Positions 1 through 50,248 of a stretch of DNA of 50,248 nt are shown here, in pieces. Source of the DNA: an archaeon. GTDB lineage: Archaea; AGJL01; Methanococci; Methanococcales; Methanocaldococcaceae. Below the pieces are notes generated by a model. The model searched no databases. It was not told where the DNA came from and saw only the letters and a list, made by a program, of their open reading frames with translations. The first letter of the stretch is position 1. Each line of letters begins with the position of its first letter. Location: positions 1-50,248 of the forward strand of contig JAJRSC010000004.1 in NCBI GenBank assembly GCA_024278985.1, in the 5' to 3' direction. The translations under genes and the position numbers were made by a program.

Positions 1-137
1 AAGAGGTTATTTTAGAGGATGTTAAGGAAGCCATGGAGTTAGCTTTACCTCATAGATTAAGAAGAAAACCATTTGAACAGCCAAAATTAGACAAAGAAAA
101 ATTGGATGATACAATAAATAAATTAAAAAAAAAATAA
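1..137 (+). CDS. C-terminal end of a ChlI/BchI-type chelatase AAA+ protein (partial, 5' end outside window)
   Basis: The frame open from base 3 ends at TAA 135-137. It encodes the tail of a magnesium/cobalt-chelatase AAA+ ATPase; the segment around ALPHRLRRKPFEQP is the arginine-rich lid end typical of ChlI/BchI. In the family the ATPase ring works with a VWA-domain (D) subunit and a CobN/ChlH-type subunit to insert a metal into a tetrapyrrole. The frame ends inside a run of ten A (125-134). One extra A would carry it directly into the linker of the VWA gene that follows, so this may be the first half of a single I-D fusion protein. Identification as chelatase is fairly secure despite only 44 visible residues. 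Confidence 0.7.
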   Translation, partial: EVILEDVKEAMELALPHRLRRKPFEQPKLDKEKLDDTINKLKKK

Positions 138-280
138 CTACTAATAAAAAAATCCATGACAAACTTCTAAAGGATAACACCTATTTAAGTGGAAAATATA
201 GAGATAATGAGAATGAGTTTGATGATAGTAGTGGGGGAGAGGGGAATAAAGAGGAAAACTTTGACATTAAAAAAGATGTT

Positions 281-1048
281 ATGTTTGATAAAGACATAAC
301 TAAATTTAAAGTTAGAGACTATATTGAAAGATATTCATCAGGAAGAAGTATAAAGAGTTTTAGTAAAAAAGGAAGATATATAAAATTTAGATTGCCAAAG
401 GGAAAAGTATATGATTTAGCTTTTGACGCTACACTTAGAAAGGCAGCAATATATCAAAAAAGAAGAAAAGAGATAAGAAAAGATTTAGCTATAGTTTTAG
501 AAAAATCTGATTTATTAGAAAAGGTTAGAGAGAGAAATATCTCCACATATATGTTATTTGTTGTTGATGCCTCTGGTTCTATGGGTACCTTAAGAAGAAT
601 GGAACTTGCAAAAGGAGCAATATTTTCTCTTTTAGTAGATGCTTATCAAAAAAGAAATAAGGTTGGAATGGTTGTATTTAGAAAAGATATGGCTGATATA
701 GTTTTACCATTTACTTCATCAGTTGAATTGGCTGAAAAATGTTTAAAAGATATTCCAACAGGTGGTAAGACACCTTTATCCATTGGATTATATAAAGGTT
801 ATGAAATGATAAAAAATGAACTAAGAAAGAATCCTAATATAGTTCCCACTATGATAGTTATAAGTGATTTTAAGCCAAATGTGGGATTTTCCAGAGAATA
901 TGTTAAAGAATGTTATGAAATATGTGAAAAAATTGCTGAAGATAATATAAAAACAATAGTTATTGATACAGAACCAGATGGATTTATTAAGTTGGGAATT
1001 GGAAAAAAACTTGCTGATAGATTTGGATTTAAATATTATAAGATTTAA
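281..1048 (+). CDS. VWA-domain protein, chelatase D-subunit-like
   Basis: This is a von Willebrand factor A domain protein of 255 residues from ATG 281. The metal-binding MIDAS motif DASGSMG is seen near residue 97, followed by the TGGKTPLSIGL threonine site and the DFKPN segment, the same layout as the C-terminal half of BchD/ChlD. The frame is open upstream to base 122 without a standard start. That stretch encodes a basic then acidic and glycine-rich linker, which resembles the linker between the AAA+ and VWA halves of D subunits. I therefore think translation normally enters from the upstream AAA+ gene, and ATG 281 is only a fallback. A CobN-type large subunit lies at 4775-8374, so a chelatase complex is plausible; the metal is unknown. 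Confidence 0.7.
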   Translation: MFDKDITKFKVRDYIERYSSGRSIKSFSKKGRYIKFRLPKGKVYDLAFDATLRKAAIYQKRRKEIRKDLAIVLEKSDLLEKVRERNISTYMLFVVDASGSMGTLRRMELAKGAIFSLLVDAYQKRNKVGMVVFRKDMADIVLPFTSSVELAEKCLKDIPTGGKTPLSIGLYKGYEMIKNELRKNPNIVPTMIVISDFKPNVGFSREYVKECYEICEKIAEDNIKTIVIDTEPDGFIKLGIGKKLADRFGFKYYKI

Positions 1049-1061
1049 TAATGTGATTTAT

Positions 1062-1370
1062 ATGGCATGTATTGATAAGTTAAATTATGAAATTTTATAT
1101 AAAGGAAGTTTTAAAGATTGTGCCAACTATATTAGAAAAAATTTTAAAAATATTGTAGATAAAAATGCTGGTGAGGAGATAATTGAAGGAATATTTTTAA
1201 TTGGAATCTCCCCAATCCCTGTGGCTTATGAGGATAACTATATTATATTTCCATATACAAAACCATGTTATGGGACATATGTTATAAAAATTTGTTTAGA
1301 TGAATTTAAAAAGAAAGATGATAAAAAAGGAAATAAAAAAAGTTTATTAGAGTTAATAAAATTTTGGTGA
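1062..1370 (+). CDS. Small methanogen protein, DUF1894-like
   Basis: About 102 residues from ATG 1062 (GTG 1053 is an alternative; no clear ribosome binding site). It begins MACIDKLNYEILYKGSF and has a mixed alpha/beta composition with a lysine-rich tail. I believe it belongs to the DUF1894 group found in methanogens, commonly next to DUF1890, which is the order seen here. No catalytic motif is visible and the function is unknown. Its stop TGA overlaps the GTG start of the next gene (GTGA), suggesting translational coupling. The in-frame extension upstream of 1053 runs inside the VWA gene and is probably not translated. Confidence 0.55.
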   Translation: MACIDKLNYEILYKGSFKDCANYIRKNFKNIVDKNAGEEIIEGIFLIGISPIPVAYEDNYIIFPYTKPCYGTYVIKICLDEFKKKDDKKGNKKSLLELIKFW

Positions 1371-1822
1371 TACTTTTGATATTGGTATTAATTGGTTGTC
1401 CAGAACCTCCTATATTAATACCTACGGCGATATATTTAGTTTCTCAGATGAAAAAGAAAGGTTATAAGATATTGATATCAGCAAATTTTTCAGCTATTAA
1501 GTTGTTGGATATTGCTGATTATGATAAATATTATCTTTCAGATGTTGGAGTTATAGATATTGATAAGGGATTAAAGATAATAAAAGAGTTTAATATAGAA
1601 AAAATTATAAGTTTTGTAAATAAGGATAGTGAGGTTTCATACACTATAACTTACAAAGAAATATTAAATGTTCCTACATATTCTATAGTATTTGGTAAAT
1701 CAATTAATCAAGATTTTATAAAAACATTAGAAGAAAGAGATATTAAAGTGTATTCTGCAAGAGCTTATCACAACCCTATACCAGTAGTAAATATTATAGA
1801 TAAATTAGTAGAGGAGATTTAA
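1367..1822 (+). CDS. DUF1890-like protein of methanogens
   Basis: About 151 residues. I chose GTG 1367 because it forms a 4-base GTGA overlap with the upstream stop; TTG 1364 or TTG 1376 are also possible. The N-terminus is a hydrophobic beta strand followed by GCPEPP and a helix (IPTAIYL), then alternating strands and helices, as in a Rossmann-like fold. The GCPEPP signature matches what I remember of DUF1890, a methanogen family of unknown function that neighbours DUF1894. It is directly followed by the MarC gene with no spacer. Confidence 0.55.
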   Translation: MILLILVLIGCPEPPILIPTAIYLVSQMKKKGYKILISANFSAIKLLDIADYDKYYLSDVGVIDIDKGLKIIKEFNIEKIISFVNKDSEVSYTITYKEILNVPTYSIVFGKSINQDFIKTLEERDIKVYSARAYHNPIPVVNIIDKLVEEI

Positions 1823-2452
1823 TTGGACATAAATTTTTTTATATACTCTTTTGTTTCATTATTTATAACTGTTGACCCTGTTGGATTACTGCCAATAATA
1901 CATTCTCTTTTAATTCCTTATGATGAGAAAGATAGAAAAAAAATAATTAAAAAAGCTATTTTTGTATCAACAATAATATTAATGATATTTGCTATTTTTG
2001 GAAAATATATATTTGACTATTTTGGTATAACAATATACTCCTTTAAAGTTGCTGGTGGATTGTTATTATTTAAAATTTCATGGGATATGCTACAGGCAGA
2101 AATTCCAAAAACAAAGCATAAACCAGATGAAAAAATAATAGTTGATGATGACATTGATAGTATTGTATATGTTCCTTTAGCAATTCCTTTAATATCTGGA
2201 CCTGGGGCTATAACTACAACTATGATATTAATAAGTAAATCAAAAACAATTTTTGATAAGTTAATAGTTATTTTATCAATAGTTTATGTTATGTTAATAT
2301 CTTTAATTATTATGTATTTCTCTGATAAAATTCTAAAAAGAATTAATATTCATGGAGTTAATGCTTTTGTTAGAATAATGGGGTTATTGTTAATGGCCAT
2401 CTCAGTACAGATAATATTCTCTGGAATTCTTGGATTATATGGGATATTATGA
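1823..2452 (+). CDS. MarC-family (UPF0056) integral membrane protein
   Basis: 209 residues from TTG 1823, preceded by the ribosome binding site GAGGAGA and touching the previous stop. About six membrane helices are visible, with the family signatures near the N-terminus (FITVDPVGLLPI) and around residue 128 (PLISGPGAIT). MarC/UPF0056 proteins are inner-membrane proteins of uncertain transport role; the old link to multiple antibiotic resistance is not supported for the family in general. Length fits the family. The stop overlaps the next ATG (ATGA), so the four small genes 1062-2847 look like one operon. Confidence 0.85.
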   Translation: MDINFFIYSFVSLFITVDPVGLLPIIHSLLIPYDEKDRKKIIKKAIFVSTIILMIFAIFGKYIFDYFGITIYSFKVAGGLLLFKISWDMLQAEIPKTKHKPDEKIIVDDDIDSIVYVPLAIPLISGPGAITTTMILISKSKTIFDKLIVILSIVYVMLISLIIMYFSDKILKRINIHGVNAFVRIMGLLLMAISVQIIFSGILGLYGIL

Positions 2453-2847
2453 ATACTATGATTATAGCAGAGTTTATTAAAAATATAGGATTAGAAAGAA
2501 ATGCAAAAAATATTTTGGAGGTTGGAGTAGGATATAATTATGATGTAGCATTACACTTAAAAAAATATTTTAATGTTTATGTTTTAGATATAAATAAGAA
2601 ATCAATAGAAAAAGCTCATCTTTTGGGATTAAATGGGATTGTTGGAGATATAACAAAAAATTTTTATCTTAATGTTGATTTAATATATTCTATAAGGTTA
2701 CCTTATGATTTACAAAAATATTGCTTACAATTATCAAAAAAATTAAAAGTTCCTTTTATACTGAGACCCTTATCCAATGAGGAACCAATAGATAACCTAA
2801 TATTAAAAAATTATAAAGGAGAAGTTTTTTATTTATTTATGCCTTAA
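2449..2847 (+). CDS. UPF0146 family protein, methyltransferase-like fold
   Basis: 132 residues. The segment [17 protein letters not shown] resembles the glycine-rich SAM-binding motif I of methyltransferases, and [12 protein letters not shown] resembles motif II, but the protein is short and lacks an obvious catalytic motif. It fits UPF0146, a small archaeal family of unknown function. It starts by ATGA overlap with the MarC-like gene. Its 3' end overlaps the convergent eL39 gene by about 11 bp. As I remember, UPF0146 also sits next to eL39 in M. jannaschii. Confidence 0.7.
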
Positions 2848-2992
2848 TTTTTTGTCTTCTCCAGAATCTCATTTTAGGATGGAATCTAACTCTCCCCTTT
2901 GTTCTTAAAATAACAAATAGAGGAACTCTTCTATTTTGTTTTAATGCTTTGGCTAATCTTATTTTTTTACCAAATGGTTTTATACTCCCCAT
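2837..2992 (-). CDS. rpl39e: 50S ribosomal protein eL39
   Basis: Short gene of 51 residues beginning [18 protein letters not shown] and ending in a basic stretch; the signatures RVPLFVI and [11 protein letters not shown] are those of archaeal and eukaryotic eL39. The protein lies in the ribosomal exit tunnel. The ATG at 2990-2992 lies within the last codons of the upstream PP-loop gene (overlap 13 bp), so it is read in a different frame from the same operon. Expected length for the family is about 50 residues. Confidence 0.95.
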
Positions 2993-3576
2993 TCTTTCAC
3001 CCCTACAATTCTTGTTTGTTTATGTTTAGGAAAATAATTATTAGGATTTATATCTCTCTCTTTTAGCAATGCTCTAATCTCCGCTTCATAATCAGATGTT
3101 ATTTTAGTACCACTTTCAATTTCTTCAATTATAAAATATTTGTTGGTTAAGTATCTTAATGTTTTATAACCAAATCCTAATAATGGAGAGATATATTGAA
3201 TGTTTTTTCTCATCTCTAAACTTTGAATCTCAGAATATGAAAGTTTTGGAACCTTATCATCTCTCCTAATTCCATCAGCCAAAATCTTGTATTTATCAGA
3301 TAAGATTTCCAAAACATTTTTATGAATATAGTTTATAGCTGGCCCAGGATATCCATATTTAATTAATATATTTATAGCTTTTTCTAAAATATCTAAATCA
3401 AGATTAATAACTTTAAATTTAAAGCCTAAAATTTTTGCAGTTTCTTCTGCTAACTTATAACTATCAAGAACTCCAAAATTTATATTTATAAGTGTTACAT
3501 TATATCCAAGTTTTTTTAAGATAAAAGCAGCAAGGGAACTATCTTTTCCTCCACTAAATAATAAATAAACTTCCAA
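2980..3576 (-). CDS. PP-loop ATP pyrophosphatase family protein
   Basis: 198 residues with the N-terminal PP-loop SGGKDSS at residues 8-14, used by N-type ATP pyrophosphatases (such as GMP synthetase, ThiI, TtcA, QueC) to adenylate a substrate. A second conserved block, LADGIRRDD, is near residue 100. No C-x-x-C pair is visible, so a TtcA-type iron-sulfur thiolase is unlikely. Substrate is unknown; related archaeal proteins are called asparagine-synthase-like or alpha-hydrolase. It lies between PDCD5 and eL39 in a ribosomal operon, which hints at a role in RNA modification, but that is inference. Confidence 0.75.
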
Positions 3577-3580
3577 AATC

Positions 3581-3910
3581 TCACTTCCTTATTATTCTTG
3601 GAGTTCTCTTTTTTCTTGCAGTAGCAATTTTTTCCAATAATGCTTTAAACTCTTTATCTCCTAAGGGTATAGGAATTCTACCAAGTTGAGCAAGTTGAAT
3701 AAGTTGAATTTCAACCAACTCAGCAAATTCAGGTCTTGCCATTCTTATTCTTTCTAATCTTTCTCTTGCTTCTGCAGTTAGAATTTTTCTTAATAAAGCT
3801 CTTTTTTGTAGTTCTGCCTCTAATAATGCCTGTTCATTAACTTGTTGTTCTTGGGCAAGTTTTTCCTGTAATGCCATTAACTTTCTTTTTTTAATTTCTT
3901 CAGGGTCCAT
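3581..3910 (-). CDS. PDCD5-family DNA/RNA-binding protein
   Basis: 109 residues from ATG 3910 (MDPEEIKKRK), preceded by a GTGAT ribosome binding site; a GTG three codons upstream is possible but abuts the eS19 stop. It is helical with a charged N-terminal helix, the ARERLERIRMARPEFA block and a basic C-terminus (ARKKRTPRIIRK), as in archaeal homologues of human programmed cell death protein 5. Archaeal members bind nucleic acid; cellular role is not settled. It is co-directional with eS19, four to nine bases downstream of it. Confidence 0.9.
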   Translation of the reverse strand: MDPEEIKKRKLMALQEKLAQEQQVNEQALLEAELQKRALLRKILTAEARERLERIRMARPEFAELVEIQLIQLAQLGRIPIPLGDKEFKALLEKIATARKKRTPRIIRK

Positions 3911-3919
3911 AATAATCAC

Positions 3920-4366
3920 TTAATACTTAGCCAATTCAGGAATCTCATTAATAATTTCATCTTTGACTTCTTTAGCTAAATTATCTAAGAAACTTCTACC
4001 TTTTGGAGTTATAACTCTACCCTTAGGAGTTCTTTTAATAAAACCTAATCTTTCCAATTCTTGTAAGGCTGTTCTAATAATGTTTCCACTACCTTTATAG
4101 AAATGTTCTGGCTCATGCCCTCTATTTTTTCTGCCTCCATAAGCAGTTCTTAATCTTTCAACACCTACAGGTCCATTAATATAAACTTTTCTTAATATGG
4201 ATGCACATCTAATATACCACCAATCATCTTGCTCTGGTCTTCTTTCTCTACTTACTCCTGTTTTAACAAATGGAACCCAGGAAGGAACATTTAAGTCCAT
4301 TTCTTTTAATTTTTGAGCAGTTTTTTGAATTAACTTATCTGCTGGAACATCATAAACAGTTACCAT
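3920..4366 (-). CDS. rps19e: 30S ribosomal protein eS19
   Basis: 148 residues of the eS19 family, with a winged-helix fold. Recognisable segments include the N-terminal [12 protein letters not shown], the [19 protein letters not shown] block and the [18 protein letters not shown] basic loop. The start ATG at 4364-4366 has an upstream AGAGGGGAT ribosome binding site. This is the first gene of the minus-strand operon eS19-PDCD5-PP-loop-eL39. Confidence 0.95.
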
Positions 4367-4774
4367 ACTTTTATCCCCTCTTTATTGTTTTTATGTTTTT
4401 TAATTTAGATATATTATAATAATTATATCTCAAAGAATAGTTTAGTTTAGAAAGCTTAATTAATATTTAACAACCCAATATATATAATTTTAGGATATTA
4501 AAATACTATCTAAAATAAGCATCTTTTTATTATTTGATAAGATTATATATAGTATAAAATAGGAATTTAAAAGTTGATTTCTTTTATTGTTTAATCTAAA
4601 TCCTAAACTATTTATAGAATCAGCTTAATATAGGTATAGTAGAATATTATGAAAAATTTTCTGTTTTTTAATAATATATTTCCAAATTTATAAATCTATC
4701 AATTTTTTACAAAAAAATATAATTATTAATCATGATAATTATTATAACAAAGTATGAAAATTTATGGTGATTGT
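4367..4774. promoter_or_regulatory. AT-rich divergent promoter region between eS19 and cobN
   Basis: About 400 bases without a gene, almost entirely A and T. A good archaeal TATA box, TTTATAAA at 4687-4694, could drive the chelatase gene, with a transcription start roughly 25 bases later. Toward eS19 there are several TATATA-like stretches but no single clear box. The region contains near-repeats of TTTAG motifs but no clear inverted repeat. No small ORF is convincing. Confidence 0.45.
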
Positions 4775-7700
4775 ATGATAACTATAACTGCCCTTATGTG
4801 GGCATCTTATTGTTCTATATTAAATAAGGCCTGGCATGAACTAAAAAAAGATTTAAAAGATTTAAATATTGATTTAAAATTATATTCAACAAGAGATATG
4901 CCAGATAAGTTAGAGGAATTTTTAGATGATGCTAAGAAATCAGATATTGTATTTATATACAGAATTTCCACAGGAGATTTTTATGATGAAATAAATATAA
5001 ATAGATTTAAAAATTTAATAATAACTGGTCAAGACCCAAGTTATTGGAACTCAAGACTTTCACATAAAGCTTATTTATATACTTTCTATGGTGGAATTGA
5101 TAATTTCAAAAATCTACTTTTATATCTTATAAAAGAGACATTAAATATTAATATTCCAGTATCTCCACCCAAAGAAAAACCTTTCCAAGGAATATATTAT
5201 AAAGGTAAAATTTTTGAAAGTTTAGAAGAATTTCTAAATAATGTTAATTTTAGCAAAAAAAACACTGTTGGAGTTTTATTTTCAAGGCACTATTTAGTAA
5301 ATGAAGATATGGAAATTATTGATACATTAATAAATAAATTAGAAGAACATTTTAATGTAATTCCTGTTTTTACATATGGTGCAAAAAATGATTATTTAAA
5401 TGCTATTGGTAGTGGAGAGTGTATATTAAAATACTTTTTTAAAGATGAAAAACCAATTATAGATGCTTTAATAAACCTACTATCCTTTCCATTAGGGACT
5501 GTTGTTGAAAATGGCAGTTTAAAGAAACTACAGGGAATAGAGATATTAAAAAAACTAAATGTTCCAGTTTTTCATCCAATAGTTAGTTATTATAAAACAT
5601 ATGAAGAATGGAAAAAAGATACTCAAGGATTATCTGCAGATATAGGTTGGACTGTTGCTTTACCTGAATTTGAGGGTGTTATAGAGCCAATTATAATTGG
5701 GACTGTCCATAAAGATGGAGTCTTAGAAAAAAAATTACCTATAACTGATAGAATTGATAAAGTAGTTAGAAGAATTAAGAGATGGATTGAACTAAAATAT
5801 AAACCAAAAAAAGACAGAAAAGTTGTTTTTATTCTTCACAACTCTGCATGTGCATCAGTTGAGGCAACAGTTGGAAGTGCTGCACATTTGGATACATTTG
5901 AGAGTTTAATAAGAATAATGAATAAAATGAAAGAAGAAGGATATTATATTGAAAATATCCCAAAGACTGGAAAAGAATTAGCAAAATTAATATTGGAAAA
6001 AAAAGCAATTTCTGAATTTAGATGGACTACTGTAGAGGAAATTATTGCAAAAGGTGGATATCTCTATTTAATGGATGAAGAGGAATATATGGAGTATTTT
6101 AATTCTCTCCCTGACAATACTAAAAGGAAGGTTTTAGAAACTTGGGGAGATTTAAATGGAAAAGATATTCCTGCCTCTATGGTTTATAAAGATAGTGATG
6201 GAAAAAATAAGATTGTTATAACTGGTTTAAAATTTGGAAATATCTATATATGTGTCCAACCAAAAAGAGGATGTGCTGGGGCAAGATGTGATGGTAGAGT
6301 ATGCAAAATTTTACATGACCCAGAATGTCCTCCTACACATCAATATATAGCAACATATAAATATTTTAATGATATTGCTGATGTTATAGTTCATGTTGGA
6401 ACTCATGGGACTCTTGAATTTTTACCTGGAAAAAATGTTGGTTTATCAAATGAATGCTATCCAGATATCTGTATAGGAGATATTCCTCATCTATATATTT
6501 ATAACTCAGATAATCCTCCAGAAGGAACTATAGCAAAGAGAAGAAGTTACGCAACTATTATAGACCACATGCAAACCGTTATGGTAAATGCAATAGATAA
6601 AGAATTGGAGATATTGGAGACATATATAAGTGAATATTTAAAAGAGATGGATGTCTCAAGAAGACATCAATTAGAGCATATAATTATAGAGGAAATTAAA
6701 AAAACTAATTTATCAAAAATTAAAGAAAAAATTAAAAAAATTGAAAAGGAAGGAAAGATTCATGAGAAATTTAGAGAGATATTTAATGAACTAAGAGATA
6801 CCTTAGAACTAATAAAGAATTCAAAAATTAATGATGGCATGCATATATTTGGGGAATTACCAAAAGGAGAAAAGAGAATTGAGTATATAAATAGTATTTT
6901 AGAGTTTGACTATAAAAGAAACTTAAGAGAGGAAATAAAAAAAGTATTAAGAGGAGAGGATATTAAAGATAAAGAACTGAAAGAGAGAATACTCAATATA
7001 AATGAGAAAATAGAGCAATCAAAAGAAATAGATGCTCTTTTAAATGCTATTGATGTAAAGTATATAGAACCAGGACCTTCTGGATTAATAACAAGAGGAA
7101 ATGAAGATATTCTCCCAACTGGTAGGAATTTTTATTCTCTTGACCCATATAAAATTCCAACAAAGGCCGCATATAGAGTTGGAGTTTTATTAGCTGAAAA
7201 ATTGACTGAAAAGTATCTAAAGGAAAATGGAAAGTATCCTGAAAATATTGCCATATATTGGATGGCATCTGATATTATGTGGGCTGATGGAGAAGGAATG
7301 GCTCAAATTCTTCATTTATTGGGAGTAAGACCAAAATGGAGAAGTGGAAAAGTTGTTGGTTTAGAAGTTATACCATTAGAAGAGTTAGGAAGGCCTAGAA
7401 TTGATGTAACTATAAGAGTGAGCGGAATTTTAAGAGATAACTTTCCAAATTGTATGGAAATAGTTGATGAAGCAATAACAAAAGTTGCCAAGTTAGATGA
7501 GCCAATTGAGATGAACTATATTAAAAAACATGTATTAGAAGGAATAAAAAAAGGATTCTCATTTAGAGAGGCAACATATAGAATATTTAGTTCAAAACCA
7601 GGAACTTATGGAAATGGAGTTAAATATGCTGTATATGCAAGTGCTTGGGAGAATGAGGAGGATCTAAAAGATGCCTTTATGCTTTGGAATTCATATGCTT

Positions 7701-8374
7701 ATGGAAAAAATGTTTATGGAGTATATGCAAAGAATGCATTTGAAAATATATTAAAAAGTGTTGATATAACATTTAATAAAGTTATTACTGATGAATATGA
7801 TTTATTTGGATGTTGTAGCTATTTTGGAACTCATGGAGGATTAACAAATGCTGCAAGGGTTATATCAAAGAAAGATATTAAAGTATATTATGGAGATACA
7901 AGAAATTCAGATAAGGTTGAGATAAGAACATTAAAAGAAGAGATTGAAAGAGTTTCATTATCTAAACTTTTAAATCCAAAATGGATAGAGGGGATGAAAA
8001 AGCATAATTATAAAGGGGCTGGAGATATAGCAAAGAGAATTGGGAGAGTATTTGGTTGGAGTGCCACAACTAAAGAAGTTGATAGTTGGATATTTGATGA
8101 AATATTTAACACATATATAAAAAATGAAGAAAATAGAAAGTTCTTTAAAGAAAATAATATTTATGCTTTAGAGGAAATTAGTAGAAGATTGTTAGAGGCA
8201 TATAAAAGAGGGCTCTGGAAAACTGATGAGAAAAATATTGAAGAACTAAAAACAATTTACTTAGAAATTGAGGGAAATATTGAAGAATCTCATGGAGAAA
8301 TTACTGGAGATTTCCAGGGGGGAAATATTACTATAGATTTATCATGGAAGAAAAATTATAATTTAGGTGAATAA
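4775..8374 (+). CDS. cobN: CobN/ChlH-type tetrapyrrole metal chelatase large subunit
   Basis: 1,199 residues from ATG 4775. The start is chosen because GGTGA (4766-4770) lies four bases before it; the ATG at 4754 would add seven residues and contain that site. Family blocks seen: YSTRDMPDK near the N-terminus, [36 protein letters not shown]-type cysteine segment ([15 protein letters not shown]), [19 protein letters not shown] with conserved histidines, and [14 protein letters not shown] lysine/glutamate-rich helical segment (about residues 600-750) fills the middle. The family inserts cobalt or magnesium into a corrin or porphyrin ring, with AAA+ and VWA partners; such partners are at 1-1048. 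Whether it makes B12 or another cofactor in methanogens is uncertain. Confidence 0.9.
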
Positions 8375-8375
8375 T

Positions 8376-8844
8376 ATGACATATTGGCTTTGTATAACAA
8401 ATGAAGATAATTGGAAAGTAATAAAAGATAAAAAAATATGGGGTGTTTCAGAAAGGCATAAAAATACAATAGATAAGGGATAAGGTTAAAATTGGGGATA
8501 AGTTGGTTATTTATGAAATTCAGAGAAGTGGGAAAGATTATAAGCCACCATATATTAGAGGAATTTATGAAGTAATATCAGAAGTTTATAAAGATAACTC
8601 AAAGATATTTAAACCTACTCCAAAAAATCCAAATGAAAAATTTCCATATAGGGTTAAACTTAAGGAGATTAAAATTTTTGAACCACCAATTAATTTTAAA
8701 GATTTAATTCCTAATCTTAAATTCATTACCAATAAAAAGAAGTGGAGTGGGCATTTAATGGGTAAGGCAATGAGAGTAATCCCTGAAGAAGATTATAGGT
8801 TAATTTTAGAGTACAATTATATAATTAATAATATAAAGGATTAA
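8376..8844 (+). pseudogene. EVE-domain (PUA-like) protein, frameshifted by a 7-bp tandem duplication
   Basis: Starts at ATG 8376 with ribosome binding site AGGTGA. The first frame ([16 protein letters not shown]) stops at 8481-8483; the rest of the domain continues in another frame from 8485 ([13 protein letters not shown]). The 7-bp unit GATAAGG is present twice in tandem (8472-8478, 8479-8485); with one copy the gene reads through as a 153-residue protein. The WLCITN start, WGVSERHK segment, IGDKLVIY and the [13 protein letters not shown] end are those of EVE domains, which bind modified bases in nucleic acids. The gene follows cobN with two bases spacing and is presumably co-transcribed. 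It is either a recent mutation or a sequence error. Confidence 0.75.
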
Positions 8845-8964
8845 ATATATTTACATACTTTTTTATATACCATTAACTTAATATAATAGAATAATATTTT
8901 ATTTCTTATCCAATATAAAGGGGATGTTGCCATCTAAGGCAGAACCCTAAATATGAGGGATAAA
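8845..8964 (+). promoter_or_regulatory. Promoter and leader of the eL15 operon
   Basis: AT-rich 120 bases with TATA-like stretches (TTTATATAC at 8870-8878) followed by a less AT-rich leader (8920-8950) that contains a possible small stem, TGCC ATCTAA GGCA. GAGGGA at 8955-8960 is the ribosome binding site for the ATG at 8965. The leader composition suggests a transcribed 5' region; regulation by structure is only a guess. Confidence 0.4.
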
Positions 8965-9549
8965 ATGGGTATATATAAATATATAAGAGAAGCATGGAAA
9001 AGACCTAAGGAGAGTTACGTTAGAGAATTGTTATGGGAAAGATTACAAGAATGGAGAAGAGAGCCGGCAGTTGTTAGAATTGAAAGACCTACAAGATTGG
9101 ACAGAGCAAGAGCATTAGGTTATAAACCAAAACAGGGAATAATTGTTGTTAGAGTTAGAGTAAGAAGAGGAGGTTTAAGAAAATCAAGACCTAAAAACTC
9201 AAAAAAACCAGCAACATTAGGAGTTAATAAAATAACAATGGGTAAATCTATACAAAGAATTGCAGAAGAAAGAGCTGCAAGAAAATTCCCAAATATGGAA
9301 GTTCTTAACTCCTACTGGGTTGGAGAGGATGGAAAACATAAATGGTATGAGGTTATTTTAGTTGACCCTAATCACCCAGTTATAAAGGCAGACCCTAACT
9401 ATAACTGGCTATGTACAGGAAAACACAAAGGTAGAGCTTTCAGAGGATTAACTTCAGCTGGTAAGAAAGGAAGAGGTTTAAGAAACAAAGGAATTGGTGC
9501 TGAAAAGGTTAGACCGAGTATAAGAGCTCATGGTAGAAGAGGAAAGTAA
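8965..9549 (+). CDS. rpl15e: 50S ribosomal protein eL15
   Basis: 194 residues from ATG 8965 ([14 protein letters not shown]); the ATG at 8953 would add four residues and overlap the ribosome binding site GAGGGA, so the downstream start is preferred. Typical eL15 features are visible: [15 protein letters not shown], the [13 protein letters not shown] segment and the basic C-terminus with [13 protein letters not shown] and RAHGRRGK. Complete, with normal length for archaea. Confidence 0.97.
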
Positions 9550-9654
9550 GATTTATATACTGAAACATAAATTTTATTCCTGGGGGCAAAAAACCACTAA
9601 TTTTTTATAGCTCCTTAAAATTCTTTAAAAAAACTCTTTTAAAAGGTGGAAAAT
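9550..9654 (+). promoter_or_regulatory. Spacer with probable promoter before uS2
   Basis: A TATA-like box ATTTATATAC lies at 9550-9560, then a G-rich island CCTGGGGGC around 9581-9589, then an AT-rich stretch and the strong ribosome binding site AGGTGG (9644-9649) for ATG 9655. The G-rich island is unusual in this AT-rich spacer and may be near a transcript start or end; this cannot be decided from sequence. Confidence 0.35.
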
Positions 9655-10323
9655 ATGACAGAGTTAAATTTATTGGTTCCTTTAGATATGTATTTAGCTT
9701 CAGGAGTTCATATTGGAACTCAGCAAAAAACTAAAGACATGGAGAAGTTCATATATAGAGTTAGACCAGATGGGTTATATGTTTTAGATGTCAGAAAAAC
9801 AGATGAAAGATTAAGAGTTGCTGCTAAGTTCTTGGCAAGATATGAACCAGAGGATATATTAGCTGTTTAAAGAAGAATTTATACAATGGGACCATTAGAA
9901 GAGTTTGGAAAATATACAGGAGTTAGAACAGTCATTGGAAGATTTGTCCCTGGAACTTTAACAAATCCATCATACAGTGGATTTATGGAGCCAGAAGTTA
10001 TTTTTATAAGTGACCCAAGAGTAGATAGACAAGCATTAAAAGAAGCTGTTGAAGTAGGTATTCCTATAGTTGGGTTGTGTGATACAGAGCATTTAACTTC
10101 ATTTATTGACTTAATTATTCCTGCAAACAATAAAGGGAAAAAAGCTGTTGCTTTACTTTACTACTTACTGACAAGAGAATTTTTAAAGAACAAAGGAATT
10201 ATTGAAGGGGATAAAGTTCCATTTACTTATGAAGAATTCTTAGAGAGAGCAATGAATCCAAAAGTTAGAATAATAATTCAGCCACAAGATAGAAGAAGAA
10301 GGAGAAGAAGAAGAAAAAAATAA
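9655..10323 (+). pseudogene. rpsB: 30S ribosomal protein uS2, interrupted by an in-frame TAA
   Basis: From ATG 9655 (ribosome binding site AGGTGG) the frame reads [19 protein letters not shown] and the uS2 blocks [12 protein letters not shown], then stops at TAA 9868-9870 after EPEDILAV. The same frame resumes immediately with [17 protein letters not shown] and continues through [26 protein letters not shown] and CDTEHLTSF to the basic tail ending at 10323. A single base change (for example TCA serine or ACA threonine to TAA) explains it. Total length 222 codons fits archaeal uS2. As the protein is essential, this is likely a sequence error, or needs read-through. Confidence 0.9.
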
Positions 10324-10334
10324 GCTGATAAATT

Positions 10335-10946
10335 ATGTCAGAAAAATTAAGTGTTACATGTAAAAATTGTGGATATGAAGAACAAGAAATTTTAAAGAAA
10401 AAAGTTTATGACAAATCTTACTATTATTTATTAAAATGTCCTAAATGTGGAATTGTTTGGGAGTTATCAGATAAGATAAAACTCAATCAAGCAAAGATAA
10501 TTATCAGTAGATATGACATATCTGAAAGTAAGATTATAGAAATTCCTCATGATGAAAAATATAAAGTTGGAGATGTTATAGAGATAGATGGGGAATCTTT
10601 GAAAATAACTAAAATTGAAACACCTAAAAATGTAAATTCATCATTGGGTAAGGATATCAAAACAATATGGACAAAATCATTATCTATTCCTAAAAAAATA
10701 GGAATTAGCATTAATGACAAAGAAAAAACCTATAGTATATATTTGTTAGTTCCTAATGAGTATGAGTTTGAAGTTGGAAAAATCTATAAAGTTAATGATG
10801 GTTATTTTAAATTAAAAAAAATAAAATTAGACAATAAAGGATTTTCCAATAAAGCAAAAGCTAAAGATATAAAAAGGTTATATGCAGAAATAGCAAGGCC
10901 TTATAAAAGAGCTGAAGACCTAACAGAATTTTATAAAGAAGATTAA
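10335..10946 (+). CDS. HVO_0476-family zinc-finger protein
   Basis: 203 residues. It opens with a zinc ribbon made by CKNC (residues 9-12) and CPKC (residues 35-38), followed by a beta-rich domain (KYKVGDVIEIDGESLKITKIE) and a second similar segment (FEVGKIYKVNDGYFKLKKIK). The C-terminus has the RLYAEIARPYKRAEDL helix. This matches the archaeal HVO_0476 zinc-finger family, whose role is unknown. It lies 11 bases after uS2 and 15 bases before eS1, which suggests a link with ribosome assembly or translation. Confidence 0.75.
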   Translation: MSEKLSVTCKNCGYEEQEILKKKVYDKSYYYLLKCPKCGIVWELSDKIKLNQAKIIISRYDISESKIIEIPHDEKYKVGDVIEIDGESLKITKIETPKNVNSSLGKDIKTIWTKSLSIPKKIGISINDKEKTYSIYLLVPNEYEFEVGKIYKVNDGYFKLKKIKLDNKGFSNKAKAKDIKRLYAEIARPYKRAEDLTEFYKED

Positions 10947-10961
10947 AAAGGTGAATAAATT

Positions 10962-11618
10962 ATGGCAACTGCAAGAACTGCAAGAAGTAGAAGGAAAGTA
11001 AGAAAAGTAAGAGATAAATGGAAAGAAAAAGTTTGGTATGAAATTTATTCAACTCCAGAATTTGGAGGTGTTTTCGTAGGATATACTCCTTCAAATGACC
11101 CAAGTTTAGTTTTGGGGAGAGTTGCTGAGATTAGTTTAAAAGACTTAACTGGAGACCCTACTAAACACATGCATAGAATTTACTGGAAAATTTTTGGAAT
11201 AACAGGAAATAAGGCAATTGCTCAATTTTATGGGCATGATACAACAAGAGAGTTTATGAAAGCACAAATAAGAAGGAGAAGAAGTAGAATAGATGCAATT
11301 TTAGATGTTACAACAAAAGATGGTTATAAGATAAGAACTAAAGCTATGGTTTTAACATCTTATAGAGCAAATACTAAACAAAAATCAGATATTAGGAAAA
11401 AAATGGAAGAAATTATAAAAGAAATGGCTAAAGAAAAAACATTCCCATTATATGTTCAGGCAATGCTCTTAGGAGAAATGGCTGAAAAAATAAAAAATGA
11501 GTGTAAAAAGATATTCCCAATAAGAAATGTTATTATATACAAATCTGAAGTTTTATCCTTAGCTAAAAAAGAAGAAACTGAAGGGTACATAAAAGAAGGA
11601 GAAGAAATAGCAAGTTAA
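10962..11618 (+). CDS. rps3ae: 30S ribosomal protein eS1 (S3Ae)
   Basis: 218 residues with ribosome binding site AGGTGA upstream of ATG 10962. Characteristic segments are KVRDKWKEKVWYEIYST, the GRVAEISLKDLTGD block, RRRRSRIDAI and RNVIIYKSEVLS. It is a component of the platform of the archaeal small subunit. The gene is the last of the eL15-uS2-zinc-finger-eS1 cluster and its 3' end overlaps the convergent glycosyltransferase gene by 4 bp. Confidence 0.95.
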   Translation: MATARTARSRRKVRKVRDKWKEKVWYEIYSTPEFGGVFVGYTPSNDPSLVLGRVAEISLKDLTGDPTKHMHRIYWKIFGITGNKAIAQFYGHDTTREFMKAQIRRRRSRIDAILDVTTKDGYKIRTKAMVLTSYRANTKQKSDIRKKMEEIIKEMAKEKTFPLYVQAMLLGEMAEKIKNECKKIFPIRNVIIYKSEVLSLAKKEETEGYIKEGEEIAS

Positions 11619-12307
11619 AATAATTTTTGGCTAAGTAATTTAAATAATATTTTAAATCCTGTTATTACATTAGTTCCTCTACTCATAGAGTAGTCAGTAT
11701 ATATTGTTTTTATTGGAACTTCTTTTATTTTTAAATTTAATTCTTTTGCAAGTATTATAAACTCTGATGAAACTTCATATCTATTACTTTTTAAATTTTC
11801 AACTATTTTTTTGGCAGTATTGTAGGAAAATGCTCTTAATCCACTTTGGCTATCAGTAACAAAATAGCCACCCATTAAATAGGTTATAAAGTTTAATCCA
11901 AAGTTTCCAATTCTTTTAACTAAGGGCATATTTTTTAATTCTTTTTTATCCATCATTCTACTTCCAATAACAAAATCATAACCCTCTTCTAAGATTGGTT
12001 TAACAACCTTTTCAATATCCCCAGGATGATGCTGGCCATCAGCATCAAAAGTTACTATAACTTTTGGATTATATAAGAGAGCACATTTAATACCTGTCCC
12101 TAATGCTCCACCTAATCCTCTATTTATAATATGCCTACAAACTATAACATCCATATCTTTAGCTAAATTGTAAGTTCTATCTTTAGAACCATCATCTACA
12201 ACAATAATATTATTATATCCATAATCTTTAAGATTTTTAATAGTTTTTTGAATCATTTTTTCCTCATTATATGCAGGAATAACAACAAAGATGTCATCTT
12301 TTTCCAT
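11615..12307 (-). CDS. Family 2 glycosyltransferase, dolichol-phosphate-sugar synthase-like
   Basis: 230 residues from ATG 12307 (MEKDDIFVVIPAYNEE), with GGTGG/GGAG upstream; longer TTG or GTG starts lie inside the ribosome binding site. GT-A fold motifs: IPAYNEE, VVDDGSKDRT, and the DXD region FDADGQHHPGD; GSRMM and DSQSGLRAF follow. The protein has no clear C-terminal membrane helix, unlike some dolichol-phosphate-mannose synthases. It probably transfers a sugar from a nucleotide donor to dolichol phosphate for N-glycosylation, but the sugar is unknown. It overlaps the small membrane protein gene by 14 bp. Confidence 0.85.
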   Translation of the reverse strand: MEKDDIFVVIPAYNEEKMIQKTIKNLKDYGYNNIIVVDDGSKDRTYNLAKDMDVIVCRHIINRGLGGALGTGIKCALLYNPKVIVTFDADGQHHPGDIEKVVKPILEEGYDFVIGSRMMDKKELKNMPLVKRIGNFGLNFITYLMGGYFVTDSQSGLRAFSYNTAKKIVENLKSNRYEVSSEFIILAKELNLKIKEVPIKTIYTDYSMSRGTNVITGFKILFKLLSQKLF

Positions 12308-12560
12308 TATCTCCACCAATAACCTTAGAAAATGCTAAAGAACCAATAACCCCACAAACAAAAATAACTAAGGCAATAGAACTTGCAAAAGGTATAGAGA
12401 ACTTTTTAGATATAACTACAATCATTGTTCCAATAACTATGGTTATTAAAGAACTGCCAATTAAAACATTGGCAGTCTCTTTTTTAAAAGCTAATCTTAA
12501 TCCAACTAAAGCAGCAAAGGTTAATGAAAATATTGCAAATAATAATATATATTGATTCAT
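12294..12560 (-). CDS. Small membrane protein, three or so helices, possibly MrpF/EhbB-like
   Basis: 88 residues from ATG 12560 (MNQYILLFAIF). Three hydrophobic segments can be seen, at about residues 3-20, 33-50 and 60-76, with the segment VGLRLAFKKETANVLIGSSLITIVIG between the first two reminding of MrpF or the equivalent subunit of energy-converting hydrogenase. This match is weak. It overlaps the glycosyltransferase gene, so both may be translated together. A partner for that enzyme in the membrane is equally possible. Confidence 0.5.
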   Translation of the reverse strand: MNQYILLFAIFSLTFAALVGLRLAFKKETANVLIGSSLITIVIGTMIVVISKKFSIPFASSIALVIFVCGVIGSLAFSKVIGGDNGKR

Positions 12561-12566
12561 AACCAA

Positions 12567-12668
12567 ACCCCTTTTATATGTTCATTGAAAAATATTATAT
12601 AGTAGAAGTATAAATTTATTTTTCTACCTAAAAAGAACAAAAAGAACTGGCGACCGTCGGGTGATAAA
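12567..12668. promoter_or_regulatory. Divergent promoter region between membrane protein and uS15
   Basis: An AT-rich part with TATA-like TATATAG and TATAAATTTA (12596-12618) is followed by a GC-richer leader (about 12645-12662, CTGGCGACCGTCGGGTGA) directly before uS15. GGGTGAT is the ribosome binding site, four bases before ATG 12669. The leader GC content stands out and could form a short stem with the CGACCGTCG segment. Confidence 0.4.
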
Positions 12669-13130
12669 ATGGCAAGAATGCACGCAAGAAAAAGAGGTCG
12701 CTCCGGTTCAAAAAAACCATACAGGACAGAACCACCTGAATGGGTAAAATACACACCGGAGCAAGTAGAAGAGTTAGTTGTTGAATTGGCTAAAAAAGGT
12801 TATCAATCAGCACAAATAGGGATAATATTAAGAGATACTTATGGAATTCCAGATGTTAAGCTAATAACTGGCAAAAAGATAAGTAAAATAATGAAAGAAC
12901 ATAATTTATATCCAAAAGTTCCAGAAGATTTATTAAACTTAATGAGAAGAGCTGTTAATTTAAGAAAACACCTTGAACAACATCCAAAAGATTTACATTC
13001 TAAAAGAGGATTACAATTAATAGAATCTAAAATAAAAAGATTAGTTAAATACTATAAAGAAAAAGGAGTATTACCATCAGATTGGAGATATACTCCAGAA
13101 ACAGCAAGGTTATTAGTAGAACAAGTATAA
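12669..13130 (+). CDS. rps15: 30S ribosomal protein uS15
   Basis: 153 residues, the usual archaeal length with an N-terminal basic extension ([19 protein letters not shown]). The middle ([21 protein letters not shown]) and the C-terminal core with [21 protein letters not shown] are typical. Start ATG 12669 has GGGTGAT at ideal spacing. It faces the RIO2 kinase gene, ending 2 bp before it. Confidence 0.97.
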
Positions 13131-13132
13131 AC

Positions 13133-14008
13133 TTATTCTTTTATTTTTTGTATTAACTCATCTACAGATGGAAGATTTATTTTATATTTCTTGAAATATC
13201 TAACAAGATTCTCAATATCTCTTTTTAAGTAAAAATCAGCTTCAGGATGTTCTTTATAAATTGCTTGAGGCCAGTCAATAATAACAAAATCTTCACCATC
13301 AAATAATATATTAAATTCACTTAAATCTCCATGTATATATCCTATTTTATAGGCCTTTTTAATCTCTTCAAAAATATTCCAAAATAAATTATTAATCTCC
13401 TCCTTACTCATAAATTTAGATAAATCTATTCTCTTTAATTCTTCTCCATTTACCTTACCTAAAATAATAGCATGTCTATTCCAAGCAATTGGTTCTGGTA
13501 TTTTAACCAATGGGAATAATTCATTTAATATTTTATACTCTGTCTCAGCAGATAACCTTGAGACATACAACCAACTTATATGATGTTTATCTGCTAAATA
13601 CTCCCTATATCTTTTACCTCTTGTAAAGCATGTTTTTCCATGCTTATGAAATTTTAAAACTGTTTCTTTATCATTATTTAATAAAACAAGATATACATCT
13701 CCCTCTTTTCCAACTCCTAATTTATTCCCAATTGCCTTTAAAATTCCTTTTTTATAAAGAGCATTAATTGCTAATGCATCATAACCTGCAAAGGAAACGG
13801 CATAGCCGTAAATACTCCTATTTATAAATCCAAATTTATTTAATCTTTTTAATCTATATAAAACATCCTTCTCAGGAAGTTTAGACTTTTTTATTATAAC
13901 TTCTAAAGGAACCCATTCATGCCTTCTCATTTCTAACTCAATAATTTTTAATATTTTTAAATCATCTTCTTTTGCCTCTTTTAATGCATTTAGGAGCCTA
14001 TTTATTAT
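13133..14008 (-). CDS. rio2: RIO2-type serine kinase, apparent ATA start codon
   Basis: The frame encodes an N-terminal winged helix (RHEWVPLEVI) and a RIO kinase domain with the nucleotide loop GVGKEGDVYL, the catalytic HGDLSEFNIL and the metal-binding IDWPQA. RIO2 acts in maturation of the small ribosomal subunit. The first ATG in frame (13930) lacks the family N-terminus. Upstream the same frame extends to a stop, and a perfect GGTGA (minus strand, 14017-14013) is placed four bases before codon ATA at 14008-14006. From there the protein is 291 residues and starts (M)INRLLNALKEAKEDDLK, as the family normally does. Either ATA is a true rare start or an ATG was changed. If rejected, use 13133-13930. 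Confidence 0.85.
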   Translation of the reverse strand: MINRLLNALKEAKEDDLKILKIIELEMRRHEWVPLEVIIKKSKLPEKDVLYRLKRLNKFGFINRSIYGYAVSFAGYDALAINALYKKGILKAIGNKLGVGKEGDVYLVLLNNDKETVLKFHKHGKTCFTRGKRYREYLADKHHISWLYVSRLSAETEYKILNELFPLVKIPEPIAWNRHAIILGKVNGEELKRIDLSKFMSKEEINNLFWNIFEEIKKAYKIGYIHGDLSEFNILFDGEDFVIIDWPQAIYKEHPEADFYLKRDIENLVRYFKKYKINLPSVDELIQKIKE

Positions 14009-14094
14009 TTTCTCACCATTGTTTTATTAATTTAAATTAATTGATATTAATTAATAAAAAAATAAATAAAATAAATAATTTAAAGTTAAACAAA

Positions 14095-14170
14095 TGGCAG
14101 CCCGGCGCGGATTCGAACCGCGGTCCCGGGGTCCAAAGCCCCGGATGATAGGCCACTACACCACCGGGCT
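14095..14170 (-). tRNA. tRNA-Gln (anticodon TTG), CCA encoded
   Basis: On the minus strand the acceptor stem AGCCCGG pairs with CCGGGCT. The anticodon loop is CTTTGGA on a stem of CGGGG/CCCCG, giving anticodon TTG for glutamine. The T arm is CGCGG TTCGAAT CCGCG. The discriminator G and CCA follow directly (14098-14095). The gene is GC-rich, as expected in a hyperthermophile. It stands alone between RIO2 and mtnA. Confidence 0.95.
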
Positions 14171-14203
14171 ACTCAAAACAAGCGATAATATTTAATAACA
14201 AAA

Positions 14204-14216
14204 CTTATATATAAAT
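14204..14216 (-). promoter_or_regulatory. TATA box of the tRNA-Gln gene
   Basis: Reading the minus strand, TTTATATATAAG lies 34-46 bases before the tRNA 5' end at 14170, at normal archaeal TATA spacing from a start just upstream of the tRNA. The rest of 14171-14306 is AT-rich and also contains the mtnA promoter (TTTATAAACT at about 14270). Confidence 0.6.
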
Positions 14217-14306
14217 TTTTTGGTTTATGTCAGTTAAATATTTGGGTTAGAATCATATAATTAATAAAAATTTATAAACTAAAGAACTATAAAAGAGGTT
14301 AAAATT

Positions 14307-15284
14307 ATGCTAAAGCCAATAATTTGGGATGATGAAAAAGGAGAGTTAATACTAATAGACCAGAGGAAATTACCACATAATTTAGAATACTTTATCTGTA
14401 AAACTTATGAAGATGTTGCCTATGCTATTAAAGATATGGTTGTAAGAGGAGCTCCTGCTATTGGAATATCTGCTGCTTATGGGTTAGCTTTGGCTGAAAT
14501 AAAGGGAGAGAACATATATAGGGCATACAATACATTAAAAAATACTCGTCCAACAGCAGTAAATTTATTTTGGGCTTTAGATAGATGCCTAAAAGCTTAT
14601 GAAAAAGGAAAAAAAATTTTAGATGAAGCTAAAAAAATCCATAATGAAGATATTGAAATCTGTAAAAATATTGGAATAATTGGAGAAAAATTAATCAATG
14701 ATGGGGATACTGTTTTAACACATTGTAATGCTGGAGCTCTAGCAACTTCTGCATATGGGACAGCATTAAGTGTTATAAGGTTTGCCCACTACAATGGAAA
14801 AGATATATTGGTTATAATAGATGAAACAAGGCCAAGATTACAAGGAGCAAAATTAACAGCATTTGAATTAGAATATGAAAAAATACCCTACAGAATAATA
14901 ACAGATAACTCAGCTGGTTTTTTAATGCAAAAAGGAGAGATAGATAAGATAATAGTAGGTGCTGATAGAATTCTAAGAGATGGAACTGTATATAATAAAA
15001 TAGGGACATATAGTTTAGCAGTATTAGCAAACTATCATAATATTCCCTTTTATGTTGCAGCACCAATATCAACATTAGATTTTTACAGTGATGAAAAAGA
15101 TATAAAAATAGAGGAAAGAAGTGAAAAGGAAGTACTATATATTGATAATGTAAGAATTGCTCCAAAAAATGCAAAGGCATATAACTATGCATTTGATAAA
15201 ACTCCTCCAGAACTAATAACTGGAATAATAACTGAAAAGGGGATATTTAAACCTAATGAAATTAGTAAAATAGTTAACATTTAA
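14307..15284 (+). CDS. mtnA: S-methyl-5-thioribose-1-phosphate isomerase (MtnA), aIF2B-like
   Basis: 325 residues with GAGGTT upstream of ATG 14307. Family motifs: DMVVRGAPAIGISAAYG, the catalytic cysteine in LTHCNAG, ETRPRLQGAKLT, and the aspartate in VGADRI. MtnA interconverts methylthioribose-1-phosphate and methylthioribulose-1-phosphate in methionine salvage, and archaeal forms may also handle deoxyribose or other sugar phosphates. The RGAPAIG signature separates it from ribose-1,5-bisphosphate isomerase. Length is normal. No other salvage genes are adjacent. Confidence 0.9.
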   Translation: MLKPIIWDDEKGELILIDQRKLPHNLEYFICKTYEDVAYAIKDMVVRGAPAIGISAAYGLALAEIKGENIYRAYNTLKNTRPTAVNLFWALDRCLKAYEKGKKILDEAKKIHNEDIEICKNIGIIGEKLINDGDTVLTHCNAGALATSAYGTALSVIRFAHYNGKDILVIIDETRPRLQGAKLTAFELEYEKIPYRIITDNSAGFLMQKGEIDKIIVGADRILRDGTVYNKIGTYSLAVLANYHNIPFYVAAPISTLDFYSDEKDIKIEERSEKEVLYIDNVRIAPKNAKAYNYAFDKTPPELITGIITEKGIFKPNEISKIVNI

Positions 15285-15374
15285 ATATTAATAGACTTTT
15301 AAAGCAAAAATTTAATATAATCTCTTCTTTATGTAATAATTAAATACTTACCCAAATAATGAGGCTGTAAAATT
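15285..15374. other. Spacer between mtnA and the V4R gene
   Basis: Ninety bases, AT-rich. TATA-like sequences (AAATTTAATATAATC at 15308-15322) may be a promoter for the V4R gene. Nothing else seen. Confidence 0.3.
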
Positions 15375-15810
15375 ATGAAGTATTCCATTTCAGAATTAAG
15401 CAAAACTAATAGAAAACGTTTAGGAAATGAAATAAATATAGTTTTGTTTAGAATTATAAGATTTGCTGATTTAGAAAGATTTTTAGGAAAAGGAGCAGAA
15501 TCTGTTTTTTATTATGCAGGGAAAGACTTTGGTAGAACATTGGAGATTTACGATATTGAAGAATTATTTAATTTTATTGAAAAAAAATAAAATTGGAATT
15601 CCTGAGATTGTTAAAAAAGACCCATTAACTATAAGAATTTATGAATGTATCTCATGTTCTGGAGTTCCTAAAATTAATAAACCTTTATGTCATTTTGAAG
15701 GTGGATTTATAGCAGGGGTTTTAGAAAAGATATATAACAAACCAATAAATCTAAAAGAGACTCATTGTGCAGGATTAGGAGACAATTTTTGTCAGTTTAG
15801 AGTTAGATAA
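15375..15810 (+). pseudogene. V4R-domain small-molecule-binding protein, frameshifted in an A8 run
   Basis: ATG 15375 opens MKYSISELSKTNRKRLG, followed by the LFRIIRFADLERFLG helix and YYAGKDFGRTL, typical of the N-terminal part of V4R (4-vinyl reductase) proteins. The frame ends at TAA 15588-15590, just after eight A (15580-15587). If the run were seven A the frame would read on through IGIPEIVKKDPLTIRIYECISCSG, CHFEGGFIAGVLE, and ETHCAGLGDNFCQFRV, which is the conserved cysteine-containing end of V4R domains. Corrected length is about 144 residues. V4R domains bind small hydrophobic or metal ligands and often act as sensors; next to cheW a role in taxis input is possible. Confidence 0.75.
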
Positions 15811-15952
15811 AAATTATTTTTTTATTTATTTTTTAAATTATAATAGTTAATTTTATTTATATATGATTTTTAGATTATTATTTTAATCTAACATTTATAA
15901 ATAATAAAATCTATTAAAAATATTAAGTATAACTAATTTCTGGGTGAATGTT
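15811..15952. promoter_or_regulatory. AT-rich spacer with probable che promoter
   Basis: Contains TATA-like boxes (TTTATATATGA at 15853-15863 and ACATTTATAAATA at 15890-15902), then the ribosome binding site GGGTGA (15942-15947) before cheW. No ORF is convincing. The TTTATAAAT at 15893-15901 is the best candidate for the che operon promoter. Confidence 0.45.
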
Positions 15953-16420
15953 TTGGGTGATGATAGTATATTAAAGATTGTTGTTTTTAGATTGGGAGAA
16001 AATGAATATGGGTTAAAAGTTGATGAAGTTAGAGAAGTGCTAAAACTTAAGAAATCAGATATAACCCCTCTTCCAAATGCCCCAAGTTATGTAGTTGGAG
16101 TAACAAATATTAGAGGTGAAATTACTCCAATAATAGATTTAAAAGGAAAACTTGGGATATATTCATCATATGAAAATGAAAACGAAAAGGATGAAAAATT
16201 AGTTATGGTTATAGAAATAAATAATCAAACTTTAGGGATTTTGGTAGATGGAGTTAATGATGTTATGCAAATAACAAAAGACCAAATAACCCCTGTTACA
16301 ACAATAAAGAGAGCAACTGGTAGTGAATATATAGAGGGAATCATTAAATTAGATAAAAGATTAATTATATTATTAAATATATCCCAACTACTTGATTTAG
16401 AATTAGGATACGAGGGATAA
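15953..16420 (+). CDS. cheW: CheW coupling protein
   Basis: 155 residues from TTG 15953 (MGDDSILKIVVFRLG). GGTGA at 15943-15947 lies five bases before TTG; GTG 15944 is within that site. CheW blocks: NEYGLKVDEVREVLKL, PNAPSYVVGVTNIRGEITPI with the conserved NIRG, and the C-terminal LVDGVNDVM. CheW links methyl-accepting receptors to the kinase CheA. First of the operon cheW-cheB-cheA-cheD; the stop is one base before the cheB start. Confidence 0.93.
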   Translation: MGDDSILKIVVFRLGENEYGLKVDEVREVLKLKKSDITPLPNAPSYVVGVTNIRGEITPIIDLKGKLGIYSSYENENEKDEKLVMVIEINNQTLGILVDGVNDVMQITKDQITPVTTIKRATGSEYIEGIIKLDKRLIILLNISQLLDLELGYEG

Positions 16421-16421
16421 A

Positions 16422-17543
16422 ATGAGTAACAAGAAAATAAGAGTATTAATAGTAGATGATTCTGCATTTATGAGAAAAGTACTGTCTGATATTTTAAACT
16501 CAGACCCTGAGATTGAAGTAGTAGGAACAGCTAGGGATGGTTTAGAGGCTATAGAGCTAGTTCAAAAATTAGAACCAGATGTTATTACAATGGATGTTGA
16601 AATGCCAAGAATGAATGGTTTAGAGGCAGTTAAAAAAATAATGGAAATAAGACCTACTCCAATAGTAATGGTATCTGCTTTAACTAAAGAAGGTTCAGAG
16701 ATAACATTTAAAGCTTTAGAATATGGAGCTGTTGATTTTATTCCAAAACCTTCAGGAAGTATTTCATTAGATATTAGAAAGATAGGAGAAGAGATTATAA
16801 GAAAAGTTAAAGCTGCAGCAAAAGCTAAGGTTTTAAGAAGAAGACCAATTATTAGAAGAGAGACACAACCAACAGTAACTCAACAAAAACCAGAAGTTGA
16901 AAAAAAAGCTCCAACAACATTGCCAGCTGTTAGTGATTTACCATATCCTGAAAGTAAATTAAAAGAGATGTGTGTCATTATAGGTTCATCAACTGGAGGG
17001 CCACCAGTAGTAACTGAAATTATATCTAAGCTTCCTAAAAGAATGCCTCCTATATTTGTTGTTCAACATATGCCTTCAGGATTTACAAGGTTATTTGCTG
17101 AAAGGATTAATCAGGTGTCTGTTTTAAATGTTAAAGAAGCTGAACATGGAGAAAGAGTTCAACCTGGATATGTTTATATTGCTCCAGGAGATTACCATAT
17201 GTTACTAAGAAAAAGAGGGGATAGTGTATATATTGTGTTAGATAATCAAATGCCAAAAGTTAATGGAACAAGGCCAGCAGTAGATGTTACTGCTGATGCT
17301 GTTGCAAATGTTTATGGTGGTAAAGCTGTTGGAGTTATCTTAACTGGAATAGGTAGAGATGGAGCATATGGCTTTAAGAAAATTAAAGAGAAAGGAGGAA
17401 AAATTATAGCTCAAAATAAAGAAACTTGTGTTGTCTTTGGTATGCCTAAGGCTGTTATTGAATTAGGAATAGCTGATGCTGTCTTACCCCCATCTGAAAT
17501 ACCAAAGGCAATTGTGAAATTCTGTAAAGAGATATTAGGGTAA
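16422..17543 (+). CDS. cheB: CheB chemoreceptor glutamate methylesterase/deamidase
   Basis: 373 residues. Residues 1-125 are a receiver domain: VLIVDDSAF, phosphoacceptor D58 in ITMDVEMPRMNG and the lysine in FIPKPSG. A lysine and arginine rich linker leads to the esterase domain with the catalytic serine in IGSSTGGPP (about residue 190), histidine in VQHMPSGFT and aspartate in TGIGRDGA. It removes methyl groups from receptors, which sets adaptation. Ribosome binding site GAGGGAT. Confidence 0.95.
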   Translation: MSNKKIRVLIVDDSAFMRKVLSDILNSDPEIEVVGTARDGLEAIELVQKLEPDVITMDVEMPRMNGLEAVKKIMEIRPTPIVMVSALTKEGSEITFKALEYGAVDFIPKPSGSISLDIRKIGEEIIRKVKAAAKAKVLRRRPIIRRETQPTVTQQKPEVEKKAPTTLPAVSDLPYPESKLKEMCVIIGSSTGGPPVVTEIISKLPKRMPPIFVVQHMPSGFTRLFAERINQVSVLNVKEAEHGERVQPGYVYIAPGDYHMLLRKRGDSVYIVLDNQMPKVNGTRPAVDVTADAVANVYGGKAVGVILTGIGRDGAYGFKKIKEKGGKIIAQNKETCVVFGMPKAVIELGIADAVLPPSEIPKAIVKFCKEILG

Positions 17544-17571
17544 AGGTTTAGAGTGTTAGGGGGGTTATTGT

Positions 17572-20412
17572 ATGGCAGACATTATGGAGGAATATTTAGA
17601 TGTATTTATTGAAGAGGCAGAAGAACATATTCAAACAATTAATGAGTGTTTATTGGAACTTGAAAAAAATCCTGATAACCTTGATTTAATAAATCAAATT
17701 TTTAGGTCAGCACATACTATAAAGGGAGGAGCCAGAACTGTCGGATTAACACATGTTTCAGAATTAACTCACCATATGGAGGATATACTTGACTATATTA
17801 GAAATGGTAAGATTCCAGTAACTTCTGAAATTATTGATTTACTTTTTAAATGTTTAGATGCCTTAGAAACAATGTTAGAAGAGGTTAAATCTGGAAACTA
17901 TGAGACAGAAGTAGATGTAAATTCATTAATAGAAGAAATTAAAAGATTAAAAAATAAATATTTAGAGGGTAAAGAAGAACCTTCACCTAAAAAAGAAGAA
18001 AAAAAGGAAGAAAAGAAAGAAGTAAAGAAAGAAGAAGAAAAAAAAGAGGAGTCTAAGGCAAAAATTAAAAAAATAGTTATCAAGTATAAACAACCAAAAA
18101 CTACAGTAAAGGTAAAAAAAATAATAAAGGAAGTTGTAGAAGTTCCTAAGGTAGAGGTAGAAGAAGATTTTGAAGAAAGTATTAAAAGTATAAAAAACTC
18201 TCTTGAAATTTTCCAAAAGATTGCTGATATATTAGGAGATGAAAAATTTAAAACTTTTTTAGATGAGATTAAATTATTAATTGAGAAAATAGAAAAAGAG
18301 GAAGTAATAGTTACTAAGTCTGTATATGATACTCTTGAGGAAATAATTGAAACTTTGGAGAAGATTGCTAAGATATTAGAAGAAAATAAAAAACCATCAG
18401 AAGAAATTAATTTAGATGAAATTATTGAAAAAATTAAAAAAGCTCAAGAAGAGGAAGAAACTGAAACTAAAGAAATAACTAAAGAAGAAGAAATAGAAGT
18501 TGAATTAAATCATGAACAATTTGATTTAAGTGAATTTGCACAGTTAATTAAAGAAAAAATAGAAAGTGGGTATAAACTTTATCATTTAAAAGCTAAAGTT
18601 GAAGAATCTTGTGAATTAAAAGCTGCAAGATTGGCAGTAGTATTTGCAAGGGTTAGAAATATTGGAGAAATTTTGTTATCTAAACCAACTGAAGGAGAAC
18701 TAAAAGAAAAGCCAACTGACGAAATAGAGATTATATTCTTATCTAATAAGGACCTTGAAGAAATTAAAAAAACTTTAGAAGGATTACCAGAAATAGAATA
18801 TGTTGCAATTGCTCCAGTTGAGATAGAAATTGAAGAAATAGAAGAGGAAATTGAAGAAGAAGTTATAGAAGAGGAAGAAACAGTTCCTGATGCTTATAAG
18901 GTTGTAGTTTATTTAGATGATGAATGTTAATTAAGGGCAGTTAGGGCATATATGGTAATTAAAGAACTTCAAAATCTTGGAGAAGTAGTTAAAACAATTC
19001 CTCCAATAGAAAAAATTCAAAATGGAGAATTTAATGGCCTTAGATTTGTAGTATATATTAAGTTAAATGAGGAATATAATGAAGATGACATTAAAGAAAC
19101 AGTTTTAAATATTCCTGAAATAAAAAATGTTGAAGTAGTACCTCCAGGAGAAGAAGAGAAAAAAGAAGAAAAAAAAGAAGAAGTTAAAGAAGAGAAAAAA
19201 GAAACTAAATCAACAACAACTCAAAAACCTAAACTTCCAAAAAAAGAAGAAAAAAAACCAACCACAAAAACAATTAGAATAAACATTGAAAAACTTGACA
19301 AATTAATGAATCTTGTGGGAGAACTAGTTATTACAAGGGCTAATTTTGCACAAATTGCTAATAAATATCAAATTAAAGAACTTCAAAATGCCGTTGGAAG
19401 ATTAAGCATGTTAATTAATGAACTTCAAGAAGAAGTTATGGCCATGAGAATGGTCCCAGTTTCTTATGTTTTTAACAGATTCCCAAGAATGGTTAGGGAT
19501 TTGGCAAAGGCATTAGGTAAGGAAGTAGAATTTATAATGGAAGGTACTGATATTGAATTAGATAGAACAGTACTCGATGAATTGGCAGAACCTTTAGTTC
19601 ATCTTATTAGAAATGCTTTAGACCATGGTATTGAACCACCTGAAGAGAGAGAAAAAGTTGGTAAGCCAAGAAAAGGACTGTTAAGATTAGCTGCTAAAAG
19701 AGAAAGAGATTATGTTTTAATTATTGTTGAGGATGATGGTAGAGGAATTGACCCAGAAAAAATTAAGAAAAAAGCTATAGAGAGAGGACTTATTACTCCT
19801 GAAGAAGCTGAAAAGATGAGTGACCATGAAATTATAAATCTTATATTTATGCCTGGATTTTCTACAGCTGATAAAGTTTCTGATGTTTCTGGTAGAGGAG
19901 TAGGAATGGATGTTGTAAAAACTAAGATTGAATCTTTAGGTGGAAGTGTAGTAGTTTATTCTGAAAAGGGTAAAGGTACAAAAGTAGTCTTAAAACTACC
20001 ATTAACAATGGCAATTATTACAGCTTTATTAATGAAATTGGCAGACCAAGTCTATGCAATTCCTATTACAAGTGTTTTAGATGTAACTTTAAGAAAAAAA
20101 TCAGATATTAAAAATGTTGAAGGAACTAACACAATTATATATAGAGATGAGATAATTCCAGTAATATGGTTAAAAGATTTCTTAGGTATTAGTCACTTAC
20201 AAACTAAAAGTGATATTGAAGATGAATTAACAATTGTTATTATTGAAAAGAGTGAAGGTAAAATGGGTTTAGTAGTAGATGATGTTATAGGTAGAGAGGA
20301 TATAGTTGTTAAATCCCTTACTGGAATGCTCAAAAATATTCCTGGATTGGCAGGGGCTACAATTCTTGGAGATGGTAGAGTTGCCCTTATTTTAGATTTA
20401 AGTAATGCATAA
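17572..20412 (+). pseudogene. cheA: CheA histidine kinase, in-frame TAA within the P2 region; contains two P2-like domains
   Basis: The gene spans 946 codons. Residues 1-110 are the HPt domain with phosphohistidine H48 in RSAHTIKGGART. A long lysine/glutamate linker follows, then a P2-like domain (about 320-420) with a second P2-like one at about 441-525. TAA at 18928-18930 stops the frame after YLDDEC; the same frame continues LRAVRAYMVIKELQNLG, which completes the second P2. Then dimerisation (about 570-635), ATPase with HLIRNALDHG, DDGRGIDPE and SGRGVGMDVV, and the CheW-like end. The stop splits a single functional protein, so it is a recent mutation or sequence error (one base from CAA, AAA or GAA). 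Two shorter proteins with ATG 18952 restart are possible but ATG 18952 lacks a clear binding site. Confidence 0.9.
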
Positions 20413-20454
20413 ACTAAACTTAAATATTTATATTATTTTTTGTGTGGGGTTTTT

Positions 20455-20916
20455 ATGGTTATTAAAGTTAGAATAGGGGGCTTGGAAGTGGCTAAAAGTC
20501 CAGAAGTTTTAGAGACACTTTTAGGTTCATGTGTAGCGATTATGTTATATGATCCAGGAAAAAAAATAGGTGGTATGGCCCATTCAGTACTTCCCGAAAC
20601 AAGAGAGAGTAATCCAAAAGACCCTGGAAAATATGTAAATACAGCAATTCCTGCATTAATTACAAAATTAACAGTTTTAGGAGCAAGACCAAATAAATTA
20701 ATTGCTAAACTTGCTGGAGGAGCTCAGATGTTTAAGACTCCAAGTAATATGAATATTGGACAAAAAAATGTAGATACTGCCAAAAAATTATTACAAAAAT
20801 ATAAAATTCCATTAAAAGGGGAAGATACTGGAGGGAACAAAAGTAGATATGTAAGATTCTTTTTAAAAGATGGAAAAGTAGAAGTAAGAAAAGGTGGTAA
20901 AATAATTACAATATAA
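20455..20916 (+). CDS. cheD: CheD receptor glutamine deamidase
   Basis: 153 residues from ATG 20455 (MVIKVRIGGLEVAKSPEV), preceded by GGGGTT; a longer TTG start at 20440 includes this site. Active-site motifs are the cysteine in LLGSCVAI and the histidine in GGMAHSVLP; the C-terminal half has LIAKLAGGAQMF and GEDTGGNKSR. CheD deamidates glutamines in chemoreceptors and interacts with CheC. The cheA stop lies 42 bases upstream. Confidence 0.93.
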   Translation: MVIKVRIGGLEVAKSPEVLETLLGSCVAIMLYDPGKKIGGMAHSVLPETRESNPKDPGKYVNTAIPALITKLTVLGARPNKLIAKLAGGAQMFKTPSNMNIGQKNVDTAKKLLQKYKIPLKGEDTGGNKSRYVRFFLKDGKVEVRKGGKIITI

Positions 20917-20929
20917 AGAGTGAAATAAT

Positions 20930-21565
20930 ATGGACTTTTTAGATAGGTATTTAAAATTAAAAAAGGAAAAAGAAAAGAAGAAACCTAAGGTCATAGTTGT
21001 TGGTAGAAGTAATGTAGGAAAATCAACACTAATAAGATTATTAACTGGAAGGAAAGATGTTAGAGTTGGAAAAAAACCAGGAGTTACTTTAAAAATTAAT
21101 GAGTATGATTTGGGAGATTATATTTTAGTAGATATGCCAGGATTTGGATATATGGCTGGACTTCCTAAAAAGGTTGAAGAGAAAATAAAGGATGATATTG
21201 TTAGATATATTGAAGAAAACTCAGATAATATTTCAGCAGGTATATTGGTTATTGACTCAAAGTCTTTTTTAGAAATTATAAAAAGATGGGATGAGAGAGG
21301 GGAAATTCCTATTGATATAGATATGTTTAATTTAATAACTGACCTAAAAATCTCTCCTATTATTGTTGCCAATAAAATGGATAAAATAAAAAAGAGTGAG
21401 AGAGATAAAATATTAGATAATATTGCCAAAGCATTTAATTGTTCTCCTCCTTGGAAACAATGGAAATTTATAGTGCCAGCATGTTTAAAAAAAGGAGATG
21501 GTTTAGAAGAAATAAAAAAGTTAATTAGAGAAAGAGTTGAAGCATATAAAAAAATTAGAGGTTAG
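20930..21565 (+). CDS. engB: EngB-type GTP-binding protein
   Basis: 211 residues. G1 [12 protein letters not shown]2/G3 VDMPGFGY with the aspartate DXXG, G4 ANKMDK and G5-like PACLKKGDG are present. Members of this TRAFAC class (YihA/EngB) help ribosome or septum assembly in bacteria; archaeal members are poorly known. It starts 13 bases after cheD and may be read from the che transcript, but a functional link to taxis is not implied. Confidence 0.85.
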
Positions 21566-21584
21566 AACTGACTTTTTAATAACA

Positions 21585-22762
21585 TTATTTAAATAATTCT
21601 TCTACAATTCTTGCAAAGGCAGGTCTTGTTATTAATATTCCAAATAAAACTCCTGCAATAGTTGTTATAGCAAAACCTTTTAATAATCCAACACCTAAAA
21701 CAAACAATGGAAGCATTGCTGCTATAGATGTAGATGCTGAGGCAAATATAATAAAGAATGCTCTTTTAATACTTGCTTTAATTTTTCTACCTTTTAAAAT
21801 CTCATCTGCTATAACTATCTGGTTATCTACTCCAGTACCAACTGCTGCAATAATTCCAGCTATAGATGGTAAGTCTAACCTCCAGCCTATTAATTAGGCA
21901 AATCCAAGAATTAAGATAATTTCTGATAAACATGTTAATATTATTGGTAAGGATAATTTTGGAGTTTTATATCTAACAGCAACTATAATTCCAACAGCAA
22001 TAAATGCCAAAATTATAGCAATAAAAACACTCTTTTTTAAAGCATTTCCAAATTCTGGAGATATTGTATATATATATATTCAACATCTAACTTTACAGGC
22101 AAAGCACCAGACTTTAAAGCTGAATATATAGCTAATGCCTCCTCCTTTTCTTGCTCTGTTGGAGGATATTTACCAACTGTTATAACTTGACGTGGTTCTG
22201 GTTTTCCTGTTGCCAATTCAGGAGATAAAACAGGTGCTGAAATAAGTTTTCCATCCATATATAACTCAACTTTATGATAAGCCTTTCCTTTAGCAATCTC
22301 TGCAAATCTTTTAGCTGCATCCATTGTTAATTCAAATTCTACTCCATAAGCCCAACCTGATTCTGTTGGAATTTTTGAAGGTTCATAAACCTTAGCTACA
22401 TCTTTCCCTGTATATACTGTTATATTATCAATCTTAGCAACAAATACACCCTGATGCTTAATAATATTAATTATCTTTTGAGCATTTTCTGATGCAGGAA
22501 CTACAACAACAATTTCCTGATTACCTCTTGGATATATTTCAATACCACTTAACCCTGTAATATCTAATCTCTTTTTTAAAATCTCTAAAGTTAATTGAAG
22601 CTCTTGGTCATTCATTGGTTTTTCAGCTTTTAAAACTATTATACTACCCCCTGAAAAATCAACCCCAAAGTATAAACCTTTAACAGCAATAATTAATATA
22701 GAAATTGTAACTGAAAATATAAGTAGTAATATCTTTTTATCTTTTAATAGTTTCTTTATCAA
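21585..22762 (-). pseudogene. secD: SecD protein-export membrane protein, with a TA-repeat frameshift and an in-frame stop
   Basis: From TTG 22762 (ribosome binding site GGTGA four bases upstream) the frame shows a first membrane helix, DFSGGSIIVL and the periplasmic-type domain ending in SGALPVKLDVEY, then leaves frame in a (TA)6 run at 22067-22078. With one TA unit removed it continues YTISPEFGNALKKSVF and then membrane helices, through ILILGFA, a TAA at 21894-21896, then [26 protein letters not shown] and the end at 21585. These are the SecD transmembrane signatures. Corrected length is 391 residues. The TAA most likely was TCA (serine). SecF would be expected nearby but is not in the window. 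Confidence 0.88.
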
Positions 22763-22792
22763 GCTTTCACCATTTCAACGAGGTGGTTTTAT

Positions 22793-23062
22793 TTGGACTA
22801 TGATATTGTTGGATATATTGCTGGAACTTTAACAACATTTGCATCCCTGCCACAACTTATAAAATCTATGAAAGAGAAAGATTTAAGAAGTATATCTCTC
22901 CCATTTGTTATAACCTTTACGACTGGATTATTACTTTGGTTAATATATGGACTAATTAAAAAAGATTATCCAATAATTGTTTTTAATATACTATCTTTAA
23001 TGTTTTGGGTTCCTATAACTTACTTAAAAATTAAAGAAACATTAAGTAAAAAACTCATCTAA
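22793..23062 (+). CDS. SemiSWEET-type PQ-loop transporter
   Basis: 89 residues from TTG 22793, with GAGGTGG upstream. It holds three membrane helices and the PQ-loop signature FASLPQLIKSMK near residue 20, plus the central TGLLLWLIYGL. SemiSWEETs are half-size sugar transporters that dimerise. It is divergent from secD with only 30 bases between, and overlaps the 3' end of polB by 21 bp on the other strand. Confidence 0.88.
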   Translation: MDYDIVGYIAGTLTTFASLPQLIKSMKEKDLRSISLPFVITFTTGLLLWLIYGLIKKDYPIIVFNILSLMFWVPITYLKIKETLSKKLI

Positions 23063-25363
23063 TGTCTTTTGTTTTTCCTCCTTCTTTAATTCTGATTTAG
23101 TTATGTTTAGTGCTTCCATAACCCTTAAAACAGGTGGTAATATTTGATTTTCAATATAATAGTTTATATCAATATCTTCCTTACTAACTTCTTCAGGTAA
23201 TTTTGCTTTTTCACTAACCTTTTCAGCTCCTTTTACAATAACATAACCAATAACATCCCCAATATTAACTCTTTTACCTTCTCTTATTAATCTTTTAGCA
23301 AGTTCTACATGGGGAGCTGATGTTTTATATTCTTCTGGTTTCTTTGTTAGTTGGGTATAGATAACTAAATCCTCAATATCTATATTTCCCTCTCTAAGAT
23401 TTTTTATAGTTTCTTGAATAATTTTTTTAGCTTTTTTAATATTTCCTTCTTTTAAGAGAGCTTCTAAAACTTTCTTTTGTGTTTTTTTTGCAATATTTGC
23501 CCAGTCTCTTCTAACAATTTCAAGACCCTTAACTTCTATTTTATTATCATCTGTTAAAACAGCATATTTCTTTTTAGTTACAAATAGAGCTCTTCTATAA
23601 AAGCTCTCAAATTCTAACTCCATCAATCCAGGAAGTTTTTTATTAATATAATTTAAAAATTCTTTAGTTTTCTTTATTAGTTCATCTTTATCTATCTTTT
23701 TTTTCCAGGTAGTATAAAATCCATCAGTATCTATATATAAAACTTTAAATCCAAATTTTTCAGCTTCTTCAATAGCCTGTTTAATATATTTTCTTCCAAG
23801 ATAAGTAACAATTTCAGCACATTCTTTACTATAAAATCTTGCTCTTGGATATGCTAAATATCCATAATGAGAATTTGCCAGTATTTTTAAAGATAACTGC
23901 TCATAATTTAAAAGTTCTTTTATTTCTTTATTATCAGTTATTGCCATTTGCTTTTTTATTTTCATTCTTCTATCAATTAAATCCTTTAAAGTTTTTGGGA
24001 TTAATCCTATCCTTTTTTTACAAAACCAATGTCCTAAAATTTTTTCACTATTATCTTTACAACAATCACAATCTAAAGTATCAGGGCTAATATTATAGGT
24101 TATAATAATAGATGGATATAAACTTCTAAAATCAAGATAAACTATATTCTCATATAATCCTTTAACAGCCTTTACATATCCTCCTTCATAACTTACCTCT
24201 AATCTTCTTTTATATTCTTTTTCATCTGGTTTATTGGGCACTATTAAATTATCTAAATATGCCCTTTTCATTAAAAGATATTCAACCATCTGACCAGATG
24301 TCATTCTTGTAGTTTCAAATAAAACCTGATTTACTATTCTTGAAAACATAACTTCAAGAGGAAAAAAATAAATTCCTATCTTATAGGTATATTTTGCATC
24401 TTGTAAAGAATATTCTACTAAATTCTCATCTATATCTTCCCAAAATAGTCCTATATTTTTATGATGAATTTTTAACTTTTCAATGCCAAATAAGTTATAA
24501 ACAACATCTTCAAGTGTGTATTTAGTTAGTTTTAATAATCTTTTTGCTATTGGATATAAATCAATATGGACTCTTCCTGGAATATAGACTTTATTAGATA
24601 TTCCTCTCTTTATTTTAATCTCTTCTCCTTCTCTTCCAAGTTCTAATTTTATATTGTATAGTTTAGCTCTCTCTTTTAAATATTGAAAATCAAAATTGTC
24701 ACCATTGTATGTAAAAATAACTTCATACTTTTTTAATTCTTCAATAATTTTCTTTATTAGCTCTTTCTCATTTTTAACAATCTCAACATTGTCATGATTA
24801 AAATCTTTGTATGTTATAACCTTTCCACCATTACCATCCCAAAAAGAGGCCATTATTATAGGATCTTTATTAGGATTTGGTTCTTTTCCTTCATTATAAA
24901 CCTCTATATCAAAAGCAACCATATTTAATTTTGGTATATCCTTACTAACAACTTTATTTTTTTCAAAATCCCAATAAACCATTGGAATAATATCATTATC
25001 TATTAAGTATCTCTTAGCAAATGGAATATCATGCTCATAAATCTCCTTTACAATTTCTTTAATTTTTCTTAGCTTAGGAACCTTTTGGGGATGAGTTGCT
25101 ATAATTTTTAAAATTTCCTTTTCTTCTTTTAAAATTCTTTTTTTAACAATATCTATTTTTTCAACATATTTTAGTAAATCATTTTTTAAAAGAAAATCTT
25201 TTATATTCTCAATATCTTCCAAATTTATTTTATTTTTATCAAGTTCAGCATAAAAATAGGGCTTAAAGTTTCTATCCTTTAGAATATTATTTATTAAATA
25301 GAGATAAATAACTGCTTTATTGTCTATTGTTTTATAAGTGTTATCTATTAAGCAGTCTATCAT
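23042..25363 (-). CDS. polB: Family B DNA polymerase, intein-free, with PIP box
   Basis: 773 residues. Exonuclease motifs: FDIEVYNEG (Exo I), TYNGDNFDF (Exo II), YSLQDAKYTY (Exo III). Polymerase motifs: DFRSLYPSII (motif A), KILANSHYGYLAYP (motif B), YIDTDGF (motif C) and TKKKYAVL. The C-terminus QKTLDEFF is a PCNA-interacting (PIP) box. It replicates DNA with proof-reading. None of the usual intein insertion points (motifs A, B, C) is interrupted; M. jannaschii PolB carries inteins, as I recall. Cysteines CDCCK are between motifs A and B. Confidence 0.96.
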   Translation of the reverse strand: MIDCLIDNTYKTIDNKAVIYLYLINNILKDRNFKPYFYAELDKNKINLEDIENIKDFLLKNDLLKYVEKIDIVKKRILKEEKEILKIIATHPQKVPKLRKIKEIVKEIYEHDIPFAKRYLIDNDIIPMVYWDFEKNKVVSKDIPKLNMVAFDIEVYNEGKEPNPNKDPIIMASFWDGNGGKVITYKDFNHDNVEIVKNEKELIKKIIEELKKYEVIFTYNGDNFDFQYLKERAKLYNIKLELGREGEEIKIKRGISNKVYIPGRVHIDLYPIAKRLLKLTKYTLEDVVYNLFGIEKLKIHHKNIGLFWEDIDENLVEYSLQDAKYTYKIGIYFFPLEVMFSRIVNQVLFETTRMTSGQMVEYLLMKRAYLDNLIVPNKPDEKEYKRRLEVSYEGGYVKAVKGLYENIVYLDFRSLYPSIIITYNISPDTLDCDCCKDNSEKILGHWFCKKRIGLIPKTLKDLIDRRMKIKKQMAITDNKEIKELLNYEQLSLKILANSHYGYLAYPRARFYSKECAEIVTYLGRKYIKQAIEEAEKFGFKVLYIDTDGFYTTWKKKIDKDELIKKTKEFLNYINKKLPGLMELEFESFYRRALFVTKKKYAVLTDDNKIEVKGLEIVRRDWANIAKKTQKKVLEALLKEGNIKKAKKIIQETIKNLREGNIDIEDLVIYTQLTKKPEEYKTSAPHVELAKRLIREGKRVNIGDVIGYVIVKGAEKVSEKAKLPEEVSKEDIDINYYIENQILPPVLRVMEALNITKSELKKEEKQKTLDEFFT

Positions 25364-25371
25364 GATAACCC

Positions 25372-26127
25372 TTATTTTATAATTCTATTAACTATTTTTT
25401 CAACTTCTTTATATACTTCATTATCCTCTGGCAAATTCCATAAAGGAATACCTTTTAAGTCATATTCTGCTATCTCTTTATTGTATGGAAGGATACCAAT
25501 TAAATTTAATCCCAATTCATCAGCATACTTTTTTATAATCTCTTTATCCTCTTCTTTAACTTTATTTGCTACAACATATATATCTTTAAATTTAACATCT
25601 AATTCATTGGCAAGTTTCTTAATTCTTTTAGCAGTTCCCAAACCTCTTTTAGTTGGGTCAGTTACAACAATCATAACATCAACATTTTGGGTAGTTCTTC
25701 TACTTAAATGTTCTAAACCTGCCTCTGTATCAATAACCACATAATCGTAATATCCTGAAAGATTATCTATTATCTGCCTAAGCCAGTTATTTACACTACA
25801 ATAGCAACCACTTCCCTCTGGTCTTCCCATAACTAATAAATCATAGTTATCTGTCTCAACTAAAATTTCATAAATCTTACTTTTTAAAAAATCTAATTTA
25901 CTCATTCCTCCAGGAATTTCTCCACATCTCTCTATTATTTTTTTTAGTTCTTCTCTAATATCTCCAACAGTTTTCTCAACTTCTACTCCAAGAGTCTCAG
26001 GAAGATTAGAATCAGGGTCAGCATCAACAACTAAAATATTATTTGTTTTTTTGGATAATGCTTTAATTAAAAGTGTAGTAAATGCTGTTTTTCCAACTCC
26101 TCCTTTCCCACTTACTGCTATAATCAT
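25372..26127 (-). CDS. CooC-like nickel-cofactor maturation ATPase (MinD/ParA superfamily)
   Basis: 251 residues. The deviant Walker A is GKGGVGKTAFTT at residues 8-19; DADPDSNLP follows, and GSGCYCSVN carries the CxC motif which in CooC binds nickel; DTEAGLEHL is the Walker B region. CooC1 inserts Ni into the C-cluster of carbon-monoxide dehydrogenase/acetyl-CoA synthase, used by methanogens for carbon fixation. It starts in a short overlap with the ACT protein and precedes polB by 8 bases. Confidence 0.85.
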   Translation of the reverse strand: MIIAVSGKGGVGKTAFTTLLIKALSKKTNNILVVDADPDSNLPETLGVEVEKTVGDIREELKKIIERCGEIPGGMSKLDFLKSKIYEILVETDNYDLLVMGRPEGSGCYCSVNNWLRQIIDNLSGYYDYVVIDTEAGLEHLSRRTTQNVDVMIVVTDPTKRGLGTAKRIKKLANELDVKFKDIYVVANKVKEEDKEIIKKYADELGLNLIGILPYNKEIAEYDLKGIPLWNLPEDNEVYKEVEKIVNRIIK

Positions 26128-26780
26128 AAAACCCTACCTTTAACTTTATTAATGTCAAATTTTGCAGTCTTAGCAATGGCCATAACTGCTAAAACTCCTG
26201 CTTGTAATGGGTCACCAACAACTAAATCAGCATATTCAGGCACAGAACCAAACATTTTTAAACTAATTACAGGAATTCCTTTATTTCTAACTTCTTTAAC
26301 TGCCTCGCTTATTTTTCCACCCATTAAAGAACCTGCTAAGACCAATATCCCTACTCTTGGAAGTTTTAAAACTGCCTTAACTGCTTCGGCTAAATTATCC
26401 TCTCCAACTATTGGAAGAGTATCAACACTTATCCTTTCTCCTCTTATATTATGTCTATCCGCTTCACTTATTGCTCCTCTTGCAACTTCAGCAACTTGAG
26501 CCCCTCCTCCAATTATAATAACTCTTTTCCCATATATCTTTTTTAAACTGTTATGTATCTCAACGAACTTAACTTCTTTTAGTGCTTTAATTTCATTTAA
26601 TAGATTATTTAGAATTTCTTTATCCAAGTTTTCAATTTCCATATAAATAAATCCAAATCCATCATTTTTTATAAATTGTTGAGTGTAAGTTATATTTCCA
26701 TGATATTTAACAATAATCCCAGTTAATTTATGTAGAACCCCTATTTTATTCTCTGCCTCAACACTTAACCCAATATCCAT
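26124..26780 (-). CDS. ACT-domain protein with C-terminal DUF5612-like domain
   Basis: 218 residues. The N-terminal 75 residues form an ACT domain (IGLSVEAENKIGVLHKL), the ligand-binding fold that senses amino acids. The C-terminal part starts with VIIIGGGAQVAEVARGAIS and has GEDNLAEAVKAVL, LVLAGSLMGGKISEAV and VVGDPLQAGVLAVMA, and looks like a Rossmann-type domain, DUF5612 as I remember it from methanogens. Ligand unknown. The gene overlaps cooC by 4 bp and follows mptE by 10 bases; in M. jannaschii mptE seems to have the same neighbour. Confidence 0.7.
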   Translation of the reverse strand: MDIGLSVEAENKIGVLHKLTGIIVKYHGNITYTQQFIKNDGFGFIYMEIENLDKEILNNLLNEIKALKEVKFVEIHNSLKKIYGKRVIIIGGGAQVAEVARGAISEADRHNIRGERISVDTLPIVGEDNLAEAVKAVLKLPRVGILVLAGSLMGGKISEAVKEVRNKGIPVISLKMFGSVPEYADLVVGDPLQAGVLAVMAIAKTAKFDINKVKGRVL

Positions 26781-26790
26781 ATTCTCAACT

Positions 26791-27477
26791 TTACAAATAT
26801 ACTATTTCTATCTTATCCCTAAGTTTTTCTATTAATTCCTTAGCATATTTTAATTTTTTTCTTTTTATTTCATCAGCAATATCAATATCTTTTCCAATAT
26901 TCCTGGAATACTTACTTATTATTTCTCCAAAATCCATACCTCCCAAAATTAATTTTTTAGCTCCTAACTTATAAGCTAAATAACAGGCTCTATCTCCATC
27001 AGTGAATCCACCAAAATTATATAAATTATCTATTTCCAAATTAGGAACTTGATGAGTAGGAAGAATATTTTTTAACATAGGGACATATTTTTTTATATTC
27101 TCTATATTATCTCCATGGGCATTTATAACAACAATTGAGCCCCTATTGTTACATTCAATTAAAGCAGGAATATCTCCATCTAAGTCACTTACAATAATAT
27201 CAGGAATTTTATTTATCTCCAACAAAGCTCTACATGCACCATCAGCAGCAATAACAGGATTTCTAACTAAAAATCTATGTTTAAATATTGAGGGTCCTGC
27301 TCCTAATATATAGACTTCTTTATTCTCAATTATTTTTTTAACATCCTCCAACTTAACACAATTTTTATATTTTTTAACTAATTGAGATAATAGCTTAGCA
27401 CTTTCAATATCTTTTTCTATACTAAAACCAAAGTCTTTTATTATTTTTTCATACATTTTAGGCTCCAAATTTATCAC
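26791..27477 (-). CDS. mptE: 6-hydroxymethyl-7,8-dihydropterin pyrophosphokinase MptE
   Basis: 228 residues from GTG 27477; TTG and ATG starts 3 and 7 codons later are also possible, and the ATG has GGAG upstream. MptE transfers pyrophosphate from ATP to hydroxymethyl-dihydropterin in methanopterin synthesis. Motifs: ILGAGPSIFKH, VIAADGACRALLE, IVSDLDGD (acidic metal site), VVINAHGDN, NFGGFTDGDRACYLAY, which fit the archaeal family. Its 5' end overlaps apgM by 20 bp. Confidence 0.88.
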   Translation of the reverse strand: MINLEPKMYEKIIKDFGFSIEKDIESAKLLSQLVKKYKNCVKLEDVKKIIENKEVYILGAGPSIFKHRFLVRNPVIAADGACRALLEINKIPDIIVSDLDGDIPALIECNNRGSIVVINAHGDNIENIKKYVPMLKNILPTHQVPNLEIDNLYNFGGFTDGDRACYLAYKLGAKKLILGGMDFGEIISKYSRNIGKDIDIADEIKRKKLKYAKELIEKLRDKIEIVYL

Positions 27478-28660
27478 ACCTATTAGTTAAATCTAATAAT
27501 ATTTTCATTACATGCTCTCCTTTAATCCAATGTAATCCTCCTTTATAACATGAGAATTCATTAAACTCTTTAACATCATCTACTCTTACACTTTTTCCCC
27601 ATATTACTATTGGCACAGGGTCAGCTGAGTGGTCTTTAACTTCTATAGGAGAAGAGTGGTCTCCAGTAAGAACAAAATATACATCATCTTTATTAATATT
27701 TTTAATAATCTCTCCAAGCATTTTATCAATATCTTCCAAAACCTTAACCTTTTTATTATAGTCCCCATCATGACTTGCTTCATTAGCAAGTTTAACATTT
27801 ACTAAGATAAAATCATACTTTTTTAAACCATCAATAAGTTTTTTAACTATTGTATCATAATCTCCAACTTTAACCTCCTCAACATCCAAACCAATCATTT
27901 TAGCTAATCCCTTTATTAACCCAGTTTCACAGATACATAAACCTCTCATATTATACTTCTCATAAAATTTTGGAACCTCTCTATAAATACCTCCCCCTCT
28001 TGGGAGGATAATATTGGCTACAGGTAAATTTTTCTTTCTCCTTTCTTCATTTATTGGATGATTATTTAATTTTTCATAAACAATTTTTAACAATTTATTT
28101 AATACTTCTGCAGTTTTCTTAGATTCTTTATTTAATGCCTTAATTTCAGGAACTTTTTTTCCTTCTATATGTGGGTCCCCATCAGTTACTTTATCTCCTA
28201 AATTTTCCCCTCTTAAAACTAATGCTCCTCTATATCCTTTAGATGATTTAAAAATTATTTTAACTCCATCTATTTCTATTCCATCAATTTCCTTCTCTAA
28301 TATTTTATCCTCTTCTTCTGATATTCTTCCAGCTCTTCTATCTACTACTGTAAAATTCTCATCTACAGTTGCAAAATTACACCTAAAGGCAACATCACCA
28401 TCTTTAAGCTCTATATCAACACCTAAAGCTTCTAATGGACCTCTTCCAGAGTAGTATTTATAAGGGTTGTATCCTAAAATAGATAAATGTGCAGTATCAC
28501 TTCCTGGCCTTATTCCAATATCTATGGCACTCATTAATCCAGTTATTCCTTCCTCAGCAAGTTTATCCATATTTGGAGTATTTGCTTCTTTTAATGGAGT
28601 TAAACCATATTTATTAGGTCTATCTCCTACACCATCAATAATAAATATTACAATTTTCAA
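27458..28660 (-). CDS. apgM: 2,3-bisphosphoglycerate-independent phosphoglycerate mutase, archaeal type
   Basis: 400 residues from TTG 28660 with GGGTGA four bases upstream. Alkaline-phosphatase superfamily motifs: IIDGVGDRP, GIRPGSDTAHLSILGYNP (catalytic serine), EALGVDIEL, and the C-terminal metal site TGDHSSP and KDHSADPVP. It interconverts 3- and 2-phosphoglycerate in glycolysis/gluconeogenesis. Overlap with glmU start is 4 bp on one side and with mptE on the other. Confidence 0.95.
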   Translation of the reverse strand: MKIVIFIIDGVGDRPNKYGLTPLKEANTPNMDKLAEEGITGLMSAIDIGIRPGSDTAHLSILGYNPYKYYSGRGPLEALGVDIELKDGDVAFRCNFATVDENFTVVDRRAGRISEEEDKILEKEIDGIEIDGVKIIFKSSKGYRGALVLRGENLGDKVTDGDPHIEGKKVPEIKALNKESKKTAEVLNKLLKIVYEKLNNHPINEERRKKNLPVANIILPRGGGIYREVPKFYEKYNMRGLCICETGLIKGLAKMIGLDVEEVKVGDYDTIVKKLIDGLKKYDFILVNVKLANEASHDGDYNKKVKVLEDIDKMLGEIIKNINKDDVYFVLTGDHSSPIEVKDHSADPVPIVIWGKSVRVDDVKEFNEFSCYKGGLHWIKGEHVMKILLDLTNRCDKFGA

Positions 28661-29877
28661 TTTTTCACCCTCTTTTTAATTAATTCGTCTTTTTTATAAA
28701 CAAAAGTATTTTTTTCTATATCTCTATCTATTAAACAATTTGCCCCTATCCAGCAGTTACTACCAATTTTAACCCCTGGCATAAAAGAAACGTGTACTCC
28801 TGTCTTAACATTATCCCCCATTATAACTCCAAGTTTTCTAACACTTTCTACTCTTTTTCCTTTTATATTAACTTTAACAGGTTTATTATCAAACCTTAAA
28901 TTTGCAGTTATTGTATTACATCCAAAATTACAATTTTCTCCTATTATACTATCTCCCACATATGATAAATGTGGAATCTTAGTATTTTTCATTATTATTG
29001 AGCCCTTTACTTCTGAAGAATTTCCTACAAATGTATTTTCCATTAAGACAGTATAAGGCCTTATATATGCTAAAGGTCCAACAATTGAGCCACTTTTTAT
29101 TATTGCTGGTCCTTCAATAACAGAGTTTGCCCTTATCTTAGCACCTTCCTCTATAATAACATTATCCTTTATAACAACATTCTCCTCAATCTCACCCATA
29201 ATATTCCTTTTAATTTTGTTGAGTAAATATTTATTGGCATCTAATAAGTCCCAAGGTCTTCCTATATCATTCCAGTAACCGTTTAATATATATCCTTTAA
29301 CCTTTTCCTTCTTTATTAATATTTTTAAGGCATCTGTCAATTCTCTCTCTCCCCTCTTAGAAAGAGGCAGATTTTTAAGAATATCAAATATTTTTTTATT
29401 TAATTTATATATTCCTGCATTTATAAGATTAGATTTTGGATTTTCAGGTTTCTCTTCAATATCTATAATATTGTTATTTTCATCTAAAACAATAACTCCA
29501 AAATCTTTAGGATTATCTACTTTAGTTAAACCAACTGCTAACTCATAATCTAAAAAATTTTTTAAGTTATCTTCAAATATTATATCTCCATTAATAACTA
29601 AAAACTCATCTCCTACATAATTCTCAGCTGTTAAAACAGCTTCTCCAGTTCCATCAATCTCTCCCTGCTCTAAAATAGTATAGTTAGAGTATCTTTCATA
29701 TATATGTTCTTTTTTATATTTGGCAATTATAATTATGTTATCTACCAACTTCTCAACTTTTTCAATAATGTGGTCAAGAATTGGCTTTCCAGCAACTGGT
29801 AAGAGAGGTTTAGGTTTATTCTCAGTTAAAGGCAATAATCTTTCCCCCTTTCCAGCAGCCAAAATAATTGCATCCAT
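28657..29877 (-). CDS. glmU: Bifunctional sugar-1-phosphate nucleotidyltransferase/acetyltransferase (GlmU type)
   Basis: 406 residues. The N-terminal nucleotidyltransferase has AAGKGERLLPLTENKPKP and NGDIIFEDN. Hexapeptide-repeat residues 225-400 form a left-handed beta helix, with YIRPYTVLMENTFVGNS and GENCNFGCNTITANLRF. The archaeal enzyme makes UDP-GlcNAc or a similar nucleotide sugar for glycosylation. Start ATG 29877 has GGAGG upstream. It begins the operon glmU-apgM-mptE-ACT-cooC-polB. Confidence 0.92.
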   Translation of the reverse strand: MDAIILAAGKGERLLPLTENKPKPLLPVAGKPILDHIIEKVEKLVDNIIIIAKYKKEHIYERYSNYTILEQGEIDGTGEAVLTAENYVGDEFLVINGDIIFEDNLKNFLDYELAVGLTKVDNPKDFGVIVLDENNNIIDIEEKPENPKSNLINAGIYKLNKKIFDILKNLPLSKRGERELTDALKILIKKEKVKGYILNGYWNDIGRPWDLLDANKYLLNKIKRNIMGEIEENVVIKDNVIIEEGAKIRANSVIEGPAIIKSGSIVGPLAYIRPYTVLMENTFVGNSSEVKGSIIMKNTKIPHLSYVGDSIIGENCNFGCNTITANLRFDNKPVKVNIKGKRVESVRKLGVIMGDNVKTGVHVSFMPGVKIGSNCWIGANCLIDRDIEKNTFVYKKDELIKKRVKN

Positions 29878-29949
29878 TCTATACCTCCAAAATTTTTTAA
29901 GATATAATATATAATTAAAAATTTAATACTTAATTAAGGTAATGAAATT
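29878..29949. promoter_or_regulatory. Short divergent promoter region between glmU and queE
   Basis: Seventy-two AT-rich bases with TATA-like TATAATATATAATT at 29901-29914. The two divergent genes start at 29877 and 29950, and both have ribosome binding sites within. One bidirectional promoter or two overlapping ones are probable. Confidence 0.4.
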
Positions 29950-30675
29950 ATGATAAAAGAAATATTTAATTCAATAATGGGAGAAGGGAAATATATAGGA
30001 AGAAGATTTATTTTTTTAAGATTTGATAAATGTCCTTTAAATTGTATATATTGTGATGAAAGTAAAAAAGAATATAAAGGATGTGAAATTTCTCCTGGAA
30101 GTGAAAAATTTAAAAAAATTGATAATAACATAAAAGAAGTTATAAGGTGTATTGAAAATTTAACAACTCCTGACTTATTTGCTGTGTCTTTTACTGGAGG
30201 AGAGCCATTAGTATATTATGAATTTTGTAGAGAACTTAATAGTATACTAAAAAATAAAGGTTATAGAACTTTCTTAGAAAGTAATGGAATATATCCAGAA
30301 AAATTATTTAAGGTAGATATTGCCTCAATAGACATTAAACTTAAAGAACATTTTATTAATATTGATGATAATTTATATAAAATGATATATAATAATGAAT
30401 TAAAAACTATTGAAAAACTTTACAAAATGGGTGTTGATGTTTATGCTAAAATAGTTATTTTAAAAAATACAGATATAAATAATATTAAAAAAATAGCTCA
30501 AGATTTAAGTGAAATAGGAGAAATATTATTATGCCTTCAACCACTCACCCCAATAAACAACCTTCAGCCACCAAGTAAAGAGTTGTTGTTTAAGATAATG
30601 GAAGAGTGTGGAAAATACCTTGGAGATAATGTTATGCTAACAATACAAATGCATAAATATTTGGGGGTTTTATAA
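29950..30675 (+). CDS. queE: 7-carboxy-7-deazaguanine synthase (QueE), radical SAM
   Basis: 241 residues. The radical-SAM cluster motif is CPLNCIYC at residues 28-35; IFNSIMGEGKYIGRRFIFLRF before it is the QueE signature that binds substrate and SAM; FTGGEPLVY follows. The enzyme converts carboxy-tetrahydropterin to 7-carboxy-7-deazaguanine, on the way to archaeosine in tRNA. Other queuosine/archaeosine genes are not in the window. Gap to the next gene (CARF-PIN) is 14 bases, so they are likely on one mRNA. Confidence 0.88.
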   Translation: MIKEIFNSIMGEGKYIGRRFIFLRFDKCPLNCIYCDESKKEYKGCEISPGSEKFKKIDNNIKEVIRCIENLTTPDLFAVSFTGGEPLVYYEFCRELNSILKNKGYRTFLESNGIYPEKLFKVDIASIDIKLKEHFINIDDNLYKMIYNNELKTIEKLYKMGVDVYAKIVILKNTDINNIKKIAQDLSEIGEILLCLQPLTPINNLQPPSKELLFKIMEECGKYLGDNVMLTIQMHKYLGVL

Positions 30676-30689
30676 TAGGTGAGTTTTTT

Positions 30690-32171
30690 ATGAAAATTTG
30701 GATTACAACAGTAGGTTGGAGTCCTTTTGCAGTTTTTAATACTTTATGGTTTGCAATAGTTAGAGACAGTTATATACCTGATAAAATATATTTAATATGG
30801 AATAGTAAAGTAGAGAACAACAAAGAAATAATCAAGAAATATTTAAATGCATTAAATGAATCTTATGGTTTTAATTTAAAAGTAGTGGAGTATAAAATAG
30901 AAAGAGAAGAAAATTTTAAAGAATTTATTAAAGGTTTGTCAGACATTATATTAAAAGAAAAAAAGTATAATAATGAGATTGCAATAGATATAACTCCTGG
31001 AAGAAAATTTATGAGTGCTTTTTCAATGTTTGCTGGTTTAGAAGGTGTATGAAAAGAGAAATATAAATGTGATAGAGTTTATTATTTACATATTGATGAT
31101 ATGAAATATTTAAACTTTCCTTTATATTTAATCCCTTTCTCTATACAAAAGTTATATGAACTAAAAAGCACACTTCTAAACAAAAAGTATAAAAGAGAAC
31201 TCTATAAAATTGATGGTAAAACTAACATAAAGATAAATAGAAAAGAAATTTTAAGTGTTATAAATCACTATTATTTAAAAGATATTTATATATTTAATAT
31301 TTATGTTGATAATATTGAATTTGCTAAAATAACACTTCAAAATAATAACTTGGCAAATATAGAAATCAATAAAGACATTAAAGATATAAATTTAAAGGAT
31401 TATATATTAGACAATAATTCATATATTAACAATATTATTTATTCAATATCTAAGATGAACTTTTATATAGTTGATGAAGACAGGGAGTTAAGTGAAGAAG
31501 AATTTTTTAAATATCTTATTAATAAATTAAAATCAAAAGATACATACTATATAACTTTTGATACTAATGCATTAATCAATCATGTACCAAGGAAGTTAAT
31601 AGAATATTTTGAAAATAGTAGAGAGAGAATAACTCCTAATTTTTTAATATCAAGGTGTGTGATTAATGAGATAACTGAAGATTTTGGAAAAATAAAATAT
31701 TGTAAAGACCAGGATTATATTAACCAACCAAAGCCAAAAGGAAGGCTATTTAAATTAGGACATTCTCAGCTAACTCTTTTACAACAAAAAAATGCAGTAG
31801 TTATTGAGCATGAGGGAAAATTTGATAACAGTATAAGAGACTCTTTAATAAAATATCTTAGAGATAAAAATGGAAAGTTAATATTTATTAGTTCTGATAA
31901 GGACTTCTGTTATAATCTTTCAGGCTATCCTGAGATTGAAACAGTATATGTTAAATTTAATAGAAATAAAAAATATAGTTGGGAGGATGTTAGAGATTTC
32001 CTATATATATCATCAATAATTTTAGGAAAAATTAGAGTCAAATATATGGGGACCATAAAATCAGTTTGGAGAGGAAAAGATATAAATGATTGGAAAAATG
32101 AGAGAGTATATCTTGAAAATACAGATAAACATATTAAAAATATTATAAATTGTTTAAGAAAAATAAACTAA
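30690..32171 (+). pseudogene. CARF-PIN fusion protein, putative CRISPR/type III-linked nuclease, with in-frame TGA
   Basis: Starts at ATG 30690 with GGTGA seven bases upstream. Residues 1-120: CARF domain, first strand MKIWITTVGWSPFAV (TVG loop) and the diagnostic IDITPGRKFMSAF at residues 99-111, which contacts cyclic oligoadenylate in other CARF proteins. TGA at 31050-31052 follows LEGV; the same frame resumes KEKYKCDRVYYLHIDD and continues to 32171, so 493 codons in all. Residues 148-280 are of mixed fold; residues about 285-415 are a PIN nuclease domain with acidic residues in ITFDTNALI (D291), NEITEDF (E327), NSIRDSL (D385) and SSDKDF (D403/D405). The family known in CRISPR type III signalling uses CARF binding to switch on a nuclease. 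The TGA could be a mutated TGG or CGA, or an error. Selenocysteine is unlikely (see rejected list). Confidence 0.75.
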
Positions 32172-32196
32172 CTATTTTTAAGTTAGAGAGATAACT

Positions 32197-32964
32197 ATGT
32201 TGGCAGAAATTTCTGAGAAATTTATATTTATATTGGAAATATTAGATAAATATACTCAGCCTAATAGTGATGAGAAAGTTGTTATTAGGTATCTTATTGA
32301 CTATTTAGAAAAAGGTAATTTGTTGGAGGAGGATATAGAGCCAATTAAGAGTAAGATTATAGAAATAAGTAAAAAATTAGGAAATTATGATTTAAGAAGA
32401 GAAATAGTATATATCTTCTATGATAATAATAAAAAATTAACTAAATCACAAAAAAATAAGATTAGAAAGATTATTGAAATTTTAGAGTTATTGAAGAGTT
32501 ATATAGACAAAAAACCATTTAAGGATTATACTGATAGAGATGCATTAAATATAATAACATTAAAAATTTTAAGATTGGATAAAGGAGTTTTATTAGATTA
32601 TAATACAGAGGTAAGGAGTATATCTAACTTGGCATTAAACATATCTGGCTATGAATTAAAAAATGAAATAGAAAACTTTTTATTAGGCAGAAAAAGAAAA
32701 AAATTATCAGATAATTTCCTACAAAAAAAGAAATTATTATTAGAAACTTTAGAAGAGATAAAAAATTTCATTGAAAAGAAAGAAAATAAAAGTATATTTG
32801 ACTATGAAGCATTATTTTTAATAAATTTAAAGATTTATAGAGTTGAGGAGAATATAATAAAAAATTTTGATGATGAATTTAATAGTTTATTGTCAATTGG
32901 TAGAAAAGTGGGAAACTACAAATTAAGAGAAAAAATTTTATTGATAAAGGAAAGTATAAAATGA
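32197..32964 (+). CDS. Unrecognised helical protein with three internal repeats, in CARF-PIN operon
   Basis: 255 residues. No known domain is recognised. The sequence is nearly all helix and divides into three similar units of about 65-72 residues, at about 9-75, 91-162 and 181-251. Each unit ends in a similar segment: KKLGNYDLRREI, ALNISGYELKNEI and RKVGNYKLREKI. The units 2 and 3 also share IDKKP/IEKKE, then YTDRDALNIITLKILR versus FDYEALFLINLKIYR. There are no cysteines and no catalytic motif. It begins 25 bases after the CARF-PIN gene, with AGAGAG upstream, and lies convergent to uL11. It may be a scaffold or inhibitor of the nuclease; that is inference. Confidence 0.7.
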   Translation: MLAEISEKFIFILEILDKYTQPNSDEKVVIRYLIDYLEKGNLLEEDIEPIKSKIIEISKKLGNYDLRREIVYIFYDNNKKLTKSQKNKIRKIIEILELLKSYIDKKPFKDYTDRDALNIITLKILRLDKGVLLDYNTEVRSISNLALNISGYELKNEIENFLLGRKRKKLSDNFLQKKKLLLETLEEIKNFIEKKENKSIFDYEALFLINLKIYRVEENIIKNFDDEFNSLLSIGRKVGNYKLREKILLIKESIK

Positions 32965-32965
32965 C

Positions 32966-33475
32966 TTATTTATTCTTTTTCATTTCTTCCTCTGCTTTAT
33001 TTATAATTTCATCATAAACTCCTTCATTAACTTCTTTTGTAACTTCTTTAGGATCTTTTCCTTCAACAGTAACTCCCATAGACCCACATGTCCCTAAAAC
33101 TTCCTTAACAGCATTTTTTAAAGTATAGGAAAGCATAGAATCAAATTTCATTTTAGCAATTTTAATAACTTGTTCCATTGTTAAGTTTCCAACTACTTCA
33201 TGTCTTGGTTCATGAGCTGCTGTTTCAATTCCTAATTCTTTTTTAATTAATGCAGTTGTTGGAGGAATTCCAACCTCAATCTCAAAAGTTCTTTTTTCAG
33301 TATCAACAATAACCTTAACAGGAACCTGCATTCCTTCATATTCTTTTGTTTTTTTGTTAATTTCATTAACAACTTGCATAACATTGACTCCTAATGGACC
33401 AATTGCTGGCCCTAATGGTGGCCCTGCAGTAGCTTTTCCTCCAGTAACTAATACTTCAACAACTTCCTTTGCCAT
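32966..33475 (-). CDS. rpl11: 50S ribosomal protein uL11
   Basis: 169 residues. N-terminal domain with [27 protein letters not shown] (displayed in parts: [22 protein letters not shown]) and C-terminal RNA-binding domain [20 protein letters not shown], then [14 protein letters not shown]. It binds 23S rRNA at the GTPase-associated centre. The ATG has AGGTGAG upstream. It is separated from Alba by 134 bases of divergent promoter. Confidence 0.97.
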
Positions 33476-33609
33476 GTTTCACTCACCTTAATTTTATAAG
33501 AATAGCTTAAGGTTTAATATCCTCATACTATATATATATTTTTTTACTAATCTTAATTTTATAAATTACTTATTTATAACTTTTTTATAAATAATAATTT
33601 TGGGAGATT
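33476..33609. promoter_or_regulatory. Divergent promoter region between uL11 and Alba
   Basis: AT-rich 134 bases. TATA-like TATATATATATTT (33531-33542) and TTATAAATAAT (33586-33596) would serve the two directions. GGGAG at 33602-33606 lies before ATG 33610. No other structure seen. Confidence 0.4.
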
Positions 33610-33886
33610 ATGGACAATGTTATTTTAGTTGGAAAAAAACCAGTTAAAAATTATGTTCTGGCAGTTCTTACTCAATTAACAAAAAATAACACTGTTAAAA
33701 TTAAAGCAAGAGGTAAAGCTATATGTAAAGCTGTTGATGTTGCTGAAATTGTAAGGAATAGAGTTATTTAAAGATATTAAAGTTGATGAAATTAAAATAG
33801 GTAGTGAGAAAATTAATAATTTAAATGGGAAATATAAATATATCTCTACCATTGAAATAACATTATCAAAAGAACAGAGGGAATAA
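33610..33886 (+). pseudogene. albA: Alba chromatin protein, one-base frameshift
   Basis: From ATG 33610 the frame reads [20 protein letters not shown], the canonical Alba N-terminus with the DNA-binding lysine pair, then [21 protein letters not shown], and stops at TAA 33769-33771. The remainder of the family sequence, [16 protein letters not shown] and STIEITLSKEQRE, continues in the next frame to TAA 33884-33886. Removing one base in the segment about 33760-33769 restores a 91-residue protein of normal length. Alba coats DNA and RNA. argF begins 1 base later. Confidence 0.88.
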
Positions 33887-33887
33887 T

Positions 33888-34784
33888 ATGCATTTTTTAG
33901 ATTTGGATACCATTGAAAGAGAAGATTTATTAAAAATTCTTAAATATGGAGAACATTTTAAGAAACATAGAAAAAACCATGAAAAATTTTTGGAAAATAA
34001 AAGTTTTGGGATAATTTTTGAAAAACCATCAACAAGGACAAGAATAAGTTTTGACTTAGCAATTCATGAATCTGGAGGACACTTAATAACTTTAAATAAA
34101 AATGAGATACATTTAGGTAGAGAAAGTTTAAAGGATATGGCCAAAGTTTTAAGTAGATACTTGGATGGAATTATAGCGAGAGTATATAGTCATAAAATGC
34201 TTGAAGAACTTGCTAAGTATAGTGAGATTCCAGTTATAAATGCATTATCTGATATTGCCCATCCTTGCCAAACTTTGGCAGATTTATTGACAATTAAAGA
34301 AATTAAAGGTTTTAATATAAAGCTTGCATACTTAGGGGATGGTAATAATGTATGTAATTCTTTAATTTTAGGGGCGTCATTGGTTGGAATTGATATGTAT
34401 GTAGCAACACCTAAAGGTTATGAGCCCAACTCTTACCATGTTTTAAAAGCTTTGGAGAACATAGAGAAATATGGAGAAGGTTCTTTAACTATAACAAACT
34501 CTCCAGAAGAGGCATTAAAAGAGGCAGATGTAATATATACTGATGTATGGGTAAGTATGGGAGATAAAAAAGATGAGAATGAATTAAAATATTTTAAACC
34601 TTTCCAAATAAATAACAATGCTTTAAAATTGGCAAATGATGACTGTATAGTTATGCACTGTCTTCCCGCTGTAAGGGGTAATGAAATAACTGATGATGTT
34701 ATAGATAGTGAGAAATCTGTTATATATCAGCAGGCAGAAAATAGATTACATGCTCAAAAAGGTTTATTAAAGTTCTTATATTAA
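33888..34784 (+). CDS. argF: Ornithine carbamoyltransferase
   Basis: 298 residues. Carbamoyl-phosphate site motif EKPSTRTRISFD (about residue 45), HPCQTLADLLTI and the ornithine-binding C-terminal HCLPAVRGNEI with the invariant cysteine. Makes citrulline in arginine synthesis. GAGGGA is the ribosome binding site. The 3' end overlaps the PIN gene by 9 bp on the other strand. Confidence 0.95.
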   Translation: MHFLDLDTIEREDLLKILKYGEHFKKHRKNHEKFLENKSFGIIFEKPSTRTRISFDLAIHESGGHLITLNKNEIHLGRESLKDMAKVLSRYLDGIIARVYSHKMLEELAKYSEIPVINALSDIAHPCQTLADLLTIKEIKGFNIKLAYLGDGNNVCNSLILGASLVGIDMYVATPKGYEPNSYHVLKALENIEKYGEGSLTITNSPEEALKEADVIYTDVWVSMGDKKDENELKYFKPFQINNNALKLANDDCIVMHCLPAVRGNEITDDVIDSEKSVIYQQAENRLHAQKGLLKFLY

Positions 34785-35171
34785 TCCAAAAACTTCAAAA
34801 TATTTTTTTTGTCTAACAACTAACACAGGAATATTATTTTCTAAGAGTTTCTCTTTAAGTTTTTTATCATTTGTAGCAACAATAACATTTTTATTTTTTT
34901 TGGCATATTCAATTATTGCATCGTCAGCATAACCATTAAAATTAAACTTCTCTACTTTATAATTTTTTATTTTTGATAAAGCTAACTTTATAGCTTTTTT
35001 TTCTTTTCCTTTTAAATCTTTATCCAATAATAATTTTAGTTCTTTCTCAATATGAGGAAGAATAATAACTTCAAACTTAGAATTTAAAGCCCTTTCTAAT
35101 TCATAATCAAAATTTATTTTATGTTTAAATGTATAAATTAAAAAATTAGTGTCTGGAATTACCTTGTAAAT
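34776..35171 (-). CDS. PIN-domain ribonuclease (Fcf1/VapC9-like), apparent ATT start
   Basis: Frame open from stop to stop; a fitting start would be just before VIPDTNFLIYTFKHKI. That is the first PIN strand with aspartate D, followed by LPHIEKELKLLL, and the C-terminal GYADDAIIEYA and IVATNDKKLKEKL acidic motifs. No ATG, GTG or TTG lies in the right place; the ribosome binding site GAGGTGA (minus, 35183-35177) precedes an ATT at 35171-35169 (ATT TAC AAG). From there 131 residues fit archaeal Fcf1-like PIN proteins. The alternative, TTG at 35027, loses the catalytic first aspartate and is less likely. ATT is either a rare start or a changed ATG. No antitoxin gene is next to it. Confidence 0.75.
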   Translation of the reverse strand: MYKVIPDTNFLIYTFKHKINFDYELERALNSKFEVIILPHIEKELKLLLDKDLKGKEKKAIKLALSKIKNYKVEKFNFNGYADDAIIEYAKKNKNVIVATNDKKLKEKLLENNIPVLVVRQKKYFEVFGLI

Positions 35172-35179
35172 AAAGTTTC

Positions 35180-35401
35180 ACCTCATACTACATTATTAAC
35201 AATATTTATATATACTTTGCTAAATATAATATATAAAGAGATTTTTCATCATTTAACTTTACAAAAGAAAATTAATTTAAATTAGAAAAGTATTTATATT
35301 TTATAAACAACATAAAAAAATAGAATTTTATAGAATAAATTCTAATAATAATTAATAATAAAACAAAACTAATATAGTCTAAATTAGGTTATGGTGATAT
35401 T
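35180..35401. promoter_or_regulatory. AT-rich promoter region upstream of TPR gene and PIN gene
   Basis: 222 bases without a gene. TATA-like boxes: ATTTATATATAC at 35203-35214 and TATTTATATTTTATAAAC around 35290-35310. An imperfect inverted pair AGAATTT/AAATTCT sits at about 35331-35353. TGGTGAT just before TTG 35402 is the ribosome binding site. No ORF seen. Confidence 0.35.
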
Positions 35402-36379
35402 TTGGGAGATAGATTACCAAGAGTAGATACATTGGAAAGTGTTGCATTACTATTAAGAGCATATAAAAAAATATTTAATGGAGAAATGTTAGATGCCCTT
35501 TACTATATAAACAAGGCAATAGAATTAGAACCTAATTTCAACCTTCCTTATTTTATAAAAGGTATAATTTTAATGTGTCTTGGAGATGTTAAAAAAGCTT
35601 CAGAGATATTTGAAATGTTAATAAAAAAAGGTTCTAAAAATCCATTAGATTGGATATATTTAGGAGAGTGTTATACAGCCATTGGAAATTGTGAAGAAGC
35701 TATAAAATGTTATAAAAATGCCTCTTCAGAAAGTGAAAAATTAATATCTTCAGCAATATTAGAAATATTATGTTTAGAAAGTTTAGGAGAGTATGAAACA
35801 TCTTTAGAAATTATTGATAAAGTTCTATCACAATATCCAAAAATGTTATCATTTTGGATTAAAAAAGTTGAGATATTATTGCATCTTGGAGAATATGAAA
35901 AAGCATTATTGACAATAGATGAAGCTTTAAAATTAAATCCTGAACATAAATTAGCCTTATTTTATAAAGCATTAATTTTATCAAGATTAGGAAGATTAAA
36001 AGAAAGTTTAGAAATATTTAAAAAATTAATTGATAAGTATAATATAAAATGGTTAGAAGCTTTAAGACATGCTGCAAGAGTTGCAATATACTTAGGTGAA
36101 TATGAAACAGCTGAGAAATATCTTAAAAAAGGTTTAGAAATTAGAGATGATGATACTGAACTGTTATTTAATTTAGGTGTTGTATTAGCAGAAAAAGGAA
36201 AATCTGAAGAAGCTATAAAATACTTTGAGAAAGTATTGTCTTTACATCCAGGATATACTTTAGCATTACTGAGAATTGCAAATATTTATGAAAGATTAGG
36301 AAAACTTGATAAAGCTGTAGAATATTACAATAAAGTATATGCTCAAATTATGCCAAAAGAAAATAATGATTTAGAATAA
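35402..36379 (+). CDS. TPR-repeat protein
   Basis: 325 residues from TTG 35402, preceded by GGTGAT. At least seven or eight tetratricopeptide repeats fill it (for example ALYYINKAIELEPNFNLPYF, AEKYLKKGLEI, AIKYFEKVLSLHPGYTLALL), so it is a protein-interaction superhelix. No signal peptide or other domain. The helicase starts 9 bases after its stop; in M. jannaschii TPR proteins also precede this helicase as I remember, so the pair is likely a conserved unit. Confidence 0.88.
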   Translation: MGDRLPRVDTLESVALLLRAYKKIFNGEMLDALYYINKAIELEPNFNLPYFIKGIILMCLGDVKKASEIFEMLIKKGSKNPLDWIYLGECYTAIGNCEEAIKCYKNASSESEKLISSAILEILCLESLGEYETSLEIIDKVLSQYPKMLSFWIKKVEILLHLGEYEKALLTIDEALKLNPEHKLALFYKALILSRLGRLKESLEIFKKLIDKYNIKWLEALRHAARVAIYLGEYETAEKYLKKGLEIRDDDTELLFNLGVVLAEKGKSEEAIKYFEKVLSLHPGYTLALLRIANIYERLGKLDKAVEYYNKVYAQIMPKENNDLE

Positions 36380-36388
36380 AAGATTATT

Positions 36389-38296
36389 ATGGATATAAAA
36401 GAATTTTCAAATTTTATAAAAGAAATTTTTCCATATTCTAATATTAGGGAGCAACAGAAAAGAATGATGCTAAAAATATTTTTTAGTATAATTAATAAAA
36501 AAAATTTAGTTATTGAAGCTCCTACAGGAGTAGGAAAGACATTAGGATATTTAATTCCTGCCTTATATTTTGCCAATAAAGGAAAAAGAATTGCTATTTT
36601 AACTGAAACAATTGACCAACAAATTAGAATTTTCAATGAATTAAGGAATCTCTCAACATATCAAAAAACTGAATTTTTTATAGGAAAAAGTAACTATTTT
36701 TGTAAGTCAAAAAATGGTAAAGCCAACAGATTATATTGTCAGTTAAATAGAAGATGTATTTATAAACCAAATAAAAGAAAATTCTGCTATTGTGGAGAAC
36801 AAAAAATTTATTTTCCTTATTTAGATGTTTATTATTGTCCATTTTGTTGCTGTGATTATCAGAAGGCAAAAATTGAATGTATAGAGGCAGATATAGCTGT
36901 TTTAAATAATTCAATATTTTTTTATGCTAAGGAAGATTTAGAAAGAAAAAAAGAGTTTGATATAATTATTGTTGATGAAGCCCATAAGTTGGAAGATAGT
37001 ATAAGAAGGACTAAAACAATAGAAATAAATCCTGATAAGGTTATAGGTAGATTAAAATATATGGCTTTGTATTATGCTCCTTCTATATTAAGAAAAAGAT
37101 TATCTGACAATAATAATAATTTTTGGGAAATTATTGAAAATTATTTAAAATCTAAAAAATTAGATGGAGACATATGTAAGTTATTCTATAAAATGGGCAA
37201 AGATGATAATACTATTATTTTAGGGGTTATATATTATTGCTACCAACAGTTAAAGGAAATTAAAGAGACTATTTTAGAATTTCCTGAAAATGTTGAAATT
37301 AATGAAAACATATATTTTAAATTTGATTGTAAGGAAATTATGGATATTGAACTGAATTTTATTGAAAAAAAGAATTTAGACCCTATAATAGCTGAATTTA
37401 TAGACAATCTTAACAATTTAAGATATCTCAATAACAACTTTGTTGTTTATAGATTAAAAGATTCTCTTTTATGTGAGCCAATATTTGTAAATAACTATCT
37501 AAAAGATTTATATGGGGATAGTGTTGTTATACATTGCTCTGCTACCTTAGGAAATTTAAAATTACATGCTATAAAGACAGGTTTAGATGATGCTGATACT
37601 TTAATTTTAGATAGTCCTTTTCCAAAAGATAGAAAATTAATTATTGGAATAGAAGATGGAGTAAATATGAAGTATGAACTAAAAGATAGAGATAAGGCAA
37701 ATATTATAATATCTAAGATTATTGAGGCAATTAATGGAAATACATTAATTTTATTTAGAAGTTTTGAAGATTTGGATTTATTTTATAAATATATAAAAAA
37801 AGAAATAAAGAATTTAAATATAGACAATAAAAATATTCATGTTTATGAGCAAGGAATGGATGGAAAGGAAGCAAGTGAATTAAAAGATAGATTTATAAAA
37901 GAGGGAGGTCTCTTATTAGCAACTGGAAGATTTGCTGAGGGAGTAGATATTCCTGGAGAGTCATTAATAGGAGTAGTTATTGATTCTTTACCTTTTCCAA
38001 TGCCTACTCCACTACTTTTAAAATAACAGGAAATTTTAAAAAAAAGTGTTGGAGAAAGGGAGAGTTTTTATAGAACATCATTTGATACCATGGCAAGAAC
38101 TTTAGTTCAAATGATAGGGAGATTAATAAGAACTGAAAAAGATTATGGTGTAGTTGTAATACAGGATAAAAGATTTTCAAAGTGGGTTGGTGAAGTAATG
38201 AAAAAAAGAAGATATTTAAAGGATGATTATACTACAATGCCTCTAAATAGAGCAATAAAAGAAATACCTAAATTTTTAAATAAGTTTAGAAACTAA
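36389..38296 (+). pseudogene. XPD/DinG-family DNA helicase, in-frame TAA near C-terminus
   Basis: 635 codons. Walker A is APTGVGKTLGY (about residue 45) and Walker B is VDEAHK (about 197). Between them are many cysteines (YFCKSK, RRCIY, FCYCGE, CPFCCC), where XPD-type helicases hold an iron-sulfur cluster. HCSATLG, LFRSFEDLD and ATGRFAEGVDIPG are helicase motifs III, IV and V. TAA at 38024-38026 follows PMPTPLLLK; the same frame then gives QEILKKSVGERE and ends with motif VI, QMIGRLIRTEKD, at 38296. Since motif VI is essential, the split protein would not work; the TAA probably was AAA or CAA. It unwinds DNA in repair or replication. Confidence 0.88.
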
Positions 38297-38333
38297 TAAT
38301 TTATATGACATATTATACTATTAATGTGATACT
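38297..38333. promoter_or_regulatory. Short spacer before the DUF2334 gene
   Basis: 37 AT-rich bases. GTGATA at 38324-38330 looks like the ribosome binding site for ATG 38334. The gene might be transcribed with the helicase. Confidence 0.3.
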
Positions 38334-39146
38334 ATGAAAAAACTCATTTTTTTGATAATCTTAATATTGTTAGTATTAACATTGGTTATCTCCCAAGAAA
38401 ATATTTTAAGTAAAACTCCAAATCATTATAAAATAAATAAAACTTTAAAATCAAATATTCAAAAAAATATTCTAAATAAAACTTCAATAAATAAAACTTT
38501 AAAAGAAAAACCTATTATATTAGTACATGATGTTTCTCCTAAATATTTTACAGATTTAAAGGAAGTTGTTAAGATTATAAATAAATATAACTACAGTAAT
38601 AATACCATATTATTTGTCATTCCAGACCTTGATGGAAAATGGGATTTAAGAAAATATAAAAATTTTGTTGAATATTTACATAAATTAGAAAAAAGAGGTT
38701 ACAAAATAGGACTTCATGGATATGAGCATACATTTCATGAATTTAATTGTCCAAAAGATATATGTCTGGAGAAATTACATAATGCGGAACTTATAATGAA
38801 AGATTGTGGATTCAACAATATAACACTATTCTTACCACCAGCGTGGGTACTGAGTAATGAATCGTTAAAGGTTCTTCTTGCCAATAATTTTACAATAATA
38901 TTAACCAATAAGATAATATATCCTAACGGTTCTTCTAAAAAAATCATAAATAAAGAATATACTTGGTATCTTAAAAAAAAGTATGTAAATGAATATCTAA
39001 TTAAAGCAGAAAATGATTATCATTATGCTTCTAAACATAAAATTCCATTTTATTTATCAATTCACATGGGTGTAGTTAATTATGGAGGAGGCTTAGAATT
39101 TTTGGATAGATTTTTAAATGAAACAGAACATTACATTAGGAACTAA
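38334..39146 (+). CDS. DUF2334 polysaccharide-deacetylase-like protein, secreted
   Basis: 270 residues. Residues 1-22 form a signal peptide or membrane anchor (KKLIFLIILILLVLTLVIS). Then a NodB-type domain: VHDVSPKY (aspartate ligand), LHGYEHTFHEF (histidine ligands), ending with SIHMGVVN. Several NxT/NxS sequons lie in the linker, fitting a surface glycoprotein. The family DUF2334 is related to polysaccharide deacetylases; substrate is unknown but surface glycans are plausible. Confidence 0.75.
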   Translation: MKKLIFLIILILLVLTLVISQENILSKTPNHYKINKTLKSNIQKNILNKTSINKTLKEKPIILVHDVSPKYFTDLKEVVKIINKYNYSNNTILFVIPDLDGKWDLRKYKNFVEYLHKLEKRGYKIGLHGYEHTFHEFNCPKDICLEKLHNAELIMKDCGFNNITLFLPPAWVLSNESLKVLLANNFTIILTNKIIYPNGSSKKIINKEYTWYLKKKYVNEYLIKAENDYHYASKHKIPFYLSIHMGVVNYGGGLEFLDRFLNETEHYIRN

Positions 39147-39195
39147 TTACATGGTTAAAAAAGTAAAAAACTAAAGGACAGAATAAAAAATAAAA

Positions 39196-39438
39196 TTATT
39201 CTTTGTTTAATAATCCAGCAGCATCTAATGCTAATTTAACCTCTTCTGTTGAAGCCCCTTTTTCAATATCTACCTTTTTCTCTGTAGGTTCAAGGTGTTT
39301 TATGTTGCATCTTCTTCTTTTAACTTCTCCATCAACTAAAACAAAATTTCTGTCTAATATATCAACTATTACACAAACTTTACCTGCTTCTCTTCCTGAT
39401 GTTTTTATACAAACTCTTCCTATTTCAATTGCTGGCAT
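39196..39438 (-). CDS. rpl14e: 50S ribosomal protein eL14
   Basis: 80 residues from ATG 39438 ([20 protein letters not shown]), with AGGTG upstream; a GTG three codons earlier is inside the binding site. The KOW-like strand [18 protein letters not shown] and [14 protein letters not shown] are archaeal eL14. A 7-bp stem-loop lies between this gene and cmk (see hairpin). Confidence 0.95.
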
Positions 39439-39463
39439 ACACCTCACCTCATTTTTTGTTCTT

Positions 39464-39481
39464 GTGATTCTCGCGAATCAC
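39464..39481 (-). other. GNRA-tetraloop hairpin at the cmk-rpl14e junction
   Basis: On the minus strand GTGATTC, loop GCGA, GAATCAC: a perfect 7-bp stem closed by a GNRA tetraloop. It begins at the stop codon of cmk (TGA, 39480-39478) and ends about 25 bases before the eL14 start. It could be an mRNA processing or ribosomal-protein regulatory site, or part of a termination/attenuation element. Confidence 0.5.
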
Positions 39482-40029
39482 AATTCATCCTCTAAATGAG
39501 GGAGGTTTAATATTGCCGTTCCGACAATATTAAACACTCCCATAATGTTCCATTTTGATGTATCTATAACTAAGTCATAGATAGATAAATCATCTAAGTT
39601 TATATTATATATATCTTTGTATCTCTTTTTTTCACTATCTTCTCTAAGCTTTATTTTTTGTAAAGCTTCTTCAAAACTTAAATTTTCTCTCTTAGATATT
39701 CTTTCTGCTCTTATTTCTATAGGTGTTTTAAACCAAATAGATAAATCAGGTTTAATATTGTTTTTTAAAAGCATCCATGCTGCTAATCTACCCTCTAATA
39801 CAATATTTCCCTGTTTAGCTAACTCTACCTGTCTCTTGTCTATTTCTTTATCTATTTCTTTATGTTTTTCAGCATATTTACTAAATTCTTCAACACTCAT
39901 ATTCATTTCTTTGGCCATCTCTCTAAAAATAATTCCTGCACAGACATATCTAAGATTAAACTTTTTTGCTATTTTCTTAGCTATTGTAGTAGTTCCAGTT
40001 CCTGGAAGTCCTCCAATAGTTATAATCAT
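39478..40029 (-). CDS. cmk: Cytidylate kinase, archaeal type
   Basis: 183 residues with P-loop [15 protein letters not shown] at residues 6-20, [21 protein letters not shown] and [13 protein letters not shown] (lid). Phosphorylates CMP/dCMP. The start overlaps eL34 by 4 bp, giving a eL34-cmk-eL14 operon, as is common in Archaea. Confidence 0.93.
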
Positions 40030-40304
40030 TCTTTCCCAAAGTTTCTGGCTTTGTTAATCATTAATCTTTTTAAACATCTTGGACACAAATAACCTCCATA
40101 AGGTCTTTCAGGTCTTCTTTGGTTTTTTGGTAACTTTCTAATCTCAACAGGTCTTCCTCTTGGAACACCATGTAATTCTGCCCCACATACAGCACATTTT
40201 GGTTTATCTGGCTTTCTTCTTTCATAGTGTATAACTAACCTTCCTCCAGGTGTTCTTCTATATATTCTTCTGTAACTTCTTGACCTATATCTTGGAGCTG
40301 GCAT
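40026..40304 (-). CDS. rpl34e: 50S ribosomal protein eL34
   Basis: 92 residues. Basic N-terminus ([21 protein letters not shown]), zinc-binding CAVCG and CPRC, and the RPYGGYLC segment are those of eL34. Start ATG 40304 has GGAGGG just upstream. Probable promoter at 40305-40521. Confidence 0.96.
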
Positions 40305-40521
40305 ATTAATCCCTCCAGAATTTTATAGAATAAAACTAATAAAATAAGTATATAAAACTTATGATTTATACATTTGGAAAAATAGAATTAGCAAAATTTT
40401 TATCAACTGATAAAATTATGTAAAATAGTAAATAATATTAATTAAATATTTAAATATTTTTAATTAAAAAATAAATAATTTGATTATAAACTATAAATAA
40501 TATAAAAAAAGAAAAGAAAAT
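40305..40521. promoter_or_regulatory. AT-rich region between eL34 and mer
   Basis: 217 bases almost all A/T, with TATA-like TATATAAAACTTAT at 40351-40364 for eL34. The part near 40440-40500 is the 3' flank of mer. No gene or clear terminator hairpin is visible; the runs of T after mer may terminate transcription. Confidence 0.35.
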
Positions 40522-41611
<1,090 letters not shown>

Positions 41612-42355
41612 ATGAAAATTAAATATCAGAGAATTGGGGATATTGTTATAGTTAAAAGAGAGTTATCTACAGAAGAGATTAAGAAAATAGTTGAAAAAAC
41701 TAAATGTAAAACAATATTGAAAGCTACTACACATATTACAGGAGAGTTTAGAGAACCTCATTATAAAATAATCTATGGAAAAGAAACAGAAACTATTCAT
41801 AAAGAGCATGGATGTTTATTTAAGTTGGATGTTGCTAAAATTATGTATAGTCAGGGAAATATAAAAGAAAGAGAAAGAATTTCAAGAATTGGAATGAAAA
41901 ATGAGGTTGTTATTGATATGTTTGCAGGAATAGGTTATTTTTCTATTCCTTTAGCTAAATATTCAAATCCTAAAAAGGTATATGCTATAGAAAAGAATCC
42001 AACTTCTTTTTACTATTTAACAGAAAATATTAAACTAAATAAATTAAAAAATGTAACTGCTATCTTATCAGATAATAGAGATGTATCTTTAAAAGGAGAT
42101 AGAATTATAATGGGATATATTCATAAAACTCATAAATTTTTAGATAAGGCATTTTCATTTTTAAAGGAGGAGGGAATAATACACTATCATGAAACTGTAG
42201 CAGAGTCAATATTAAATAGACCTATTGAAAGGTTAAAATACTATGCTGAAAAAAATAACTATAAACTTGAATCTTACAAACTATATAAGATAAAAAAATA
42301 TGCTCCTGGAGTTTGGCATGTTGTTGTAGATGCTAAATTCTGTGCATATACTTAA
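41612..42355 (+). CDS. taw2: tRNA wybutosine-synthesizing protein Taw2 (aminocarboxypropyl transferase)
   Basis: 247 residues. SAM-binding DMFAGIGYFSIPLAKYS (motif I), YAIEKNPTSFYYLTENIK (motif II) and HYHETV at the place where Trm5 methylases have NLP. This replacement and the length fit Taw2, which moves the aminocarboxypropyl group from SAM to tRNA-Phe guanosine 37 modification. The end of the gene overlaps the ACT gene on the other strand by 23 bp. Confidence 0.9.
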   Translation: MKIKYQRIGDIVIVKRELSTEEIKKIVEKTKCKTILKATTHITGEFREPHYKIIYGKETETIHKEHGCLFKLDVAKIMYSQGNIKERERISRIGMKNEVVIDMFAGIGYFSIPLAKYSNPKKVYAIEKNPTSFYYLTENIKLNKLKNVTAILSDNRDVSLKGDRIIMGYIHKTHKFLDKAFSFLKEEGIIHYHETVAESILNRPIERLKYYAEKNNYKLESYKLYKIKKYAPGVWHVVVDAKFCAYT

Positions 42356-42602
42356 AAATATCTTCATGCTGAACAATAACTTCAACTCCTAACTCTTCCC
42401 CAACTTTTTCAAGTTCTTTTTTTAGTTCTAATAAATCCTTTTTTGATTTTGATGTATCTACTATCATAATCATAGCAAAGACATTATCTAATATTGTCTG
42501 GCTTATATCCAAAATATTGACATTATTATCTGCTAAAACTTTGGAAATACCTGCTACAATCCCTGTTTTATCTTTTCCAATAACAGACACTACAACCCTC
42601 AT
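42333..42602 (-). CDS. ACT-domain protein (UPF0237 family)
   Basis: 89 residues with a complete ACT domain: VVVSVIGKDKTGIVAGISKVLADNNVNILDISQ (quoted in parts: VVSVIGKDKTGIVAGI, VNILDISQ). Single ACT proteins probably sense a small molecule. Next to taw2, tail to tail, as I remember in M. jannaschii. Confidence 0.88.
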   Translation of the reverse strand: MRVVVSVIGKDKTGIVAGISKVLADNNVNILDISQTILDNVFAMIMIVDTSKSKKDLLELKKELEKVGEELGVEVIVQHEDIFKYMHRI

Positions 42603-42880
42603 ATTATTCCCAAAAAATAAATTTTATCACTAGTTTGATATTTTATATTATTTATAAAAACCTTTCTACAACAAATTATTTTTATATTAAAATTAAATTA
42701 ATAATTTGTAGATTAAAATATAATTAGGCAGAAATTTATACTTATTAATTTATGTTTATTTTTAACTTAATATTGATTTATTAAGGAATAATACAGACAT
42801 CAAATAGTAATAATCTTATAATTAAAAATCATATCTTTATTAAAATATTTTTTAAAAATACTTATTAAAAGTTGATACCT
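42603..42880. promoter_or_regulatory. AT-rich region upstream of the ACT gene and the V4R-like gene
   Basis: About 280 bases without gene. Includes a perfect 10-bp inverted repeat ACAAATTATT (42671-42680) and AATAATTTGT (42700-42709), separated by 19 bases. TATA-like stretches are numerous. The repeat may bind a dimeric regulator or be an AT-rich chance palindrome. Confidence 0.4.
42671..42709. repeat. 10-bp perfect inverted repeat with 19-base loop
   Basis: ACAAATTATT and its reverse complement AATAATTTGT flank 19 bases. Being AT-only except one C/G pair, it is a weak signal. Confidence 0.45.
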
Positions 42881-43342
42881 ATGGCAAAGTATAGGGAATT
42901 ATTTAAACATAGAAATCTAACAAATCTACACATAGTTTTAACCTCAATGATAGCTGAGTTTTCAAGATTAGGTATTTTAAATCAAGGTACAACAAATGTT
43001 GTTGGAAGTGGTGTAGGGAAAAAAATAGCAAAGTGTTTAAAAGAAATAGTTAAAGACCTACCAAAAGATGATAGGAAATTAATAGAGTTTATAATTAAAT
43101 TTTGTGATATGTGTGATAATTTTGTTATTTATGATGACAAGATAGGAATAAAAATAGATAAATGTAAGTACTGCCCAAAACAGATTGGAGAGGCTGAAAT
43201 TCCAGGAAGTGCATGCCCAATTCCTTCAATATTAGCAAGCAGTTTAAAAGAACTAACAAAAAAAGATTATAGAATAAATTTATGGAATGGAAATAAAGTA
43301 ATAATAAAAGAAAATGGATATTGTTGGTTTAGGATTAAATAA
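42881..43342 (+). CDS. V4R-like protein with conserved cysteines, unknown role
   Basis: 153 residues from ATG 42881 (MAKYRELFKHRNLTNLHIVL); a TTG at 42872 is less likely. The core has VVGSGVGKKIAKCLKEIVKD, then CDMCDNF and DKCKYCPKQIGEAEIPGSACP, a pattern reminiscent of V4R/TRAPP-Bet3-like ligand-binding domains with a metal-binding cysteine group. The match is by shape and is not certain. It lies tail to tail with a FIST-domain sensor gene; both may belong to signal sensing. Its last 25 bases are repeated at 44765-44789. Confidence 0.55.
   Translation: MAKYRELFKHRNLTNLHIVLTSMIAEFSRLGILNQGTTNVVGSGVGKKIAKCLKEIVKDLPKDDRKLIEFIIKFCDMCDNFVIYDDKIGIKIDKCKYCPKQIGEAEIPGSACPIPSILASSLKELTKKDYRINLWNGNKVIIKENGYCWFRIK
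43318..43342 (+). repeat. 25-bp direct repeat, copy 1 (3' end of V4R-like gene)
   Basis: The last codons and stop of the V4R-like gene, ATATTGTTGGTTTAGGATTA and following AAATA bases, recur exactly at 44765-44789, 1.4 kb further on in a non-coding region. Confidence 0.75.
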
Positions 43343-43363
43343 TCAAATATTAATATAGAGAAG

Positions 43364-44587
43364 TTATTGAGATATTACTTCATTTCCAATTATTAAAACT
43401 GTTGCTGTTTGGTTGAAATGACCAATAGAACCTCCTAATGTTGCTCCTTGCTCTCCATAGGTGTTAAATCCAATCACTGGAATATCTCCCCAATTTTCTT
43501 TTATAATATCTAAGTCATTAATACCCAATCTTTCATTTAGTAAATGTCTTAATATACAGTTAAATATAATTATAGCCCCAATTTTTTTAGGAGAACCTGC
43601 ATTTACTATTGCTTTTTCTATTTTTTCTTTGAAACTTTTAATGGCATACTCTTTATTAGTTTCCATTACTGTAATATAACTATTTTTTGGAATTTCTGAA
43701 TAAAATGTTACACTACCATCTCCATTATCTCTCATTCCACTTTTTATTACATACTCTCCAAATATATCAGTAGATTTTACTCCAAAAGGATACTTTGCAA
43801 ATACTTCCTCTGTTAGTTCATCAACATTTAATAACTCTTTTATAACTTCAGATGCAGGTCTATTATTTAATTCATATATTGTTCTACCTTTTGATTTTGT
43901 AACTATTACCCCTTTATCTGTTGGATAATATGGATGTCCCATACTCACTCCTATTTTTAAAGCACTACTTAATGTTGCAACAATTCCACAATTGCTATAT
44001 ACTCCATTTGCAAATTGATATGTTTTATTAAATTTTAAGTCGTCTCCTGTTGAACCTCCTACAAGAGGAACATTAGAGCCGATTTCATAACATATTCCCC
44101 TTAAAAAGTTTTCTTCCTGTCCTGCCATACCGTCTGGAATTATAATATTTAAAAAAGGTTTCATTCTTAAAATTTCAGTATTTCTTTTTCTCATAAATGC
44201 AATAGAAATTAAAGCAGATGCAGTTAAATTATCTTTTAATGAAGATAAAGCATTTTTAATTGCTTCCCTTCCACAATTAAAAGGGTCTTCTTTTAAATTC
44301 TTTCCAACTCCTACTCCTATTTTTAAATTATTACATTCTAATGTCATTACTACAACACTATCTGTTGTAGGTTTATCTCTAATATTGGAAAATTCTCCTG
44401 CTGTTGTACCTCCTATTATTTGAGATTTATTAACATGTTCTTTAATAATATTATATACCTCATAAGGGTCTTTATTTGAAGAAGAAAATAAAATTGTTAA
44501 TTTAGGATTTGGAGTTTTTTCCATAGCTTCTCTAACAGCTTCTTCTGGGTCTTTAGAATGTCCAATTCCTACTTTTATAACATCCAC
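43364..44587 (-). CDS. FIST-domain sensor protein
   Basis: 407 residues from GTG 44587 (MDVIKVGIGHSKDPEEAV), with GGTGA five bases upstream. FIST N (IIGGTTAGEFSN, SALISIAF) and FIST C (VIGFNTYGEQGATLGG) domains. In other prokaryotes FIST domains bind small ligands, possibly amino acids, and are fused to or near signalling genes such as chemotaxis receptors. Here it stands alone. A membrane segment is not visible, so the protein is likely cytoplasmic. Confidence 0.85.
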   Translation of the reverse strand: MDVIKVGIGHSKDPEEAVREAMEKTPNPKLTILFSSSNKDPYEVYNIIKEHVNKSQIIGGTTAGEFSNIRDKPTTDSVVVMTLECNNLKIGVGVGKNLKEDPFNCGREAIKNALSSLKDNLTASALISIAFMRKRNTEILRMKPFLNIIIPDGMAGQEENFLRGICYEIGSNVPLVGGSTGDDLKFNKTYQFANGVYSNCGIVATLSSALKIGVSMGHPYYPTDKGVIVTKSKGRTIYELNNRPASEVIKELLNVDELTEEVFAKYPFGVKSTDIFGEYVIKSGMRDNGDGSVTFYSEIPKNSYITVMETNKEYAIKSFKEKIEKAIVNAGSPKKIGAIIIFNCILRHLLNERLGINDLDIIKENWGDIPVIGFNTYGEQGATLGGSIGHFNQTATVLIIGNEVISQ

Positions 44588-44764
44588 ATTTATCACCAAA
44601 TTTAATTTAAAATTTAATTTAAATACTTAAATAAAACATATAAATTATAGTATTTTACTCAATTTACTTATTACTTATTAATACTTTAACTTTATATAAA
44701 TATTACCTTTATATATAGCCCAAAGGGAGACTGTCAAGTTAATAATTTCATCCAGTTATAGATA

Positions 44765-44789
44765 ATATTGTTGGTTTAGGATTAAATAA
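44765..44789 (+). repeat. 25-bp direct repeat, copy 2
   Basis: Exact match to bases 43318-43342, which are the 3' end of the V4R-like gene. It may be a remnant of a duplicated gene end or a recombination trace. Flanks do not resemble those of copy 1. Confidence 0.75.
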
Positions 44790-44972
44790 AATCTAAAATA
44801 ATAATAACAAAATTTTTAATTTAGGATTTTCTTAGGTAGATTAAGATTATTATAAATAGATTTTATGAATATATTTATATTCAAAAATAATAAATTAACA
44901 TATTTTTAACATATTTTAAATGTTTAAGTATTTGCATTGTTAGATATGTTTTTATTTAAAGGTTGAGCGAAC

Positions 44973-44984
44973 CTATATATATAG
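44973..44984 (+). promoter_or_regulatory. TATA box of aIF2-alpha
   Basis: CTATATATATAG, preceded by the purine-rich GAGCGAAC that could act as BRE. The expected transcript start is about 45003-45010, giving a leader of some 25-30 bases before ATG 45035. Confidence 0.5.
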
Positions 44985-45034
44985 AAGAGAAATTATTTTA
45001 TTCTTACTCTTAAAGTTAATATATGGTGATGATT

Positions 45035-45819
45035 ATGAGACATGACTATCCAGAAGAGGGGGATATAGTTATAGGGACAGTTAAAGAAGTTAAACCATAT
45101 GGAGCCTTTGTTGAGTTGTTGGAGTATCCTGGAAAAGAGGGAATGATTCATATCTCTGAAGTTACTTCTGGTTGGGTTAAAAATATTAGAGACCATGTTA
45201 AAGTAGGTCAGAGAGTTGTAGCAAAAGTTTTAAAAGTTGATAAGAAAAAGGGTCATATTGACCTTTCCTTAAAAAGAGTAACAGAACAACAAAGAAGGGA
45301 AAAAGTTTTAGAATGGAAAAGATTCCAAAGAGCCAGTAAGATGTTAGAGAGAGCTGCTGAAAAATTAGGAAAAAGTTTAGAAGAGGCTTGGGAAGAAGTT
45401 GGTTATTTATTAGAAGATGAATTTGGGGAGTTATATAATGCATTTGAAACTCTTGTTATAGAAGGTAAAGAAGTTTTGGATGATTTAGATATTAGTGAAG
45501 AATGGAAAGATGTGTTATATGAGGTTGCTAAGGAAAGTATTGAATTGAGTAATGTTGAAGTTAATGGAATTATAGAAATGACATGTTTTGAACCTGATGG
45601 AATAAAAAGAATTAAAAAGGCTCTTAAAAATGCCTTAAAAGCAAATCCTTATGAGGATGTTGAAGTTAATATAACATATATTGGAGCTCCTAAATATAGA
45701 GTTGAAGTTATTGCTCCTGACTATAAAAGTGGAGAAGATATATTTAAAAAGGTTTGTGAAAGAGCCTTAAAAGAAATAAAAAAACTAAAAGGAGAAGGAA
45801 AATATTATAGAGTGGAAAA

Positions 45820-45823
<4 letters not shown>
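45035..45823 (+). CDS. aif2a: Translation initiation factor 2 subunit alpha
   Basis: 262 residues from ATG 45035 (MRHDYPEEGDIVIG). GGTGA at 45025-45029 is five bases upstream; the ATG at 45023 overlaps that site. Residues 5-85 form the S1 domain (VKPYGAFVELLEYPGKEGMI), then a helical domain and the C-terminal alpha/beta domain. Part of the heterotrimeric aIF2 that delivers initiator tRNA. It overlaps the next gene by 4 bp. Confidence 0.95.
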
Positions 45824-47055
<1,232 letters not shown>

Positions 47056-47075
47056 GTTAATCCCCTAATAAAAAT

Positions 47076-47114
47076 TTTATATAATACTTTAAAATCTTTA
47101 ATTACTTTATAAAT
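47076..47114 (+). promoter_or_regulatory. TATA boxes of the rRNA operon
   Basis: Two boxes are seen: TTTATATAA at 47076-47084 and TTTATAAAT at 47106-47114. The second would start the transcript near 47135-47145, about 35-45 bases before the first leader hairpin. The first may serve the divergent thiamine-binding gene instead. Confidence 0.45.
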
Positions 47115-47177
47115 TGTTCTAAACCTAAAAACATTACAAATTTCAATTTTGGGTTAATGGATGCAATTGAAATGCGT

Positions 47178-47199
47178 CCCCAATCCGAAAGGGTTGGGG
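47178..47199 (+). other. Pre-rRNA leader hairpin with GAAA loop
   Basis: CCCCAATCC, GAAA, GGGTTGGGG: a 9-bp stem closed by a GNRA loop. It is part of the rRNA leader, close to the 16S processing stem. Confidence 0.6.
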
Positions 47200-47205
47200 C
47201 TGAGG

Positions 47206-47256
47206 CAAGCCCGCGGCCTGGGTTGGTGAAACCTCTTATAGCCATATACCAGCCCC
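47206..47256 (+). other. 5' arm of the 16S rRNA processing stem
   Basis: Bases 47206-47256 are complementary over nearly 50 positions, with bulges, to 48793-48843 after the 16S. The arms form the long stem which in archaea holds the bulge-helix-bulge motif cut by splicing endonuclease. The bulge is probably near CCTCTTATAGCC opposite GGATATAAGAGG, where the pairing is interrupted. Confidence 0.8.
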
Positions 47257-47284
47257 CCGCAAGAAAGGTTTTCCTTTCTTGCGG
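47257..47284 (+). other. Perfect 12-bp leader hairpin just before 16S
   Basis: CCGCAAGAAAGG, loop TTTT, CCTTTCTTGCGG. It lies between the processing stem and the 16S 5' end (16 bases before 47300) and could help fold the leader. Confidence 0.7.
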
Positions 47285-47299
47285 CCGTACTCCATAACA

Positions 47300-48778
<1,479 letters not shown>

Positions 48779-48792
48779 CGAGAAAAAATTTT

Positions 48793-48843
48793 GGGGCTGG
48801 TATATGGATATAAGAGGCACCTAAATCCCAGGTCGCGGGCTTG
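48793..48843 (+). other. 3' arm of the 16S rRNA processing stem
   Basis: Complementary to 47206-47256; it starts GGGGCTGGTATATGG and ends CGCGGGCTTG. It lies between 16S and tRNA-Ala. Confidence 0.8.
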
Positions 48844-48853
48844 CCGTAGTAGT

Positions 48854-48926
48854 GGGCCCGTAGCTCAGCTGGGAGAGCGCCGGCCTTGCAAGCCGGAGGC
48901 CGTGGGTTCAAATCCCACCGGGTCCA
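48854..48926 (+). tRNA. tRNA-Ala (anticodon TGC) in the rRNA spacer
   Basis: Acceptor GGGCCCG pairs with CGGGTCC, the anticodon loop CTTGCAA on CCGGC/GCCGG gives TGC (alanine). The T loop is TTCAAAT. The discriminator is A48926; the CCA is not encoded (CTAT follows). tRNA-Ala is the usual spacer tRNA in methanogen rRNA operons. Confidence 0.96.
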
Positions 48927-48940
48927 CTATTTTCATGCAG

Positions 48941-48963
48941 CCCACAACTTTATAAGTTGTGGG
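48941..48963 (+). other. 10-bp hairpin in tRNA-Ala to 23S spacer
   Basis: CCCACAACTT, loop TAT, AAGTTGTGGG; a perfect stem in the leader of 23S. Likely part of spacer processing. Confidence 0.6.
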
Positions 48964-49029
48964 TGAAGGGCCTGATTAAACATGAGGGCCGTGCATAAGC
49001 CCCTACATCCCGGTGAAATCCGGACACTC

Positions 49030-50248
<1,219 letters not shown>

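Follow-up and report, generated by a model that had tools for sequence, protein, structure and literature searches.

Fusions of a CARF domain to a PIN domain were noted in 2014 by Makarova et al., who reported two CARF families with PIN (PMC4012209), and PIN RNases are listed among the cyclic oligoadenylate effectors in a 2021 review (PMC7854544) and in a 2025 classification (PMC12669027). Neither the terms CARF-PIN and PIN-CARF nor a biochemical study of CARF-PIN effectors was found in the literature searched. We analyzed a 50,248-nucleotide stretch (the window) of a draft genome (G000) from Methanocaldococcus, a heat-loving methanogen, in which a first-pass annotation had proposed a possible undescribed defence operon, consisting of a CARF-PIN nuclease and a helical repeat protein behind queE and working without a CRISPR array in the window. 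The CARF-PIN protein is most likely a member of the known, little-studied kind rather than part of a new system. We consider it very probable that its gene encodes a type III CRISPR ancillary effector that has moved off the csm operon and now stands beside two unrelated housekeeping genes.

Three plus-strand genes make up the neighbourhood. The queE-like radical SAM gene (29950-30675), a universal core gene, and the 14-base gap behind it were found exactly where the first-pass annotation had placed them. The CARF-PIN gene follows at 30690-32171 and comprises 493 codons with one TGA read through. The annotation was right about the CARF-PIN frame, but its word "reconstructed" hid that the TGA at 31050-31052 breaks it. 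Translation table 11 therefore yields two ORFs in the same frame. The N-terminal fragment of 120 residues (30690-31052) holds most of the CARF domain, including the TVG loop and the IDITPGRKFMSAF motif, and the C-terminal ORF of 356 residues (31101-32171), which starts at the first ATG past the stop, encodes the end of the CARF domain, a middle region and the PIN domain. After a gap of 25 bases, the 255-residue repeat protein is indeed encoded at 32197-32964. It is all-helical, and its fold model (pLDDT of 90.8) showed 12 helices arranged as three repeats of four. No PDB structure matched this model at E <= 0.001, and no family in Pfam, NCBIfam or PADLOC matched the protein above the cut-off. 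The homologous gene in G024 is split by an inserted ORF of 412 residues (L032:6421-8597). Elsewhere in the window, a minus-strand frame at 34776-35027 was judged by eye to encode a small PIN-like protein (IPDTNFLIY...VIVATNDKKL). Positions 47300-50248 hold archaeal 16S rRNA, a tRNA and the start of 23S rRNA, and these genes explain the 57-62% G+C of the window end.

The identity of both domains was borne out by the PADLOC model CARF_m1--CARF_PIN, which matched on both sides of the stop, with E-values of 1.1e-47 for residues 1-119 and 5.6e-92 for the rest. The former match assigns the N-terminal domain to the CARF_m1 group, and an alignment showed that the TVG loop and the motif named above are kept in the CARF-PIN homologues. 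In the C-terminal domain, D291, E327, D379 and D403 (read-through numbering) are invariant in four homologues. The acidic set given by the annotation thus stands for D291, E327 and D403; position 385, however, is a serine, position 405 is unconserved, and D379 belongs to the set instead. The PIN half also aligned with a split archaeal PIN protein (hhalign P of 96%, E of 1.4e-9), which itself passes the Pfam PIN_4 cut-off. We read the C-terminal domain as PIN because of the PADLOC model, the four invariant acidic residues and this alignment, and the protein is supported as a sensor-nuclease. Against this reading, Pfam and NCBIfam found no PIN domain in CARF-PIN and gave weak CARF matches, including Pfam CARF_Card1 at the N-terminus, and the single-sequence fold model had a pLDDT of 36 and was unusable. 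A marginal CARF match, 3qyf (E of 0.078), was the only relative found among solved structures.

CARF-PIN is present in only four of 36 genomes of the phylum, and the homologues in G002, G016 and G024 are uninterrupted, with identities of 54-56%. In G002, csm1-csm2-csm3-csm4-csm5 lie directly upstream of CARF-PIN on the same strand, with an adjoining CRISPR array. The G024 copy has csm1 ~5 kb upstream, further genes behind csm1, csx1 directly before it and arrays after it; both this copy and that of G002 thus close a type III-A (csm) operon. Also directly preceded by csx1 is the G016 copy, at a contig end. Four more full-length fused copies (G062, G160, G246 and G330) lie ~5-14 kb from a Cas10 gene with the GGDD motif. 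The survey for type III loci that the annotation had proposed detected Cas10 in all eight genomes with fused CARF-PIN (by TIGR02578 in G000, G002, G016 and G024, and by PF22335 in the other four). Placement within or close to a type III locus, a typical but not a defining trait, was seen in G002, G024, G062, G160, G246 and G330, and CARF-PIN lies within ~14 kb of Cas10 in the six genomes with both genes on one contig. Pattern scans for CARF-PIN in collections of genome contigs and viral contigs gave no match, which is weak evidence, as the homology search did find homologues. As a rule, fused CARF-PIN thus belongs to type III systems as an ancillary gene, and the G000 copy is exceptional in its place. 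G002 and G024 come from different families. Their CARF-PIN proteins are 92% identical to each other and their Csm5 proteins 95%; those of G000 and G016 are 54-63% identical to them. The near-identity of the G002 and G024 proteins likely reflects recent transfer of the csm module.

The genome studied here also has a type III system of its own. Its csm1-csm5 genes are located at C12:14108-20120, on another contig than CARF-PIN, which thus lies outside the csm operon. The Cas10/Csm1 protein (E of 1.3e-171) has intact HD and GGDD motifs, and the latter would make it fit to produce cyclic oligoadenylate. Three CRISPR arrays with the repeat GTTAAAATCAGACCGTTGCGGTATGGAAAC were found on three contigs. 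None was found within the window, in agreement with the annotation; the same genome has all three elsewhere. The claim that the locus works without CRISPR is not supported, given this csm1-csm5 set and the arrays, as well as the position of the relatives' copies in csm operons.

The gene order of the window could be read in two other ways. A new CRISPR-independent defence operon, with the CARF-PIN nuclease and the helical repeat protein as partners, agrees with their common strand, the 25-base gap and the lack of an array in the window. However, the repeat protein was found in 13 of 14 Methanocaldococcus genomes, 11 of which have no CARF-PIN, as well as in G016 and G024, with homologues 54-63% identical. 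In G002, G016 and G024, which have both genes, the two lie either on separate contigs or at a large distance from each other, and the neighbourhoods read elsewhere surround the repeat protein with genes for an aminotransferase, Thi4, EMC6, DHH, PurT-like and HemD proteins and other housekeeping functions. The annotation would have given up its operon if no other genome showed the two genes side by side, and among the genomes searched the repeat protein adjoins CARF-PIN only in G000. We regard it as no partner because it is a core gene of the genus and occurs beside CARF-PIN in none of the other genomes read, and a two-gene defence operon is extremely improbable. A shared transcript of CARF-PIN with queE, tied to 7-deazaguanine synthesis, is suggested by the 14-base gap. 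Furthermore, several genomes of one genus carry CARF and PIN as separate (split) genes 2-7 kb away from queE, and in G117 and G258 such split genes and queE are directly divergent. However, all 37 genomes compared have queE, other genes follow it in the relatives whose loci were read (G002, G008 and G012), and the split pairs close to queE are surrounded by housekeeping genes (TIP49, AMMECR1, amidohydrolase and M24). Among 20 fresh loci, several of them on short stretches, queE was closer than 5 kb in none and ~6 kb away in one, and no queE linkage was found in sister genera of G117. The hint from the split pairs thus failed to recur, and searching the literature for CARF together with QueE gave unrelated matches only. 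A functional tie to queE is very unlikely, and the link fails in general; chance, the caveat that the annotation itself had raised, is the best reading of the adjacency. Chance gene order together with a draft assembly can mimic a new operon.

The in-frame stop has more than one possible origin as well. The TGA is codon 121 of CARF-PIN and lies inside the CARF domain; it aligns with the glycine (GGA) of the homologues' SDG loop, where the G000 copy is two codons shorter. A comparison with proteins of relatives revealed ten in-frame stops in G000 over 34,834 aligned codons, a count from which the CARF-PIN stop is excluded, being below the identity cut-off, and to which doubtful ORFs or a divergent end contribute a few (e.g., L073 and L091). 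The control genomes had 0 stops in 8,157 codons (G002), 1 in 10,251 (G024) and 6 in 23,869 (G012, mostly in spurious frames or where ORFs end). In G000, conserved genes carry stops at window positions 9640, 9868 and 18928 and at L080:10370, L090:964 and L081:13842, and the ten also include the stop in csm3. The first two fall in one protein, which is 84% identical to its relative and was read by eye as ribosomal protein uS2. A true pseudogene in a strain with a decaying type III system would fit the stops in CARF-PIN, in csm3 of the type III-A locus (TAA at C12:17406-17408) and in the CARF-like gene adjoining csm5 (TAA at L063:about 675). We consider this unlikely, as the isolated stops also occur in conserved genes unrelated to CRISPR, which weakens decay specific to CRISPR. 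Selenocysteine is known in Methanocaldococcus, and the frame continues for 372 codons past the TGA. However, the homologues carry SDG at this site, with neither cysteine nor selenocysteine, and the comparable stops of G000 include TAA and TAG besides TGA. We rejected the selenoprotein reading because of the SDG in the relatives, and it is extremely improbable. A general Rfam scan of the window at the gathering threshold returned only rRNA and tRNA. A base error of the draft assembly is the simplest cause and appears likelier than either selenocysteine or specific decay because about ten isolated stops are spread across the assembly, as judged from the assembled sequence rather than from reads. 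If the TGA is real, CARF-PIN is dead in this strain.

The csm linkage in relatives, the presence of Cas10 in all genomes with a fused copy, and the csm1-csm5 genes and arrays of G000 itself together argue for a displaced type III ancillary RNase. In the proposed mechanism, the Csm complex, whose genes are on contig C12, would bind target RNA, and the palm domain of Cas10 would then make cyclic oligoadenylate. A CARF dimer would bind this messenger and turn on the C-terminal PIN domain, which would use D291, E327, D379 and D403 together with a metal ion to cut RNA and so slow both the virus and the host. We infer the binding of cyclic oligoadenylate, the activation, RNA as the substrate and the action in trans. 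Besides the results given above against the PIN reading, other observations speak against this explanation. CARF-PIN and csm of G000 lie on two separate contigs. In addition, CARF-PIN is broken as assembled, csm3 and the CARF-like gene also carry stops, and the whole system could have decayed.

The CARF_PIN model also matched adjacent, often overlapping gene pairs in many archaea (L124-L135, L136-L150 and L184-L203), in which the CARF protein has ~140-170 residues and the PIN protein ~330-350. They belong to the same CARF and PIN families as the fused protein but are two genes, mostly in genomes with no detectable Cas10. A Cas10 palm2 match (PF22335 for this set) was present in 6 of 38 split-pair genomes versus 8 of 8 fused-gene genomes, although the genomes are non-independent and some are incomplete, and we offer this contrast as a lead only. 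The split pair might form a two-component sensor-RNase independent of CRISPR, and fusion of its genes might have given rise to the type III effector, or the reverse may have happened; we advance this idea tentatively and with some doubt. As a test of a sensor-nuclease without CRISPR, these pairs, and not the locus at 30690-32171, merit study.

Compared with better-known systems, CARF-PIN resembles the CARF-HEPN RNases Csx1/Csm6 in combining a CARF sensor with a C-terminal RNase as a type III ancillary protein. However, their nuclease is HEPN, as opposed to PIN. Card1/Can2 (CARF-PD-(D/E)xK) also share the CARF sensor, and the weak CARF_Card1 match falls in this part of CARF-PIN, but their nuclease fold is a different one. 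The closest described system is CARF_m1--CARF_PIN (PADLOC PDLC01973), with the same order of two domains, a full-length match and a type III context in the relatives. The G000 copy differs from it in lying outside any csm operon and in having its assembled frame cut by a TGA, and the locus adds one displaced member to the predicted CARF-PIN effector family.
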